NCBI RefSeq assembly: GCF_032362555.1
Contig: NC_083511.1
Coordinates: forward strand, 7,006,001-7,070,000
DNA length: 64,000 bases
Origin: Amyelois transitella
Lineage: Eukaryota > Arthropoda > Insecta > Lepidoptera > Pyralidae
Direction of reading: 5' to 3'
The translations under genes were made by a program, and so were the position numbers. The notes under the pieces are model-generated. The model searched no databases. It was not told the origin of the DNA and worked only from the letters and a program-made list of their open reading frames with translations. Positions 1 through 64,000 of the stretch are shown piece after piece. The stretch's first letter is position 1. Every line of letters begins with the position of its first letter.

Positions 1-4
1 AAAA

Positions 5-3000
5 ATGTTTTCTCGGAATATTGGCCGTTTAGTAAAATACAGCCTTTACGGTAGCGTGGGCATAGGCGGCACCGTTGGTTTTCTGAAGGCGCAAGATGAT
101 GATATCGCAGCACTTACTGTTGTCAGGGTCATTAGAACCGCTACTACTGCAGTGGAAATCGGGAGGATATACCAAACCATGTTATATAGCAAAGAGTGGG
201 ATACGGAATCTGAGGAATATTTGCAGTTGAGAAGTCAAGCTCATCAGTTCAGTGCTGAAAAACTACTTGACCTCTGCATAGCTAATAGAGGAATTTATAT
301 AAAGCTTGGACAACACGTCGGTGCACTAGAATATTTGGTTCCAAATGAGTACGTGAAAACTATGCAAATTTTACATAAGAATGCACCTAAAAATACTGTT
401 CAGGAGTTAAATCAAGTAATAGAAGAAGAATTCAACAAGAAGGTAAACTTTTTCTTATCATTTAATCCTGGTTAATGTCATGACAGTGATGATGTCACAT
501 TTTTTCAAGTGTAAATATTACAGAAAATTGAATAACCTTCGATTATAGTTAAACTTTTAGTCATTTTGACATACTATTTCAGTCTCGATGATAGCTTTTT
601 TGACTCATGAGAACTCCACCCTAACAAAGTCTCAATGATTGGTTGAGTTTGTTGGGAAATGTAAAATTAATAAATAATAATACTTCCCATATTTTATAGT
701 CCTTATCATCTGAAATGGTTTTAAATTGAGTGCATGTTTGTTTCAACAAAACTATAAGATATTTTATTTTTATTATTTAAATTTCATAAGTCAATTAATC
801 ACAACAATGTATTCTCTCGTCCACATTTCTATTCTAAGTTTAGATAGCTGTGAAGTTGAGGTTGTTGAAGAAAATGCTGCAGTACAGTTTGTTACCGCTT
901 CTTCTGCACTGATGCTTTGGAAGCGGCAGTAAACTTTGTTTTAAGTAATTTATTTGACATCAACCTATGTTTTAAAACCAAAAGATATGACAATTATTAA
1001 GTGATATTGAAGTGTCCCATAATAATGAATAAAAGTTTTGAATTTTTATTTTTATATATTAAATCTATGATTTTGTTTCTAATTTGTGTAATGACTTTAT
1101 TTTTGTTTTTTTTTCCAAATACCAATATTTATTTTAGGCTGATGAATTGTTTGATGATTTTGAACCTGAGCCCCTTGGCACAGCCTCTTTAGCACAAGTC
1201 CACAAAGCAAAACTAAAAGATGGTACTGTTGTAGCTGTGAAAGTCCAACATCCTTTTGTTAAGAACAATTTTGACATAGACCTGAAATGGATAGAATTTG
1301 TGTTGAAAACTATGATGAAAATATTCCCAGAATTCAAAATGCAATGGTTGATAGATGAGACCAAGAAGAATATAAAAAAGGAACTAGATTTTTTACTAGA
1401 AGGAGAAAATGCAGAAAAAGTAGCTGAGTTATTCAAACATTATAAATGGTTGAAAATACCAAAAATATATAGAGAATACAGCACAAGTAGAGTTCTAGTA
1501 ATGGAGTATATACAAGGTGGGATGATCAATGATTTGAAATATATTGAAGTAAGTGTATTTTAAAGTTTTTCCTAATTTATTATCATATTGGTTCTCATTG
1601 CAATTGAGTATCCCACTATTAATATGCCTGTTTTAAGACAATACATAAATTTTAAAATTTATATTTTAATAATTTATACTAATACATATTTTAATAATTT
1701 CAGGAGCACAAAATAAACAAATTTGATGTGTGCGAGAAAATTGGCGATCTATACTCAAACATGATATTTGTGACTGGGTTTGTGCACAGTGATCCGCACC
1801 CTGGCAACATTATGGTGATCAAAGAGCCAAAAGACAAAGAAGTCACTCTCTGCTTGTTGGACCATGGTTTATATGCTGTAAGTTGTAATAGACAAGGAGA
1901 TTTGAGCCCCTGATTCAGAATCAGCTTCCTAGCAAAAGTAGAGCTTACTCTTGAAATTATAAAAAAGCCTTTTTCTTAACATATTTATTTATGTACACAA
2001 AATTATATGCAGGTGCATTTAATACAAAAATGATAGTACAAAGTAACATAATATTTGATGCAAATTTTATTTTTGTTTCGGTATCTTAATTTCAGTTTCA
2101 ATTACTTGGTAAAAATATTTATGATTGTGAAACACAAACTTAATCTGAACCAATTTTATATGAAATTTGAAATAATTACTGGAGTAAAGAATTCCTATTG
2201 GCACCTTGACTCAAAAAGTAATAATATTTTGTACTTCGATCTTTGCGATATTTGGAGGTCAAACAAGTGTTATGTATGAAAACAAGCCCAATCGCGTCTT
2301 TAACGTATGCGTTTACACACATTTTGTTTATTTTCATTACATAATTTGTTTCTTTAGTTTGCATAAGAGCGTCTTGAAATCTATTTACTAAAGAGACTTG
2401 GTAATTTCCAGCAATTAACTGACGAATTTAAATACCACTATTCAAAACTATGGTTGGGTATTCTGTCCCGGAACACAGAAGAAATGAGGATACACTCAGA
2501 GGCTATAGGAATAAGGAAGGAACTGTATGGCCTGTTTGCGTGTATAGTAACCGGACGCACGTGGGAAGCAATTTTACAAGGAATAAACAGGACAAATCCA
2601 TCTCCGCATGAGGTAAATTTTAGTAGGTACTTACTTGGTAGATTCTTATTGGGTAGTAACCTGCGCATGTAGCGACGCCATTTTTAAGAAAAACTATCGC
2701 TGTCCTGTTTCACGTCATAATAAAAAGCGAAACAGAGGTTAACAACGGCGTCGTGTGCCATGCTATGGGTATGAGACCTAATCTTGATTAAATCATGGTT
2801 GTTGTGGTAAGTGAAAGTGTTTATGCCATTAGTCACATCTAGCAATATCCATTAGCCCACAAAAAAATGAACATAACTCAGAAAAGAGGTCATTGGTACA
2901 TGGCCAGTGTAAAATTTGAACTTGTCAATAAATTTGAATCGGCACCTAAACTTTGGTCACCGACGCTCTTTAAGTAGCACGCGACTTACACAACAATTGG

Positions 3001-3814
3001 TTTAAAAATATAAAATTAGTGTAATTACTAATCACCAATAAATGGGGGTAAGCTCAATCTATATCTCTATTTTTTTTTAAGATATACATATATTATCAAT
3101 AGTCCATTTTTATTATGAATAAGGCTTATAATCTTAGGGTAAGGAAGTTATTTTTGGTCAGATAGGCAAGCATCTTGATACGATATTAATCATAAAATGA
3201 AGGCTCTATCTACCTCGTAAGGGTTAAAGTTGTGAAATGTTGTTTGAATAAGAAGGATACACTTTTACAAAAGCCAATCAGAAATAAATTACCTCATACC
3301 TATGTTCCAGAAACGAATTTTCCAAGAACATTTGCCCAGCTTCATTCATCACGTGACACACTGCTTGGAGCAAGTGGACCGCCAAGCATTATTGGTGTTC
3401 AAGACCAATGATTTGATACGCAGCATAGAGTATGCGTTGGGGACGGACAAGAGAATGTGTGGATCGATTGTGATGACCAAATACTGTCTGCAAAATGTCT
3501 ACCAGTATGATTGTAGGGTAAGTTTCCATAGCTTATATAGTAAAAAGTTACTAATTTATAAGGTCAAGTCTATAGTGTTCATAGGTATGTATGTATTTAC
3601 GGTTCTGGGAATATTAGATTCATCACGTCACAACAGTAAGTTTTCTCTTTTTTTATTTAATTAATATTTTTTCCTCTATTTTCAGCATGTGTCTTCAGTC
3701 GTCAGAAGACCTTTATTGGCGATAAAATATAGATGGTCGTTAGTATTACTATATTTCTTTAATTTATATCTAGCGTTAATAGAAAAATGGAATAAATGTG
3801 TTAATTGTTCTTGA
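5..3814 (+). CDS. ADCK1: ADCK1-like UbiB/ABC1-family mitochondrial atypical kinase, six exons
   Basis: Exons joined by eye: 5-442, 1138-1548, 1704-1877, 2412-2612, 3311-3517 and 3686-3814 (stop TGA). All introns are GT-AG and phase 0, giving 519 residues, close to the usual ADCK1 length of about 520-530. Seen in the sequence: a hydrophobic N-terminal stretch (about residues 13-27); the family's KxGQ motif (K100-Q103); the alanine-containing nucleotide loop GTASLAQVH (160-168) that replaces the P-loop of ordinary kinases; VAVKVQ with Lys181; ExD in ELDF (228-231); catalytic loop HSDPHPGN (311-318); and DHG (336-338) in place of DFG. The family acts in mitochondria, linked to coenzyme Q/lipid homeostasis and inner-membrane organisation; the biochemical substrate is not settled. 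Only four bases precede the ATG, so an upstream extension cannot be excluded, but the N terminus has the family length. A possible AATAAA lies near 4153. Introns contain no repeat I recognise. Confidence 0.94.
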
Positions 3815-4878
3815 AATATTGATAGACAGCCTTAGAGAATCTAATGTACCAAAGTGATGGACCCTTATTTTAATCAAGACTAAACTATTATTTTTTTATA
3901 TTACTACCTGGGTTGTATGTATGAAATGTTAGGAAATGTAGGAGATTTATAAGCTAATCATTATTTTAAATCAATGACTTTATCCAGAAACTTATCTTTG
4001 CGAAGAACTTTTACTGGTTTCAGAAGACAGATCTATGTTTGTATATTTTTTTATGAGAAATAGGCCAGAATTATTGTAAACAAAAAATAATATACAAAGG
4101 CGTTCTTATGCCATTTGGGGGTTACTATCAGTTTGTTTTGAAAGTTTTACTAGATGTGAAGGCGACGCCATCAATAAACAACGGATATTTAAAAGATATT
4201 GAAGAACTTTTATAGAATGCAATGCTCAGCATTTAACCAACAATCTCTGGCTCTCTGTTGGTGCCAAAATGGCGGTGATCTGTGTGCGTTCTTTAGTCAG
4301 TCAGTGTGATAGCTAGCCATGCACACAAAGGGATTTTATTCATACATCATAATTTCATTGGAATGCTATTCGGTACCTTTTTTGACCGACAGTTTACGTT
4401 TGTTTTGATCTTGAACGTGAGATTAGCTTAAGTGCCTTTAAAGTTACGCACATCTAGTCTGTTAATTCCAATAAATTACCTTGTGCTGTTTATAAATACA
4501 CTTTGATATTCCATCCGAATCGTTTATAAGTCTGGACTTATTTAGCTAAGCCAATAATAACAAAAGTCGGTGGAACCTAGAAATAATTAATATACCTGTG
4601 TCATTAACATTTTACCTCAGGTAGGATGGTAAAAAACAACCATGTTGATTTTAGCTCAATTTGTTGGCTATAAATAGCTTAAAGCTGTAGTTAAAATCCT
4701 AGTCAAATAAAGCGAAATATACCTCATTCGGTATAAACCTAGAAATGTAAATAAGAATCAGAATGTCACAAAATGTAAACTTATTTATTGTAGTTAATGT
4801 TCTATTTATATACGTAAGTTATATTTTGAAATAAAATATTTATTTTTGGTATGACGTGTTTTTATTAAATGTTTCATG

Positions 4879-5169
4879 TTATGATGGGGGTATTCTGTTT
4901 TCCAAGTTGGATAGTTTGGTGCTAAGTGTAGATAAATCGCTTTGTATCTTCAGTAGAATGTTGGTGAAGCTGTCTCGACTCCTTTTTCGGTACAGCCGGA
5001 ATACTGACGTCGTTGATATCTTCGAACTTAAATCTGGTTTCTTGAAATCAGAGTACAAGAAATTGTTCGGTTTGTCAGAAACACGTTTATACGTAACTCT
5101 TTCGATGGATTTGGTCGGGGTTGCTGAAATATGACGATAAGGAAAATTAATAATTTGTACATTATGCAT
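4879..5169 (-). CDS. Weak small ORF, unrecognised
   Basis: This is a 96-codon ORF, Ser/Thr/Lys-rich, with a C-terminal heptad-like leucine run (LLKIQSDLSTLSTKLSNLEN) that could form a short coiled coil. An AATAAA (minus strand, + coordinates 4861-4866) lies about 12 nt after the stop, which is the only transcript-like evidence. The opposite strand is also open over the same stretch (4856-5134), so openness may be chance or a remnant of a repeat protein. I do not recognise a family. It may equally be a decayed transposon fragment. Confidence 0.15.
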   Translation of the reverse strand: MHNVQIINFPYRHISATPTKSIERVTYKRVSDKPNNFLYSDFKKPDLSSKISTTSVFRLYRKRSRDSFTNILLKIQSDLSTLSTKLSNLENRIPPS

Positions 5170-6180
5170 TTATGTCGTGAGTGACAGTGAGTAAAAGTGT
5201 GTGCTACTTTCTCAATCTAGGCAGTAGGTACTATTGTATCGTCAACCTAGGTATTTTTCTTTTCATACTCGTCATATAAATTGAAATGATTGATCAATAA
5301 ACTTTAATCGTACTGTTTACTAATATAATCACAATTGCTATGATTTTCAAAACATCTTATGTGAATCGTTATATTTCTTTATAAAATTGTATTAAAAGAA
5401 TTTTTTTATTTATGCTACCTAATTAACTAACCATTCATACTATCCATGTGTGAAATCCGTTCTTGTTGATTATGAGAGGTGACAGTTATACTCGTGCTCT
5501 CGATATTTTCATCATCAGCTATCATCTGTTTACTTTCACCCATCGTCAGCATGTTCTTATGAAAGGTAGTTAGAGCTGAAACATGAAGGCGGTAATGTTG
5601 TTCGTTTTTTTATTTAAAGACTATTTATGTCAAGGGGCTTCGCTCCTGTGGAGTAAATATCATCAAATCCATCAGATTTTTCGTGAAAGAGTAACAAACA
5701 TACACACATCCATACAAACTTCAGCATGAAGGCCATTGCATACATGCCAAAACATTGGTGGCTGAAATTCTATCCTATTTCAATTTGAAAATAACGTTTT
5801 CAAACTGCTTATCGATAGTTTTACTATCAATCAACTATCAATAGTTCCTAAAAAGAGACACTATCAATTGTATCGTTACATAACTAAGTACGATTAGGTG
5901 CGTAAGAAAATCATTTATCCACCTACTTGAGCCTTTATCACTGATACCTAAGTACCTACCTATTTCTCGGAATGCTGCATAATAATAACCCGTTCGAGGC
6001 TATAACTACTTATTTGAAACAGATTAAAACCACATCGCTCAATTGCACTACGCACAATTAAATAATAGGTCGTAGGTATTTAATTTGTCCTTCTATAATG
6101 TGCTCTATCCATGGCAGATTTTATAAACAAGATTAATCAAGTGTGTCTTGGTACTTACAATGTATGTCGCTGTATGATTC

Positions 6181-6410
6181 CTTGTACTTTAGAATAGGAC
6201 CATTCCATATGTTTTCCATGTCCCATTTCGGCTGTCGTAAAAGGCAACTAAGGTAAAAAAAAATTGAGATTCTTCTTGAAGGCGATGAACTAGCAACCTG
6301 TCACTATTTGCATTTCAATTCCATCATAAAGGCCGTACAGCTGAGCGTGGCATTTCATTCTTTTGAATACTGTTGGCTCTGCCTACCCCGCAAAGGATAT
6401 AGACATTGTA
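6181..6410 (+). mobile_element. Diverged lepidopteran SINE-like copy
   Basis: It keeps the landmarks of the window's SINE family in order: 'aggacca-tcc', 'catgtcc', 'gtcgtaaaaggc', 'ggcgatg', 'agcaacctgtcactatttg', 'gttggctctgcctaccccgc' and 'ggatatagac'. The 5' head is degraded. The copy ends about 20 bp before the stop codon of the lone exon at 6432-6652. Confidence 0.8.
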
Positions 6411-6431
6411 GTAATAATATCTATGTAGGTA

Positions 6432-6652
6432 CTAACAATACGTCTCCGGCAGCCATACTTCCAACAAGAAGGGATGTTGCGGATCATTCCCGACTCGCAA
6501 CTCCGTGAGGGGCAGCTCCTGGTCACCAGACTTCAGCACGATGATCTCCTCGCAGTAGTCGGGCAGGTCCAGCAGGTGCCATATCTTCTGGCGCAGCACC
6601 GCTATGGACGCGTTGGACTTGACTGATACGTAACGGAGTTTCTCTTCCCTTT
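6432..6652 (-). CDS. Lone terminal exon, ubiquitin-like/RAWUL-type C terminus (candidate)
   Basis: On the minus strand a splice acceptor (tttttttctcaag) at 6653-6654 opens a 73-codon frame ending in TAG at 6432-6434. Codon use is strongly GC-ending (runs such as CTG CTG GAC CTG CCC GAC TAC TGC), unlike the AT-rich surroundings, which argues for a real or recently real coding exon. The peptide includes KLRYVSVKSNASIAVLRQK, then LDLPDYCEEIIVLKSG and a C-terminal PFLLEVWLP. That pattern of a short basic beta strand, a helix and then an I-V-L strand resembles ubiquitin-like domains, including the RAWUL domain at the end of Polycomb-group RING finger proteins; this is inference. I could not find upstream exons between 6653 and 7648. 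It could be the last exon of a gene whose other exons I missed, a captured gene fragment, or a pseudogene piece. Confidence 0.45.
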
Positions 6653-7648
6653 CTTGAGAAAAAAATTAAGATGGAATCGCGGAAATGCAATCAAAACTAA
6701 AATATACCTAAGAAATAAGAATGAAAAAAATTATGAACATTACAGTTACCATTAAGTACCTAGTACCTATGATCTAAGTAGGTACTGGCTTTGACCCACA
6801 TTTCTTAAACTCGTTTTCAGTTATGGCTGTATGTTCAAAGCTTGCTTAAGCCTGATCTAACCTTTGGATCTACATTCGTTTAGGTATACTTACGTTTGGG
6901 ATTTCTATTAAGAATAACAGTGCTTGGATACCTTACTTACCTCCCAAGTCATGTCTACGAATTATAAGAAAAGTGATAACTTCCTTTTTAAACAGCTTTA
7001 TCGGCGCTTTGATGATTCTCGATAAAGACATGGTGCAACAGCATGGCTGTTATCTTCCTTGTCCTTAAATGCACATGCTTTTAACGAGTTTTCAATATTC
7101 CCCACATTAAATGTAGACCTAGATATTAAAGGTAAAAATTATAGTGACCAAGAAATGACATGCTTCAAAATCTATTCCGCGGAGTGATTAGATCCTCTTT
7201 CGATCGATTCTTCATTTATGGTTCTCGTCCATTTTCTTTTTTCAGAGAATACAAATTCGTATAATCTAGACTTAATAATAAATAATAAAGTTAAATAGGT
7301 TAATTTTTGCTTTAAACCTGCATATCGATTTAGTATTTAGTTGTGGCAAAAAAGCAAATTTTACTATGGCGTTACTCAAATTAGGCATCGGTTTTAAAAA
7401 AATTCTTTTTCGGCACGAATAGTTTGCAACCAATTATATTAACAACTAGAGTAAAAAAAAAACTGTTAGGCAATTTATTTGCTTCATGGAGTAATTTTGA
7501 TTAGGCAATAATTGTATATATTTGAGTACTATCGAAGGTACCTACCTAACTCACATGGAGGGTGCAAAAGGGAACACTCAAAAACAAGAGAGATAGTTTG
7601 ATTTAAACGTTTTAATGATATATTAAAGACTTTTTAGACCAGATACTG
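6653..7648. other. Region between the lone exon and COQ3
   Basis: It is AT-rich with no supported ORF. It includes the COQ3 3' flank, with a possible ATTAAA poly(A) signal at 7611-7616 and an AATAAA at 7474-7479 (both minus strand). No repeat is recognised. Confidence 0.5.
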
Positions 7649-10502
7649 TTACGTAAGTTTAACTGCTTGTAAAGCAAACAAAAGTTGTTGTGATGCTATA
7701 AATTCAAATCTGTTAGTTAATACGTTGTAGATCATGCCGTATGTGGCTTCCACTTGACAGTTATCTGAAAAAGAAAGACACTATTATTAATATCATAAAT
7801 TACTATGTGGCTAACTCCTAAGATTATATAGGCAGATTTTTTAAAGTAACTCGAGAAAAAAGTTAGTAAAACTAAATATTAACGAATAACTTTTGTAAAA
7901 AGAGAACCGCCCCTGACTGGAATCCTCCTATTTCGGTTACATTTCTTAATAGTGTAACAAACACTTTCCTGAAAACCGCGCCAAAATCGGTTCAGCGAAA
8001 CAAGAGATAGTCGCGGTCAAACATACATAAAGGTCAAACGACTACGACCTTTTAATTTTAGAAGGTGGTTAAAAATCATCAGAATCGTACACTTACTTCG
8101 TTCTAACATGATCGTAAGTTCCGTTGGCGTGACCATCATTTGGTATTCATGTGTTCCCTTTGGTATAATATTGAACACATATTCCGCGATCCAAATACCT
8201 AGTACTTGAGTAAATCTCGTCCTGTTTGGTGTCGTGAAGAATATCTTTCCGCCGGGTTTGAGTGCGTCGACGCAGGATTTGACAAATAATTCCTTATTAT
8301 TTACATGTTCTATGACTTCGGACGCAACAACGCCATCATAATACTCGGGGAACTTCATCGAGTGGTCCTGAAATAGAATAGATTTATGTTCAAAATTGGA
8401 TACAAGGCATCACTTATTGACGTCACATCACTTAAATCTAATTATAACTACTACCGCTTCCAAAGCGCATGTGTAGAAGAAGCGGCGGAACAAACTACAC
8501 TGCAGCATTTTCATCGGACGTCAATAATACAAATATACATAGATCTCTTAAATCCAAATCATGGGCGAATGCACATTGTCTACATTAAAAAAACATGAAT
8601 GAATGTAGAACTAGTTATTTCAATATGAATATTTCGTCAAATGATGATTACAGTCAATTCTATATAAATGATGATATGAAAGAATGCACATCGCATAGCA
8701 TTCCTTCCGGCGCGTGTGTCAATCCAAAACCAAAAGTAAAAAAAACTTTTTCAAGATAAAAAAAAAACTGCTTACTTAATTGGCTCACGCCACGATTGGT
8801 AACATCTGCTCAATAAGTAAAACTATCAAGGACAATTTACTCTGGTACTTACCTCAATTGTAGAATGAAAGTATGTCGGTTTGATAGGTAATTTCTCATT
8901 CTGACTGGCATGACACTGAGCTAGTTCCACCATATGGTTGTTTGCGTCTAGACCGGTCACCTCTGCACCAATCCTAGCTAGGCCCTGCGAAAATAATATC
9001 CCTTACTAATATTAAAAAACTGAAAGTCTGTTGTCTGTTCCGCTTTCACGGCTAAACTGCTGGGCTTATTCAAATTAAATTTGGTACTAAAGTTACAAAA
9101 ACCCATGTTTTAACCCAGTATACTATTTTTTTTTAAATAAATCCCTAAGTAACAAGTGCCCGGCACTTTAGAACAGGACCACTCCATCTCTTTCCCATGG
9201 ATGTCGTCAAAGGCGACTAAAGGATAGGTTAAAAACTTCCAAACTTGAGCCATCTTTAAGCAATACACATTGCCTTTCAATCTTTATGAGACCTGCCTGT
9301 TGGCTCCTTCTACCCGTAAAGGAATGGAAGACTCATGGTGACAAAATTTTGGCTATTAATTGTAGGTCTACCTCATACATGAGGTAAAGAAAATACCTTT
9401 TTTATATTAATTTAATTTTACAAAATTTCACCATTTCTAAGAGGGCTGCTTTTTATGATCTTTGCATATTCATATATGCTCTTTCATATTGAAAAATTGA
9501 GACCAGGCCAGCCAAACCTTGACGAAAAGAGTCCATGACTTGTAACCAAATATTGATTGTATACAAAAACTATATGTGGTGAGGGAAAACATTGTGATGT
9601 AACCATGATCTAATATGAGGAAGGTTCACATGCAAAAGTAGTGTAAAGTCTAACCAGGATGAAAGGGTATCTCATTCTCCAGACTATTACTTATATACAC
9701 ATAATATTTGTATCAAAATTAATTCAATAGATGATGTGTGAGGAGATAACAAACAAATTTATTTTGTTATTTAGTTATATAAGTAATAAAATATCATAAT
9801 AAATAATCTTGCCTCTGATAATATACCGCCACCACATCCAACATCAAGTATCTTTTTATTTTTCAGTGGCATGCATGTTCTTGTTGATTCTGTGGTTTGC
9901 ACTAGACCATCACGGATAAATGGTATTCTGGAAATTATTTGTTATTAATTAAAGCTTAAATTCATATTTAATTTTATAAATAAATAATTAATATAAAAGA
10001 GTACATTATTTTAAAGATTTTAATTTCAACTTCATTTAAACTCCAGTAAAATAATTTCTTTCTTTCTTTCAAAAGTAATTCAAATATAAAGGCAGGGAAT
10101 ACACATCAGCAATAAATGATTTTACCTTATCAAATTCATAGCATGTAGGGCTTTGACAGGCCCATTTGGTTCCCACCATTCTTTCAATTCACTTGTGAAC
10201 TTGTTGGCATGATAATCATTAATGGTGGATTTATCATCCTCTTTCTTTTGGTGAACAATATTTCTTGACAAAATTTGAATTCTTGATACACTGAAAATTT
10301 GATAGATACTCTAAGCACTATATTTTTAAACATTACAGATTAAAAATATAATGAATAGTTTGTCAATCATAATAATTTGACGAAAATGTAGTTTGTTAGG
10401 TAAACAAAATTATGGTAAATAGTTCTTTTCTAACCTATGTATTTTGCATGTTGCTATAATTCTATTCCAGTAACTCGCTTTACATAATATTTTTTTGACC
10501 AT
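7649..10502 (-). CDS. COQ3: COQ3, mitochondrial ubiquinone biosynthesis O-methyltransferase, six exons
   Basis: Exons in transcript order: 10502-10435, 10290-10126, 9927-9813, 8984-8853, 8367-8097 and 7764-7649 (stop TAA at 7651-7649), giving 288 residues. COQ3 methylates ring hydroxyls twice, at early and late steps of coenzyme Q synthesis, using S-adenosylmethionine on the matrix side of the inner membrane. Visible motifs: the UbiG/COQ3 signature with EWWEPNGPVKALHAMN then IRIPFIRDGL (about residues 63-86); SAM motif I ILDVGCGGG (104-112); GLDA after the second strand (127-130); YDGVVASEVIEHV (170-182); and LKPGGKIFFTTPNR. The N terminus is basic with Ser/Thr and Arg, fitting a mitochondrial targeting peptide. 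The protein is shorter than the human one (about 369 aa), mostly at the ends. Intron 3 uses a GC donor (GAG|GCAAGA at 9812-9811). Intron 3 contains a SINE copy at 9157-9345, and intron 5 contains degraded repeat sequence around 7895-8035. Confidence 0.93.
9157..9345 (+). mobile_element. SINE-like copy in COQ3 intron 3
   Basis: The well-preserved head is 'cccggcactttagaacagg', then 'accactccatctctttccc', 'atggatgtcgt' and 'aaaggcgacta'. The middle and tail are diverged, but 'ttggctcctt' and 'aaaggaatgg' remain. It is antisense to COQ3. Confidence 0.8.
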
Positions 10503-10683
10503 TTTACTATTTTTTAGGGATGTGGTACCTTATTAGATAAAATGATCACTAAACTAAGACGACTACCACGTAGAGCAACTGCAGTACAAAAGTGCAATAG
10601 GAATTGCAAGCAAATTAACAAATTTATATAGTTGCAATTTACACAAATAAATACAAACTTCGGCTGTCACTGTTTACTGACAT

Positions 10684-10721
10684 TGAGTGACACAAACTGA
10701 AATTACAGTTTGTGTCACTCA
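10684..10721. repeat. Perfect 16-bp inverted repeat (hairpin) upstream of COQ3
   Basis: TGAGTGACACAAACTG is followed by a 6-nt loop (AAATTA) and its exact complement CAGTTTGTGTCACTCA. It lies about 180 bp upstream of the COQ3 start codon. It could be a cruciform, a bipartite factor site, or a tiny remnant of a palindromic element. Confidence 0.9.
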
Positions 10722-11266
10722 CATTCACACACATCGCCACCGAAGACATTACACTTTACTAAATTTTGCGCGGGACTTCGCTGTCGTGGGAAATTCCAAG
10801 AAAGTGGCCTGTGCCAAATTTTGTGAATATCAGTCAGAATAGTTTTTGAGTTTATTCGTTAGAATAGGAACATACAAAATAAAAATATTTTGTCTTTATT
10901 AGTAGTGTGGATGTGAATAAAAAGACTGTGCAGTTACTCAAAAACGGTTCACATGAGGCAAACGTAAACGATGTTTGTCATTTTTAATATAAACTAATTC
11001 ATGTGAAATTTAAAAGTGTACTTTTAAATTTCGATTTTCGATTGTTCTATTTCCCCGCAAGAAATATTGACGTGACTATATGAATGTATGTACTTTTAGG
11101 TTGTTTGGAAAAAGAAAGGAATTATCAGCCCATTCATAATAATGATGTCCCAGATATAACAAATCATGTGGTACCTACTTTATATAGAGAAGGACACACC
11201 GTTTACGGGTGTGTTAATTACACTTGCAGGTATTAAGACACGAACACCCATCGTTCAAGTGACTCT

Positions 11267-11272
11267 CACGTG
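11267..11272. promoter_or_regulatory. E-box CACGTG
   Basis: The palindromic CACGTG sits in CTCACGTGACC, about 240 bp upstream of the RFC3 start. It is a candidate site for bHLH-zip factors (Myc/Max, USF or MITF type). A six-base site can occur by chance. Confidence 0.35.
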
Positions 11273-11509
11273 ACCCGTGTATCTCAGTGTTAACAACAAA
11301 AAACTATCGTATATAATAAATATCGTATCGTACCTAGGTACCCTGTCTTTGTGTGACATTTTGTCGGATTCCCGCCAAAACCTTGCCGTTGCCAGTGCGT
11401 TTCTAATGTCAGTGTCATACTTATCTTGAAAACAACTTTATTTTCAATTTCAAACAAAGTTCAAATATTTGGAAGAATAATTTGTTTTGAGGTCAAGTTT
11501 ACGGTAAAA

Positions 11510-12577
11510 ATGAGTCTTTGGGTGGATAAACATCGTCCAAGAGATTTAATGAAATTAGATTTTCATAAAGATCAAGCAGTACGTCTCAAAAGTTTAGTTC
11601 AACAGAGTGATTTTCCCCATCTTCTTATTTACGGTCCTTCTGGCGCCGGTAAGAAGACTAGGGTTATGTGCCTGCTCAGGGAGCTGTATGGATCAGGCAT
11701 AGAACGATTGAGGCAGGAAACGATGCATTTTACGACTCCATCTAATAAGAAAATAGAGATTATGACAGTAAGTAGTAATTACCACATTGAAGTAAACCCG
11801 ACTGATGTAGGAATACACGACCGAGTTGTTATCATGGACTTAGTTAAAAATGTTGCCCAAACCCACCAAATAGATTCTTCTGGTCAACGCGAGTTTAAAG
11901 TCGTGATTCTGAATGAAGTAGATGATCTAACCAAAGATGCACAACATGCCTTACGCCGCACTATGGAAAAATATGTAGCCACATGCAGACTCGTCCTCAT
12001 TGCTAATTCTATATCGCGGGTCATACCTGCTATCAGGTCGCGTTGTTTGACCATTCGAGTACCAGCACCAACAGAGAATGAAATAGCATCTGTGTTACAT
12101 TCAGTATGTAAGAAGGAGGGTCTCAACTTGCCTTCAGAACTAGCTATTCGTATAGCTAAATGTGCTGATCGTAATATGCGTCGTGCTTTGTTAATGTGTG
12201 AAGCATGTAAAGTTCAACAGTTTCCATTGATAGCAGATCAAAAGGTTCCTGAACCAGATTGGCAATTATTTATACGAGATACAGCCTCAATGATTTTATC
12301 AGAACAGTCACCTAAAAAACTGGGAGAAGTGAGACAAAAATTGTATGAATTAATTATACATGGGGTGCCACCAGATATGATTTTTGCAGGATTGCTGAAA
12401 GAATTAGTTCGTAATTGCGACATGGCAATGAAATGTCAAGTAGCAAGCCATGCGGCTCGCTTTGAGCACCGAATGAGGCTAGGTAATAAACCAATATTTC
12501 ACTTAGAGGCTTTTGTGGCAAAGTTTATGGCCATTTATAAGAAGTTTATGGAAGAATCCCTCGGTGATGCTTTCTAA
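11510..12577 (+). CDS. RFC3: RFC3, replication factor C small subunit (AAA+ clamp loader)
   Basis: A single intronless frame of 355 residues matches the 356 aa of animal RFC3. It is part of the RFC pentamer that loads PCNA on primer-template DNA, and of the alternative Ctf18, Elg1 and Rad17 loaders, in the nucleus. Visible features: N-terminal SLWVDKHRPRDL typical of RFC small subunits; Walker A GPSGAGKKT (42-50); an NEVD box in place of the canonical DEAD Walker B, as expected for this subunit; TKDAQHALRRTMEKY; and the SRC motif (IRSRCL) that supplies the arginine finger. The frame is open from 11426, but the ATG at 11510 (AAAATGAGT) begins the family N terminus and is chosen as start. A variant poly(A) signal ATTAAA is at 12623-12628. 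The gene is divergent from COQ3 and convergent with UQCRB. Lack of introns could be ancestral or reflect retroposition; no poly(A) tail scar is obvious. Confidence 0.97.
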   Translation: MSLWVDKHRPRDLMKLDFHKDQAVRLKSLVQQSDFPHLLIYGPSGAGKKTRVMCLLRELYGSGIERLRQETMHFTTPSNKKIEIMTVSSNYHIEVNPTDVGIHDRVVIMDLVKNVAQTHQIDSSGQREFKVVILNEVDDLTKDAQHALRRTMEKYVATCRLVLIANSISRVIPAIRSRCLTIRVPAPTENEIASVLHSVCKKEGLNLPSELAIRIAKCADRNMRRALLMCEACKVQQFPLIADQKVPEPDWQLFIRDTASMILSEQSPKKLGEVRQKLYELIIHGVPPDMIFAGLLKELVRNCDMAMKCQVASHAARFEHRMRLGNKPIFHLEAFVAKFMAIYKKFMEESLGDAF

Positions 12578-13234
12578 GTCAGAACAATGCTGTGCAAATG
12601 TTTGCTGATTGATATTTTTTAAATTAAATATTTCTTATATTTGTGTCTTTTTATTAGAATATAAGTGTGTTTTACATCTCTCCCATCATGTAGAATAATT
12701 ACTAACCAATTTAAAAAATATTTCCAGGGAGTCAATGCTAATAAGTGATAGGTATATCAAGGCTGCCTTACTCAAATTTCCATCCAGTTGGAATACCACA
12801 AGCAATTTTTCTATTTTTATGATAAATTATTAAAATACTGTTTTGTTGCCAGATCATATCCTGGTGTAAAAAAAATATTCTAATATAATAATTTTCTTAG
12901 CAGACAACTGCATGTTCCCCTGGGAGCAAAGAGTGTCCCTCTTCGATTTTAATCTAAAAGAAATAGGTATCTTTTACTAGTAATAGTAATAATAGTCATT
13001 ATTTAGCAGGGATTTTGCCAAGTGATAGATGTATATAGTTCCTGCCTATAAGAAATCAAGTGATTATGACACAAATAATACAATTGCTTAGCATATTTAT
13101 ATTTTTTTCTTGAATTTTTTTAATTGAATATTGAAATATTAATTAAAATCAATCACGCCAATAATCAGTATTGTCCAGAATGATTTATAAATAACATAGT
13201 GTTTGTAATATTATTGAGTAAACAAATATAAACA
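12578..13234. other. Convergent intergenic region RFC3/UQCRB
   Basis: It holds the 3' flanks of both genes. It is AT-rich with scattered ATTAAA/TTTAAT elements, no ORF and no recognised repeat. Confidence 0.5.
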
Positions 13235-13561
13235 TTAGTAAAGACTTTCCCACTTCTCGCGCTCTTCCCTCTCTTTCTTGACCTGTGCGACGATAGGGGA
13301 CAGATACAGCACGTCTTCTTCAAGTTTGGTCCACTCCGCTTTAGGCAGGACGGTCTTCTGTGAGCTTAGTTGCACGGCTCTAATCAGACGGTAGTTGCGT
13401 TCATCAAGAACATGATCGGGAAGGCGGCGGAGTGCTTCCACTACGTCCTCGTTTTCATACAACAAGTCGTCTCGCACGAGGCCATACTTGTTGAACCCAG
13501 CGAGGTTGTAAGCCCATTTCTTCATACTGTTGCATGCGACAGCAGTTGTTCTGAATGCCAT
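13235..13561 (-). CDS. UQCRB: UQCRB, cytochrome bc1 complex subunit 7 (14 kDa ubiquinone-binding subunit)
   Basis: The frame is intronless with 108 residues, against 111 in mammals. It is a small matrix-side subunit of respiratory complex III that packs against cytochrome b and is needed for assembly. Visible features: a short N terminus; KWAYNLAGFNKYGLVRDD, then a DVVEALRRLP helix, RNYRLIRAVQLS, LPKAEWTK, and a charged C-terminal helix (VKKEREEREKWESLY). All of this is in family order. It lacks a cleavable presequence, as is normal for this subunit. The start is fixed by the family N terminus, and the stop TAA is at 13237-13235. It converges with RFC3 and is followed on the minus side by the takeout-like gene's 3' end, about 480 bp away from its start codon. 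Confidence 0.96.
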   Translation of the reverse strand: MAFRTTAVACNSMKKWAYNLAGFNKYGLVRDDLLYENEDVVEALRRLPDHVLDERNYRLIRAVQLSSQKTVLPKAEWTKLEEDVLYLSPIVAQVKKEREEREKWESLY

Positions 13562-14042
13562 TGGTTTAGTCTTTTTTTGAAATTAATTTTAAATCGCTCA
13601 AAATTACGAGATGTCAGGAACTGAACTGTTCTTAGTTGCTGTGTACCTATGGTAACCTAATAAATAAATAAGGGTGCACTCATACTTGAGTATGGTGACT
13701 TAAGTGCTCTGTGTCACTTAAGACTGACAGAGGAAGAGGTACTGACAAACATTCCTAATCCAAAATAATATATATGCAAAAGTAAGTTCGTTTGAATGTT
13801 ATTCTCACGTTATCTACTGAACCAATCTTTTTTTAATTTCGTGTATATATATTCTCCGCATATATATAATTAAGGGTCTCGAGAAAGACTTAGGGTACCT
13901 TTAATTTTGGTCAAATCTATAGTTCCCGTGGGATTTGTGAAAAAACCTGTATTCTTTTTGTTGATAGTTCAAGAGTAGATTAGAAGCCGCGGGTAAAAGC
14001 TAATACAGCATAAATCAGAGGAATACAGAGAAACAATAACAA
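13562..14042. other. UQCRB 5' flank and takeout-like gene 3' flank
   Basis: It includes the UQCRB promoter region with no clear TATA box. At about 13860-14005 there is a degraded dispersed repeat with 'gttcccgtgggattt' and 'agccgcgggtaaaagct', the tail type seen in several lepidopteran interspersed repeats. Confidence 0.45.
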
Positions 14043-17000
14043 TCAGATATATTTGTAATAATACTTTGCTGGTACATTGCTGGCAAATATTCTAAAGTTG
14101 TCCACCACGGTGTGCATAACCGCGGCGGTGATCTCATTGGAGATGTGGTCCAGAACAGATTGCTTTGCTTGCAAGGCGTTGTCTATTATTTGAGAATCTT
14201 CGGAATCTGGAAAGGAACAAAATAAATGTTAATTGATATACATAGAAAATTAGGGGTGGTTGCATAATGGTTTGTTAGTACCTACATACCAGCACGTTTT
14301 TGTGAAAGCATAAGTGAAATGTTACACTTATTTATTAAAAACTAGCGACCCGCCCGGGCTTCGCACGGGTGCAAAATTCGGAAAAAATTATACATAAAAA
14401 CCTTCCTCTTGAATCACTCTACCTGTTACAAAAAACCGCATCAAAATCCATTGCGTAATTTTAAAGATTTAAGCATACAGACAAACAGACTAAAATAGCG
14501 ACTTTGTTTTATACTATGTAGTGATTAAAACAAAATATTTATTTCTCAATGAAGATTATTTAGACTAAAATATACCTTGTATGGATTTAGTTCGTCGAAA
14601 TTGTAATTAAGTAATGATTTGAAATTTCAGCCTTTATGAACAAGCTATCGGTTTATTTAGGGCTAAGTGGCATTCAGTATCAAGCACCAATTCTAAAACA
14701 ACACCCCTTTCCAATCCGTTCCGTGTCTAATATTTAATCATTTTTGTTCAGAATCAAATCATGTAAAGCACTGGCATTTACTTAATTTGGAAATCGGATT
14801 TGGTACCTATTTTGCGTCGGTGAGAACCATAAAGGCAATTACGGGGAAGTGAAACCAGCCGTTTGTTACAATCAGTGACAGATCACATGATAAATGGTGA
14901 CTGGTTCCGAAGCTGCAGACGACAAAGCAGCGAGGGGAAAAATGCGGCTTTTTGATTAGAATCTACTCTGGTGATTAGTTACCTGAGTGTTACATACACG
15001 GATTAGCTTTTCTGAATTTTGGGTTGAAGTTAGTTTCAAAGATACTGACTGCAATTTAGATTTCTACAGCATAAATAGGTACATAGGTACCAATAACTTT
15101 TTGAGACTTCAAAGGTTTGACTGTAAATTTTCTTTCGGCCAAGTTGTTTTCGATATGTTACAATTGATATGTATACCATAGATTTAATTACTATTTACCA
15201 ATGCAAATAAGTACCTACCTATGTTAATTTTTGGTCTCTTTAGAAAGGCCAATGTTAGGTACCTGCGTAATTGCAAGTAACTTCGTATCAGATTCTTATA
15301 TATTGTTATTTTGATACAATTACTTATGAATTCAGAATCCATTTCCTTACCATTGATGTCGTAAAAGATGCGTTAAAGGAGATTAGTCGCCTTCAGGCAT
15401 ATTTATTTAGTATAGCTTTTACTGTGGTCCAATATATCATAATGGATAAGATTCCGCTGCAAAGTTTATTGTGGTAAGACGGGAATCCTTCGTTTAAAAA
15501 TCTGTCTTACCCAATCCAGGGTCGTGATCAAGAGGCGCATCCCGAGCTCTTCTCCAGAGAGGATGTAACCAGTATTAACACCAGAAGAAACATTCTAGTG
15601 TAGTTATTAGTTTTTTTTCTGATAGGAATATGTAGTAGTCACTATGAATAACTTTTCTTACTTGGTTGTATAAAATAAGTGGGAAGTCGCATGTTCCTGA
15701 TAGCTATCCTGTCTTGTCCTATGAGGATGTAATCTTCTTTGTTTATTCCTCTCTGAGCTGACCAGTTGTAAGTCACATTGGTTTCCACGTTTTCTGTAAA
15801 ATAAAATGGTTTGTGGATTAGGTACCTACTGAATACAATCACGTATTTATCCCCTGAATGGTACACAAAGCTAACGGTCTTAAAAAGACTAACAGCCACG
15901 TCCAGTTGTATGGCTTAATGATGGAATTGAGATTCAAATAGTGATAGTTTGCTAGCCCATCGCCTATTTACCTTCCCATTTTGATTGTTTTTTTTACATT
16001 TTAAGTAAGAGTAAATAATGTAAAGCATGTATTACATACTTACATGCTTAAGCCATACATTGTATGCCTTTCACGTCAAACTCATTGATGTATCTCTAAA
16101 AAAATTTTGCGTATTTTTATTTCGATTACTTTTATTATGGCTACAACTTATAAATATCTATTACCGTTTCAAAGACTATGCATTACAGACAAATATTTCA
16201 TTTCAGTTATAACATACAAGTTATATAGTTTCTTATGCTTTTCTCATTCTCCAGCGGAGTGAATTTAATAAGATGGTCTATTCAAACAACGCATTGTCTA
16301 CTTGCGAACGGGGTCCCTGCTAAGGAAACTTACGAACTCGCTCATACGTAATATCTTCACAACAATACAAGATAGACAAGACTGTTACTATAGTATCTCT
16401 AACTAATGTTAGAAATCTTGACTGCTAACTTTAACAATAGTACCTATGCGGGTTGTAGAGTTTAGGTAGGTAGTAGGTACAACTGACACAATAGAATTAG
16501 ACCAAGAATTCACCGAGTTCTTTTTGTCTGCAATAACATTAATTAATAATATTTTTTATATTCACTGCGATTTTTGGCTATATTTTACAGAGTTCAAAAA
16601 AGGAGGAGGTCCCTACTATTCTTACTTATTTTTTTTCTTTTATAAGCTAAATTTTTATTTTCGTTACATTTTCGGGGACATTCTGGCGAAACAAGTACTT
16701 ACAAAAGTAAGAAGGAATTGTGGCAAGTAGAGGGATTAGGCGCACTGCCTGCCTATCCCTCCGAAAAAGTTTTTTTTTTGATTTTGCGTGTAAGTAGAAA
16801 ATCACAAACATACCTACCTAGTTGGTATTATGATCAAATTTCGTTTTAATAATATTAGTGTTATTAGAGAGGGACATTTGCCGCTTACCTATATCCATGG
16901 TGATGTATGCGATGAACGGGTCTGCCCTAGCTGCGGTGGTCATACATATTTCTCCTGTAACGTGAAGGTCGCTATTGAACGTGGCTCCGCTTTTGCCACC

Positions 17001-20000
17001 CTCTAAGTTGAATCTACAAAAAAAAACATCGTTGACTAACTATATCGTAAAAGCGTAATTTACATATTTTTTTAAAACCTTCATGCTAAAAGGTTTCTCT
17101 GCACAGATACCGTAAATTCTCTAGCAAAGTAGGTATCTAAGATAATCTAAGGTACGTATTTAAGTAGGTATCTACCTAGAAAAGTAAAGTTTGTAATGTC
17201 ATTCAATTTCAAACGAGAACACCGAACAAAACAATACATCCTAATCGATGTAAAATTACTTATAATGTCTTCAGAATGAAGTGAATTTTAAACGTCATTT
17301 ATTGTGAAAATACCTACCTCATGGAAATTAATGGAAAATCTCATGGAAATCTCAGTAAAAATGCTCAATGCATATATTTATATAATATATTTTTAAATAC
17401 ATACATACATACGGTCACATCTATATCCCTTGCGGGGTAGACAGAGCCAACTGTCTTGAAAAGACTGAATGGCCACGTTCAGCTATTTGGCTTAATGATA
17501 GAATTGAGATTAGATTCAAATAGAGACAGGTTGCTAGCCCATCGCCTAAAAAAGAATCCCAAGTTTGCAAGCCTATTCCTTAGTCGCCTTTTACGACATC
17601 CATGGGAAAGAGAAGGAGTGGTCCTATTCTTTTTTGTATTGGTGCCGGGAACCACACGGCAAATAATAATGTAATATAGTAACATAATATATTTTCTTCG
17701 AAAATACCTTACCTATAACATTATATCTAGACTTATTTGAAAATATAACTGGCCATCCTACCTTTAAGCCACAATAAAAAATGAAGGCACGCTTTCCAAG
17801 AATGCGAAACAAAGACATGTGCAGTACAGTGCAGTGAGCCACGGCTTTTTATTATCTCGCAGGTGTGAAAAGTAGAGTATGCTCCCTTGGGATAAAGCTT
17901 GTCTTCACAGAATCAGAATCTCTGTATTCTGTGCTTGTCTTTGGCTTGAGCAACCTGACACTGCTTTGTATATCTATCACTCAATCTACTATAACAATCT
18001 CAGTAGGTATGTAATACCTACACCGGCCGAAATAATAGTGCTCCATGAAATGTATCTAACATTCATCGATATCCATGCATATAATAACATTATACCGACA
18101 GATTTCTGAAAGTTAGGTATTTAAAAAAAATATATATAGATATGAAGGATTTTACATCCTAAAATCACATTTTCACTGTCTGTTACTCGCATCATATGAA
18201 AACCATTGCTGAAATTTTATTACGAAAAGTTTTCTGTCGGAATTATTTTTATTACGAGTATAAGGTTTAGGTTAGAGGCCATACAGTCAGCCTTTTTGCT
18301 TTAAGGCGGACGAAGTCCCTAATTACGATTTATTAAAGACAAAGTAGGTACTTAATTTTTTTATATTAATTTGTTTGCTTATATTTACTTTTACGATACG
18401 ACCTTGACGACTGTTCTTGAATAAGTGTTCTGTGTCCTTTGTGGGTTGGTTGACCTGATTCTATTCTAGTACTCGTAAATTTAAATAAATACTCATAAAT
18501 ACTATCATAAAAAATACTATTCATTACTTATTGAATATACTTACTGTTACTTCTGGGTAGTATTTAAGTCTATATATGTAATTCTAACTGATTTTAAACT
18601 TTCGCGTTGACCACAGATAATTGTAACATGATTCGAAACGTCCAAGATAAAATAAACTTATATAACGTGCGTGTTTAATACCTGTATTATTTAGAAAAAG
18701 TATGAGACTCCCCGAATGACGTGTCAGATGCTCTAACAAATAAAAATAAGTTAATTCTTATTATCGAAAATTCTTGCACACATTAAATGGGTTTATCCAA
18801 TTCCGTCTGTAGATTAAACTCTTGCACCGCGGTTCTTAAGCAGGGCATTCAAAAAATCCAATTCGTTTTTCCGGAAGTTTCCTTCATTCTGTGGAGCCGA
18901 CATCGTTCTGCAAACAGCCCGGATGGGATCGCTACGTCATTTGCTTTGCCTATCTTGTTTCGTCGACTTCGATCCACATGCATTCACACTTATGTGCGGA
19001 TATTTCTGAAGGAGATTGGAGACTACATTTTTAACTTTGGAAAGTATTTATTGGTGTAAATGGGTAAGGTGACATTATTAAAAGTGTAAGACTTTCTATC
19101 TGAGAAACAACATTTAGATGAGAATTTCAGAAATTCCCATAGAAGCCTCGGAAAAAGTTACTGGTGCTCGTTTGCTTCAGGTAGGACAGATTCGCTTAGA
19201 GGCAGAAATACGTATAAAGAGCTCGATAAACTACATAAAGTGAATCTGTCCTAAAGCGACATGCGTATGTACCTAGGTAAGTACGATATCAAATCAAAGC
19301 AAACACAACAAAGATTAAGAAAAGAGAAATAGTATACCTTCAAACATAATTAAGAGAATATTAAAGATATACATTCATAATCACGTCTTTATCCCTTATG
19401 GTGTAGATAAGGCCAATTTGGGATTCAAATAGCTGAATGTTAATCATTATAAAAAAATATTAAACTTACTTCCTGTCCGCCAAACGCGTCCATCGCGCGC
19501 CTGTGACATTCGCCCTTCTTAGCAAAAACGACATTTGTTGCTCCGGCAGCGATATGGCAACACTGTTGACAATGGTGGGGTCGATCGGGTTCATTCCCAG
19601 GTGCCCAGTATCCATTAGGATGAAAAATGTCCTCAAACCCCGCCGCAAGCAGTCGATGTTATCTGCCCGGCACGCTGGAAATGGCACGGGAGGCGGTTTG
19701 TCTGTAAATATAATATTACGAAGAGAATTCTGAATAATAAGACTAAAGCCCATCGTCTAAAAAAATATCAAGTTTATTAGTGAGCTTATCGTGGCCTTTC
19801 GGGTTTTTCGAGATTGTCTGCCTCGTACGGGATAAAGAAGTGATAAATGTATGCATTAAAGTGATAAGTACTGGTAAAAGTGACGTCGCAACTAAAGATT
19901 TTTAAAGTATTACACTAACCTTTTTTAAACTTATTACATCTCATTTCTGAATTTATTTGCCAGCTTTACATCTGCGCAGAAAACTGCTACATACCTTTAG

Positions 20001-23000
20001 TTTTATGTACAGTATGGCATTTCAATTGATATAAATATTCATGAATAATATGAATATACCGGTTTCTATAGGTATTACACGTACACATTTAGTTTACGGA
20101 TAAGTGTTTATAAAAAAGAATTAGAGGTCCCTGACCTTATTCACATAAGTATAAAAAATACTACACCTGTAAAATAAGCTACTGATTAGACAGTAAGTCT
20201 TGCGATGTCTGAGCTACTGCCATGTGCAAGATCTATCATTCGAGAGGATCATATCAGATGTGAGCTACTACCAGTATTCAACTCGATACTTAGAGATTCG
20301 TCTATACATGACGAGTAATTGCACACACAGCTATTCGGCAGGCTTACTTATTAAGGAAGTAAATTCGAATAAAGACGTTTAAGTGTGTCAGGTTCAGACA
20401 ACTGTACAAACTGCTCTGTCCACAAGGTCGTTTCCTTTTCAACAATAAAAATTCAGGTCTAGAGATTAAACTGGAAAGTCCACATCTCAGTTGAACGAGT
20501 TCTTAATAGATAACTTTTTATGATAATTAAAAGGTAAGATAAATGTTATTAAATACAAATAAATTTATTAGGGACAAATCACACAGATTGAGTGTAGTCT
20601 CAAAGTAACTTCGAGATTTGTGTCATTAATGGGATACTAACTCAATGATACTATACATTTGTAATAAATACTTAAAAAGAAAAACATCCAAGACCCAGGC
20701 TAACCAGAAGGTTATCTATTTTCCGTCATAACCTGACCAGGCATTAAATCCGGGACCTTTTGGTTCAGAGGCCAGATTCCGACTACTGTGCCAAACAGAT
20801 GGTTTTTTATGCATTTACCTTAGCTATTCCTTGTGTGTGTTACTATGTGATGCTAAAAGGCTACAGTTATATTATATTTTTTTTGAAAAAATTGTTTATG
20901 AATAACCTCTGATAATTAACTAGGTATTTCATACATTTTATCAAATGTGGTCCAGCGATTAAGTCGTGAAAGGATAACTGATTGTCTGTCACTTTCAGAC
21001 TTTCGCATTTAAAATATTTACTATGCAGGCATAATTTCACCAAAGTTCGAATATATATTATACAGTCAGTTGTGAGTTAGGTACGTTTGTAGAAGCGGCC
21101 ATATCATGGTAGATTTGAATCAAATTCATGACATTTGAGATGCGTTCAATATTAATTCATGAATCTATAGTTTATTACAAGCAAAATGTCTTACAATATT
21201 CTACCGGAATTTGCATATCGAGAGTAAGTATGTAACCTGCGATTGTAATAAAGGATATGGACATAATAGTCTACTATAGTTATCCATTATTAAGTCCACA
21301 TTTTTTAAAATATGAATCACCTGGGGTGCCCATCCTTGTATTTGCTTAAAGGTTAAAAATAATTGAAGGTTCTTGCGTAAATAAAAGTACATTCTAAGTT
21401 GGAACTTTTTATAAGAGAAGGAAAGTCGCAAACGGATCAACTCAACTTATCGACTTATAAACAATGAACAAAAAAGCCGATTAGCTTGTCCATAACATTA
21501 GGAAAGTATTCAAGAGGTCAAATATTGGATCTATATTGTAGAATCTATCATTCTAAAATATCGATCTTAAGCAACTATTTTTATTTTAATACGATAAACA
21601 ACAAACTTAGGAACCGATTTGACTACTTTGTTGTCCATAAAAACAGAAACTTTTGAAACAACCATTAAGGTTTTTCTAAATAGTAAGAATATTTCATTTT
21701 GTGTCCCTTATTTTTAACAAAATATTTTTACTTATATCACAGAAATTACCCACTAGGTAGTATGAAATAAGAACAAACATACTCTTGCCCGTATGATGTG
21801 TAGAGACTTTACCTTAAATTTGCCATGGTTTATACAAAAATACTTTTTCGCTTCATCCAAAATATCTCACATTCATCATTAATAACGTCTAACTACTAAG
21901 AACATATTCATTTTAAATGTATGGAAGTAAATAAAAGAGGTTGAGATTTTTCGAAATTTCCTGCCGAAACAATGTGAATATTTGACGGTGACCCTTTTTA
22001 ACGCAGTCTGAATATTAGATTATTCGACCTACGTGTGCCACCCTCTGCTGTACGATTATATAACTCTTTCGACGTATTCCAGAAAAAACTTCTAAAAATT
22101 TGCATCCAATTTTAGGTCAGATTGGATTTGGAAGACAATTTATTAGGATATCTTAGGAACTGATAATATATACTACCTACATCTTTAAGATTTGAATTAA
22201 TCTTAATTCCATCATAACCATACAGCTGAACGAGGCCTTCCAGTCTTTTAGAGAATGTTGCCTCTATCTACCCTGGTGGGGGATAAGGACGTTATAAATA
22301 AATGGTAATGTGTTTTTATGTAGGTACGTAGACATAAAAATCTTCGGACGAAGCATGTTGCTCATGATGTAAATACAAGTAAGTATATTTTCGGTATTTT
22401 TTCAGAAACGCTACTCGGCTTAAGCGGCCAATATTTTATGTTGATTTATTAATGGAATACTAAGTAAGAACTAAGTTAGTGATGAAATAGCAATCAGAAC
22501 CTCAACATTCCCCTCTTACGATTTTCTACAAAGTGTATTGCTAGATAAAATAATAAATTACGAACGAAAATCTATGGATGCAGACTATTTCATTTATTTC
22601 AGACTTATTTATGTCTAAGGTCTAAATCATCAGAATACAATGATAGAAAATCAAACATGTTAGTTAATTAGCTTAGTTTACTTCCTCTAGAACTATTTAT
22701 ATGCATAGTATATGAAATTTAAAAATCCTTTTTTAAAATAATTTAAGACATGATCGTGGCATGGTTTCCCAAATCTGGCAGGATTACGGGTTACATTCTT
22801 CTGACTATAGGTATTAATAAGATCTTGTCTATAAATACCTGGGTTTAGTCCTTATTAATAAGTCAGGACACTACGTTCTGTAAGAAAAACAAATGCCAAG
22901 AGCTTCTAAAAAAATTCTTTCGTCGGACGGTATATTATTATTTTTTTTTGTAAAAGTCTGCAAGTCTGAAGAAAATATTTTATTGTATCATGAGCCGTTT

Positions 23001-23729
23001 ATCTCCAACAATAATAAAAAAGGAGATTAGAAACAGGTCAACCTAGCTCCTTAAAAGGATCGCGATTTTTGTAACCAAATCAACAAGTACCAAAGATCAA
23101 GGTCTATTCAGATTAAATTTATCACAGTGATTTGCTTTGTTTTCCATGTGAAAAGATAGATAATTCAATATATGGCTCCAAGAAAAATAGCGAGCTTGTT
23201 TTTGCTTTGTATATGACAAACCAAGGCATGTATTTTTTACATTTCTCTTTGCCTATCCTTAATTTCTCTTCTAGCTGTTGGATTCAAACCTCGGGGTTAA
23301 CTATTAAGAGTAAAGAGTAAACTATGGAAATATTTTACGGTCGAACAAGCCTGCTTAACGCCGCCGGCTCGCCTTGGGACTGGATTTTTGTACTTGCACT
23401 GTTTTTGTGTTTTTGAACTTTAGTTATCTTTTACGATATTTAGGTACAAGATGAAATGTCCTTGAAAGAAGGAAGGTCCTTTTCTAAACTGCCGGCCGGA
23501 AAGCAAACGGATACACGTTTTTAAAACTAAATCAACATAACAGCTATTTGTCATCTCTGACTTAAAGTAATAAATAAAATACTTGTTACCTGATAACCTG
23601 ATACCGGATTATGTTTGCAGAATTAAAAAACAACTTACCTGGTAGACTAGAGTAAGGAAGGAACTGTCCGCCACTAATTTGACTAAATACGAACATAATC
23701 ACTAAAACTCGAACGCACTCAAAAAACAT
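14043..23729 (-). CDS. Secreted takeout/JHBP-family lipid-carrier protein, five exons
   Basis: Exons in transcript order: 23729-23639, 19701-19470, 17013-16889, 15793-15662 and 14206-14043 (stop TGA at 14045-14043), all GT-AG, giving 247 residues. The takeout/juvenile hormone binding protein family (about 240-250 aa) carries small hydrophobic ligands in insect haemolymph or sensory organs. Visible features: a hydrophobic signal peptide (about 1-21, ending near ISGG); the family's N-terminal cysteine pair C41-x6-C48 (CRADNIDC); NPIDPTIVNS and the SLPEQ region; a later LHVTGEICM beta segment; and a C-terminal NEITAAVMHTVVDNF amphipathic helix followed by a Tyr-rich end. Ligand and subgroup cannot be read from sequence. 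The codons joining exons keep frame at all four junctions. Introns are long (about 1.1-3.9 kb) and contain SINEs (17396-17661 and fragments) and other repeats. A TATA box lies upstream of the first exon. Confidence 0.87.
14338..14525 (+). mobile_element. Dispersed repeat with 'actagcgacccgcccgggc' head
   Basis: It begins 'actagcgacccgcccgggc', continues with 'ttcgcacgggtgcaaa', has 'catcaaaatccattgcgtaa' and 'acagacaaacagac', and ends near 'tttgttttatactatgtagt'. This is a very common type of short interspersed repeat in insects. It lies in intron 4 of the takeout-like gene. I do not assign a class. Confidence 0.7.
15485..15600 (+). repeat. Dispersed repeat fragment ('gagctcttctccagagaggatgt' type)
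   Basis: It contains 'caatccagggtcgtgatcaa' and 'ctcttctccagagaggatgt' followed by 'aaccagtattaacaccag'. Related text recurs at 61490-61680 and at about 39395-39460. The class is unknown. Confidence 0.5.
15878..15978 (-). mobile_element. SINE fragment in takeout-like intron
   Basis: It matches the SINE middle in reverse orientation: 'aagactaacagccacgtcca', 'ggcttaatgatggaattgag', 'attcaaatagtgatag' and 'ctagcccatcgcct'. It lies just beyond the acceptor of exon 4. Confidence 0.8.
17396..17661 (-). mobile_element. Near-complete SINE-like element
   Basis: On the + strand it reads (taca)n, 'ggtcacatctatatccc', 'ttgcggggtagacagagcca', through 'cttagtcgccttttacgac', to 'ggtgccgggaaccacacggc', so the element runs on the minus strand with GCCGTGTGGTTCCCGGCACC head and (TATG)n tail. 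The head may hold a degenerate RNA polymerase III B-box (GGTTCCCGGC). It is within the takeout-like gene, between exons 2 and 3. Confidence 0.9.
19183..19252. repeat. Short inverted repeat, 15-bp arms
   Basis: AGGACAGATTCGCTT and its near-complement AAGTGAATCTGTCCT flank a 40-nt spacer; one position differs. It lies in intron 2 of the takeout-like gene. No function is apparent. Confidence 0.7.
19368..19450 (-). mobile_element. Short SINE remnant
   Basis: It retains 'cacgtctttatcccttatgg', 'gtgtagataaggccaa' and 'attcaaatagctgaatg', matching the tail part of the SINE in reverse, internally deleted. It lies immediately downstream of exon 2 of the takeout-like gene. Confidence 0.55.
20560..20805. 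mobile_element. Dispersed lepidopteran repeat with tRNA-like segment
   Basis: It starts near 'ttattagggacaaatcacac', continues 'agattgagtgtagtctcaaa' and 'atgggatactaactcaatga', then 'catccaagacccaggctaac', and ends with 'aatccgggaccttttggttc' and 'gaggccagattccgactact'. The combination is a familiar interspersed repeat of Lepidoptera. The last part resembles a decayed tRNA-type B-box. Class is not assigned. Confidence 0.6.
22204..22297 (+). mobile_element. SINE tail fragment
   Basis: It contains 'aattccatcataaccataca', 'gctgaacgaggccttccagt', 'ctatctaccctgg' and 'ggataaggacgtt'. It is 5' truncated and in intron 1 of the takeout-like gene. Confidence 0.7.
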
Positions 23730-23780
23730 CTTGCTTGCACTTCTGGCTGTTTAAAAAAGACGTCGCGACCCGCTTCCGCC

Positions 23781-23787
23781 TTATATA
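23781..23787 (-). promoter_or_regulatory. TATA box of the takeout-like gene
   Basis: The minus-strand read is GTATATAAGG, about 52 nt upstream of the start codon at 23729. With a usual 25-30 nt spacing, transcription would begin near 23755, giving a short 5' UTR of about 25 nt. A TATA box fits a tissue-regulated secreted protein gene. Confidence 0.6.
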
Positions 23788-24843
23788 CGTTTGAGTTAAG
23801 AAAAAAATAAAATGCAACTGGAATGAAGACAAGACCATACATACAGACGTATAACCCCAGACTGTTACAAATTCAAAATTGCCTACTATTTTTATTAAAT
23901 TAACGACGGTTCAATAATCCCGGCCGTGTGATAGGAATTTCTACTTAAATAATTATGATAAATTCTTAATTATACATTTTTACATAGTATTAATTACATA
24001 TGAAGCGTTAAATAGGATTGTACCATGCTGTTTTTGTTAGGTGCAAACAATACCTACCTATAACAATAGGATTAACTACTTACATATTAGATATCCGAGT
24101 ATCAAATCTATCTAAGATTCAATTTAGAGGTATTTGTGTTTGGGTTATTGTTAGCCTAAGTTTTATTAATACAAATTGAAATTTTTAAGACTAACATACT
24201 CGTATGGATGAGAGAGTACGTGTGTAAAATAAGGTAATAAAATTATACCCGAATGTTTAATAACAATGCCAAAGTCAGACTAATGGCCCATAATCACACG
24301 TAGAGTACGTAAAATTACATAGTGAGAACTAACACTGTCGGAAAAAGTTTTGAGATGACCTCATCAAAATTACAATGCAAATCTATGAGCATGAGTTTAT
24401 ACCACAGATTTTTACAGAGATAGGCTTTGTTTATTCTATTGTTGTATTCTTCATGTTGGTGAAAATAATTAAAATCGGATCAGTAGATTCAAAGATCCAT
24501 ATATCCACAAAAAAAATTCACAAACAAATACATATAAAACATGCATTCATTATAATAATAATACATGCAATTTAAGATTTCCCGACCTTTAAAGAACTTT
24601 AATAAACTTTAGAAATTTACATATTTTGAAATGTGAAAAATTCGCGTGTAGGTAGGTATAGTGTACCTACTTAACCAAAAGGAACGGATATTTCTAATAC
24701 TTACGTTAATCGAAGACACAATTCTTCATACTTCAAGCATACATTATTTTTTTTCCTTGATCGAAAGCGTTTTAAGCTAACAATTTATTACTATAAAGTT
24801 CAACGACTTGCCAAAATCGGTTATCTTCGCGAGAATTATGTAC

Positions 24844-24975
24844 AAAGGCGCAAGTTGACTTAGGAACCTAATGGCTTTTAAAAGTTATTACTTGCCTCTA
24901 CAAACTGCGATCAGTTTGCCTGACCCCTATATGGAAGTCATATTGATATTGGAGAATAGCTTTACTTGCGCCTTT
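24844..24975. repeat. Element or segment bounded by 12-bp inverted repeats
   Basis: AAAGGCGCAAGT at 24844-24855 is mirrored exactly by ACTTGCGCCTTT at 24964-24975. The interior is 108 bp, with no ORF. It could be a small MITE; a target-site duplication is not obvious. Confidence 0.55.
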
Positions 24976-25919
24976 AAAAGTATTTATTGCTTATGCTTTT
25001 AAAGAACCCTTGTTTATCTTTAATCCTATTATTATAGTAGGTAAAGTTATTGTAATTGTGATTGGTGAATCAGCAAAAACCTAGATTTTTGTTTCTAAAA
25101 AGGGTTAGATTTTTTGAAATCAGTTTATATATATACCTAACGTTTCATTTTAGATAAGATAAACTTTGCTCGTTTAGAAAAAATACGTATTAACTTAAAA
25201 ACTCCAATGCCAAATGCTTGCCGCATTAATGAATCTAATTTAAAGCAAAAATGGTTAAAATTTTTAGAATACATTGCTCTTATGATACTGCGATATCTAA
25301 TACTAAACGGTTTAATTTATCAACTATTTTTCATTGATCCTACGATTACAATGCTTTTTCTAGGATTAAACAGTGGCCAGAATTAAATTAAACAGACAAA
25401 ACACATTTGCCCATTGTTAATATTAGCACACGCACCTAGATAAAACAAATTGACATTAAACTGGCAGATTTGTAAGGTTGAATAATAGATATTTTAATGA
25501 TAATGTTATTTACCATATATTTATTTAAGGTATTTTCTCAAAGATGGAATTTAATCTTTACCTTTTCTCCGAAATGGGCGTTGTCCGGTGTCAAGGTTCT
25601 TATCACTGACGTACGAGCCGCTTACAGGTTTATGGTCCATGAACTCATAAATAAACCAACTCCTGAGATAATCAACCGTCGAAATTTATTAACCTACGTA
25701 TTCTTTAAAATACAATGTACGTTCCGTCATAATTTTATCAAGTGGTCATCAGTTGATGTGAGATAAATTTTAGCCTCTCCCGTTTTATGTTTCATTCTTG
25801 TTGTCCTGTATTTTTTACATTGTTTATATTATTTTTTTGCTACTTACTGTGAGTGACTTCTATTTTTGAATACTGACTCTCCTAATATAATAAAATGTAG
25901 AAAATTATGAAGAGATGGG

Positions 25920-26205
25920 CAGAAATCTATACATATAATAAAACAGTAAAAATATTTTGTCTGTACATTTAGTATTTTTGACTGAAATGGATAGAGGAAC
26001 GCTTAGAATGAATAATAGCAAGCAAAAATATTTTTTTTAATTTCTTGTCTGTCTGTATGTATGATCACGATTATCTCCGAAAGTACTGAACCGATTTACT
26101 TCAAACTTTCACCAATTGCTTTGTTTTAACTCAGAAGAACATTTAAAGTTTGCTTCATCAAAATCGGTTCAATAAAAAAAAGTTATCGACAAGTTGAATG
26201 AACTC
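25920..26205 (+). repeat. Dispersed repeat, 'ctatacatataata' type
   Basis: It begins 'aatctatacatataataaaa' and includes 'ttgtctgtctgtatgtatga', 'tctccgaaagtactgaaccg', and 'aaaatcggttcaat'. The same arrangement recurs at 58985-59240, where the internal text differs. The family is common in Lepidoptera; class is not assigned. Confidence 0.6.
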
Positions 26206-26392
26206 AAGGCATGAGTTTGCCTGCAAATAAGTTACGAAATTAAAAATTCAAAGTCATTTATCATTGTACGACAGCATAATACCTATAACATATAAATATA
26301 AGTGAAAATCAGTTTGATAATATTCTGGTTTTGCCGCACATAACATGCGTAATTCTCACGTAAAAAGATTTTTGGTTTGTTAGTTTACTTTA

Positions 26393-26653
26393 GTGCCGTG
26401 TGGTTCCCGGCACCAATACAAAAAAATATAGGACCACTCTATCTCTTTCCCATGGATGTCGTAAAAGGCTACTAAGGGATAGGCTTACAAACTTGGGATT
26501 CTTTTTTAGGCGATGGGCTAGCAACCTGTCTCTATTTGAATCTTAATTCTATCTTAAAGCCAAATAGCTGAACGTGGCCTATCCGTCTTTACAAGACTGT
26601 TGGCTCTGTCTACCCCGCAAGGGATATAGACGTGATTATATGTATGTATGTAT
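26393..26653 (+). mobile_element. Full-length SINE-like element
   Basis: Head GTGCCGTGTGGTTCCCGGCA, 'aggaccactctatctctttc', 'ggatgtcgtaaaaggctac', 'ttgggattcttttttaggcg', 'ctagcaacctgtctctattt', 'gttggctctgtctaccccgc', 'aagggatatagacgtgatta' and a (tatg)n tail. This is the best forward copy and serves as the family reference here. Confidence 0.92.
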
Positions 26654-27686
26654 TGATCAAGTATTTATTTCAGAAAAGTGTTGCCGTACTAACACTCGCT
26701 AAAAATACAGGTACTTTTTACAAAGCAGGTAGACGAACACAAAAGTTTTAAGCCATTTAATATCACTGACATTTAGCATGCGCACGTTGAATACAGTCTG
26801 AGGCTAATTTATAATATATTATTTACAACAGTACAAAGTTTATTGCGACAAAGGAGAGAAACTCCAGTAGGAACTTCCAGTTATGAAGTGTTCATAATAC
26901 CTAATTTTCGCAGAATGGGAACCTTCTTTAGTGATTTTGTGGAAATATAAGTTAGGAACGTATACGTTAGGTTAGTTAGCGGTACTATATAAGTACCGCT
27001 TCGCCCTTGGTACAACACACGCTCAAAAATGTATCTTTTAAGAATTTTCATTGGTAACTGTCGAGTTTGCATGAAAAGAGTAGTGAATGCGGGGAAGCAG
27101 GAGAGAATTGTAGAAATCATAGCATGTAAGAAACAGGCATGTTGGTATGTATGTACCGCTACATAGGTCTTGATATAAACTTGATCTGATTAAGTAACAA
27201 TTTTTCTCATAACTTTAAGTTGATTAGATAAAATAGGACTTCTTTTTTTAGGGATAAAAAAAAAATAACAAAGAAGTGTACTTACTATATTTAATCAAAA
27301 TCATTTTTGAAACGAAGAATTTCAGAATTAACCCGGAAATTAATAAACAAAACTCTTAAGAAAATCTCTCTAACTATATGTTGTTTTAAATTTATCACCA
27401 ATAAAATTGTCGATCAAGAAAGTTAATGACGACAAGAGTACAGTTTAAAAATTATCATAAACTGAGATTTATTAACGAAGTTATTTCAAAAGAGTCATAA
27501 ATGTAATAGAGGAGATTGATAAGGAATCGAAGATTTTCATTTAGATATTTGGCTGTCATTGGTATTTTGAAGTATTAAAAGTAGGTAGATTTTAAGAGTT
27601 TAATGGTATTTTATATTATTATTTTTTATTTAAATTATTATGAGAACAAATATTCTCTCTCATTATATTATATGTAATATATATCA

Positions 27687-27747
27687 GGTCTTTAAACACG
27701 CACGTTAGTTTATCTTCATTAAAGATAAACTTTAGTGTTTAAAGACC
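27687..27747. repeat. Long imperfect hairpin
   Basis: GGTCTTTAAACAC pairs exactly with GTGTTTAAAGACC, and inside this AGTTTATCTT pairs with AAGATAAACT around a short loop, with a few unpaired bases on the left arm. It is 61 nt overall. It could be a small palindromic element or a miRNA-like precursor, though the terminal loop is short. Confidence 0.7.
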
Positions 27748-27750
27748 AAT

Positions 27751-27775
27751 TTACTATGAAGATTCTTCATAGTAA
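27751..27775. repeat. Perfect 25-nt palindrome
   Basis: TTACTATGAAGA, one central T, then TCTTCATAGTAA. It starts three bases after the hairpin at 27687-27747 ends, giving two adjacent stem structures. Confidence 0.85.
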
Positions 27776-28549
27776 TCATATATGAATTATCATAGTGTTA
27801 GCCTAGTATTTAAACATTCAAAAAGTATTTAGTTTTCTTATTTTAGTAGAATTTTAAGTTCTTGACGGTGATTGTAAGAGATTGAAAAAATTTTTTTTAT
27901 CCGATCCAAAAAACGCAAAAATTTAAATTGCCGTTTTATTCCCACATCACGTAAAAACTAAAAGTGGAAAGTTAATTAAAAAGTTGTTCGTTTGCTTCAG
28001 AATAATAAATATAATGCAAACACAGAAAGTTTCGCTCTAAATCAAACAAGTCTGAACAAAACGTATCCTTTATGTACGGGTAGAGTTTAGATTTGTTTGT
28101 TCAAAAGTGTGAAGTATTGTGTCCAAGTGAAGAGTAATAGCGTGGAAAGAGTTTAGGCTAAGTACGTCTTCGGCAGTAAAGAAGTCGTGCTACTGAGTCT
28201 AAACAAAACAAGTTTATTTAGATTGGGAATATAAGTTGACGGCAGCGAACGACAGGCTGGGTTGAACTGCAAGTTTTTAAATCGGTAAGTATAAATGCTA
28301 TCAAAGCTGCATATGTATACAGTGATCGTGATAAGTGGAAAGATGTAGTTTTTGCCTCCGGAAAAGAGGCGTGATTTTATGTTTTGAAAATCAGAATTAA
28401 GCTTAACTGCAAAATTTAAAATGTTTGTATCGAGATAAACAAAATATGACATGAAGATAGTGAGAGAAATAGAACTGTAATATGAAAAAGTATTTGACAA
28501 CATAAAACTTTTGCTAAGGAAAATTATAATTGGATGGGCCAAACTAAAC

Positions 28550-28675
28550 GCTTAGGTTCCGTAAATTAACATTGCTTTATAACATTTAATATTAAACAGG
28601 AGCACAAAACTAGTAAACCTACCTGCAATGTTTAATATTAATGTGATAAAGCTATGTTTATTTACGGAACCTAAG
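28550..28675. mobile_element. Small palindromic MITE, GGTTCCGTAAAT termini
   Basis: The ends are TTAGGTTCCGTAAAT and its complement ATTTACGGAACCTAA. Inverted similarity continues for about 47 bp on each side with around four differences, around a centre of about 30 bp. The flanking TA on both sides fits a TA target duplication as in Tc1/mariner-type elements; this is inference. Confidence 0.75.
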
Positions 28676-29096
28676 CCTTAAGTAAGTTGGTTACCGTTGT
28701 CAATGTGCAAACGACGGATTGTGATTCTGCAGATCTTGAACGAGATTAACTTAGAGTACGTCTGTGAAGAGAGGTCGAATGGCTTTGGTGCGCTGTGCAT
28801 CAATCCATAGTGGTATTTGTTAGTACTTATCACTGTAGTTTGTAGAATTATAACTCTCTGTTGTTATTGAAGAGGAATCTTCTAACACAGGTGATTATAT
28901 ATTTAAAAAAAGAACCAGACCTCAAATATGATTTAAATTTAATGGAACAGAAATAAAATTATAATTATTTATATTGCTTGGAATTATTAGTGTTGCATTT
29001 ACCTACACTCTTACGACTTATTTTTCCTTTGGTGTAAATCTCGATACATTTCTCTGGAGAAAAGTCTGAAGTGCACTTTTTGACAGTCAGATTTTT

Positions 29097-29180
29097 GTAA
29101 GTCAGGTTTTTAAACTTAATGGCTCCCGTCTGACTTCCTCAATTTTTGCAGGGGAACCAGATCCATGATGGATCAAGATA
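29097..29180 (+). repeat. Dispersed repeat fragment ('gtcaggtttttaaac' type)
   Basis: It reads 'gtcaggtttttaaacttaat', 'ggctcccgtctgacttcctc' and 'gcaggggaaccagatccatg'. Sister fragments occur at 47815-47890 and 39870-39965. The class is unknown. Confidence 0.6.
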
Positions 29181-29639
29181 ACATAGCTGATAGATAACTG
29201 CATTAGATTAATGCGCCTATGTTTAATAAAATAGATAGAGAAATTCAATAATAAGTTGCCCGTGGCAACACACGACAAGAGTTTTCCAAATCTCTATTAA
29301 TTTCCTCTAACATACATATACCTACTGATTCTAAGAAGGCTATCCAATTTCACTAGCTAAACATTGCGCACTAAGATTGATTTGAGTTTTTCGAAGTAAA
29401 TTTATAGGGTAGGTTGGAAACACCGATCGCACGGACGCCTCTCTGCCAATCCTGACGATCATTTGTCAGTGTCTTTGGCCTATCTGATCCGTAAACTGAA
29501 TGAACTTTGGTAAAAGTCTAACGCAAATTAAGAAAAAAGATAGTGTGCTTTGACCAGAAAATTAGTCATATTAATTACTTTTCATCACTAGAAATGACTA
29601 TCGTTGTTTTTATTTTTTAATTAGAGTTTAACACGTCTA

Positions 29640-29825
29640 CGCCCCCGTGAAATACCTTTGATTTCAGTTCCCGCGGGAGTTTCGGGGAATTTTCTCTTGA
29701 AGGATCCCTAAACCGCATATGGAACTTACATGCCAGATTCCAAAACACTAACCAGAGCTGTGCGGTGATATCTCAGTCAATCAGTCAGTCGGTCACTCTT
29801 TTATTATAAAAATAAATAGATTATG
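29640..29825 (+). repeat. Dispersed repeat with 'agttcccgcgggag' core
   Basis: It contains 'cgcccccgtgaaatac', 'agttcccgcgggag', 'tgccagattccaaaacacta' and 'agtcaatcagtcagtcggtc', ending in an AT-rich tail. The copy at 50620-50830 has the same order of landmarks. Confidence 0.6.
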
Positions 29826-30869
29826 GATAATATTTTAATACCAGAAGTTTTAACCAACGTTTAAATTTACCGATGTTTTCGCTCACAGAGCATCATATTA
29901 TAATGTTAATTTGGTCTAAAGTATAATTTTAAACTATGAGATCATTTTTTGCTTCGTCATTAATGCGTGTAATAATGTCTGATGCAATTTTAAACTGTAT
30001 TTGCGGGTATCATGGCGAATAATTCGCGGCATTGGCGGGCTCTAGCGCGCGGACTTAACAATCAGTTTAGTGCACTGACTGACAGAGACTGAAGTTTGAT
30101 ATAAAACTTTGTTATGATATTAGTTTGGGTTGTTCTGAAACGCGTTTCGTGACTTGGTTAAGATGGATAAGGGGAATCGGTGCATTAGTATTATAACTTA
30201 GATTAAAGCATACAGAATCAGATGTATGAAATTTGAATTAAAATAGTTGATTTATTTAACAATACATAAGTGAAATGAAATATTAAAAGAAGGTAAATAT
30301 AAAAGAGTATAATATTGGGTGTTGTTAATACGGCGGTTACGTACTCTATTAACGACATAAGGTCACGTTTATCTACAGGCGACTGTACAGATATAAATTA
30401 GAATAAATTTCCGATTTCTTATTCAACCCATATTAATCGTTGATAAGGTCTTTCATTTCCCTTAATTCAAAATTCACCTTCCTTAATTCGTATTCATTTG
30501 TGATTTGTATCGCAATTCGACGACAATGATAAAACGTTGACGTAACATGACCTGTTGATCATTTGGGGGAAAATCGATCATTTTCCAAGTGAAGAAGCAT
30601 TACTCGGGTGCAAAATCGAGGAGCTGTTTTTATATGAATGAATGAATGAATGAACACTTTATTGTACAACATAATAACATAGTAACTTAAATTAAATATA
30701 ATCTAAGTAGGAAGTACAATTGGCGGTCTTATTGCTAAAAGCAATTTCTTCCAGACAACCGATGAATGGATAGTAATTTTATCACACAAAGCCGGACGGG
30801 ATGTAACAAATGCAACAGACAAGCTAATGAGTATTAATGCATAGACAAAAAATATTATAAATCCTTTAC

Positions 30870-30960
30870 CTACATACATACATATTATGTATACATAACA
30901 ATACATACATATTATATATACATAACAATACATACATATTATATATACATAGAAATACAT
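30870..30960. repeat. 27-bp tandem repeat in the LINE 3' UTR
   Basis: There are about three and a half units of 'tacatacatattatatata' plus 'cataaca'. Because the unit is a multiple of three, it creates a spurious repeated 9-residue peptide on the minus strand (YVYIICMYC), which should not be taken as a gene. Confidence 0.85.
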
Positions 30961-31020
30961 ACTATATATTTATATAATATATACTGATAAATAAAATATA
31001 TAATATGTAATACATAATAA

Positions 31021-33987
31021 CTATTTCGATGATGTGTAACATTGTTGCAAATAAAATTCCTTCACTTGAGATTTAAAAGAGTTTAACGACTGTGCTTTCC
31101 TAATGGACACTGGCAGGGCGTTCCACAATATAGTAGCTTTAATAGTGAAAGATTTAGCTAGAAACCTAGTCCGATGCACCGGAGTTCTCAAAGATAAATT
31201 ATCATTAGATCTAAGATTGCGGGGGTGAGAATCAGCAAGAAAAACAAATCGTTCCTTCAAGTAATGCGGGGACAATGGGTTAAATAAGATGTTATAAAGA
31301 AGGTACAGTATATGGCAATCCCGACGGAGTCGAATAGGAAGCCATTTGAGTTTAGATCTAAATTCCGAAACATGATCATACTTCCGCAGGCCAAATATAA
31401 ACCTAATACAATAATTTTGCAGACGCTCTAGTTTATTCAGCTGGTCCTCTGTAAGGTCAGTATAACAGACATCTGCGTAGTCAAGAAAAGGAAGCAAGAG
31501 AGACTCAGCAAGCGAAATTTTAGTGGCAGTCGGTAAGAAGTTACGAAGCCGTCTAAGAGAGGCTGCAGATCCAAAAAGTTTACGACATATAGACTGAATT
31601 TGATTGGCCCAAGAAAGACTATCGTTCATCAGTAAGCCCAGATTTCTAACACACTTACTATAAGGAATAGTAACCCCTTCAAAAACTACATCAGGTAAAG
31701 CAGCATAGTTTATATTTGAGAGCATATAAGAACTACCTATAATAATTACTTGTGTTTTAAGTGGGTTTACTTTAAGTCCATATTCATTACTCCACTTAGA
31801 AATACTCAGAAGATTAGAATTAGTTTGATGAATAGCATTATTAATGTTCTCTAATGGTGCTTTGATATAAATCTGCAGGTCATCCGCGTATAAATGATAT
31901 TGAGATGAAATATTTTCGGTTATAGAATTTATAAATATAGAAAATAAGAGCGGTGACAATACACCACCTTGCGGTACGCCAGCTGAAGTATTGCACCAAT
32001 TCGAGTAAGAATCTCCAAGGCGAATACGTTGGCGTCGGCCATATAGATAACTATGAAACCACTCGATCGCCGCTGGGGAAACGTTGATAGAACGCAATAT
32101 ACCGAGGAGTATGTCAAAGTTGACCGCATTAAACGCATTGCTGAAATCCAAAAGAGTTAAGACAGTTAACTGACGCTCCTCCATGCCACAGCGTATATCA
32201 TCTGTGATTTTTACAAGGGCTGATACCGTACTATGCCCCCTGCGAAAGCCAGACTGCATGGAATTAAATAAATTATTAGAATGGAGAAAATTGCGAATCT
32301 GGTCTTGAACAAGACGCTCTAATACTTTTGAAAGGAAAGGAAGGATTGATATGGGACGATAATCAGATAGTAATTTAGGATTGGGTTTCTTGGGCAAAGG
32401 AATAATATGCGCTTCTTTCCAAAGAGAAGGAAACACAGAGTCTAATAAACATGTATTAAAAATATGGCAAAGAACGGGTAGAATATGTTCTAAAATTGGA
32501 ATCAACATATTACGACTAATACCGTCAACCCCAACAGCGTTAGATGTAATCGCCATTACGCTTTTATGGACTTCATCAGCGGCGAATTGGCAGAAAAGAA
32601 ACGGTGCATGTTCGGGAGCTGAAATGGTGGAAAGATAATTTAGTGTTGAATTTTTTGTTGAAATATCCATATCCGGAGATGAAGAAAAATGAGAATTCAA
32701 AGAATTAATGTCTACATCATTTGAAATATTATGATTTTTGGAATTGCCCACTCCCAAAGAACGTAGAAATTTCCAAGTTTTTACTGGATCTCCATTTGTA
32801 ACTGACTCATGAATATGTCTACGCTGCGCATCACGTAATGCTCTGTTGCAGTGATTACGAATACTAGTGTATTTAGTTTTGTTAACTTCACTAGGATTAC
32901 ACTTATACCTGGTCTTAGCAGCCGCTTTCCTGTTCATTAACACTTTCAAATCATGAGTCAGCCACGGAGCTGGTAAATGTTTAATTTTAAATGATCTTAG
33001 CGGAGCATGAATGTCGTAGAGTTTAGTGATTGTGGAATTGAAAATTGTAATTTTATCATCAATCGACTCAGCATTTACAACAGGTGACCAGTCAATATTT
33101 CGCGCATCTTCTTGAAGTTTATCCTGATTTATGCCACTAAAATTTCGTTGAATAATAATTTGCGGTTTATATTTTGGAGGACGAACTTTGTAAGACAAAA
33201 ATAACAAATCATGGAAAGAAAAGGCATCGGCAGCATGTTGACTATGTTTAGCAACATGTTGTGAAGAAGAAACCAGTATGAGGTCCAGAAGAGATGGTAA
33301 TTTATTCGGCACATGATGCGTTGAACTGAGTGGGAGAATATGCATATTGCTAGAATGAATGATGGATTCAAATGTCGAACTTCTATTGTCTTTTTTAAGA
33401 AGGCAGGTGTTGAAATCGCCCATGATTACGCTGTGATTACAAGTAGGAAGAAAATCTTCTAGAAGTTTTTCAAACGATGAAAAATAATTTATGCCGGAAG
33501 AGGGACAGTAGTATACACCTAGAAGGACTTTTATGTGATTAAAATTTAACTCAATAAAGATATGTTCACCAGCATTTGGAGGTGGTGGCTGCGCAGACAT
33601 ACTTACAACGGAATAGGGAATATTAGAACGTAAATAAATGGCAACTCCTCCACCCCGCATATTAGTGCGATCATTACGTATTAAATGGTAACCCGGTAGG
33701 GGGAAAGAGACAGACTGAAGAGAGGTAGTAAGCCAAGATTCAGATACTAATATAGCGTGAATATTTTTGTTAGAAAAAGTTGCCTGAAAATCAGAGAAAT
33801 GTGCCGGAATGCTTTGAGCATTTATGTGAACAACATTGAAATTTTTCGGTACATCGGACAATTCACCGTCAATTATATCGGAAAGAGAAGGAATACTGAC
33901 ATAGCTATCATCACTGGAACAAGATAAATACTCTAAATTGTCGATACTTTCATTTACATTATCATCATCGTATAGTATATTCAACAT
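31021..33987 (-). CDS. LINE endonuclease/reverse transcriptase polyprotein (CR1-like ORF2)
   Basis: There are 988 uninterrupted codons. After an acidic leader of about 48 residues comes an AP-endonuclease-type domain (about 50-260): VVHINAQSI, SESWL, GGGVAIYLR, and GDFN at about 190-193. A linker follows, then the reverse transcriptase (about 480-740): LSDYRPISILPFLSKVLERL, QSGFRRGHST, LLDFSNAF, GVPQGGVLSPLLF, and the catalytic YADD at about 699-702. The C terminus has the usual LPFLDYADVCY and a basic SIRKAQSLNSFKSQVKEF. The enzyme nicks target DNA and reverse-transcribes its own RNA. An open frame with all catalytic motifs suggests a young, possibly active copy. The upstream ATG choice is by ORF length only. 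Confidence 0.95.
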   Translation of the reverse strand: MLNILYDDDNVNESIDNLEYLSCSSDDSYVSIPSLSDIIDGELSDVPKNFNVVHINAQSIPAHFSDFQATFSNKNIHAILVSESWLTTSLQSVSFPLPGYHLIRNDRTNMRGGGVAIYLRSNIPYSVVSMSAQPPPPNAGEHIFIELNFNHIKVLLGVYYCPSSGINYFSSFEKLLEDFLPTCNHSVIMGDFNTCLLKKDNRSSTFESIIHSSNMHILPLSSTHHVPNKLPSLLDLILVSSSQHVAKHSQHAADAFSFHDLLFLSYKVRPPKYKPQIIIQRNFSGINQDKLQEDARNIDWSPVVNAESIDDKITIFNSTITKLYDIHAPLRSFKIKHLPAPWLTHDLKVLMNRKAAAKTRYKCNPSEVNKTKYTSIRNHCNRALRDAQRRHIHESVTNGDPVKTWKFLRSLGVGNSKNHNISNDVDINSLNSHFSSSPDMDISTKNSTLNYLSTISAPEHAPFLFCQFAADEVHKSVMAITSNAVGVDGISRNMLIPILEHILPVLCHIFNTCLLDSVFPSLWKEAHIIPLPKKPNPKLLSDYRPISILPFLSKVLERLVQDQIRNFLHSNNLFNSMQSGFRRGHSTVSALVKITDDIRCGMEERQLTVLTLLDFSNAFNAVNFDILLGILRSINVSPAAIEWFHSYLYGRRQRIRLGDSYSNWCNTSAGVPQGGVLSPLLFSIFINSITENISSQYHLYADDLQIYIKAPLENINNAIHQTNSNLLSISKWSNEYGLKVNPLKTQVIIIGSSYMLSNINYAALPDVVFEGVTIPYSKCVRNLGLLMNDSLSWANQIQSICRKLFGSAASLRRLRNFLPTATKISLAESLLLPFLDYADVCYTDLTEDQLNKLERLQNYCIRFIFGLRKYDHVSEFRSKLKWLPIRLRRDCHILYLLYNILFNPLSPHYLKERFVFLADSHPRNLRSNDNLSLRTPVHRTRFLAKSFTIKATILWNALPVSIRKAQSLNSFKSQVKEFYLQQCYTSSK

Positions 33988-34020
33988 AATATATAAATAA
34001 AATATACGAATTTACAATAA

Positions 34021-36482
34021 AATAAAATTATATATAAATTAATATAAATAAAATAAAATAAGAGTAATTAACCTAAGTATGCAACCAAAATAATACTCCA
34101 CCGACCGGTTGTGCAGTCATTTGGATCATTTCCAAACAGCACAATGCAAGCAACGTTATTATATTATGTTTGTAACCGCAAAATGTAAAAGAAACAAAAA
34201 AAAAAAAAAAATATAAACAATAAAATTTCTAAACAAAATTGTAAACAAAGCATAGAGCATAGCTAAACGCAACAAGTGAAAAATTTTATATTAATATTTA
34301 TTCATTCAGACATTCGGATATTTCCATTTACCTAGTTATGTCTTTTGACAACCAAACAGGTTTTACTTTCACGTAAATTTATTGTTTTCACTTCAGAAGG
34401 AACGCCTGAATTTTCTTGAGTATCGTGAGAATTTTGTTTTTGGAAACTACTTACAATACACACAAACTTAAAAAATCATGTCTAAATCCCTTGCGGGGTA
34501 GATAGAGCCAATAGTCTTGAAAATACTGAAAGTATTTTGAGTACGTACATTATTTTGAATAAGTATTCTATATTCTTACAGCGATGCAAAATATCACAAT
34601 CAAAATTTCACAAAGAAGCAATGAATGTGCCATCATGATTCAAATCCAGTTCTAGGAAGATGATAATTAATTTTCTTGGCATATGCCTTTCAGACTTGGG
34701 AACATCCTAGCCGCCATTGTACTAGGATCTAGAACAATAATCACTATCGATCAGTAACTTGCTTTCCATAGACACACAGTGCCTACATTGTTGTGTATAC
34801 TCACTAAGTATAATAAATTACAGGCAGAGTCAAGTTTCAGTAATCAATAGTATTAACCTTAATATTTTGAACAAAATGTACGTGATTAGTACATTATATG
34901 TATATTATGTAATTTATAATTTCTATACAAAATAACAATAAAGGCATTTCTATAAAACTTAAACGATATTCATTTTGTCTCTTAAATTACTGGAATTTAT
35001 TCCTATTGCATTTTCATCAGTCATCATAAAAAGTCCGTCGCCAATTAACCTAAGATTGAAGGTCTTACCTAGCTTCAATCATGTTTATACATTGGATTAT
35101 ACTCGAAGTTATAAATGTGCAGGTTTTCTCACAATGTTCGCATCTCCACATCCCTCATCGTATACCGTAGTGCATCGGTTAGCATAGCCAACTGTTCGTT
35201 ATTTTTTAGTTGACGAAACTTAAAGGTTTATTAGGGAACGCGAAGATCCTAGACAGTGAAATAATTTAGTGTACCCGAGCTGGGATCCAACTTTCTGCCA
35301 ACAAAATGGCTTAATTGACGTCAGAGCATTTGCGTTTACTCGACACAACTGTTTCACAAAGGATTATAATTCACGAAATCCTTGGTGCCGTAACAGCCGT
35401 ACATCAGCATATTAATAAAAAAATTCTTGAAGCATACATTTTTTTATTTACATAGTACAACATACATACAACTTTACCATGATCCCTGCATTATTTTGTT
35501 ACATTCAATCTTTTTATTCACGTTCATCTGGATCTGGCCTTTCACTAGAATGCTATAGAGCAGAGTCGACAGGTGAAAATGTAATTGATACAATCCAAAG
35601 AAATATCATAATAGAGAGAGATGATAGCTAATTAGATAATGTCATAATTGATAAGATTCAAGGAACCCCATATACTCACAGATGATAACTAAAATTAGCA
35701 CGGACAATGCCACAATGCACCGCATATTGGAAATAATACCTAACAAGACCGAGTTCCAATAACAGATTCCACGAAGCATTAATCTCACGCAGCCGACTCC
35801 TATTTATTCAGATGTTATATTGCCTTTGAACCGGGAATTTTGAAAACTGACCGGAATAACGACTGTGTTTCATAGACGATAGGGTATAGTGGTTTCGATG
35901 TGCATTTTCATAAATTCCGTTCTGACCGCAGTCGAGCATCAGCCTGCTTAACAACGAGTAAACTGCTTTTTGACACATTGACGTAAAAAATGCTGGATGT
36001 GAGTGATGGGGAAGTCGTAAAAATTTATTGAGCGTCCCCTATTCAGTTATTCGGCGGCGAATATGGCTTTTAAAGTAAAATTTGGTATTCGAATTTTCTG
36101 TAAAAACAATGTTAAGTAATAAGAGTGCCGATTTTTCCGTTTATTTTGTTTAAGCTGTTTTAAGCTTAAAATGTGCAGAATCTTTTTACCAATTTCCCGG
36201 CCTTCTGCTTTATTAAATATCCTTTTTATTCAATTCATAAAATAAACGCAAGCATATTAAATATTCGAAAGTTCTTATTTTTAGTTTTTTTGTTGCGCCA
36301 TAAATGTTTTTATAAAAAAAATATGAACGTCTATAAACATTATAATGTTCATAGATGTATCAACATTGCAGAAAACATCGAACTGAAATTTGGTATACTG
36401 ACCAGCAATTATTACGATTAAGGTACCGGTTAGGAAGGCGAGATAACTTTCAAGAACTCACACGGTAGGAAAATCGCAGGAG
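34021..36482. other. Non-coding stretch between the LINE and the foldback element
   Basis: It contains a 15-16 nt poly-A run near 34195-34212, a SINE fragment at 34477-34530, and AT-rich sequence. Short ORFs show no recognisable protein. Nothing else is seen. Confidence 0.5.
34477..34530 (-). mobile_element. SINE tail fragment
   Basis: It contains 'catgtctaaatcccttgcgg', 'ggtagatagagccaatagtc' and 'ttgaaaatactgaaag', the tail end of the SINE in reverse, truncated. Confidence 0.75.
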
Positions 36483-37048
36483 AATGCTAGACGTTACATA
36501 AATTGAAATGAAAATGGTATAATATCGCACATTTTGTACAGTCAGTGGTAGAATTTTGAAAATCATCTACAATGTTGCTATTTTTTTCCAGTAACGCCCA
36601 TCATTGGAATCTTTGAAGAATAAAAATTATTAACAGAAACCATTGTTTTATTAACGTATATTTCCCATTGAGTATAAGTAGGTGCCGTGGGGTATATGTC
36701 TTTACATTACTTCAAAATTAATGAATGAATGTTAATTAGAATGTATGTAGGTCGACCCTATATTCAGTCGGATACTCATATGCAGACGCGAGTGTTAGGT
36801 ATATTTGGAGTTACCGACCCTTGCTCACAGTTTGTTGAAGAATAAGTTAACAACACCAACTGATTGCATATTCCTCCGCCTTCCTGTTAATAAGTTTATT
36901 CTTTAAAGATTCAAATAATGGGCGTTACTGGAAAAAAATAACAACATTGTAGCCTGTATCGCTGATGATTTTCAAAATTTTACCGCTGACTGTACAAAAT
37001 GTGCGATATTATACCATCTTCATTTCCGTTTATGAAACGTCTAGCATT
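36483..37048. mobile_element. Foldback-type element with ~155-bp inverted arms
   Basis: Left arm 36483-36636 and right arm 36884-37048 are reverse complements with scattered mismatches. The right arm has a roughly 14-bp insertion near its middle. Shared landmarks include 'atggtataatatcgcacatt', 'ttgtacagtcag', 'attttgaaaatcatc' and 'ttccagtaacgccca'. The 247-bp centre has no ORF. No clear target duplication is seen. Confidence 0.8.
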
Positions 37049-38049
37049 TTTGATGAATATGGTTAAAGGCCATTGGTCGTCTATGACATTCATGGGATAG
37101 AGAAAGAAATAAGAATTGCATGAAGATCGCTTCATAACTCTCTTTATGCAATAATATTTTTCATAATATTTTTTTAAATCATTATCTTCTTCGACCTAAA
37201 GTTTGGTGTTAATCTACGTTTTTCCGCTGAATTAATTCAGAGAAAAGACTACATCTTTTCAAGTACGCTGCCGACCAACATTAACCAACATTTTTTTTGA
37301 TAATTTTTTTTTGATAACACCAGGGTAAACCTACGTAAGTAAGGTCCATTATAGCCAGTCTTTCAGCCGGTAGTTCGAGTCCAGCGATAAATTAAAAAAT
37401 AATCGCTAACAAAACAGATGCAGCTCTGTATGCGTCAATCACAAGAAGAACGAGACATGTATATTTTGATTTGAAGTCAGTTAATTTCCTCGTTTTCTAT
37501 AGACGTGATTTTCTGGCTGACATGGCTTTATGTATACAAACGGTGTTTAAAAAAAAAACATTTTCGCGAAATTCCCCAGCCAAATTGATCGGCCCCGCTT
37601 TTTGAAGATAAATAAAACGATTCGAGTACCGGAACACGCATTTGCCGTTCAGGTATTTACAACATGAAAGCCTATTGCTGTTATTTCCGATACCTGTACA
37701 AAAAAATATCCTATCGCGGATTTGTTTTGTTTTTTTTTTTATTGCAACTATTTTATTTAGACACACTTTTTTCTTATTTTTAGAAAATACCTGGGCCGTT
37801 CATGTTCAAATAAAACGTACATTTCGTAACATTCGTGCTATTGTAGTTTTAAAAGATTTTATTTCGAATACCATTTGTGCAGCATGTTATTTCGTGGATA
37901 GAATTCTAATGTAATTGGCAGACAATATAAACGTACATAAAACCATACTGGACAAAAGGAGTATAGGAAGTATTCATAATAAAGAAATAAGATGACATAC
38001 TATTTAAAAATAACCGATAGAAGAATAAAAATAGGTTAATAATCTTTTT

Positions 38050-38225
38050 TTCGAGAAGGCTTATAAACTTAGGATTCTTCTTTTAAACCATGAGCAAGCA
38101 CCTGTCACTATTTGAATCTAAATTCCACCATTAAGAGATACAGTTGAACGTGGCCTTTCAGTCTTTTTAAAACTGTTGGCTCTGTCTGCTCCGCAAAGGA
38201 TATATGTATGTAGGTATGTATTGTT
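38050..38225 (+). mobile_element. 5'-truncated SINE copy
   Basis: It contains 'ggcttataaacttaggattc', 'caagcacctgtcactatttg', 'ttgaacgtggcctttcagtc' and 'gttggctctgtctgctccgc', ending in a short 'tatgtatgtag' tail. Confidence 0.82.
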
Positions 38226-39869
38226 CAAATGGAAATAATATTAGAAAGCACACTCTGGGCTCTTATGCTTAGTAACTTAAGATGCAACTAGAAATGCGCA
38301 AAGATGAGAACGAGTGACTTCTAAACTCAAGTATTCAATCAACTGACTGGAACCCATTAAACGGACGAAATAAAAGCATAATGTACGGCAGAACTCTCCG
38401 ATTTCCCAGACCGCGATAAAATAAAACATTTCGGCATCTGACCAAGCAGTGGAGTTAACTGGCTGGACCTTCCAATTTATTGACCATAAAACGCTCCAAG
38501 TGGTGGGTCCCGACGCCTAGACATTTATAGTTACTCGTATAGTTCTTCAGTTAGTTATTCTGAGATGCTTTTAACAGTTACTAAAAAATCATCTGAGTTA
38601 CACGATTTGCTGCTCAATTTCTGCACTAAAAACTTACCTGCTCGTAGATCCGAAATAAATAGGTGAGTTTATCATATTTTGTTGTCTTTGTAGTTTATTT
38701 GAGACTTATTTCGAAGTTTGACTTATTCGTGTTATGAACGAGCTTTGTCCCGTATACCTATATTTATGATATTTATTATTTATTTTTTTTTTGGTTGGGC
38801 ATACCAAAAACATCCAGATAAGTGTAGATAAAATTAAAGCCACTTTTGATGACAATGTTAATATTTTAGGCGAAAAAAAAGTCTTCTCTTATGTCACCAC
38901 TGGTTGATTTCATTTCATTGATATAACCAAATAAAGCAGATACATTATTGAATGCTACATCCGACTGCGAATAAAATTAATGCCAATTCTGAGTTCATTA
39001 TGAATGGTTCATTTTATATTAAACTTCAGTATATTCACTGATTTAATTAATTTTCATTGTGAGAACGTTTCATAAAGTAAACAGCTGCTGTCTGTCCTCC
39101 CGTATAGAACCAACGGTGCGTCATTGTGGCATTTTCATTATTTATAGTGTCAATTTTATTAAAGTCAGTATTGGTAACTAACATGTGTAATCCGAATTTA
39201 ATAGATTTATCCACAGAATTATTAATTTAACATTATCAACAACAAACCGATGCTCTTACGGTAAAGGAAAGAGTTGAGAGGAAACGTACTCATTTTTTTG
39301 TTTCACCATGAGGCAAAGGTTGTGGAGATAAAAAGGGAGTCGTTTCTTATAGAAACCTAACTTACTCAACCTCTGATTGTGGTAATAGGTGAACATCGGG
39401 CTCCTCTCCAGAACAGCTGAGGACCCGATAGAAACTAAACAGGATGTAGGTGGATACTCGTAGAGTCAACCACATTAATAACAATGAACTAAAACTTTTT
39501 TCCATACATACAGTGGTTAGGTATATTAGGAAGGTCCATATTTTGGCGACATGAGATGTAGGGCATTTCTACATTGAAAGGTATTTTCTTTATTTTACTA
39601 AAATGCCAATACAATAACAAGTCGCTGTCGAAATACCTTGTTTTATTATTTAAAAAAAGACAACCCAGATCTTTCTGTATTACCAAGAGTGCCGACCCCG
39701 AGGCATTTGTGGTAACATTACAGAATTTTTTGTGTTACTCCTTACATATTAAATTGAAATACCATATTATATTTTATTTTAAACCTTTATTTATCCTCTT
39801 GGTATATGTAAGTTAATGTCTTTGGAACTAGCTCTTTGGCGAAGAATCCGGAGACCTCGATCTGAAGAA

Positions 39870-39965
39870 GCTACGAGTAAGTCTGGTTTTTACATGAAGT
39901 GACTTCTTTCTGACCTCCGCAACTTTGAAACGGAACCTAACCTTGCTTGAATCACGATGACACAA
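39870..39965 (+). repeat. Dispersed repeat fragment
   Basis: It contains 'aagtctggtttttacatgaa', 'gtgacttctttctgacctcc' and 'gcaactttgaaacggaacct'. It is the same family as 29097-29180 and 47815-47890. Confidence 0.55.
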
Positions 39966-40107
39966 CTTAAAACCATCGGTTAGCAACCAAACTGACTTAC
40001 AGCCCCGGTAAGATTCAAAACTATGCAAGTGCAAATGGCAATGCAAACTGGCAGGCGCTTTGAGTCAATATAATCTGGCGTTTAAAAAAATCCTCATTTT
40101 ATTAGCT

Positions 40108-40258
40108 AACAAAAGTAGGATTCTTTTATAAGGCGATGGGTTAGAAATCTTTCGTTTGATTCTCAATGCTGTTATAAACGTGACCTTTCACTCTTGTTGA
40201 GACTCTTGGCTCTGCCTATCACGTAAGGGATAAAACATGATACAACATACATATAGGT
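40108..40258 (+). mobile_element. 5'-truncated, diverged SINE copy
   Basis: It contains 'gtaggattcttttataaggc', 'gatgggttagaaatc', 'cgtgacctttcactcttgtt' and 'cttggctctgcctatcacgt', with a weak 'acatacatatagg' tail. Confidence 0.75.
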
Positions 40259-40589
40259 TATGTGTGTAAGCATATTATTTTTCCGACAGAGCTGAAAACT
40301 ACTGAGCGAACATTTCATCTTCGATTTACACTAAAATTATTATGTAATGTATACCTTACCTTTCAATAAAATTGAATTTGTGGTTGCATTATTGCTAGAC
40401 AAGATTTTTCGAACGAAATTCATACGAAAATTTGCGAATGTGTATTCAATCCCTTGAGGAACGGTCGTCATATTTCCAAACCAAGCATTTTCGAGGCTGT
40501 ATTGGCAACATTTGATAGCAAATAAAGTACTTCCCGACATGTTTACTTTATCAATGCATTATTCGCGGAAAAAAAACTATTAAAAAAAA

Positions 40590-41255
40590 GGGGACAAGTG
40601 CGAGTTGAACTCGTGTGAAGAGGGTTCCGTACGATGTTACCTATCATGTTTTTTTAAATCTGACCCAAATTTGTTTGTGGTGACTAAAAATACATATTAT
40701 TATGTTCTCCCACACATTCCACCTGCAAATGTAAGTTGGTACGCACAATATTAAGTGATTTACCATGTTATTTTAATATCATGGACTTTTTATAGGTTTT
40801 CATATAATCTATAAGGAGAAAACTAATTTCTGTAATTTTTTCAAAATTTTAGGTTCAGTAGTTTCGGAGATAAGGAGGAGGGGGGGGGGCGGTGAATGGT
40901 AAATTTTCGTCTATTTTCTTGAATAACTTGGAAACTATTTATTTTAAAATTACAATAAAATACATTTAAGATCTTCTCAACAAGACCTTTCATTTGATAT
41001 GCCACACGATGCAGTTTTCAGAAATTTTTTTTAAAATTTTCCCCTTCCCCCCCGAAAATGACCCTCCATATACAGATTTCATCTGCTCACGCACCTCTGT
41101 GTTTGGGTCACAGGAATTGATATGTGTACCAAATTTCAACTTAATCGGTCTAATAGATTCGGAGATAATTGACTGTAAGCGACGGACGGACAGACACACG
41201 AGTGATCCTATAAGGGTTCCGTTTTTGTATTCAGATGTACGGAACCCTAAAAACG
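40590..41255 (+). mobile_element. Non-autonomous element with AGGGTTCCGTAC / GTACGGAACCCT ends
   Basis: The left side reads 'ggggacaagtgcgagttgaa' then AGGGTTCCGTAC (40621-40632). The right side reads 'gacggacggacagacacacg', 'agtgatcctataagggttcc' and GTACGGAACCCT (41237-41248), followed by 'aaaaa'. These landmarks define a repeat widespread in Lepidoptera. The interior includes 'tagtttcggagataaggagg' with a G-run. Short ORFs on both strands are incidental. Confidence 0.7.
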
Positions 41256-41829
41256 GAAATACCTACAAAACTGTAATACTTATTGAGTAGTATGTATCAT
41301 TAAATATTGTCCTAACCTTAGGGACTATTTTCTTCTTCTATCTCAATCTTTATTCACATTAGTTTTAAGCAGAAAGATCTTTATTGCAATTCGTGAGAAG
41401 GGTAATTACGTGAGAGTTTAACAAACCGTTCTGCTAAATACAAGCCTGCAGTAAACCGCGTATAACGCAGCTTTATGTACAAAATACTGAATATACGCAG
41501 ATGCAAAAGGTATCATTATAAAATTATTTTATTTTTATTTATTCTTATTTTTTATAAAATAAAATAAATTTATTATATACAAGATATGACATCATGTATA
41601 CAACATGACGTTAAATACCACTTATTATTAAAATTACTACCGTTATAAAAGCGAGATTTTATTTTTATCTACTTTAGTTCTTTTAATGATAACCTAACTT
41701 TTTTTCGCTTCGTGTAATATTTACAGTTCTTTATGTAAAATAAAAAGTAATTTAAGAAAGACATGAACAAAACTTATTATAAATTGTTAAACTATTGCAA
41801 ACCTTATCTCTGTGTCGCTTTGTAATTTT

Positions 41830-42640
41830 GTGGTGAGATGCGATCCGCCACTTGATTTATGTAACACCAGCAGACAAGGAATTTATTGCAAGCAACCATT
41901 TTTGTGATGAGCTTAAAATTTACTTTGGTAATAATCAGCGAAATTATTTTTTATGAAATGAATTATTACACCAGACGCTCCCGTAGCGTTGCATGCGCTA
42001 TGCCGTTTTAATGACGCGAAAATGATCGCTGTATCCCTTTTTATTTCGACGTGATACGAAACAGCGATAGGTTTTTGCGCGGTAAAAACTGCCATGCTAC
42101 AGGCATAATTTCTACCTTTTGTACGAAGCTCTGATATTACATCCACGATAAAGAATATCCACGAATAAGAAATTTTAGAAATTTTTAGGGCTAACAGCCC
42201 ACAAAAATGTCTAAAATTTCTTCTTGTCTTGTCTGTATGAATTTTTTACATTCCCTTTGCAAAGGTTGCGCTGGTCAGACGGAGGTCGCTTTGTTATAAA
42301 CTTAATTTGAGACGTGAGAAGGTAATCGAGACTTACGCCAGGAGCAGAGGGATTATTGCGCGTTTTAGTCAGCTGATGATAATTTAAACCAGTACAAATT
42401 AAGTGTACGTACTGTTATTTTAATCCATGAAAGTCATCTATCGTGTACGCCTCTATAATGCCCTGTAGACAAATTTGCTCCGTGGCTCTTTTGAAAATTG
42501 TACAATATTTACCATCGACTACAATACCTCATAATGTGGTGCTTTATTATGCGATCCTCCACCTGATTTATATAACAGCGGCGGGCAAAGGAATTTATTG
42601 CAAGGAGCGCGAATAAACATTTTTGTTGATCGGAATTATA
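41830..42640. repeat. Diverged direct repeat pair, ~90-100 bp, ~0.7 kb apart
   Basis: Copy 1 (41830-41915) and copy 2 (42535-42640) share 'gtggtg', 'gcgatcc-ccac-tgattta', 'gtaacaccagcagacaagga' against 'ataacagcggcgggcaaagg', and an exact 'aatttattgcaag'. Same orientation. The 600 bp between them shows no ORF of note. Confidence 0.7.
42167..42222. repeat. Imperfect hairpin
   Basis: AAGAAATTTTAGA with ATTTTT on the left pairs with AAAAATG and TCTAAAATTTCTT on the right; an inner GGGCTAACAGCCC forms its own short stem-loop. It lies between the two direct-repeat copies. Confidence 0.6.
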
Positions 42641-44520
42641 GATGAGATGGATTCACTCGCGCCTCGTTCATAAGATATAGGACAGCGTTTTGGGCTCACC
42701 TCTTAAGATCAGAACACTGAAATAGTAATGTAGGACAATTGATGAAAATGTTTGCTAAAGCACCAATGCGCATGTGTGAGGAGAAAACAATTAACATTAG
42801 TATTTTTTTATGTATTGTATCGATTGTACTATTGATTAACATAAAAGTGTTTGTACTGCAGCTAAATTACATACACTTCGATGCGAATTAGCTGCATTAA
42901 TTATGACTAATTTAACTGTTAATTTACTACAAAGATTGATTATCAGAACAATTAAATGGCCTAAAATACAACAATAGATTTAATTTAGTACCATTAATAG
43001 TTATGTGATCAAAGTGTAATTTAATTTACTTCAAGAACTTGCTAACTTTACCTATACAGTAAGTGTAATGAAGGTAACAGGAAGTAACTTTGAAGCTACG
43101 ATCGTTGAAGATAATTTAAGGACGTGTCTGCAGGCTACCGCATCTACTCGGCCAATAATTGGAGCCGCCGGAGGTGCAAGAACTTTGATTGCACCCAAAC
43201 TTGTATTGTTTACCGCCCCTATCACCTAGCTAATTGAAAATTTAGAAGGTAAAGAAATTGTAATTGCGTTGTTTTAGAATTGTTTAAACAAATATTGCTC
43301 CTTCTTCTTTTTTGAGTTGTGTTATAGTCTAAATCTCATTAAGATCCCTTCTTCTCCTCTTTGTCCATCCTAAAAAGAAATAAGTACGTGTATTGTGTAC
43401 CTGTACCTGTATAGGAAATTCAATGTATTTTTCAAACGAAAACTTGTTTGCTCGATGTTGATTACAATCTCATTTCATTTAGCATGTAAAATTCAAAAGT
43501 TACGCAGATAGTGTTGTCTGTCAATAAAAAGAAATGTTATGAATTGCCGGAAAAACCGGGTTTCAAACTTTAATAAACGAAAAATTTTGTGACAGCTTCG
43601 TTGAAAGTGGCTTTTAATTAAAACGCTACATTCCGATTTCAACTAGTCAAAGCTACCTGTGTCGGAGTTAAAAGCCTCTAATTAGATCGCGGTTTTCAAT
43701 CGCCGTTCTAAACCCGGAAATAAGTGATCAACTATGAAACATATCGAGGCAATTGGTTTTAAAGGGAACAAGAAAGTGGTCTAAAAATAAGATGTCTTTA
43801 ATGTTTTATTAAAAATTTATTGAAAACTGGATTTCAGTTGTAAGAACGGTTATTTTGACGCATTATAGCAAAGATACCAACCAAACACTATAGGAGAAAG
43901 TTATTGATAGCAAAAGGTTTATAAAATGATAGCGAATTTTTTAAATACAACTGTTAACAACCGTAGTTATCTTATGCTCTGGTTAGACGAATGGTTTTAC
44001 AAATTTTTAATATTCCTAGGTATCTTACTAGAACATATTTTAAAAGGAAATTTTCAAATCAATCCAAAAATTAAATCAGGTCAAGAGATTTATATCTAAA
44101 AGGAACAAATACAAGAAAATATTATGGTCTGCATCCGCATTCCCATACGTGAAATTTTAGTCTAGCTATACATTATACGTACGTTTGCAGCGTGAAGTTC
44201 AGTGAGCTAAGCTAGAAAAGTTTTTCATTTTTGTTTCTTAAGTAAGCTCTAAGTTGTTATGTTATATGAAGTCAACTGAAGGTATGTCTGTAACTCATTA
44301 CTATGCCGGTCTAACTTATTAAAATTGGGGCCCATTTGACTGCTGAAGTTATGTGTAACATTTCACCCAAGCATTTGAAATTAATGACGAGTTGTATGAA
44401 GTAGGTCAGCTACAGCCAGCACATTTGAGAAATACCTATAGAATTAAAACAAAATAATTGTGTAATACAAATGTGAAGTGGAGTAAGTTAGTTATATAAT
44501 ATAATTTAATAAAAAAATTA

Positions 44521-44672
44521 AATATAAGATTCTTCTTTTAGGCGATGGGGTAGTAATTTGTCAGTATTTGAATCTTAATTCTATCATTAAGCCTATCAGC
44601 TGAACGTGGCCTATTAGTCTTTCAAGACTGCTGGCTGTGTCTACTCCGCAAGGGATATAGACGTGATCTTAT
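44521..44672 (+). mobile_element. 5'-truncated SINE copy
   Basis: It contains 'aagattcttcttttaggcga', 'cagtatttgaatcttaattc', 'gctgaacgtggcctattagt' and 'aagggatatagacgtgatct'. It faces the next copy tail to tail. Confidence 0.85.
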
Positions 44673-44779
44673 CTCAAATAATTACACGAACAGTAAGTGA
44701 CATATCTATAATTGGATAATTATAACCACTCAGCAGTACCTTAAGTATATTTCTTAGGGTGATAGTGAGAAGTAAATAT

Positions 44780-45020
44780 ATAGTCCGCATCTATATCCCT
44801 CGTGGAGTAGACAGAGCCAACAAGGCCGCGTTCAGCTGTAAGGTTAAATGATGGAAATGTGATTTAAATAGTGATAGACTTCAGCCCATCGCCTACAAGA
44901 AGAATATCCGGTTTATTAGCCTTTCCCTTAGTCGCCTTTTACTACATCCATGGGAAAGATCTATATCTTATTATAAAGTGGTTAGTTAGTCTTATTCTAA
45001 AGTGCTTGGAACCACACAGA
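44780..45020 (-). mobile_element. SINE copy with internal insertion
   Basis: On the + strand: 'catctatatccctcgtggag', 'tagacagagccaacaaggcc', 'cttagtcgccttttactaca', 'tccatgggaaaga', then a roughly 30-bp extra segment, then 'tcttattctaaagtg' and 'ggaaccacacag'. It is in reverse orientation. Confidence 0.85.
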
Positions 45021-45729
45021 TGATCATACATGTTATGTGTTAAAACGTATATTTTTAATTCGCACGTACATAAAAGCATTTATAAGTAGGTCCATCAGAT
45101 TTATTGCTCCGATCTCATGAAATCTCAGGAAAATTGACGACCGTGTAGCAGTTTGATGTATTATTTCCTAATTGGGACGACAGCACCAACTGTGCCGTGA
45201 TTCTTCAAGTTTCGAATGCGACCGGTGAAATTCGTAAGATGAAAAATGATTGAAGCAAATTTTGGAATTGGAATTGAAAAACATTTTCTTACTTGATACC
45301 AGTGTAAAATATGCGCTGAAATGAAAGAGTGAAAATAATTCGATAAGACTTGTTCATTAAATCGAGAGATGCGATGACTTTTTTTCATTTATATACGGAT
45401 TTGTTTTGTAATTAATTATTGGAGTCATGAATGTTTGTTTCAGCAAACGATTGATGTTTTTTAAAATTAACGTTTTCAGAGACTGGGCCGAACACGGTTT
45501 GGAACATGACAGTTTATTGATTATCGTTTTCACGAATTGCCCTAATGTTATTTTAAAGAGTGATATAAATGTACGAAATATGCTTCGTTCTGACTAATAT
45601 TTCTTTGCCCTGGGAGCCCGATGTTTGCTAAGCTGAAATAAATAATAGCGTAACTATGTACAAAATGTGCATGTGCTGAAAAAGTGCGGTCAACTACAGT
45701 AATGCTTTGTTATATCAAATTAGTAAATC

Positions 45730-45955
45730 GTACATACATATAGTCACGTCTATAGAGCCAACAGTCTTTTAAAGATTGATAGGCATGTCCAGCTTTTTGG
45801 CTTGATGATAGAATTGAGATTCAAATAGTGACAGGTAGCTAACCCATCGCCTACAAGGAGAATCCCAAGTTTATCAGCCTATCCCTTTAGTCGCTTATCA
45901 CGACATCCATGGGAAAGAGTGGTTTTATTCTAAAAGTACCGGAAATCGTGTACTG
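45730..45955 (-). mobile_element. SINE copy
   Basis: On the + strand: 'tacatacatatagtcacgtc', 'tatagagccaacagtctttt', 'ggcttgatgatagaattgag', 'attcaaatagtgacaggtag', 'cacgacatccatgggaaaga' and 'ttattctaaaagtacc'. It is in reverse orientation with small deletions. Confidence 0.88.
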
Positions 45956-47246
45956 TGTGTTGTGTCGTAAGAAGATCATAAAGCTTCCAAATAAGTATTA
46001 CTTTTAAAGGTGTTTTCGATTTACCTTGCAAACGGAAAAACTATTTATTTTTAATAAGTATCAGAACATATGAGCATAAACAAAAGCCACATTATCGATA
46101 AATAATTCGGTAACCTAACCACAAACTTTGGATCGTTTAATAGCGTAGTTAGTGGCAAAAAATAAATCCAGCTTTTGTGAACGCAATTCAAACGCTACAA
46201 TGATAGATCTTATAGAATATCTATAGCGATAGATTCTCCCTTAAAGCCATATCGAATCCTTCCATCGGCTATAACATCGCCCCCAAACATTTATTGAACA
46301 ATCCGGAACACGCGAGGCCGTTCCATTTCGCGTGAGCTTTTGAGCTAACGAAGTCATAACATCCTATAAATAAATGAAAAGTTGCTGCCTCCATTTTCTT
46401 TATGGCTCCATCTCAGAAACGACACGTGAGGCTTGTCGTGGGAAAAACATGGATCAAGCGTCTTAGACCTGGTTTACATGTACGGAATGATGAAAAAGAA
46501 TAGGTAAGAGGTTTTTAGTTATTATTTCATCTGGGGCAACTCTCTTTATACATATAGGACCTCCGCAGCCCTCGTTTAACTAAAACACTTGCCTTACATT
46601 CATGATTCTGATTTATCTGTAAAAAAATTTTATTTATTGGATTTTACTTAATTTATGAGCACTAAGTTTTAATATTTTTCAGGCACGTTAAGTAAACGTA
46701 AAACAAAATATAGTTGATCGGTATCACTTAAGGGAGAATGATTTTTATTCTGTTCAAAGTTTGCTTTTTTACAAATCTTAATTTTTATTTGGAGTACCTA
46801 AATGTGAATGTGCCTCAAACATTTTTTTCCTCTATAAGTAAGTACTATTTTGCTTGTTTACCGGATTTTATAACATTCGTGATGTTGCATTTGAAATTCA
46901 ACGCGAGGCACCTGATTCCGCTAAAATTTATTCGGGTTGAGAAATATCGTCGGGCAAAAGCGAGAGAGGTCCGACCTGAAAAATTCACACGTAAATAAAA
47001 TTCAATGAAATACTATATTCTTCTAGAAACATCTCGTAGACAATGTTGAAGTCCTTTTTTCATTTTGAAAAACGCGTTGAAAATACTCTCTCACATTACA
47101 GTATATTGTTAAATCCAACCGGGGATTCTTCAATTACATTCTTATTAAATTAAAAACACAACAAAATAAACGCTAATTTGACAAAACTTTAAGGCTAAAA
47201 GTTAATGTTTTGCTGATGGATTAAGAGAAAGTGATGCTTACTCATT

Positions 47247-47300
47247 AAAAGAAGAATCCAAGGTTATATTAGGTATTCCTTTGATTAGCTTTTACAATCT
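47247..47300 (-). mobile_element. SINE scrap
   Basis: It contains 'aaaagaagaatccaaggtta', 'ggtattcctttgattagctt' and 'ttacaatct', a short central piece of the SINE in reverse. Confidence 0.5.
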
Positions 47301-47309
47301 GCGCCGGAA

Positions 47310-47450
47310 GAAAAACAGATCGATAGATAAAACTCTTTATTGCACCATACGAGTAAAACATACAAAACAGATAGAGATGGTACAAAAGCGGACTTATCGC
47401 TAATGCAATCTCTTCCAGTCAACCTTTCGGTGGAAGGAAACCAAACAGCT
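47310..47450 (-). mobile_element. LINE 3'-end fragment related to the CR1-like element
   Basis: On the + strand: 'aaaactctttattgcaccat', then 'agcggacttatcgctaatgc' and 'aatctcttccagtcaacc'. The last part matches the 3' UTR of the LINE at 30.7 kb ('ggcggtcttattgctaaaag', 'caatttcttccagacaacc'). Read on the minus strand it ends in AATAAAGAG. It is dead and heavily 5' truncated. Confidence 0.7.
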
Positions 47451-47814
47451 TGCACCTATAGGCCTTTTCATATTTGCTTATCTCGAAAAAAAAAGAAATA
47501 ATTTTGTTAAGATAATACTCGTAGTTCAATAAATTAAACTAATGAAAATAATGTATTCGGTTGGCCTCAAATGAATCTTTAGTAAAAATTCAATAACCAC
47601 AGCAACTGTAATAGATTCAGATACAAGAACAGACAAATTGGTATTCTTAGGATGAAATCTCTTCAGTGATTTGTATTCGCTAATAAGAGTTTAAGACAAA
47701 TGATTCAATAAATCGTGTAGCTAGTTCACAGTCACAGTTTATGTATTTAATGAACATTTATGTCCAAGGATTTCTCATTGCTGCTATTGTAGTAGACACT
47801 TCCTGGATTGGATG

Positions 47815-47890
47815 GGTCAGGTTTTTAAACAAAGTGACTCCCATCTGATCTGACCTTTGCAGAGGAACCTAACCCATATCGGATCATGGG
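47815..47890 (+). repeat. Dispersed repeat fragment
   Basis: It contains 'gtcaggtttttaaacaaagt', 'gactcccatctgatctgacc' and 'gcagaggaacctaacccata', the same family as 29097-29180. Confidence 0.6.
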
Positions 47891-50017
47891 TACCACAGAT
47901 GTGTTCAAATCCTTTTGTCTTAATAGAAAATATTGATTACTTTTCACGCGGGCGGAGCCGTGGGGAAATGCTAGTAATATTATAGGCAGAAAAGATTTGT
48001 ATTCATGTTTAAACGAATTAACTAAAAGACACCTGTATTGACGAAATTAGGTACAGACATGGAATAGACCTTAAGAAGTAACATACTGTTGTGAAAATTT
48101 CCATGGGAGCGAGCCATAACATAGTTTAATATGAGAACCTAATCCCTTGTCATTGTTAGGAGGGATCTGCAAAGACTGAATTAAACGTCGGCTGAGATTG
48201 ACGATGTGACGCCTCGCGTTGGAAGGTTCCTCACCTAACAACAGAGATAGATTGCGCCTCTTTCGAGGCGGATCAAAAATTGGAATCAAATTAAAATCAT
48301 GTAAAGGTAAATATGTATATCAATTTTAATTCCTCCACTTTGTATTCATCTCTTTAACCAGTAAAATAAATAATGATCATTTTCACTAGTTCGTATTTGT
48401 TGAAAATTGAGACAATGGCGAAAGATAGCTCAGACAGAGCGGTTGAAATTTCAGGCAATATTGTGTCGTCAGGTAGATGCTCATAAAATCAATGTACATA
48501 ATTTTTGTGGTCAGGGTAGATAAAACAGTCAAGAATTTATAATAAAAGTTTTTAGAGTTCTGAATATAGTTAAAAGAAATGGTCTTAAAACTGAAGACGC
48601 CGTAGTACAAAACCGGCGAAAAAGAAATGACCAGAAGTGGACTCCAGGCCCCAAAGTTTTGAGGCGAATAGTGAAGTAGCTGGGATCACGATGAGAGGAA
48701 AGGTAAGTTTAAGGGCTTAAATTGCTCTGGCCATGTTCACCATATCATTAATATATTTCCATACTTTTATCAGTTTAAAGCCGTTAGTTTGAAGTGTACA
48801 CAGGAAAAGGTTCAAATGATTAGAATGATCCGCCGGAGCTTAGATCAACTTACAGAAATGCCTTTAAATGGATCTTCAGACCAATACGGATTCGGAGCGC
48901 TTAAAACCAATAAGCCGGTTTATATACAAACTTAGTCCTTTCGTCACGGTACAGTTGAATATGTAGAAACCAGAAGGTAAGTAAGTAATTAAAAAAAAGA
49001 TTCTACCTGGATAGACTAACATATCAGTTTTTTGAAATACTTATTTGAATAACCATCTAAATTCAAATAAATCTTTAAGAGAAAGACTGTGGCTGTGTAC
49101 GATTTTCTTTATCATAAAGTGAATTAACCTCTACCAAGATTCAATATAGCGCGAATACACAAAATCCTAATTTTTTTTTATTTTGTAATTGCGAATACTG
49201 AATAAGCGGAGTTTGTTAAGGGTAGTATGTGATAAGTAATGCTTCACTTACTGTAAAATGTCTGCATTTTGGAAATTTATGGTGCACTAAGTTTGTAGTA
49301 ATTTTCATGACATTGAGATCAAAAGAACCACTTACCTCTTTTTTACAAAATAGGTAAGATACGTCATTACCTTCTGATACTTTGCTATACCGCGTCGTTC
49401 TACCGTACGAGTACGTTAACTTAATCCTTTTCACGGTTTGTTTTGAATGGACACAGATGCTTGGGCGGTGTCTCAAAGGCCGAGGTTCACTAGTGGTTTA
49501 TGGACCTTAGTTGTTGATTGCTTGGGTCGTGTTTGTTATTACATACGATTTTAGAGTTGCTAATGATGTAGGTATAGTCTTCGAATAGGCAACCGGAACT
49601 GTAAGTGATCTCTCTCTCATCTTGTGTGTTGATTGGCGTCAACAGGCACTTCGGTTTAGGCACAGAGGAATGTATCAGGCCAATTTTAAAGACAATTGTG
49701 TCATATATAGTGGTATACAATTTAAAATTAGAAAAATCCCAGGCGAGATCGTGGTAACGCATTCGATTAGCTGTTAAAATAAGGCACCTACTTACGTCAT
49801 TGTATTATTGGGAGTTGGGGTCCTTATGAAAGGGAGAAAAAAACCTTTTTAGGATTTACCATAAATACCTAATGCTATTTTTACAGATTTGTTCATAAAT
49901 TTATTATAAAACAAAAAGGTTGTCTGCCTCTGTTTGTTACTAAGTCTTCTTTTAAACAACGTTTGCCGAACTTTTCATTGCTATTACGACAATTTATTTC
50001 CGAAAGGTTTTAATATG

Positions 50018-50281
50018 TACATACATTCATACATATGGTCACGTCTATATCCCTTGCGGGATAGACAGAGCCAACAGTCTTGAAAAGACTGAATAGCCAC
50101 ATTCAGCTTCTTGGCTAAATGATAGAATTGAGATTCAAATAGTGACAGGTTGCTAGCCCATCGCCTAAAAAAGAATCCCAAGCTTGTAAGCCTATCCCTT
50201 AGTCGCCTTTTACGACATCCATGGGAAAGAGATAGAGTGGTCCTATTCATTTTTGTATTGGTGCCGGGAACCACACGGCAC
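50018..50281 (-). mobile_element. Full-length SINE-like element
   Basis: On the + strand: (taca)n, 'ggtcacgtctatatccc', 'ttgcgggatagacagagcca', 'aagactgaatagccacattc', 'attcaaatagtgacaggttg', 'cccttagtcgccttttacga', 'agatagagtggtcctattca' and 'tgccgggaaccacacggcac'. It is very similar to the copies at 26.4 and 59.5 kb, implying recent activity. Confidence 0.92.
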
Positions 50282-50619
50282 TGTAAACATGTAAATCATT
50301 ACCTGTGATACTGGGCCGGGTCGCTAGTATGAAACAAACAATAAGGAAATATCGTATGTCATTGTACATTTAGGTCCTTTCAGTCATAAATTTATCAGCT
50401 TACATACTCCCAAAGGATGGAATACTTGTGAAATAAAACGCTAATGGATGTAATAATGGGAAAATGCCGGATTAATGACGCCTCAGTTGTTTATATATTA
50501 AGCTTTAATAAGAATAATGGCATGGAAAATCCCTGGCAATGAAGTTTTATTAAAATTACTTGTTTGGCCGAACTCGGATTTGGGAGGGAAAATTACAAAA
50601 TAATAATTATGATTAGGTA

Positions 50620-50830
50620 TATAACTAGAGTACCCCCGCGGCTTTGCCCGCTTGAATCACGTCAATTTCCGTTCCCGTGAAAATTAAGGGGAAATCTTTC
50701 TTAGTGCACCCCTAGACCACATAAGACAAGTAAAAATTCAAATCTTGAGCCAGCGGTTTGCGCTATGCTTTAATATTTAAGTCAATCAGTCAGTTAGTGT
50801 CCTGTTTTATACATTATGATAGTTTATAGA
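50620..50830 (+). repeat. Dispersed repeat, sister of 29640-29825
   Basis: It contains 'agagtacccccgcggctttg', 'tttccgttcccgtgaaaatt', 'cagtcagttagtgtcctgtt' and an AT tail. Landmarks follow the same order as in the 29.6-kb copy. Confidence 0.6.
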
Positions 50831-53800
50831 GCGAGATTCTACTCGTGAAAGCCTGCTCGTTCTATTGTTCTTACAGATTCGAATCCTTTCGCGGCTCAAA
50901 ACAGGGACTTTATTATACTTAGTGCATATTGTGTTACTTGACTAATTGTGTGACATTATCTTGTAACCGCAATAATCTGATGATCTGAATTGGCTTCATG
51001 TTCAATACCAAAAATCATCATATCATTTAATTACATTGTAGAGAAACAATTATTCTTTACTTAAGAGTTTTATTGCCTTTACTGATTGAAGAGTCGTCTA
51101 GAATGATTAATAAATAAAATATTTGAAACTTTCTGCTTGAGGTTAAAAAGTTTTATAAAAATATTTTATTTGGTGAGCAGTCTGGATGATCTTTCATTGT
51201 AAAGACAAATCATACGTTAATATGCACGCTCGTACATGATACCTACATTATTTTAAATAACAACTAATTCACATACTCAGATTTATGTGGCGCATTTATG
51301 TGGCGTATCTTTGATGCTTAATATTTCGTTCTTTGATATTTGAAATAAAACCGTCCAGGTGGAAAAACTAAGACAAACACCAGGATATAAATCATTTTCT
51401 TTTTGTTGCCACGTCAAATAAAAAGACTCACGTCTTGTAACTATCGATTGCAGTGAAGCATTACCAGTGCAGGTTCTGCTTAACTTCAAACAACCACAAC
51501 TTTTGTAACTAACTTCACTAAGTACTCCGAAGTTTTCCGACCTGATCCAGAATTTGCTAAGCGAACTACTTTTCTTTCATACGGGTATTTTCAAAGGCTT
51601 AAGTTGTGAGTAGCGAAATCCAATCTTTATTCATTTGTCGAGATTCCAGTTTTCTTCAAATTAGTAAAGTTATTTTGGAAAGTATCAAGTAGGCAAACAA
51701 GCTTATACAAACTGAGGAAAATTTATACGCCCTTTTGAAGAACCTTATGTTGAATATTCGAGAAAATCGGGAGCTTATGTACTTCATCCCTTTTTATCAT
51801 CTTCTATATTTAACTAGAATAGTATAATTTTGTACTTTCTATTTATAAAAAAATTAGGTTAGGTTGTTTATTTTTTCATTGTTTTATTTATACCAGTCAT
51901 CTTTAATTATAAGGATATACTACTGTTTATTCAAATGAAAAAATGACGAGCAGCTATTAGTCGCTACTTATATTTATATTGTTTGTATGTGCCTTACGAG
52001 TCCCTCGTAAAAAACTAAGTATTAATCCTTTAAAATAACTTATAAGCGACACCACTACTTATTCATAATAAGTTGTTGACATGTTGCGAACTCTGGCGAG
52101 ACAATTCTGTTATATAATTTTTCCTGACATAAGGGTCTATCGGTGTTCCTCGGGGGACGAATTCAGGCCACAGATTCAGGCGTAAATAAAAAGTGTTCTT
52201 TCCCGCGAGACAACCCTCCGGTTTGTTTATTTGTTGATGCTACTTTAACCAGCTTTGAATATATGTGTGCTACTCGACCGACTTTGTTTGCATGCTAATG
52301 GATATTTTTAGCGGGAAAATAATTAATTAATATTTAATACATTGAAAAATGTTATTCATATGGATTGATAGCTTTTATGCCATCTATAAGTACATTTATA
52401 ATTAATTATTTTTGATGTATGCTTGATCAAAATAAGGTTAAGGTTAATATTAAAATTATTATTTAAAAATATATACAAAAGATAAAAGCAATTATTTAAA
52501 AAATGCCATATTAAATTATATTTTTAAGCAAATAAAACAACATATTGCAGGCTAGTCGTAAATCTTTTACAATAGGAATAAAACTGAGGTAACCACCCCT
52601 TAAGAACATAGTTTTATAGAAAGGAAGTCTTGTACCAAAAGTCCCCTAAAAATGTCAGTGGCTATGGAGATCAGCGGTAGTTAAGCTTGAACGATGTTAT
52701 AATCATAATGGTCGTTTTATACACATTAGTTTTTTATAAACTTTTTGATAATTTTGATCCAAGGATTTAGAAAGAACCTAAAACTTTATATTACTAGCCA
52801 TATTGTTACCCTGTTAACTAGTTTTGATTATCTCATATTCACCTATGTATATTTTCATGCAAGGTCGTCAATTTTAGTCTGAGTTTTCACTCGAATGTTC
52901 TCGATTTGATCAAAGTGCATTTGTCAAGGCCTTGCTCTTATTTCTTCATGATATAAGTTAAGCTGAATCAGAGATATAGTGGTGACAGTAGATTGTTTAA
53001 ATTCGAGACGAGAAAATATTTTTAACAAAAAATATTTTTTTTTTGGTCGATAGATTTAATAACGATTACCTTTTTTTTTAAAAAAATATATTTTTTTATA
53101 AGTAACCTTTCATGTATTAACACGCTTGGTCTCCGAGTTTATAACATGTCTCGATACTTTACTTCTATACATTTAGTGTTTTGTTCCGACGTCTAATAAA
53201 TCCCGTGACTAAATGCTTCCTGGCACACCCACTGCATCGTAACCTCCGCATTTGATCTAATTACGTAGATAAAACCATTTGTGGAGAACTACAAGTTTAT
53301 TGAGTTTTCTAGTTTACATAATTGTAAACCTTCATTAATCGTACGTTGTGTTCTTTAAGGAACCAGGTAGATTCGATTTTTATTTACTGAAATAATCTGA
53401 GCTTTTGGCGGAAAACTCACCAAAGCTACAACAAAGATAAAGAAATAGGTACAGTACTGTCTTTATAAATTAGTTGAGACATAAGAGGTCAGGTTTTCTG
53501 TCTTATCAATTATCGGCCAGTTTAATTCATAACTTCAATAGTAATAAAAAAATTAAACTTATTTTTGAATAAATATTTGCTTATAAAAATTATTTATACA
53601 GTTTATATGATTATTTATGAGGCATTTTATTACGTTATGTAAGTACTTAAGGAGTACGCGCATAAAATAATGTTCGTATTTCGAGGAAAATTCAGGCAAA
53701 GCTGTATGCTACTAAACTGCATCCAAACGAGTGACTAACGAGTTTTGGATTGTTCGCCAGCGACTACCAATGGATTTTTGATTAAAACCATTTGCTGCGT

Positions 53801-55666
53801 GCTATACAAATTTTGGGGTAAAATCTACATAAGTTCTTATATCCTAAATTAGTAAGCAATTTTTAATTAGGATCTATATGCTTAACCTTACCGGGGTGAC
53901 ATAGTCACTGCGTGACAAAACCCCTTTCTAATAAGTATAAAATAATAAAAAAAAACTATATGCTTACCTATTTATTGTTTTCAAGAGCATTTTTATATTG
54001 TTTTTAATTTTTTATACTCAATAGTGGCGATTTTCAGAAATTATAATTCGAAGAAACTTTAAAATTTATGCAGAAAAAAGATTCGTGTGACTAATTTATC
54101 TATATATATATAAGATAATCTATTTTATTTATGACATTTTTATATTAAAGAAAATAAAGTAAGTGAGTATGTATTATGTTTCCCTTTCACGAGAAATACA
54201 GCTTAAAAGTTAGAATGGTAAAATTTGCAGCTGAGCAAAACCGCGGGCCGGAGTAACTATCTAATAAGCTGCAATATCAAGGCATGGCCGATGTGGTAGC
54301 GAAAGATAAGGTCATGTTTCCCGTGCAGTTTATTCTGGGTTAATGTCGCAACGAAATTCAGTTTAGGAACAAGCATACTTAAAGTATAAGCCTGGCACAC
54401 TTGTAAAAAAATAAGTTAAAACATAAAGATTACTGCTTAAGGTCCCCGGGGCAATTAAAGAGTAATTGCATTTGTACGAAGATAAGTCTGTAATTGAATT
54501 AAAATGATCACTGAACTGGCGAATAAAAGGGTAAAATGGAAGACAGAAAAATAAAGAACGGAAACAATTAAACTTTGAATAGAAAGTTGAAACGCAAAAA
54601 TGTTGGTTAGAGTTTGGATACGTTAACTTTTTATCATTCTCCAGTTAACTTCATGACACATGCAGATTAACATGTCACATGGAACTGTACGTCTGTGACA
54701 GTGATTTGTGACTAGTTGCGTGATAAAAGAATTGCATAAAAGTTTTACCAAATCGTTAAATCCGTATTTCGCGTCGGCCTATTTAATTTTGGCACGATAA
54801 CATTTGCGTGACAAAATTAAACAGTGGATACAATTACGCTAACTGTTAATGACGCACTCGATTGTCACTAGTGTTACTTTAAATAATACCTATTATGTGA
54901 TGCAAAATGTTCCGATTACTAGATTATATGGGATTGAATGAATTGTTGGATTTGGGAATTGTTGTAAAGTGACATCTAGTAGGATTCGGTTCAGCTCATA
55001 AAAATCATACTGTGACTAGGTATACCTGTGATATTCTCTAGTGAGTGGCTTTCACGAACTTTAGATTTATTGTTAAAGTTTAGAGAGAAAATATTCATCA
55101 TTATGTAGGCAGGTATTCGAAGGTATTTCCTAAAAAATCTTTCTTTGTTCACATTTCTTAAATTGCCACGTCATCACAGAATTTATTAATATTCTGCCAG
55201 CACTACCAAAAGACCGAAAGATTCAAAAGCATTCAATTTTTTAATGCACAATTAATCACTGCGAAATTAAGTTTGTTTGTTTTTCTTTACTTGGTGAAGT
55301 GTTAAATTAAAATTAATTTACTTACGCATAATTCTGGATATTTTTTAAAACAATGCCGTTTATTTAAGATTTCCGCAACCATGCCTGATTTATCTTGAGA
55401 TCTGTTCTGGATTAAAACCGGGATGCGGGGTGTGACTTAATCTCTTGAAATACGATTTGAGCGGTAGGCTTATCTCAAGTGAAAACGCGTGGCAAAATAA
55501 TTTGTTGCGACGTTTTGTTTATCTGCGGTTAAAAGGAATAAAATTTGTTACTGGCCTATAAATTGTTTCAAGGGCTCATTTTAGATTAAAAAAGAATCAA
55601 GGAAAATGTTTCCTTGGATTTTTTTTGTTTCAAAGCAATTCCAGATACCAGTATTAGTTATGACTC

Positions 55667-55698
55667 TTTGTTTTGGAAAACTTTATTTCCAAAACAAA
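55667..55698. repeat. Perfect hairpin, 13-bp arms
   Basis: TTTGTTTTGGAAA and its exact complement TTTCCAAAACAAA flank a 6-nt loop. A second hairpin (AATCAAGGAAA / TTTCCTTGGATT, one bulge) lies about 50 bp upstream at 55591-55620. Confidence 0.8.
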
Positions 55699-58171
55699 AC
55701 GTTATTTTACGAAATGTACTAATAGATATATATGTGTATAGCTTCGAGGTGAATTTTGGCTTGCATTTGAAATGAACCGAAAAAAAATAAAAGCTAATCA
55801 ATCTACAGGGTAATTATTTCTGCGGTTGTGTGCACAAATTTTGATATTTGTAGTAGGGCACATATTAAGTACAGTAAAAGTATTTTTGCTTCTACTCCTC
55901 TATTTTAAACTATACAAATTCAATGTTCGTTTAAAATATCATGTATTATGATACTGATTTGTAGCCAATTTTTCTTTACGATACGGAAGGACATGAACTT
56001 TGCTAATTAAAACTTTGATCATTTTTTAAAAAAAATATTTTGAAAATGCCGCCGTAGGGGCTTCGGAGACACTTAATTTGGATAATGTACTAAGTTTAAA
56101 AAGTATACGCAATATCCTTAAGCCGTTGCATACACCTGCCATCAAATTTCCATTTTTTTTGATAAGCAAGATTTATTAAAATTATAATTTTTATCCATAC
56201 TTTCCCTAGTCGTAAGTCCTTAATAAGGCATTTATTTAGTACACGCTTAAATATTATTTTAGATTACCTTCATTAAGAGAGTCATGAATGTGGGTGAACC
56301 GATGAGTATTCATTCGTGACAACTAAAGAGCTGTAATTTTTATCTAATTATTGATGTGAAGTATTATGTATGAAGCATTAGAGGATTATTAGAAGATTAA
56401 TAAATGCACAGCGGAAACCAGTGTTTCAATTTCGCTTCACTTAGCATTCATGCATATATTCACATAGTTGTTATAGTCACATCTCATACATAGTCGTGCG
56501 CCCAAGGAAAAATTTGAAAATTTCTATGCATGCAAAGTCCTTGGCAGAGGCTTATATTAAAATAAGAGTAAGTATTCAATTCCTTAACATTTAAAACCGC
56601 GATTAAAGGCTTCCACTCAGCGACTGAAACTATGTAGGGTAGATACCTGCAATTATGAACTTTCAACGAGCTTCACAAGTTGCTCTGCATTTTCCTTGGC
56701 AGGTAATAAGCTATTGCGTGCTTTATACAACTTTGTGAAAATTTATTAGTAAATACACATTACGAACTTAAAAAATATACACTATTTTCTATCTGCGGAT
56801 TTAAATTGGCATTCTGTTTATAATATACTTACAGTAATATGTAAAATAATTGTAAGTAAATGTCATCCCTTAGATCTCTCTCCCTTCTATGTATGTAGAG
56901 AAATAATCAAGCTTAAGAAAGTTTCACGATATAGTTAGAATCATTAGGCATTTTGAAATCAGTAGTTTTCATACAATGACCTGGTTTTCATTTTTAAAGG
57001 ATACATTTGGATTGAAATTATGTTTCAGTAGAGACCATACAAGTAGTCTGTCCCGAACAATCAGCGAAGTCAGCTAGTATCTAGCCTTAAATTTTTAAAG
57101 TATGAAATTAAAAACTAATACGATTTTTTTTTGCCCAAATGTCATCCAAACCTTTTGAAATTGAAAGCCAGGTTACGTTGATCAAAAAATTTGCAATTCA
57201 TATAATACCTATTGCCTTACTACCTCGTAATACCGATAGTAAGCTACTGTTAAATATCACTTCCGAATGGAGTGCCATCCACACTATAGATCACATACAC
57301 CACATTCAGACTGTCCTTCGGTTAAGTCACTACCGAGAACTGATAAATTTAGTACAGACCTATACACATAAATCGTGCAAATAGTTTGGTTGCAGTGGCG
57401 TTAACAATTAAACGGTATGTCGAATCAGGAGGCAGGAAACTCTGCATATTGGTGTCTCGTATCTATCTAATCTATACCTATAAAAGAGTTAGTGTCTGAC
57501 TGATTGACTAGTCTTATATATTACTGGTCTAATATATATTTATAGGTTTAAAAATTTTAAATATGGCACGTAGATTCCTTATGACATTTACATATGTCAT
57601 AAGCGGTCAGTTAATCAGTCAGGGAAATTAACGCTAATTTTTTGGTTGCACTCATCAAAAAAACACATATTACGTAAAACGTTTTTTTAACTTATATCAA
57701 TTTATTGAGTTATTAATTACAGAAGGATAAAATGTTAAACTCAAACACGATCGCTCAGTTTTGTTCCAAGCGTAGCGGGATTTGGTCGTCAACTTCCGCT
57801 TTTATAGACATACGCCAATTTTTAGATATGGCATCTGATTTATTCGCGATCCCCAGGGCGAGGGGTTATACTCGATCGTAGAAAATCGATTGTACTAAAT
57901 CATTGGTATATCAACACGTATTTATAAAACGAAGACTTAGAAGGGAACGGATTGATGAGCTGAAAATTTTTAGTAGAGATAAGAAAAAAATATATAGTTT
58001 TTTCATTAAGAAAATACGGTTACAATAAGCGTCAGTTTGCAGATATAAATGTACGTACTTGTCATCTCAAAAGGAATTAATTACAGCTACCAATAATAGC
58101 GTACCTACCACTTAGTATAGGCATTCGCAAGTGTGGCAGGTAATTTGAGGTAATCTATCACGAATAGCCTA

Positions 58172-58679
58172 AGAGCTAGTGAACCCTCCGAGTAACGGTG
58201 TTCCTGTAAGGCTAGAAATTTGTAGAGTGATGATTCATAGCACACCAAGGCCAAAAATCATGACCTGGCAGGCATCTGCCCTGCACGTCATCAACACTTT
58301 TATTTCTTAAAATGTAAAATACATAGGAAAAAAATACTTCCTGCTGTAAGCTTCAAAATTTAATATCATCTATTTTATACATTGATAATTATATAAAAAA
58401 ATTGCCAGGCGATTAGAGTAAGCAGAAGTACCTGCCAGGTGCATCGAGAACTGCACAGTTTAGGAAGAAAAATAAACTTTCTTCTGTAAAGTTGAAATTT
58501 AAGTATATGTTTTAGTATATCATTTAGAAGAAATGTGTACAATGACAGGCGGTTCTGAACAGCATAAGACCTTGACAGGCGAGGGTAAGATGCTAAGAAC
58601 GTGCGAGTAAGAGGCGTAACGTAAATGCATGTAGTGTCAGTGACATGTAAGAAAGTTAAAAATTATAGATGCAATATAC
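58172..58679 (+). repeat. Left arm of a 508-bp perfect inverted repeat
   Basis: Read line by line, this arm is identical to the reverse complement of 59734-60241 with no mismatch or gap found. The match stops abruptly: outside 58172 and 60241 the flanks differ at once, and inside it decays after 58679/59734. The arm contains diverged internal units starting 'ctgtaag' at about 58204, 58344, 58484 and 58645, and recurring GCCAGG/ACAGGC motifs. No ORF is present. Confidence 0.95.
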
Positions 58680-58984
58680 GTATTTTACTAATTGTTATGT
58701 AATTTACACGTTTTTTCATATTAATTATCATCATCATCCGACACTTCTTCACTACTACTTTTTTATCATCACCCGACTCTTTTTTATATCGTATCCTCCT
58801 ATATCGTTTTCCTCCTCTGAAAAAATATTTCTATAAATTAATAATGTCATAAAGAATGGAATATCGCGTTCAATTACATAGGACTGTATATGGAATCTTA
58901 TTGAATCAAATAACTGTATATTATACCTGAAATGTATTCTACAGTTAAAAATTCATTCATTCTTCAGAAAAACAAAAATGCACT

Positions 58985-59240
58985 AATCTATATCTATACA
59001 TATAATAAATCTGTAGAAGGGTCAATTCTGTACATTGAAAATATTGAAAAAATAAATAGCAGAAACCCAAATATGTGATTAAAAAAATTTTTGTCTGTCT
59101 GTCTGTATGTTCAGGCATCACGTGAAAACTAACGGTTCGATTTCGATGAAACTTGGTATAATTATACCTTATTATCCTGGGCATAAAATAGGATACTTTT
59201 TATCCTGGAAAAATACGTAGAAAAAAAATCTTGATTTTTC
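58985..59240 (+). repeat. Dispersed repeat in the palindrome spacer
   Basis: It contains 'tctatacatataataaatct', 'ttttgtctgtctgtctgtat', 'cggttcgatttcgatgaaac', 'ttggtataattatacc' and 'aggatactttttatcctgga'. This is a common lepidopteran repeat pattern, also seen in part at 25920-26205. Confidence 0.6.
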
Positions 59241-59244
59241 AGTT

Positions 59245-59477
59245 TTATCCACAGACATTGTTCTGTAGAACCGCGAACACACGTTGCGTTACCCGCAGTG
59301 GATGAAGCGCCGTAACCTGTAGCGCCGAAAGTCGGCTTTGGCTTGAACTGTTTGCGGCAAACGCGGGCTGTCTTTATTATTGGAATTAATAATATTGTAT
59401 GCGTGTAATAACCCATGGGTGGAATAACTGTTCTTTTTTGTGGCGACTTTAGACATTTTCTGCCGGTGATACCACGA
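59245..59477 (-). other. Open minus-strand segment of unknown origin
   Basis: A minus-strand frame (59162-59527) stays open through this segment and into the SINE head. The unique part includes KQFKPKPTFGATGYGASSTAG and NATCVRGSTEQC. A second frame (59289-59522) is also open. GC content is higher than its surroundings. I do not recognise a protein. The frame has no start outside the SINE, so it may be a captured fragment or repeat DNA rather than a gene. Confidence 0.25.
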
Positions 59478-59733
59478 GTGCCGTGTGGTTCCCGGCCCCA
59501 ATACAAAAAAGAATAGGACCACTCCATCTCTTTCCCATGGATGTCGTAAAAGGCGACTAAGGAATAGGCTTACAAACTTGGGATTCTTTTTAGGCGATGG
59601 GTTAGCAACCTGTCACTATTTGAATCTCAATTCTATCATTAAGCCAAATAGCTGAACGTGGCCATTCAGTCTTTTCAAGACTATGGGCTCTGTCTACCTC
59701 GCAAGAGATATAGACGTGACCATATGTATGTAT
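59478..59733 (+). mobile_element. Full-length SINE-like element inside the palindrome spacer
   Basis: Head GTGCCGTGTGGTTCCCGGCC, 'aggaccactccatctctttc', 'ggatgtcgtaaaaggcgact', 'ggcgatgggttagcaacctg', 'cattaagccaaatagctgaa' and 'ctctgtctacctcgc', with tail 'catatgtatgtatgt'. The tail runs straight into the right palindrome arm. Confidence 0.92.
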
Positions 59734-60241
59734 GTATATTGCATCTATAATTTTTAACTTTCTTACATGTCACTGACACTACATGCATTTACGTTACGCC
59801 TCTTACTCGCACGTTCTTAGCATCTTACCCTCGCCTGTCAAGGTCTTATGCTGTTCAGAACCGCCTGTCATTGTACACATTTCTTCTAAATGATATACTA
59901 AAACATATACTTAAATTTCAACTTTACAGAAGAAAGTTTATTTTTCTTCCTAAACTGTGCAGTTCTCGATGCACCTGGCAGGTACTTCTGCTTACTCTAA
60001 TCGCCTGGCAATTTTTTTATATAATTATCAATGTATAAAATAGATGATATTAAATTTTGAAGCTTACAGCAGGAAGTATTTTTTTCCTATGTATTTTACA
60101 TTTTAAGAAATAAAAGTGTTGATGACGTGCAGGGCAGATGCCTGCCAGGTCATGATTTTTGGCCTTGGTGTGCTATGAATCATCACTCTACAAATTTCTA
60201 GCCTTACAGGAACACCGTTACTCGGAGGGTTCACTAGCTCT
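59734..60241 (-). repeat. Right arm of the 508-bp perfect inverted repeat
   Basis: It is the exact reverse complement of 58172-58679. Its outer end is 'gggttcactagctct'. The next bases (ccagctag) do not match the left flank, and I see no target-site duplication. Confidence 0.95.
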
Positions 60242-60469
60242 CCAGCTAGAACTGTCACCAGCTCTCCGATATATTTGTGCAAAGAAGTAATGAAAGGTCA
60301 AAGTCAGATAGATTTTGCGCCAATTTATTTCTCTAAACGATCATGATGGATGATCATAAAATTATTTTGATTCATCTTCTAGTGTCCATGTCGGTCGGAT
60401 AACTAAAAAAAAAACATAGTGTCTCTTTCCGCATAGATTGTGAAATTCAATCAAGGAAACGCTTTTAAA

Positions 60470-60618
60470 CACAAGATTTTTAGGAGATAGGCTAGTCACT
60501 TGTCACTATCTGAGTCGCAAGCCATTAGAAAGGTCATCCTGCTTAACATGGTCCTCGACTTTTTTGGGGACTATCGGCTCTATCTACCACGTAAGAGTTC
60601 AAAAGACGAGATGTATGT
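60470..60618 (+). mobile_element. Degenerate SINE copy
   Basis: It contains 'agatttttaggagataggct', 'agtcacttgtcactatctga', 'catcctgcttaacatggtcc', 'ctatcggctctatctaccac' and 'agatgtatgta'. It is 5' truncated and old. Confidence 0.65.
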
Positions 60619-61489
60619 ACCCTCTTAGATTTATAAAGTCTATAATGTAATACAATCAACTTGCAGTGTGCGGCATGTGTTTCTACAAGGTATTACTTGT
60701 GAGTTTCAATTCAAGCGATATCAAACAAGCTTGTTAGTTTAAACTCGCCTTCTAACTTGGCTCGCTATATTTAAACGTTTGGATTGAAACAAGAACTTGC
60801 ATAATGAATTGAATTGAATATACTTTACAATTAGAAATTTTTATATTTATGCTATTATTGTTATACTTAAAATTTGGCTTGTATTTTTCCCTGTGTTTCC
60901 CAATACACATAGGAATCTCATCGTCTCTTGATCAGCAGATTTAACAACACAAATGGTAACAGATAGATTGATATAAATAGTATATATGTCTATGGGAAAA
61001 TAACTAGAAATGAAAGTTTATAAACTTTCGTGTCGTATTTATAATTTTACGTTCACATTTCCGTAAATTGATAAACTTATCGAACTCACGCGTTAAATAA
61101 AAACCAAACAATATATGTTTAATTAGTCAACAATTTTATAAATTTCCTAGGAAGTTTATAAACGTGCGGTTCTTGTTATTTTCCTGTGAAATTATACTTA
61201 AACAGTCGGCAGAATCCACCGAGAAAAGGTGTCCAAAGAAACTGCGCGATGCACCGTGTAGAAAAAATAAATGAGAGAAAACAAAAGACCATCATCAATA
61301 TAACTATCTATTCGACATATAAACGAACAGATACCTTGTACTGTAAACACTCTGTTCGTGTCCTGGCAATGGGACAAAGGATAAATTAATCTTACCACAT
61401 TGTACACGGTACGTGTCGAAATCTGTACAGGTAGACAAATAAGATCTTAATTGAGCTCAGGTTCCTGAGATGTGTAGCAAATTATTAAA

Positions 61490-61680
61490 ATCTCAGATAG
61501 GAGACACTATCCCCTGCTCAGGTTGCAGAGGTATTCAGGTCAAATGGGAGGCGGTTCGTGTAAAAACTTGATGCACTCAATCCAGAATCAAATCCAAAAA
61601 GGTGCACCCTGGGCTCCTCTCCAAAGGGGTGAGGATGTAATAAGGACTAACGCCAGGATTAAGAAGAAGATATATTCTAA
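61490..61680 (+). repeat. Dispersed repeat ('cactatcccctgctcaggttgc' type)
   Basis: It contains 'cactatcccctgctcaggtt', 'gcagaggtattcaggtcaaa', 'ggtgcaccctgggctcctct', 'ggggtgaggatgtaataagg' and 'actaacgccaggattaagaa'. It is related to fragments at 15485-15600 and near 39400. The class is unknown. Confidence 0.6.
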
Positions 61681-63375
61681 CCACCACCCAGGGCACTAGC
61701 AACCTCCTGGTTATACGAATCATGAAACAATATTCATATACTGAATAATGAGAGGGATGTGCGCCTCTATCGCGTTTGTTTTCCCTAATAGCGCACCTTG
61801 CTTTACTACCTAAATCTATTTTGTAGGTATCTCAGACCACCGCTAAACAAAAGTAATGCAGTATATGCTTCTGGAGTGAGTCATAAAACAAAACACGCAA
61901 ATACTCAGCCATGTTGGTAGCGAATTATCCTGGTTGTTTCTGAATTGAGAGGAAAAATTGACGATTACCAATTTCCGTTTATCTTTGTTGCTTGAATCAA
62001 AATTGAGGAACTAGTTGTTAAAATACTTGTATCTTGCTCGAAAGAAATAAAATCGACGAAAATATTGTTTCGATCCTGACTATAATCCGGGACGCGACTC
62101 AACCCTTTTATTTCTATCCTGTAATAATAACAAAAGATTTTGACTTTTCCATGTCGTCAAAAATAAAGCGTACTTACCACATGTTTGAAAGTACGCAAGT
62201 AAAAAATTCTCAGACTATTATTATCGCATTTTTCCTAGTAAACAGTAACAAAGTTTTATAAACCTTTTAGGAATCCTTCTCAACTCTGGGTATTTTATTG
62301 AACAGTGCAACGAATCATTCTGTTGGAATTAAGCAACATAGCTGAACGTTAAACAAGGTTAGCTGAAGTTAACAAGCTGCTACATTGTACTTCCTCATTA
62401 TAAAGTAATGAAGATCCAGTTGCAAAGTACTTTACAGTAGTTACGAGTTGTATGATCAAAGCTTACATTGATTTTAAATGATTTATTAAGAGTTTGACGT
62501 AAGTTATATTGATTTATGTAGTTTTTATTGTACAAAATGCTGATGCGACATGGGTTAATTTATTTGTTATGTGAACCTTAGAGCTAGAAATAGGTCTAAT
62601 CATAATCCTAATTGTCCCAGTTGCGACCTCTCTGAAGGAGTCCAAGAATGTTTTAGATAAATACTTGAAATAAAAGAAAATTCGGATAATCCTTTTAAAT
62701 CTTATTACTGCTCGAACCATTTTATCACTCGCCACTCAGAGGCTTCCAGTAAATCACATCTAATGATCTTAATTACCGCTAACGCTTCCGCATTAGTGTA
62801 GTATCTTAGAGTATACTCTAAGTTTGTTGTTTTCTTTTCTATTGTTTGTTTGTAAATAATTAATTGTACATGACATACATAACCGAATGCTTTACATAGC
62901 AATGCTTTCAATGACGAAACAAAGCAAATTATAATTGTTATGCTATTTTTCTTTTTCTAATCCTATAAAGGTAAGACCTTCTTACAGTTTTTGCTTCGGG
63001 TTGGCATAGTATACTAGTTTCTTTCAATTTGCACTATCTATACATACATACATTTACGTTGTGTTACGTTAAAGGAACTCTAAACAAATATTCTTTATCG
63101 AAATCAAATAACAAGATTTCTGATAATTAAACCTGCTATTTGATTCATAACTTGACAAATTAGTGAATAAAAAATTGTACAAATACTATTTTGTGAAGAT
63201 AAATAAGACTATATAAACTCTATCCAATAAAATAATGTTACAGTCGACAGGATATTAAGTCGGAACAGAAATCGGTATCATGCATCGCCGCGCGTGTTTA
63301 CGTTGAACTATCCGGACTGAGTTCCCGAGAACATAAATTTGTGCAGAAATTAAACTATTTTCGAAAAATAAGGTT

Positions 63376-64000
63376 CCATTTGCCTTTAGGCAGGTATGCA
63401 GAAGAGGGATGCTACGGTCAGGAAACCTCCACGTTGGCTCAGTACCTTGAAAGCTTTGCTTCTGTTGCTTGATCTTTGATCCGGTGATAGCGGCGGGCTG
63501 ACAAGACACTGGGCTGGTGCACCCTGGGCGATGGTTAATAACTCCCCGCTATTAGGGGTCTTATTATCCATCGGCAAATGTCCTGACACTTGGACGGGCT
63601 GAATAGCCTAACCGGCTTCTGGGCAGACGCTTTTGCGTCCAGGTCCGACTACCAGTTGCTCCCTCTTGTCTGCCCTCAGACAGTGAGTGGATGTGGCTCG
63701 CGCGGCGTCAGGTTTCGGCTCGGCGCCGGGCAACTCGTTACCCCAAATTGATGGGGCCGAGGACGTTTGTCGCGAGGAAGAAAACCTCAATAAAAAATAA
63801 CCCTAATCCCAAGGTCGGGCGTGCCGATGGGATGAATGGCGGGGGGGGGAGTCCCGTCCCAAGCGCCCACTGAAGAGGTGGAGGAGATCAGGGACCTCAC
63901 CCTGTTAAAAAAGGAATTTCATGAATGGCGTCTAAGAAAACAATCATACCCCAGGAGGGTACCGACTCCCAAGGAGTCGGAGAATCCCTCCCCACGCCTT
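63376..64000 (+). mobile_element. GC-rich 5' end of a second non-LTR retrotransposon (cut by the window)
   Basis: Base composition shifts sharply from AT-rich to GC-rich after about 63375. The text ('ggctgacaagacactgggct', 'gcttttgcgtccaggtccga', 'gttgctccctcttgtctgcc', 'attgatggggccgaggacgt') is of the type I associate with 5' leaders of lepidopteran LINEs, followed by the start of an ORF at 63925. An open frame at 63691-63873 is probably leader sequence. The left boundary is approximate and the clade is not assigned. Confidence 0.5.
63925..64000 (+). CDS. Putative LINE ORF1 start, partial
   Basis: The ATG at 63925 opens a frame to the window edge (25 codons), beginning MASKKTIIPQ and rich in Gly, Pro, Ser and Glu, as disordered N termini of LINE gag-like ORF1 proteins often are. 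An overlapping upstream ATG at 63921 runs into a stop after four codons. It is too short to classify. Confidence 0.35.
   Translation, partial: MASKKTIIPQEGTDSQGVGESLPTP

Follow-up and report, generated by a model that had tools for sequence, protein, structure and literature searches.

The inverted repeat at the centre of this analysis is very probably an inserted DNA transposon of the non-autonomous kind, whose very long terminal inverted repeats (the arms) have been homogenised and whose interior has been flipped. It lies in the window (the whole stretch of 64,000 nucleotides that was analysed, G000:C7:7006001-7070000). The features of class II non-autonomous elements with terminal inverted repeats were found: fixed-end inverted repeats in dispersed copies, a 3-bp duplication and no intact transposase in the window copy. 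The structure is one copy of a mobile-element family (family 1) and is thereby explained, so it does not represent a new type of system. The first-pass annotation had offered a foldback element with long terminal inverted repeats as one of several origins, and the dispersed copies, fixed tips and 3-bp target duplications show this choice to be right.

Structure, ends and copies of the element

The two 508-bp arms are 100% reverse complementary and enclose 1054 bp, as found by both base comparison and repeat search. The coordinates given earlier are correct for the arms; the true unit is wider (58165-60248) and includes 7-bp tips outside the arms, flanked by GAA (Table 1). Extension of the arms by three bases inward adds one mismatch (511 bp, 99.8%), and the repeat search stretches the inverted repeat to 518 nt at 99%. 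Among the matches listed in a window-wide comparison, the 508-bp pair is by far the longest inverted repeat, followed by one of approximately 265 bp (93%) between copies of a dispersed repeat. A perfect inverted repeat of 508 bp is not of chance origin. The two tips of the window element are alike only in their first four bases, TAGC. Other copies of the ATGT-type repeat of the interior are present in the window near 17397-17661, 26392-26654 and 50021-50282.

Table 1. Features of the window element (positions are those of the window)
Feature	Position	Strand	Observation or basis
Left target-site duplication, GAA	58162..58164	.	Matching 3-bp flanks in 29/32 paired family copies
Tip A, TAGCCTA, 7 bp	58165..58171	+	Outside the identical arm, unlike the other tip
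Left arm (A arm), 508 bp, identical to right arm	58172..58679	+	At least 43 genome matches
Interior part, probably ancestral interior; right border approximate	58680..58985	.	About 265 bp also adjoin the B arm of subfamily 2; orientation relative to the tips varies among copies
Interior part, dispersed repeat also found without arms	58986..59477	.	Many genome places match only from query position of about 304 onward
Interior part, high-copy dispersed repeat (about 255 bp) with a terminal ATGT-type run	59478..59733	.	Further copies in the window
Right arm (B arm), 508 bp	59734..60241	-	Repeat comparison
Tip B, TAGCTGG inward on the - strand (CCAGCTA on +), 7 bp	60242..60248	-	Ends of copies compared
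Right target-site duplication, GAA	60249..60251	.	Flank comparison

Genome-wide searches were conducted in the 327-Mb assembly of 33 contigs, which is probably lepidopteran. One arm gave at least 43 matches with 88 to 100% identity, many of them in inverted pairs; this number is a lower bound, 40 of 88 candidates having been scored. These are further copies of the kind sought in the first-pass annotation, with the same outer ends and, in most pairs, 3-bp target duplications. A fixed end is present just outside the arms, where tip A reads TAGCCTA or TAGTCTA and tip B reads TAGCTGG or TAGTTGG. Both tips continue with AGAGCTAGTGAACCC, exact or with one change, in nearly all copies. Allowing up to three mismatches, 62 + 49 = 111 family tips were detected genome-wide, and none with a reversed-pattern control. 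The tip list covers 100 of the 111, eleven of which sit in one tandem array. This array (G000:C19:9363456-9364337) consists of eleven family tips in the same orientation (TAGTCTAAGAGCTAG and near variants) spaced 77-116 bp apart, and is thus a small array built from a transposon end.

Twenty-seven loci were fetched around arm matches. Both tips were recognised in 19, and the copy at L015 was completed with L046. Seven loci were left out, namely L025, which has an altered second tip, and L014, L020, L021, L024, L033 and L035, each with one recognised tip. Twelve additional copies form the short-copy set. Matching 3-bp flanks were found in all 20 long paired copies and in 9 of the 12 short ones (29/32 overall), with three short copies lacking a match; when the right flanks were dealt out among the 32 copies, 4.1 matches were obtained on average versus the 29 observed. 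The 29 matching triplets are AT-rich and not fixed, comprising TTA (8), TAA (5), TAT (4), TTT (3), CAA (2) and seven others found once each. In every one of the 32 pairs (20 long and 12 short), one tip is of type A and one of type B. Two short copies, L052 (C17:2916449-2916761) and L053 (C17:2933132-2933455), lie 17 kb apart in similar flanks without a 3-bp match, and are perhaps one insertion that was duplicated together with its surroundings.

A family copy on C9 is inserted in a dispersed repeat, many copies of which align across the junction once the flanks of the family copy are joined and one TAA is taken out. The two alignments shown have no gap at the junction and differ in the third base of the triplet, so the matching places represent related members of the repeat, at other loci.

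The arms were also considered as a hairpin-RNA locus of the host, in which they would be kept identical for the production of siRNAs by Dicer-2. As predicted from sequence, read-through transcription would give a duplex of 508 bp. However, the locus belongs to a transposon family with many copies and target duplications, the arm by itself folds much as shuffled sequence does (z -0.82), and no Rfam family matches the window at gathering score. Such a locus is very unlikely, and the proposal is not needed to explain the structure in the window.

Similarity of the arms within copies

Family 1 includes two subfamilies. Subfamily 1 consists of 13 copies with the interior of the window element, six of which are 2.05-2.1 kb long; insertions or deletions have given the others lengths of 1.2 to 7.1 kb. 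The C9 copy, L046/L015 (C9:4580664-4587768), carries a nested Copia-type retrotransposon with an open frame of 1334 aa. Subfamily 2 (L027-L032) consists of copies of 2.4-3.2 kb, the arms of which are approximately 440 bp long and 94-96% identical to the window arm. When aligned to the window element, all six match on the A side up to about position 445 and on the B side over some 510-516 bp. On one reading of this alignment, the A arm of subfamily 1 may have gained approximately 64 bp copied from the B side, as in Galileo; a loss of approximately 64 bp in subfamily 2 is the alternative.

The arms of 8 of the 13 subfamily-1 copies were compared (L015, L016, L017, L018 and L026 were excluded because of truncated or interrupted arms). 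The mean difference between the two arms of a copy is 0.0111, versus 0.026 when arms are re-paired, with values as low in 0 of 20000 re-pairings. A and B arms are not separated by any near-fixed site. In six of the eight copies, both arms are mutually nearest on the arm tree; those of L011 and of L012 are neighbours at an open fork. Relative to the other subfamily-1 copies of the set, the window copy has three private variants in both arms and none in one arm alone, although variants common to both arms could descend from a donor that was already homogenised.

The six A arms of subfamily 2 are united in one clade (96/90); most B arms (five of six) group together with weaker support, and L028_B lies beside the A arms. 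Four sites are near-fixed between the sides, and the within-copy difference is 0.0152, versus 0.0168 after re-pairing (as low in 172/20000). Taken together, these statistics indicate that homogenisation is strong in the subfamily of the window element and weak in its sister. Arm-to-arm gene conversion, another of the origins proposed earlier, is thus supported by within-copy arm similarity as a property of the window's subfamily.

Among the 13 copies compared, the window copy has the fewest arm differences, and the 12 others have 2 to 13 arm mismatches. These mismatches also bear on an assembly artefact, i.e., a collapsed or chimeric inverted duplication, which the first-pass annotation had raised. 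A collapsed repeat would give the perfect identity over 508 bp, but the unit is bounded by family tips and a target duplication, and the mismatches in the other copies indicate that the assembly resolves such arms elsewhere; an artefact is therefore extremely improbable. The very recent duplication suggested in the same annotation was not borne out, because the terminal branch of the window interior, at 0.0079, ranks no better than fourth shortest among 12, even with the arms being the least different of the 13. As the arms are homogenised, their difference is no clock for the age of a copy. A recent insertion of the window copy is possible; given arm recombination, perfect identity marks recent homogenisation, recent insertion or both, and the data do not separate the two.

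Orientation of the interior

The interior has the window's orientation relative to the tips in seven subfamily-1 copies (L009, L012, L013, L019, L022, L023 and L026) and the opposite orientation in six (L010, L011, L015, L016, L017 and L018). The six copies of subfamily 2 and L034 all have the opposite orientation, which is therefore probably ancestral. A tree was built from 12 of the 13 subfamily-1 interiors and two subfamily-2 pieces, all turned to one strand; L016 and L034 were excluded as too short. Four switches of orientation are placed on this tree, at least three of which are forced by well supported branches, and a single change was found in 0% of 200 bootstrap trees. Without the outgroup there are three changes, at least two of them forced. 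The orientation labels are no more clustered on the tree than shuffled ones (132/500 as low). An approximately unbiased (AU) test, which presumes a group named before the tree is seen, rejects the window-like copies as one clade (p 2.3e-13; p 6.4e-7 without the outgroup). The interior is turned the other way in L010, the nearest relative of the window copy (support 96/92).

A crossover between the inverted arms, which flips the interior, is the simplest mechanism for this pattern. The orientation pattern expected from inversion would also result if both tips were exchanged. One-sided conversion of a tip predicts like-tipped copies, and such copies were found in 0 of 32 pairs. The arms and orientations could also have arisen with no arm-to-arm recombination, recently amplified master copies giving alike arms and two old masters giving the two orientations. 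Subfamily 2, with its A arms grouping together, behaves in this way, but the arms of subfamily 1 pair within copies and the orientation does not follow one clade, which makes such an origin very unlikely. Recombination between arms is preferred here. Among the papers listed in literature searches, a few of which were consulted, no description of recurrent interior inversion was found.

Transposase, a second family and known systems

No frame in the window element exceeds 135 aa from stop to stop, and the longest is of no recognised kind. The earlier statement that no enzyme is encoded is correct for the window copy; the sister subfamily contains a transposase-like remnant. Between the interior and the B arm, all six subfamily-2 copies have an open frame (118 to 135 aa). 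Together with neighbouring interrupted pieces, this frame matches residues 401-611 of a 618-aa stretch encoded on contig C32 (32-54% identity per piece), which is part of an 812-aa open frame. Three copies of the transposase-like gene are located on this contig (G000:C32:5300072-5301925, C32:5538295-5540148 and C32:5879072-5880923), the longest open frame being 812 aa. Beyond the C32 transposase-like gene is a repeat headed by a tRNA-like sequence, recognised by eye (L045, approximately 2485-2560); the repeat is perhaps a tRNA-derived SINE. The loci L043 and L044 share 99.8% identity over 3.3 kb and contain the frame of a mariner transposase.

The 618-aa part and the subfamily-2 remnant had no match in Pfam. 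An upstream part of a neighbouring copy gave a sub-threshold match to DUF6589 (E 2e-4, 20.6 bits, cut-off 27), and another upstream part gave a chance-level match to BRX_N. In a sequence search of PDB, the 618-aa part had no matches, and P0001 had six up to E 10, the best (E 0.0076) being to designed SAKe and LSm14 chains. The C32 protein contains acidic motifs, recognised by eye, which we take to be XPG/FEN1-like. Among the listed tips and protein matches, no whole transposase gene was found between family-1 tips, so that mobilisation would occur in trans. In viral_contigs, which was searched for a viral carrier, there was no exact 20-base match to the tips and no encoded relative of the transposase-like protein.

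The most likely driver, with a fair degree of probability, is a transposase of the Academ type (AcademX, with duplications of 3-4 bp). The 3-bp duplications and the presumed XPG-like motifs in the protein related to the remnant make putative membership of Academ the best guess. A PIF/Harbinger-type non-autonomous element with a 3-bp TWA target duplication would likewise give duplications of this length, and 13 of the 29 matching ones are TTA or TAA; however, the other 16 are not TWA and the Pfam searches of the remnant and its 618-aa relative were both negative, so this assignment is unlikely.

A second long-armed family (L042, L061, L062 and L063; on C12, C8 and C3) was reached through the protein remnant. 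Its arms are 594 to 835 bp long with 98.3-99.0% identity, and its tips read TAGTCCA and TAGAG(T/C)A, followed by AGATCCCAGAGCC. Matching 3-bp flanks were found in three of the four copies read (L063 by eye), the exception being L061, which has an altered B tip, and a related transposase remnant is present in three of the four. Genome-wide, 136 + 135 = 271 tips were detected with up to two mismatches (control, 0). Ninety-four of 100 listed tips (of the 271) form 47 pairs, all 47 with unlike tips. The interior lies one way in 21 of 24 copies and the other way in three; 42 of 45 matches were used for this count, 24 of them inside a listed tip pair and 18 not. As read from the sequence, the interior of L061 is opposite to those of L042 and L062. 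With the same layout in a second family, the plan is not peculiar to one family.

The motif CAGGCR occurs four times in the window arm, versus a mean of 0.30 in 500 Markov-sampled sequences, and once in the arm of the second family, a count reached in 64 of 500 such sequences. It is not relied on as a binding site because the second family's arm has just one. The arms of both families share an uncontrolled count of 12 nine-mers, each with at most two G or C.

The events leading to such elements may be proposed as follows. A transposase from another copy would recognise one A tip and one B tip, excise the element and reinsert it with a 3-bp stagger. The two arms would recombine with each other at breaks in or around the element. 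Conversion tracts would keep the arms of one copy alike and end before the unlike tips, or else like-tipped copies would be lost, and crossovers between the arms would invert everything between them. Unlike tips are present in 79 of 79 listed pairs of both families. We tentatively suggest that the two families follow one plan, with a repeatedly inverting interior, unlike tips that escape homogenisation and long arms whose concerted evolution within a copy is seen in the subfamily of the window element. The tips could be a left/right code that the transposase must read, homogenisation of the tips would kill a copy, and homogenisation or inversion further inward would be tolerated; this might represent a foldback-type life style in an Academ-like lineage.

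These families bear on why some unrelated DNA transposons have very long inverted arms. Two families in one genome with alike, presumably homogenised arms, inverted interiors and unlike tips provide a natural experiment on two ideas, namely that arm recombination arises as a by-product of excision repair and that unlike ends are demanded by the transposase. For annotation, subfamilies are not reliably marked by the orientation of the interior relative to the tips, and age cannot simply be read from perfect arm identity.

Foldback and MULE-type elements (FB, Tetris) have long inverted arms, a variable middle and target duplications of 9-10 bp. Family 1 has the long arms and variable middle as well as a tandem array derived from its tip, whereas its target duplication is 3 bp.

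Target duplications of 3 or 4 bp in AcademX and 3 bp in Academ are given in the available parts of the sources (PMC10045372, PMC5199201), and two Academ lineages are linked there to a helicase and a nuclease (PMC10045372). Family 1, with 3 bp, falls in the same duplication class as AcademX-type Academ, a likeness in duplication length. The nuclease lineage, as partly described, may be compared with the C32 relative of the remnant, in which the presumed XPG-like motifs were recognised by eye.

Galileo, a member of the P superfamily in Drosophila, has long terminal inverted repeats, many non-autonomous copies and 98 to 100% identity between the repeats of a copy, according to the available part of its description (PMC3573991). 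The repeats have been lengthened by recruitment of neighbouring internal sequence, and recombination and conversion are invoked (PMC3573991). Galileo has a P-type transposase and a target duplication of 7 bp (PMC3573991), within a range of 7-8 bp for Galileo and the P superfamily, whereas that of family 1 is 3 bp. The unlike 7-bp tips and the recurrent interior inversion of family 1 do not appear in the part of the Galileo description available (PMC3573991). As far as these sources extend, Galileo nevertheless shows the closest known behaviour, in another superfamily, since its arms are likewise described as alike and recombining. The proposal of an undescribed system in the first-pass annotation was therefore too strong, and some novelty lies in concerted arms occurring together with repeated inversion of the interior and tips that stay unlike.
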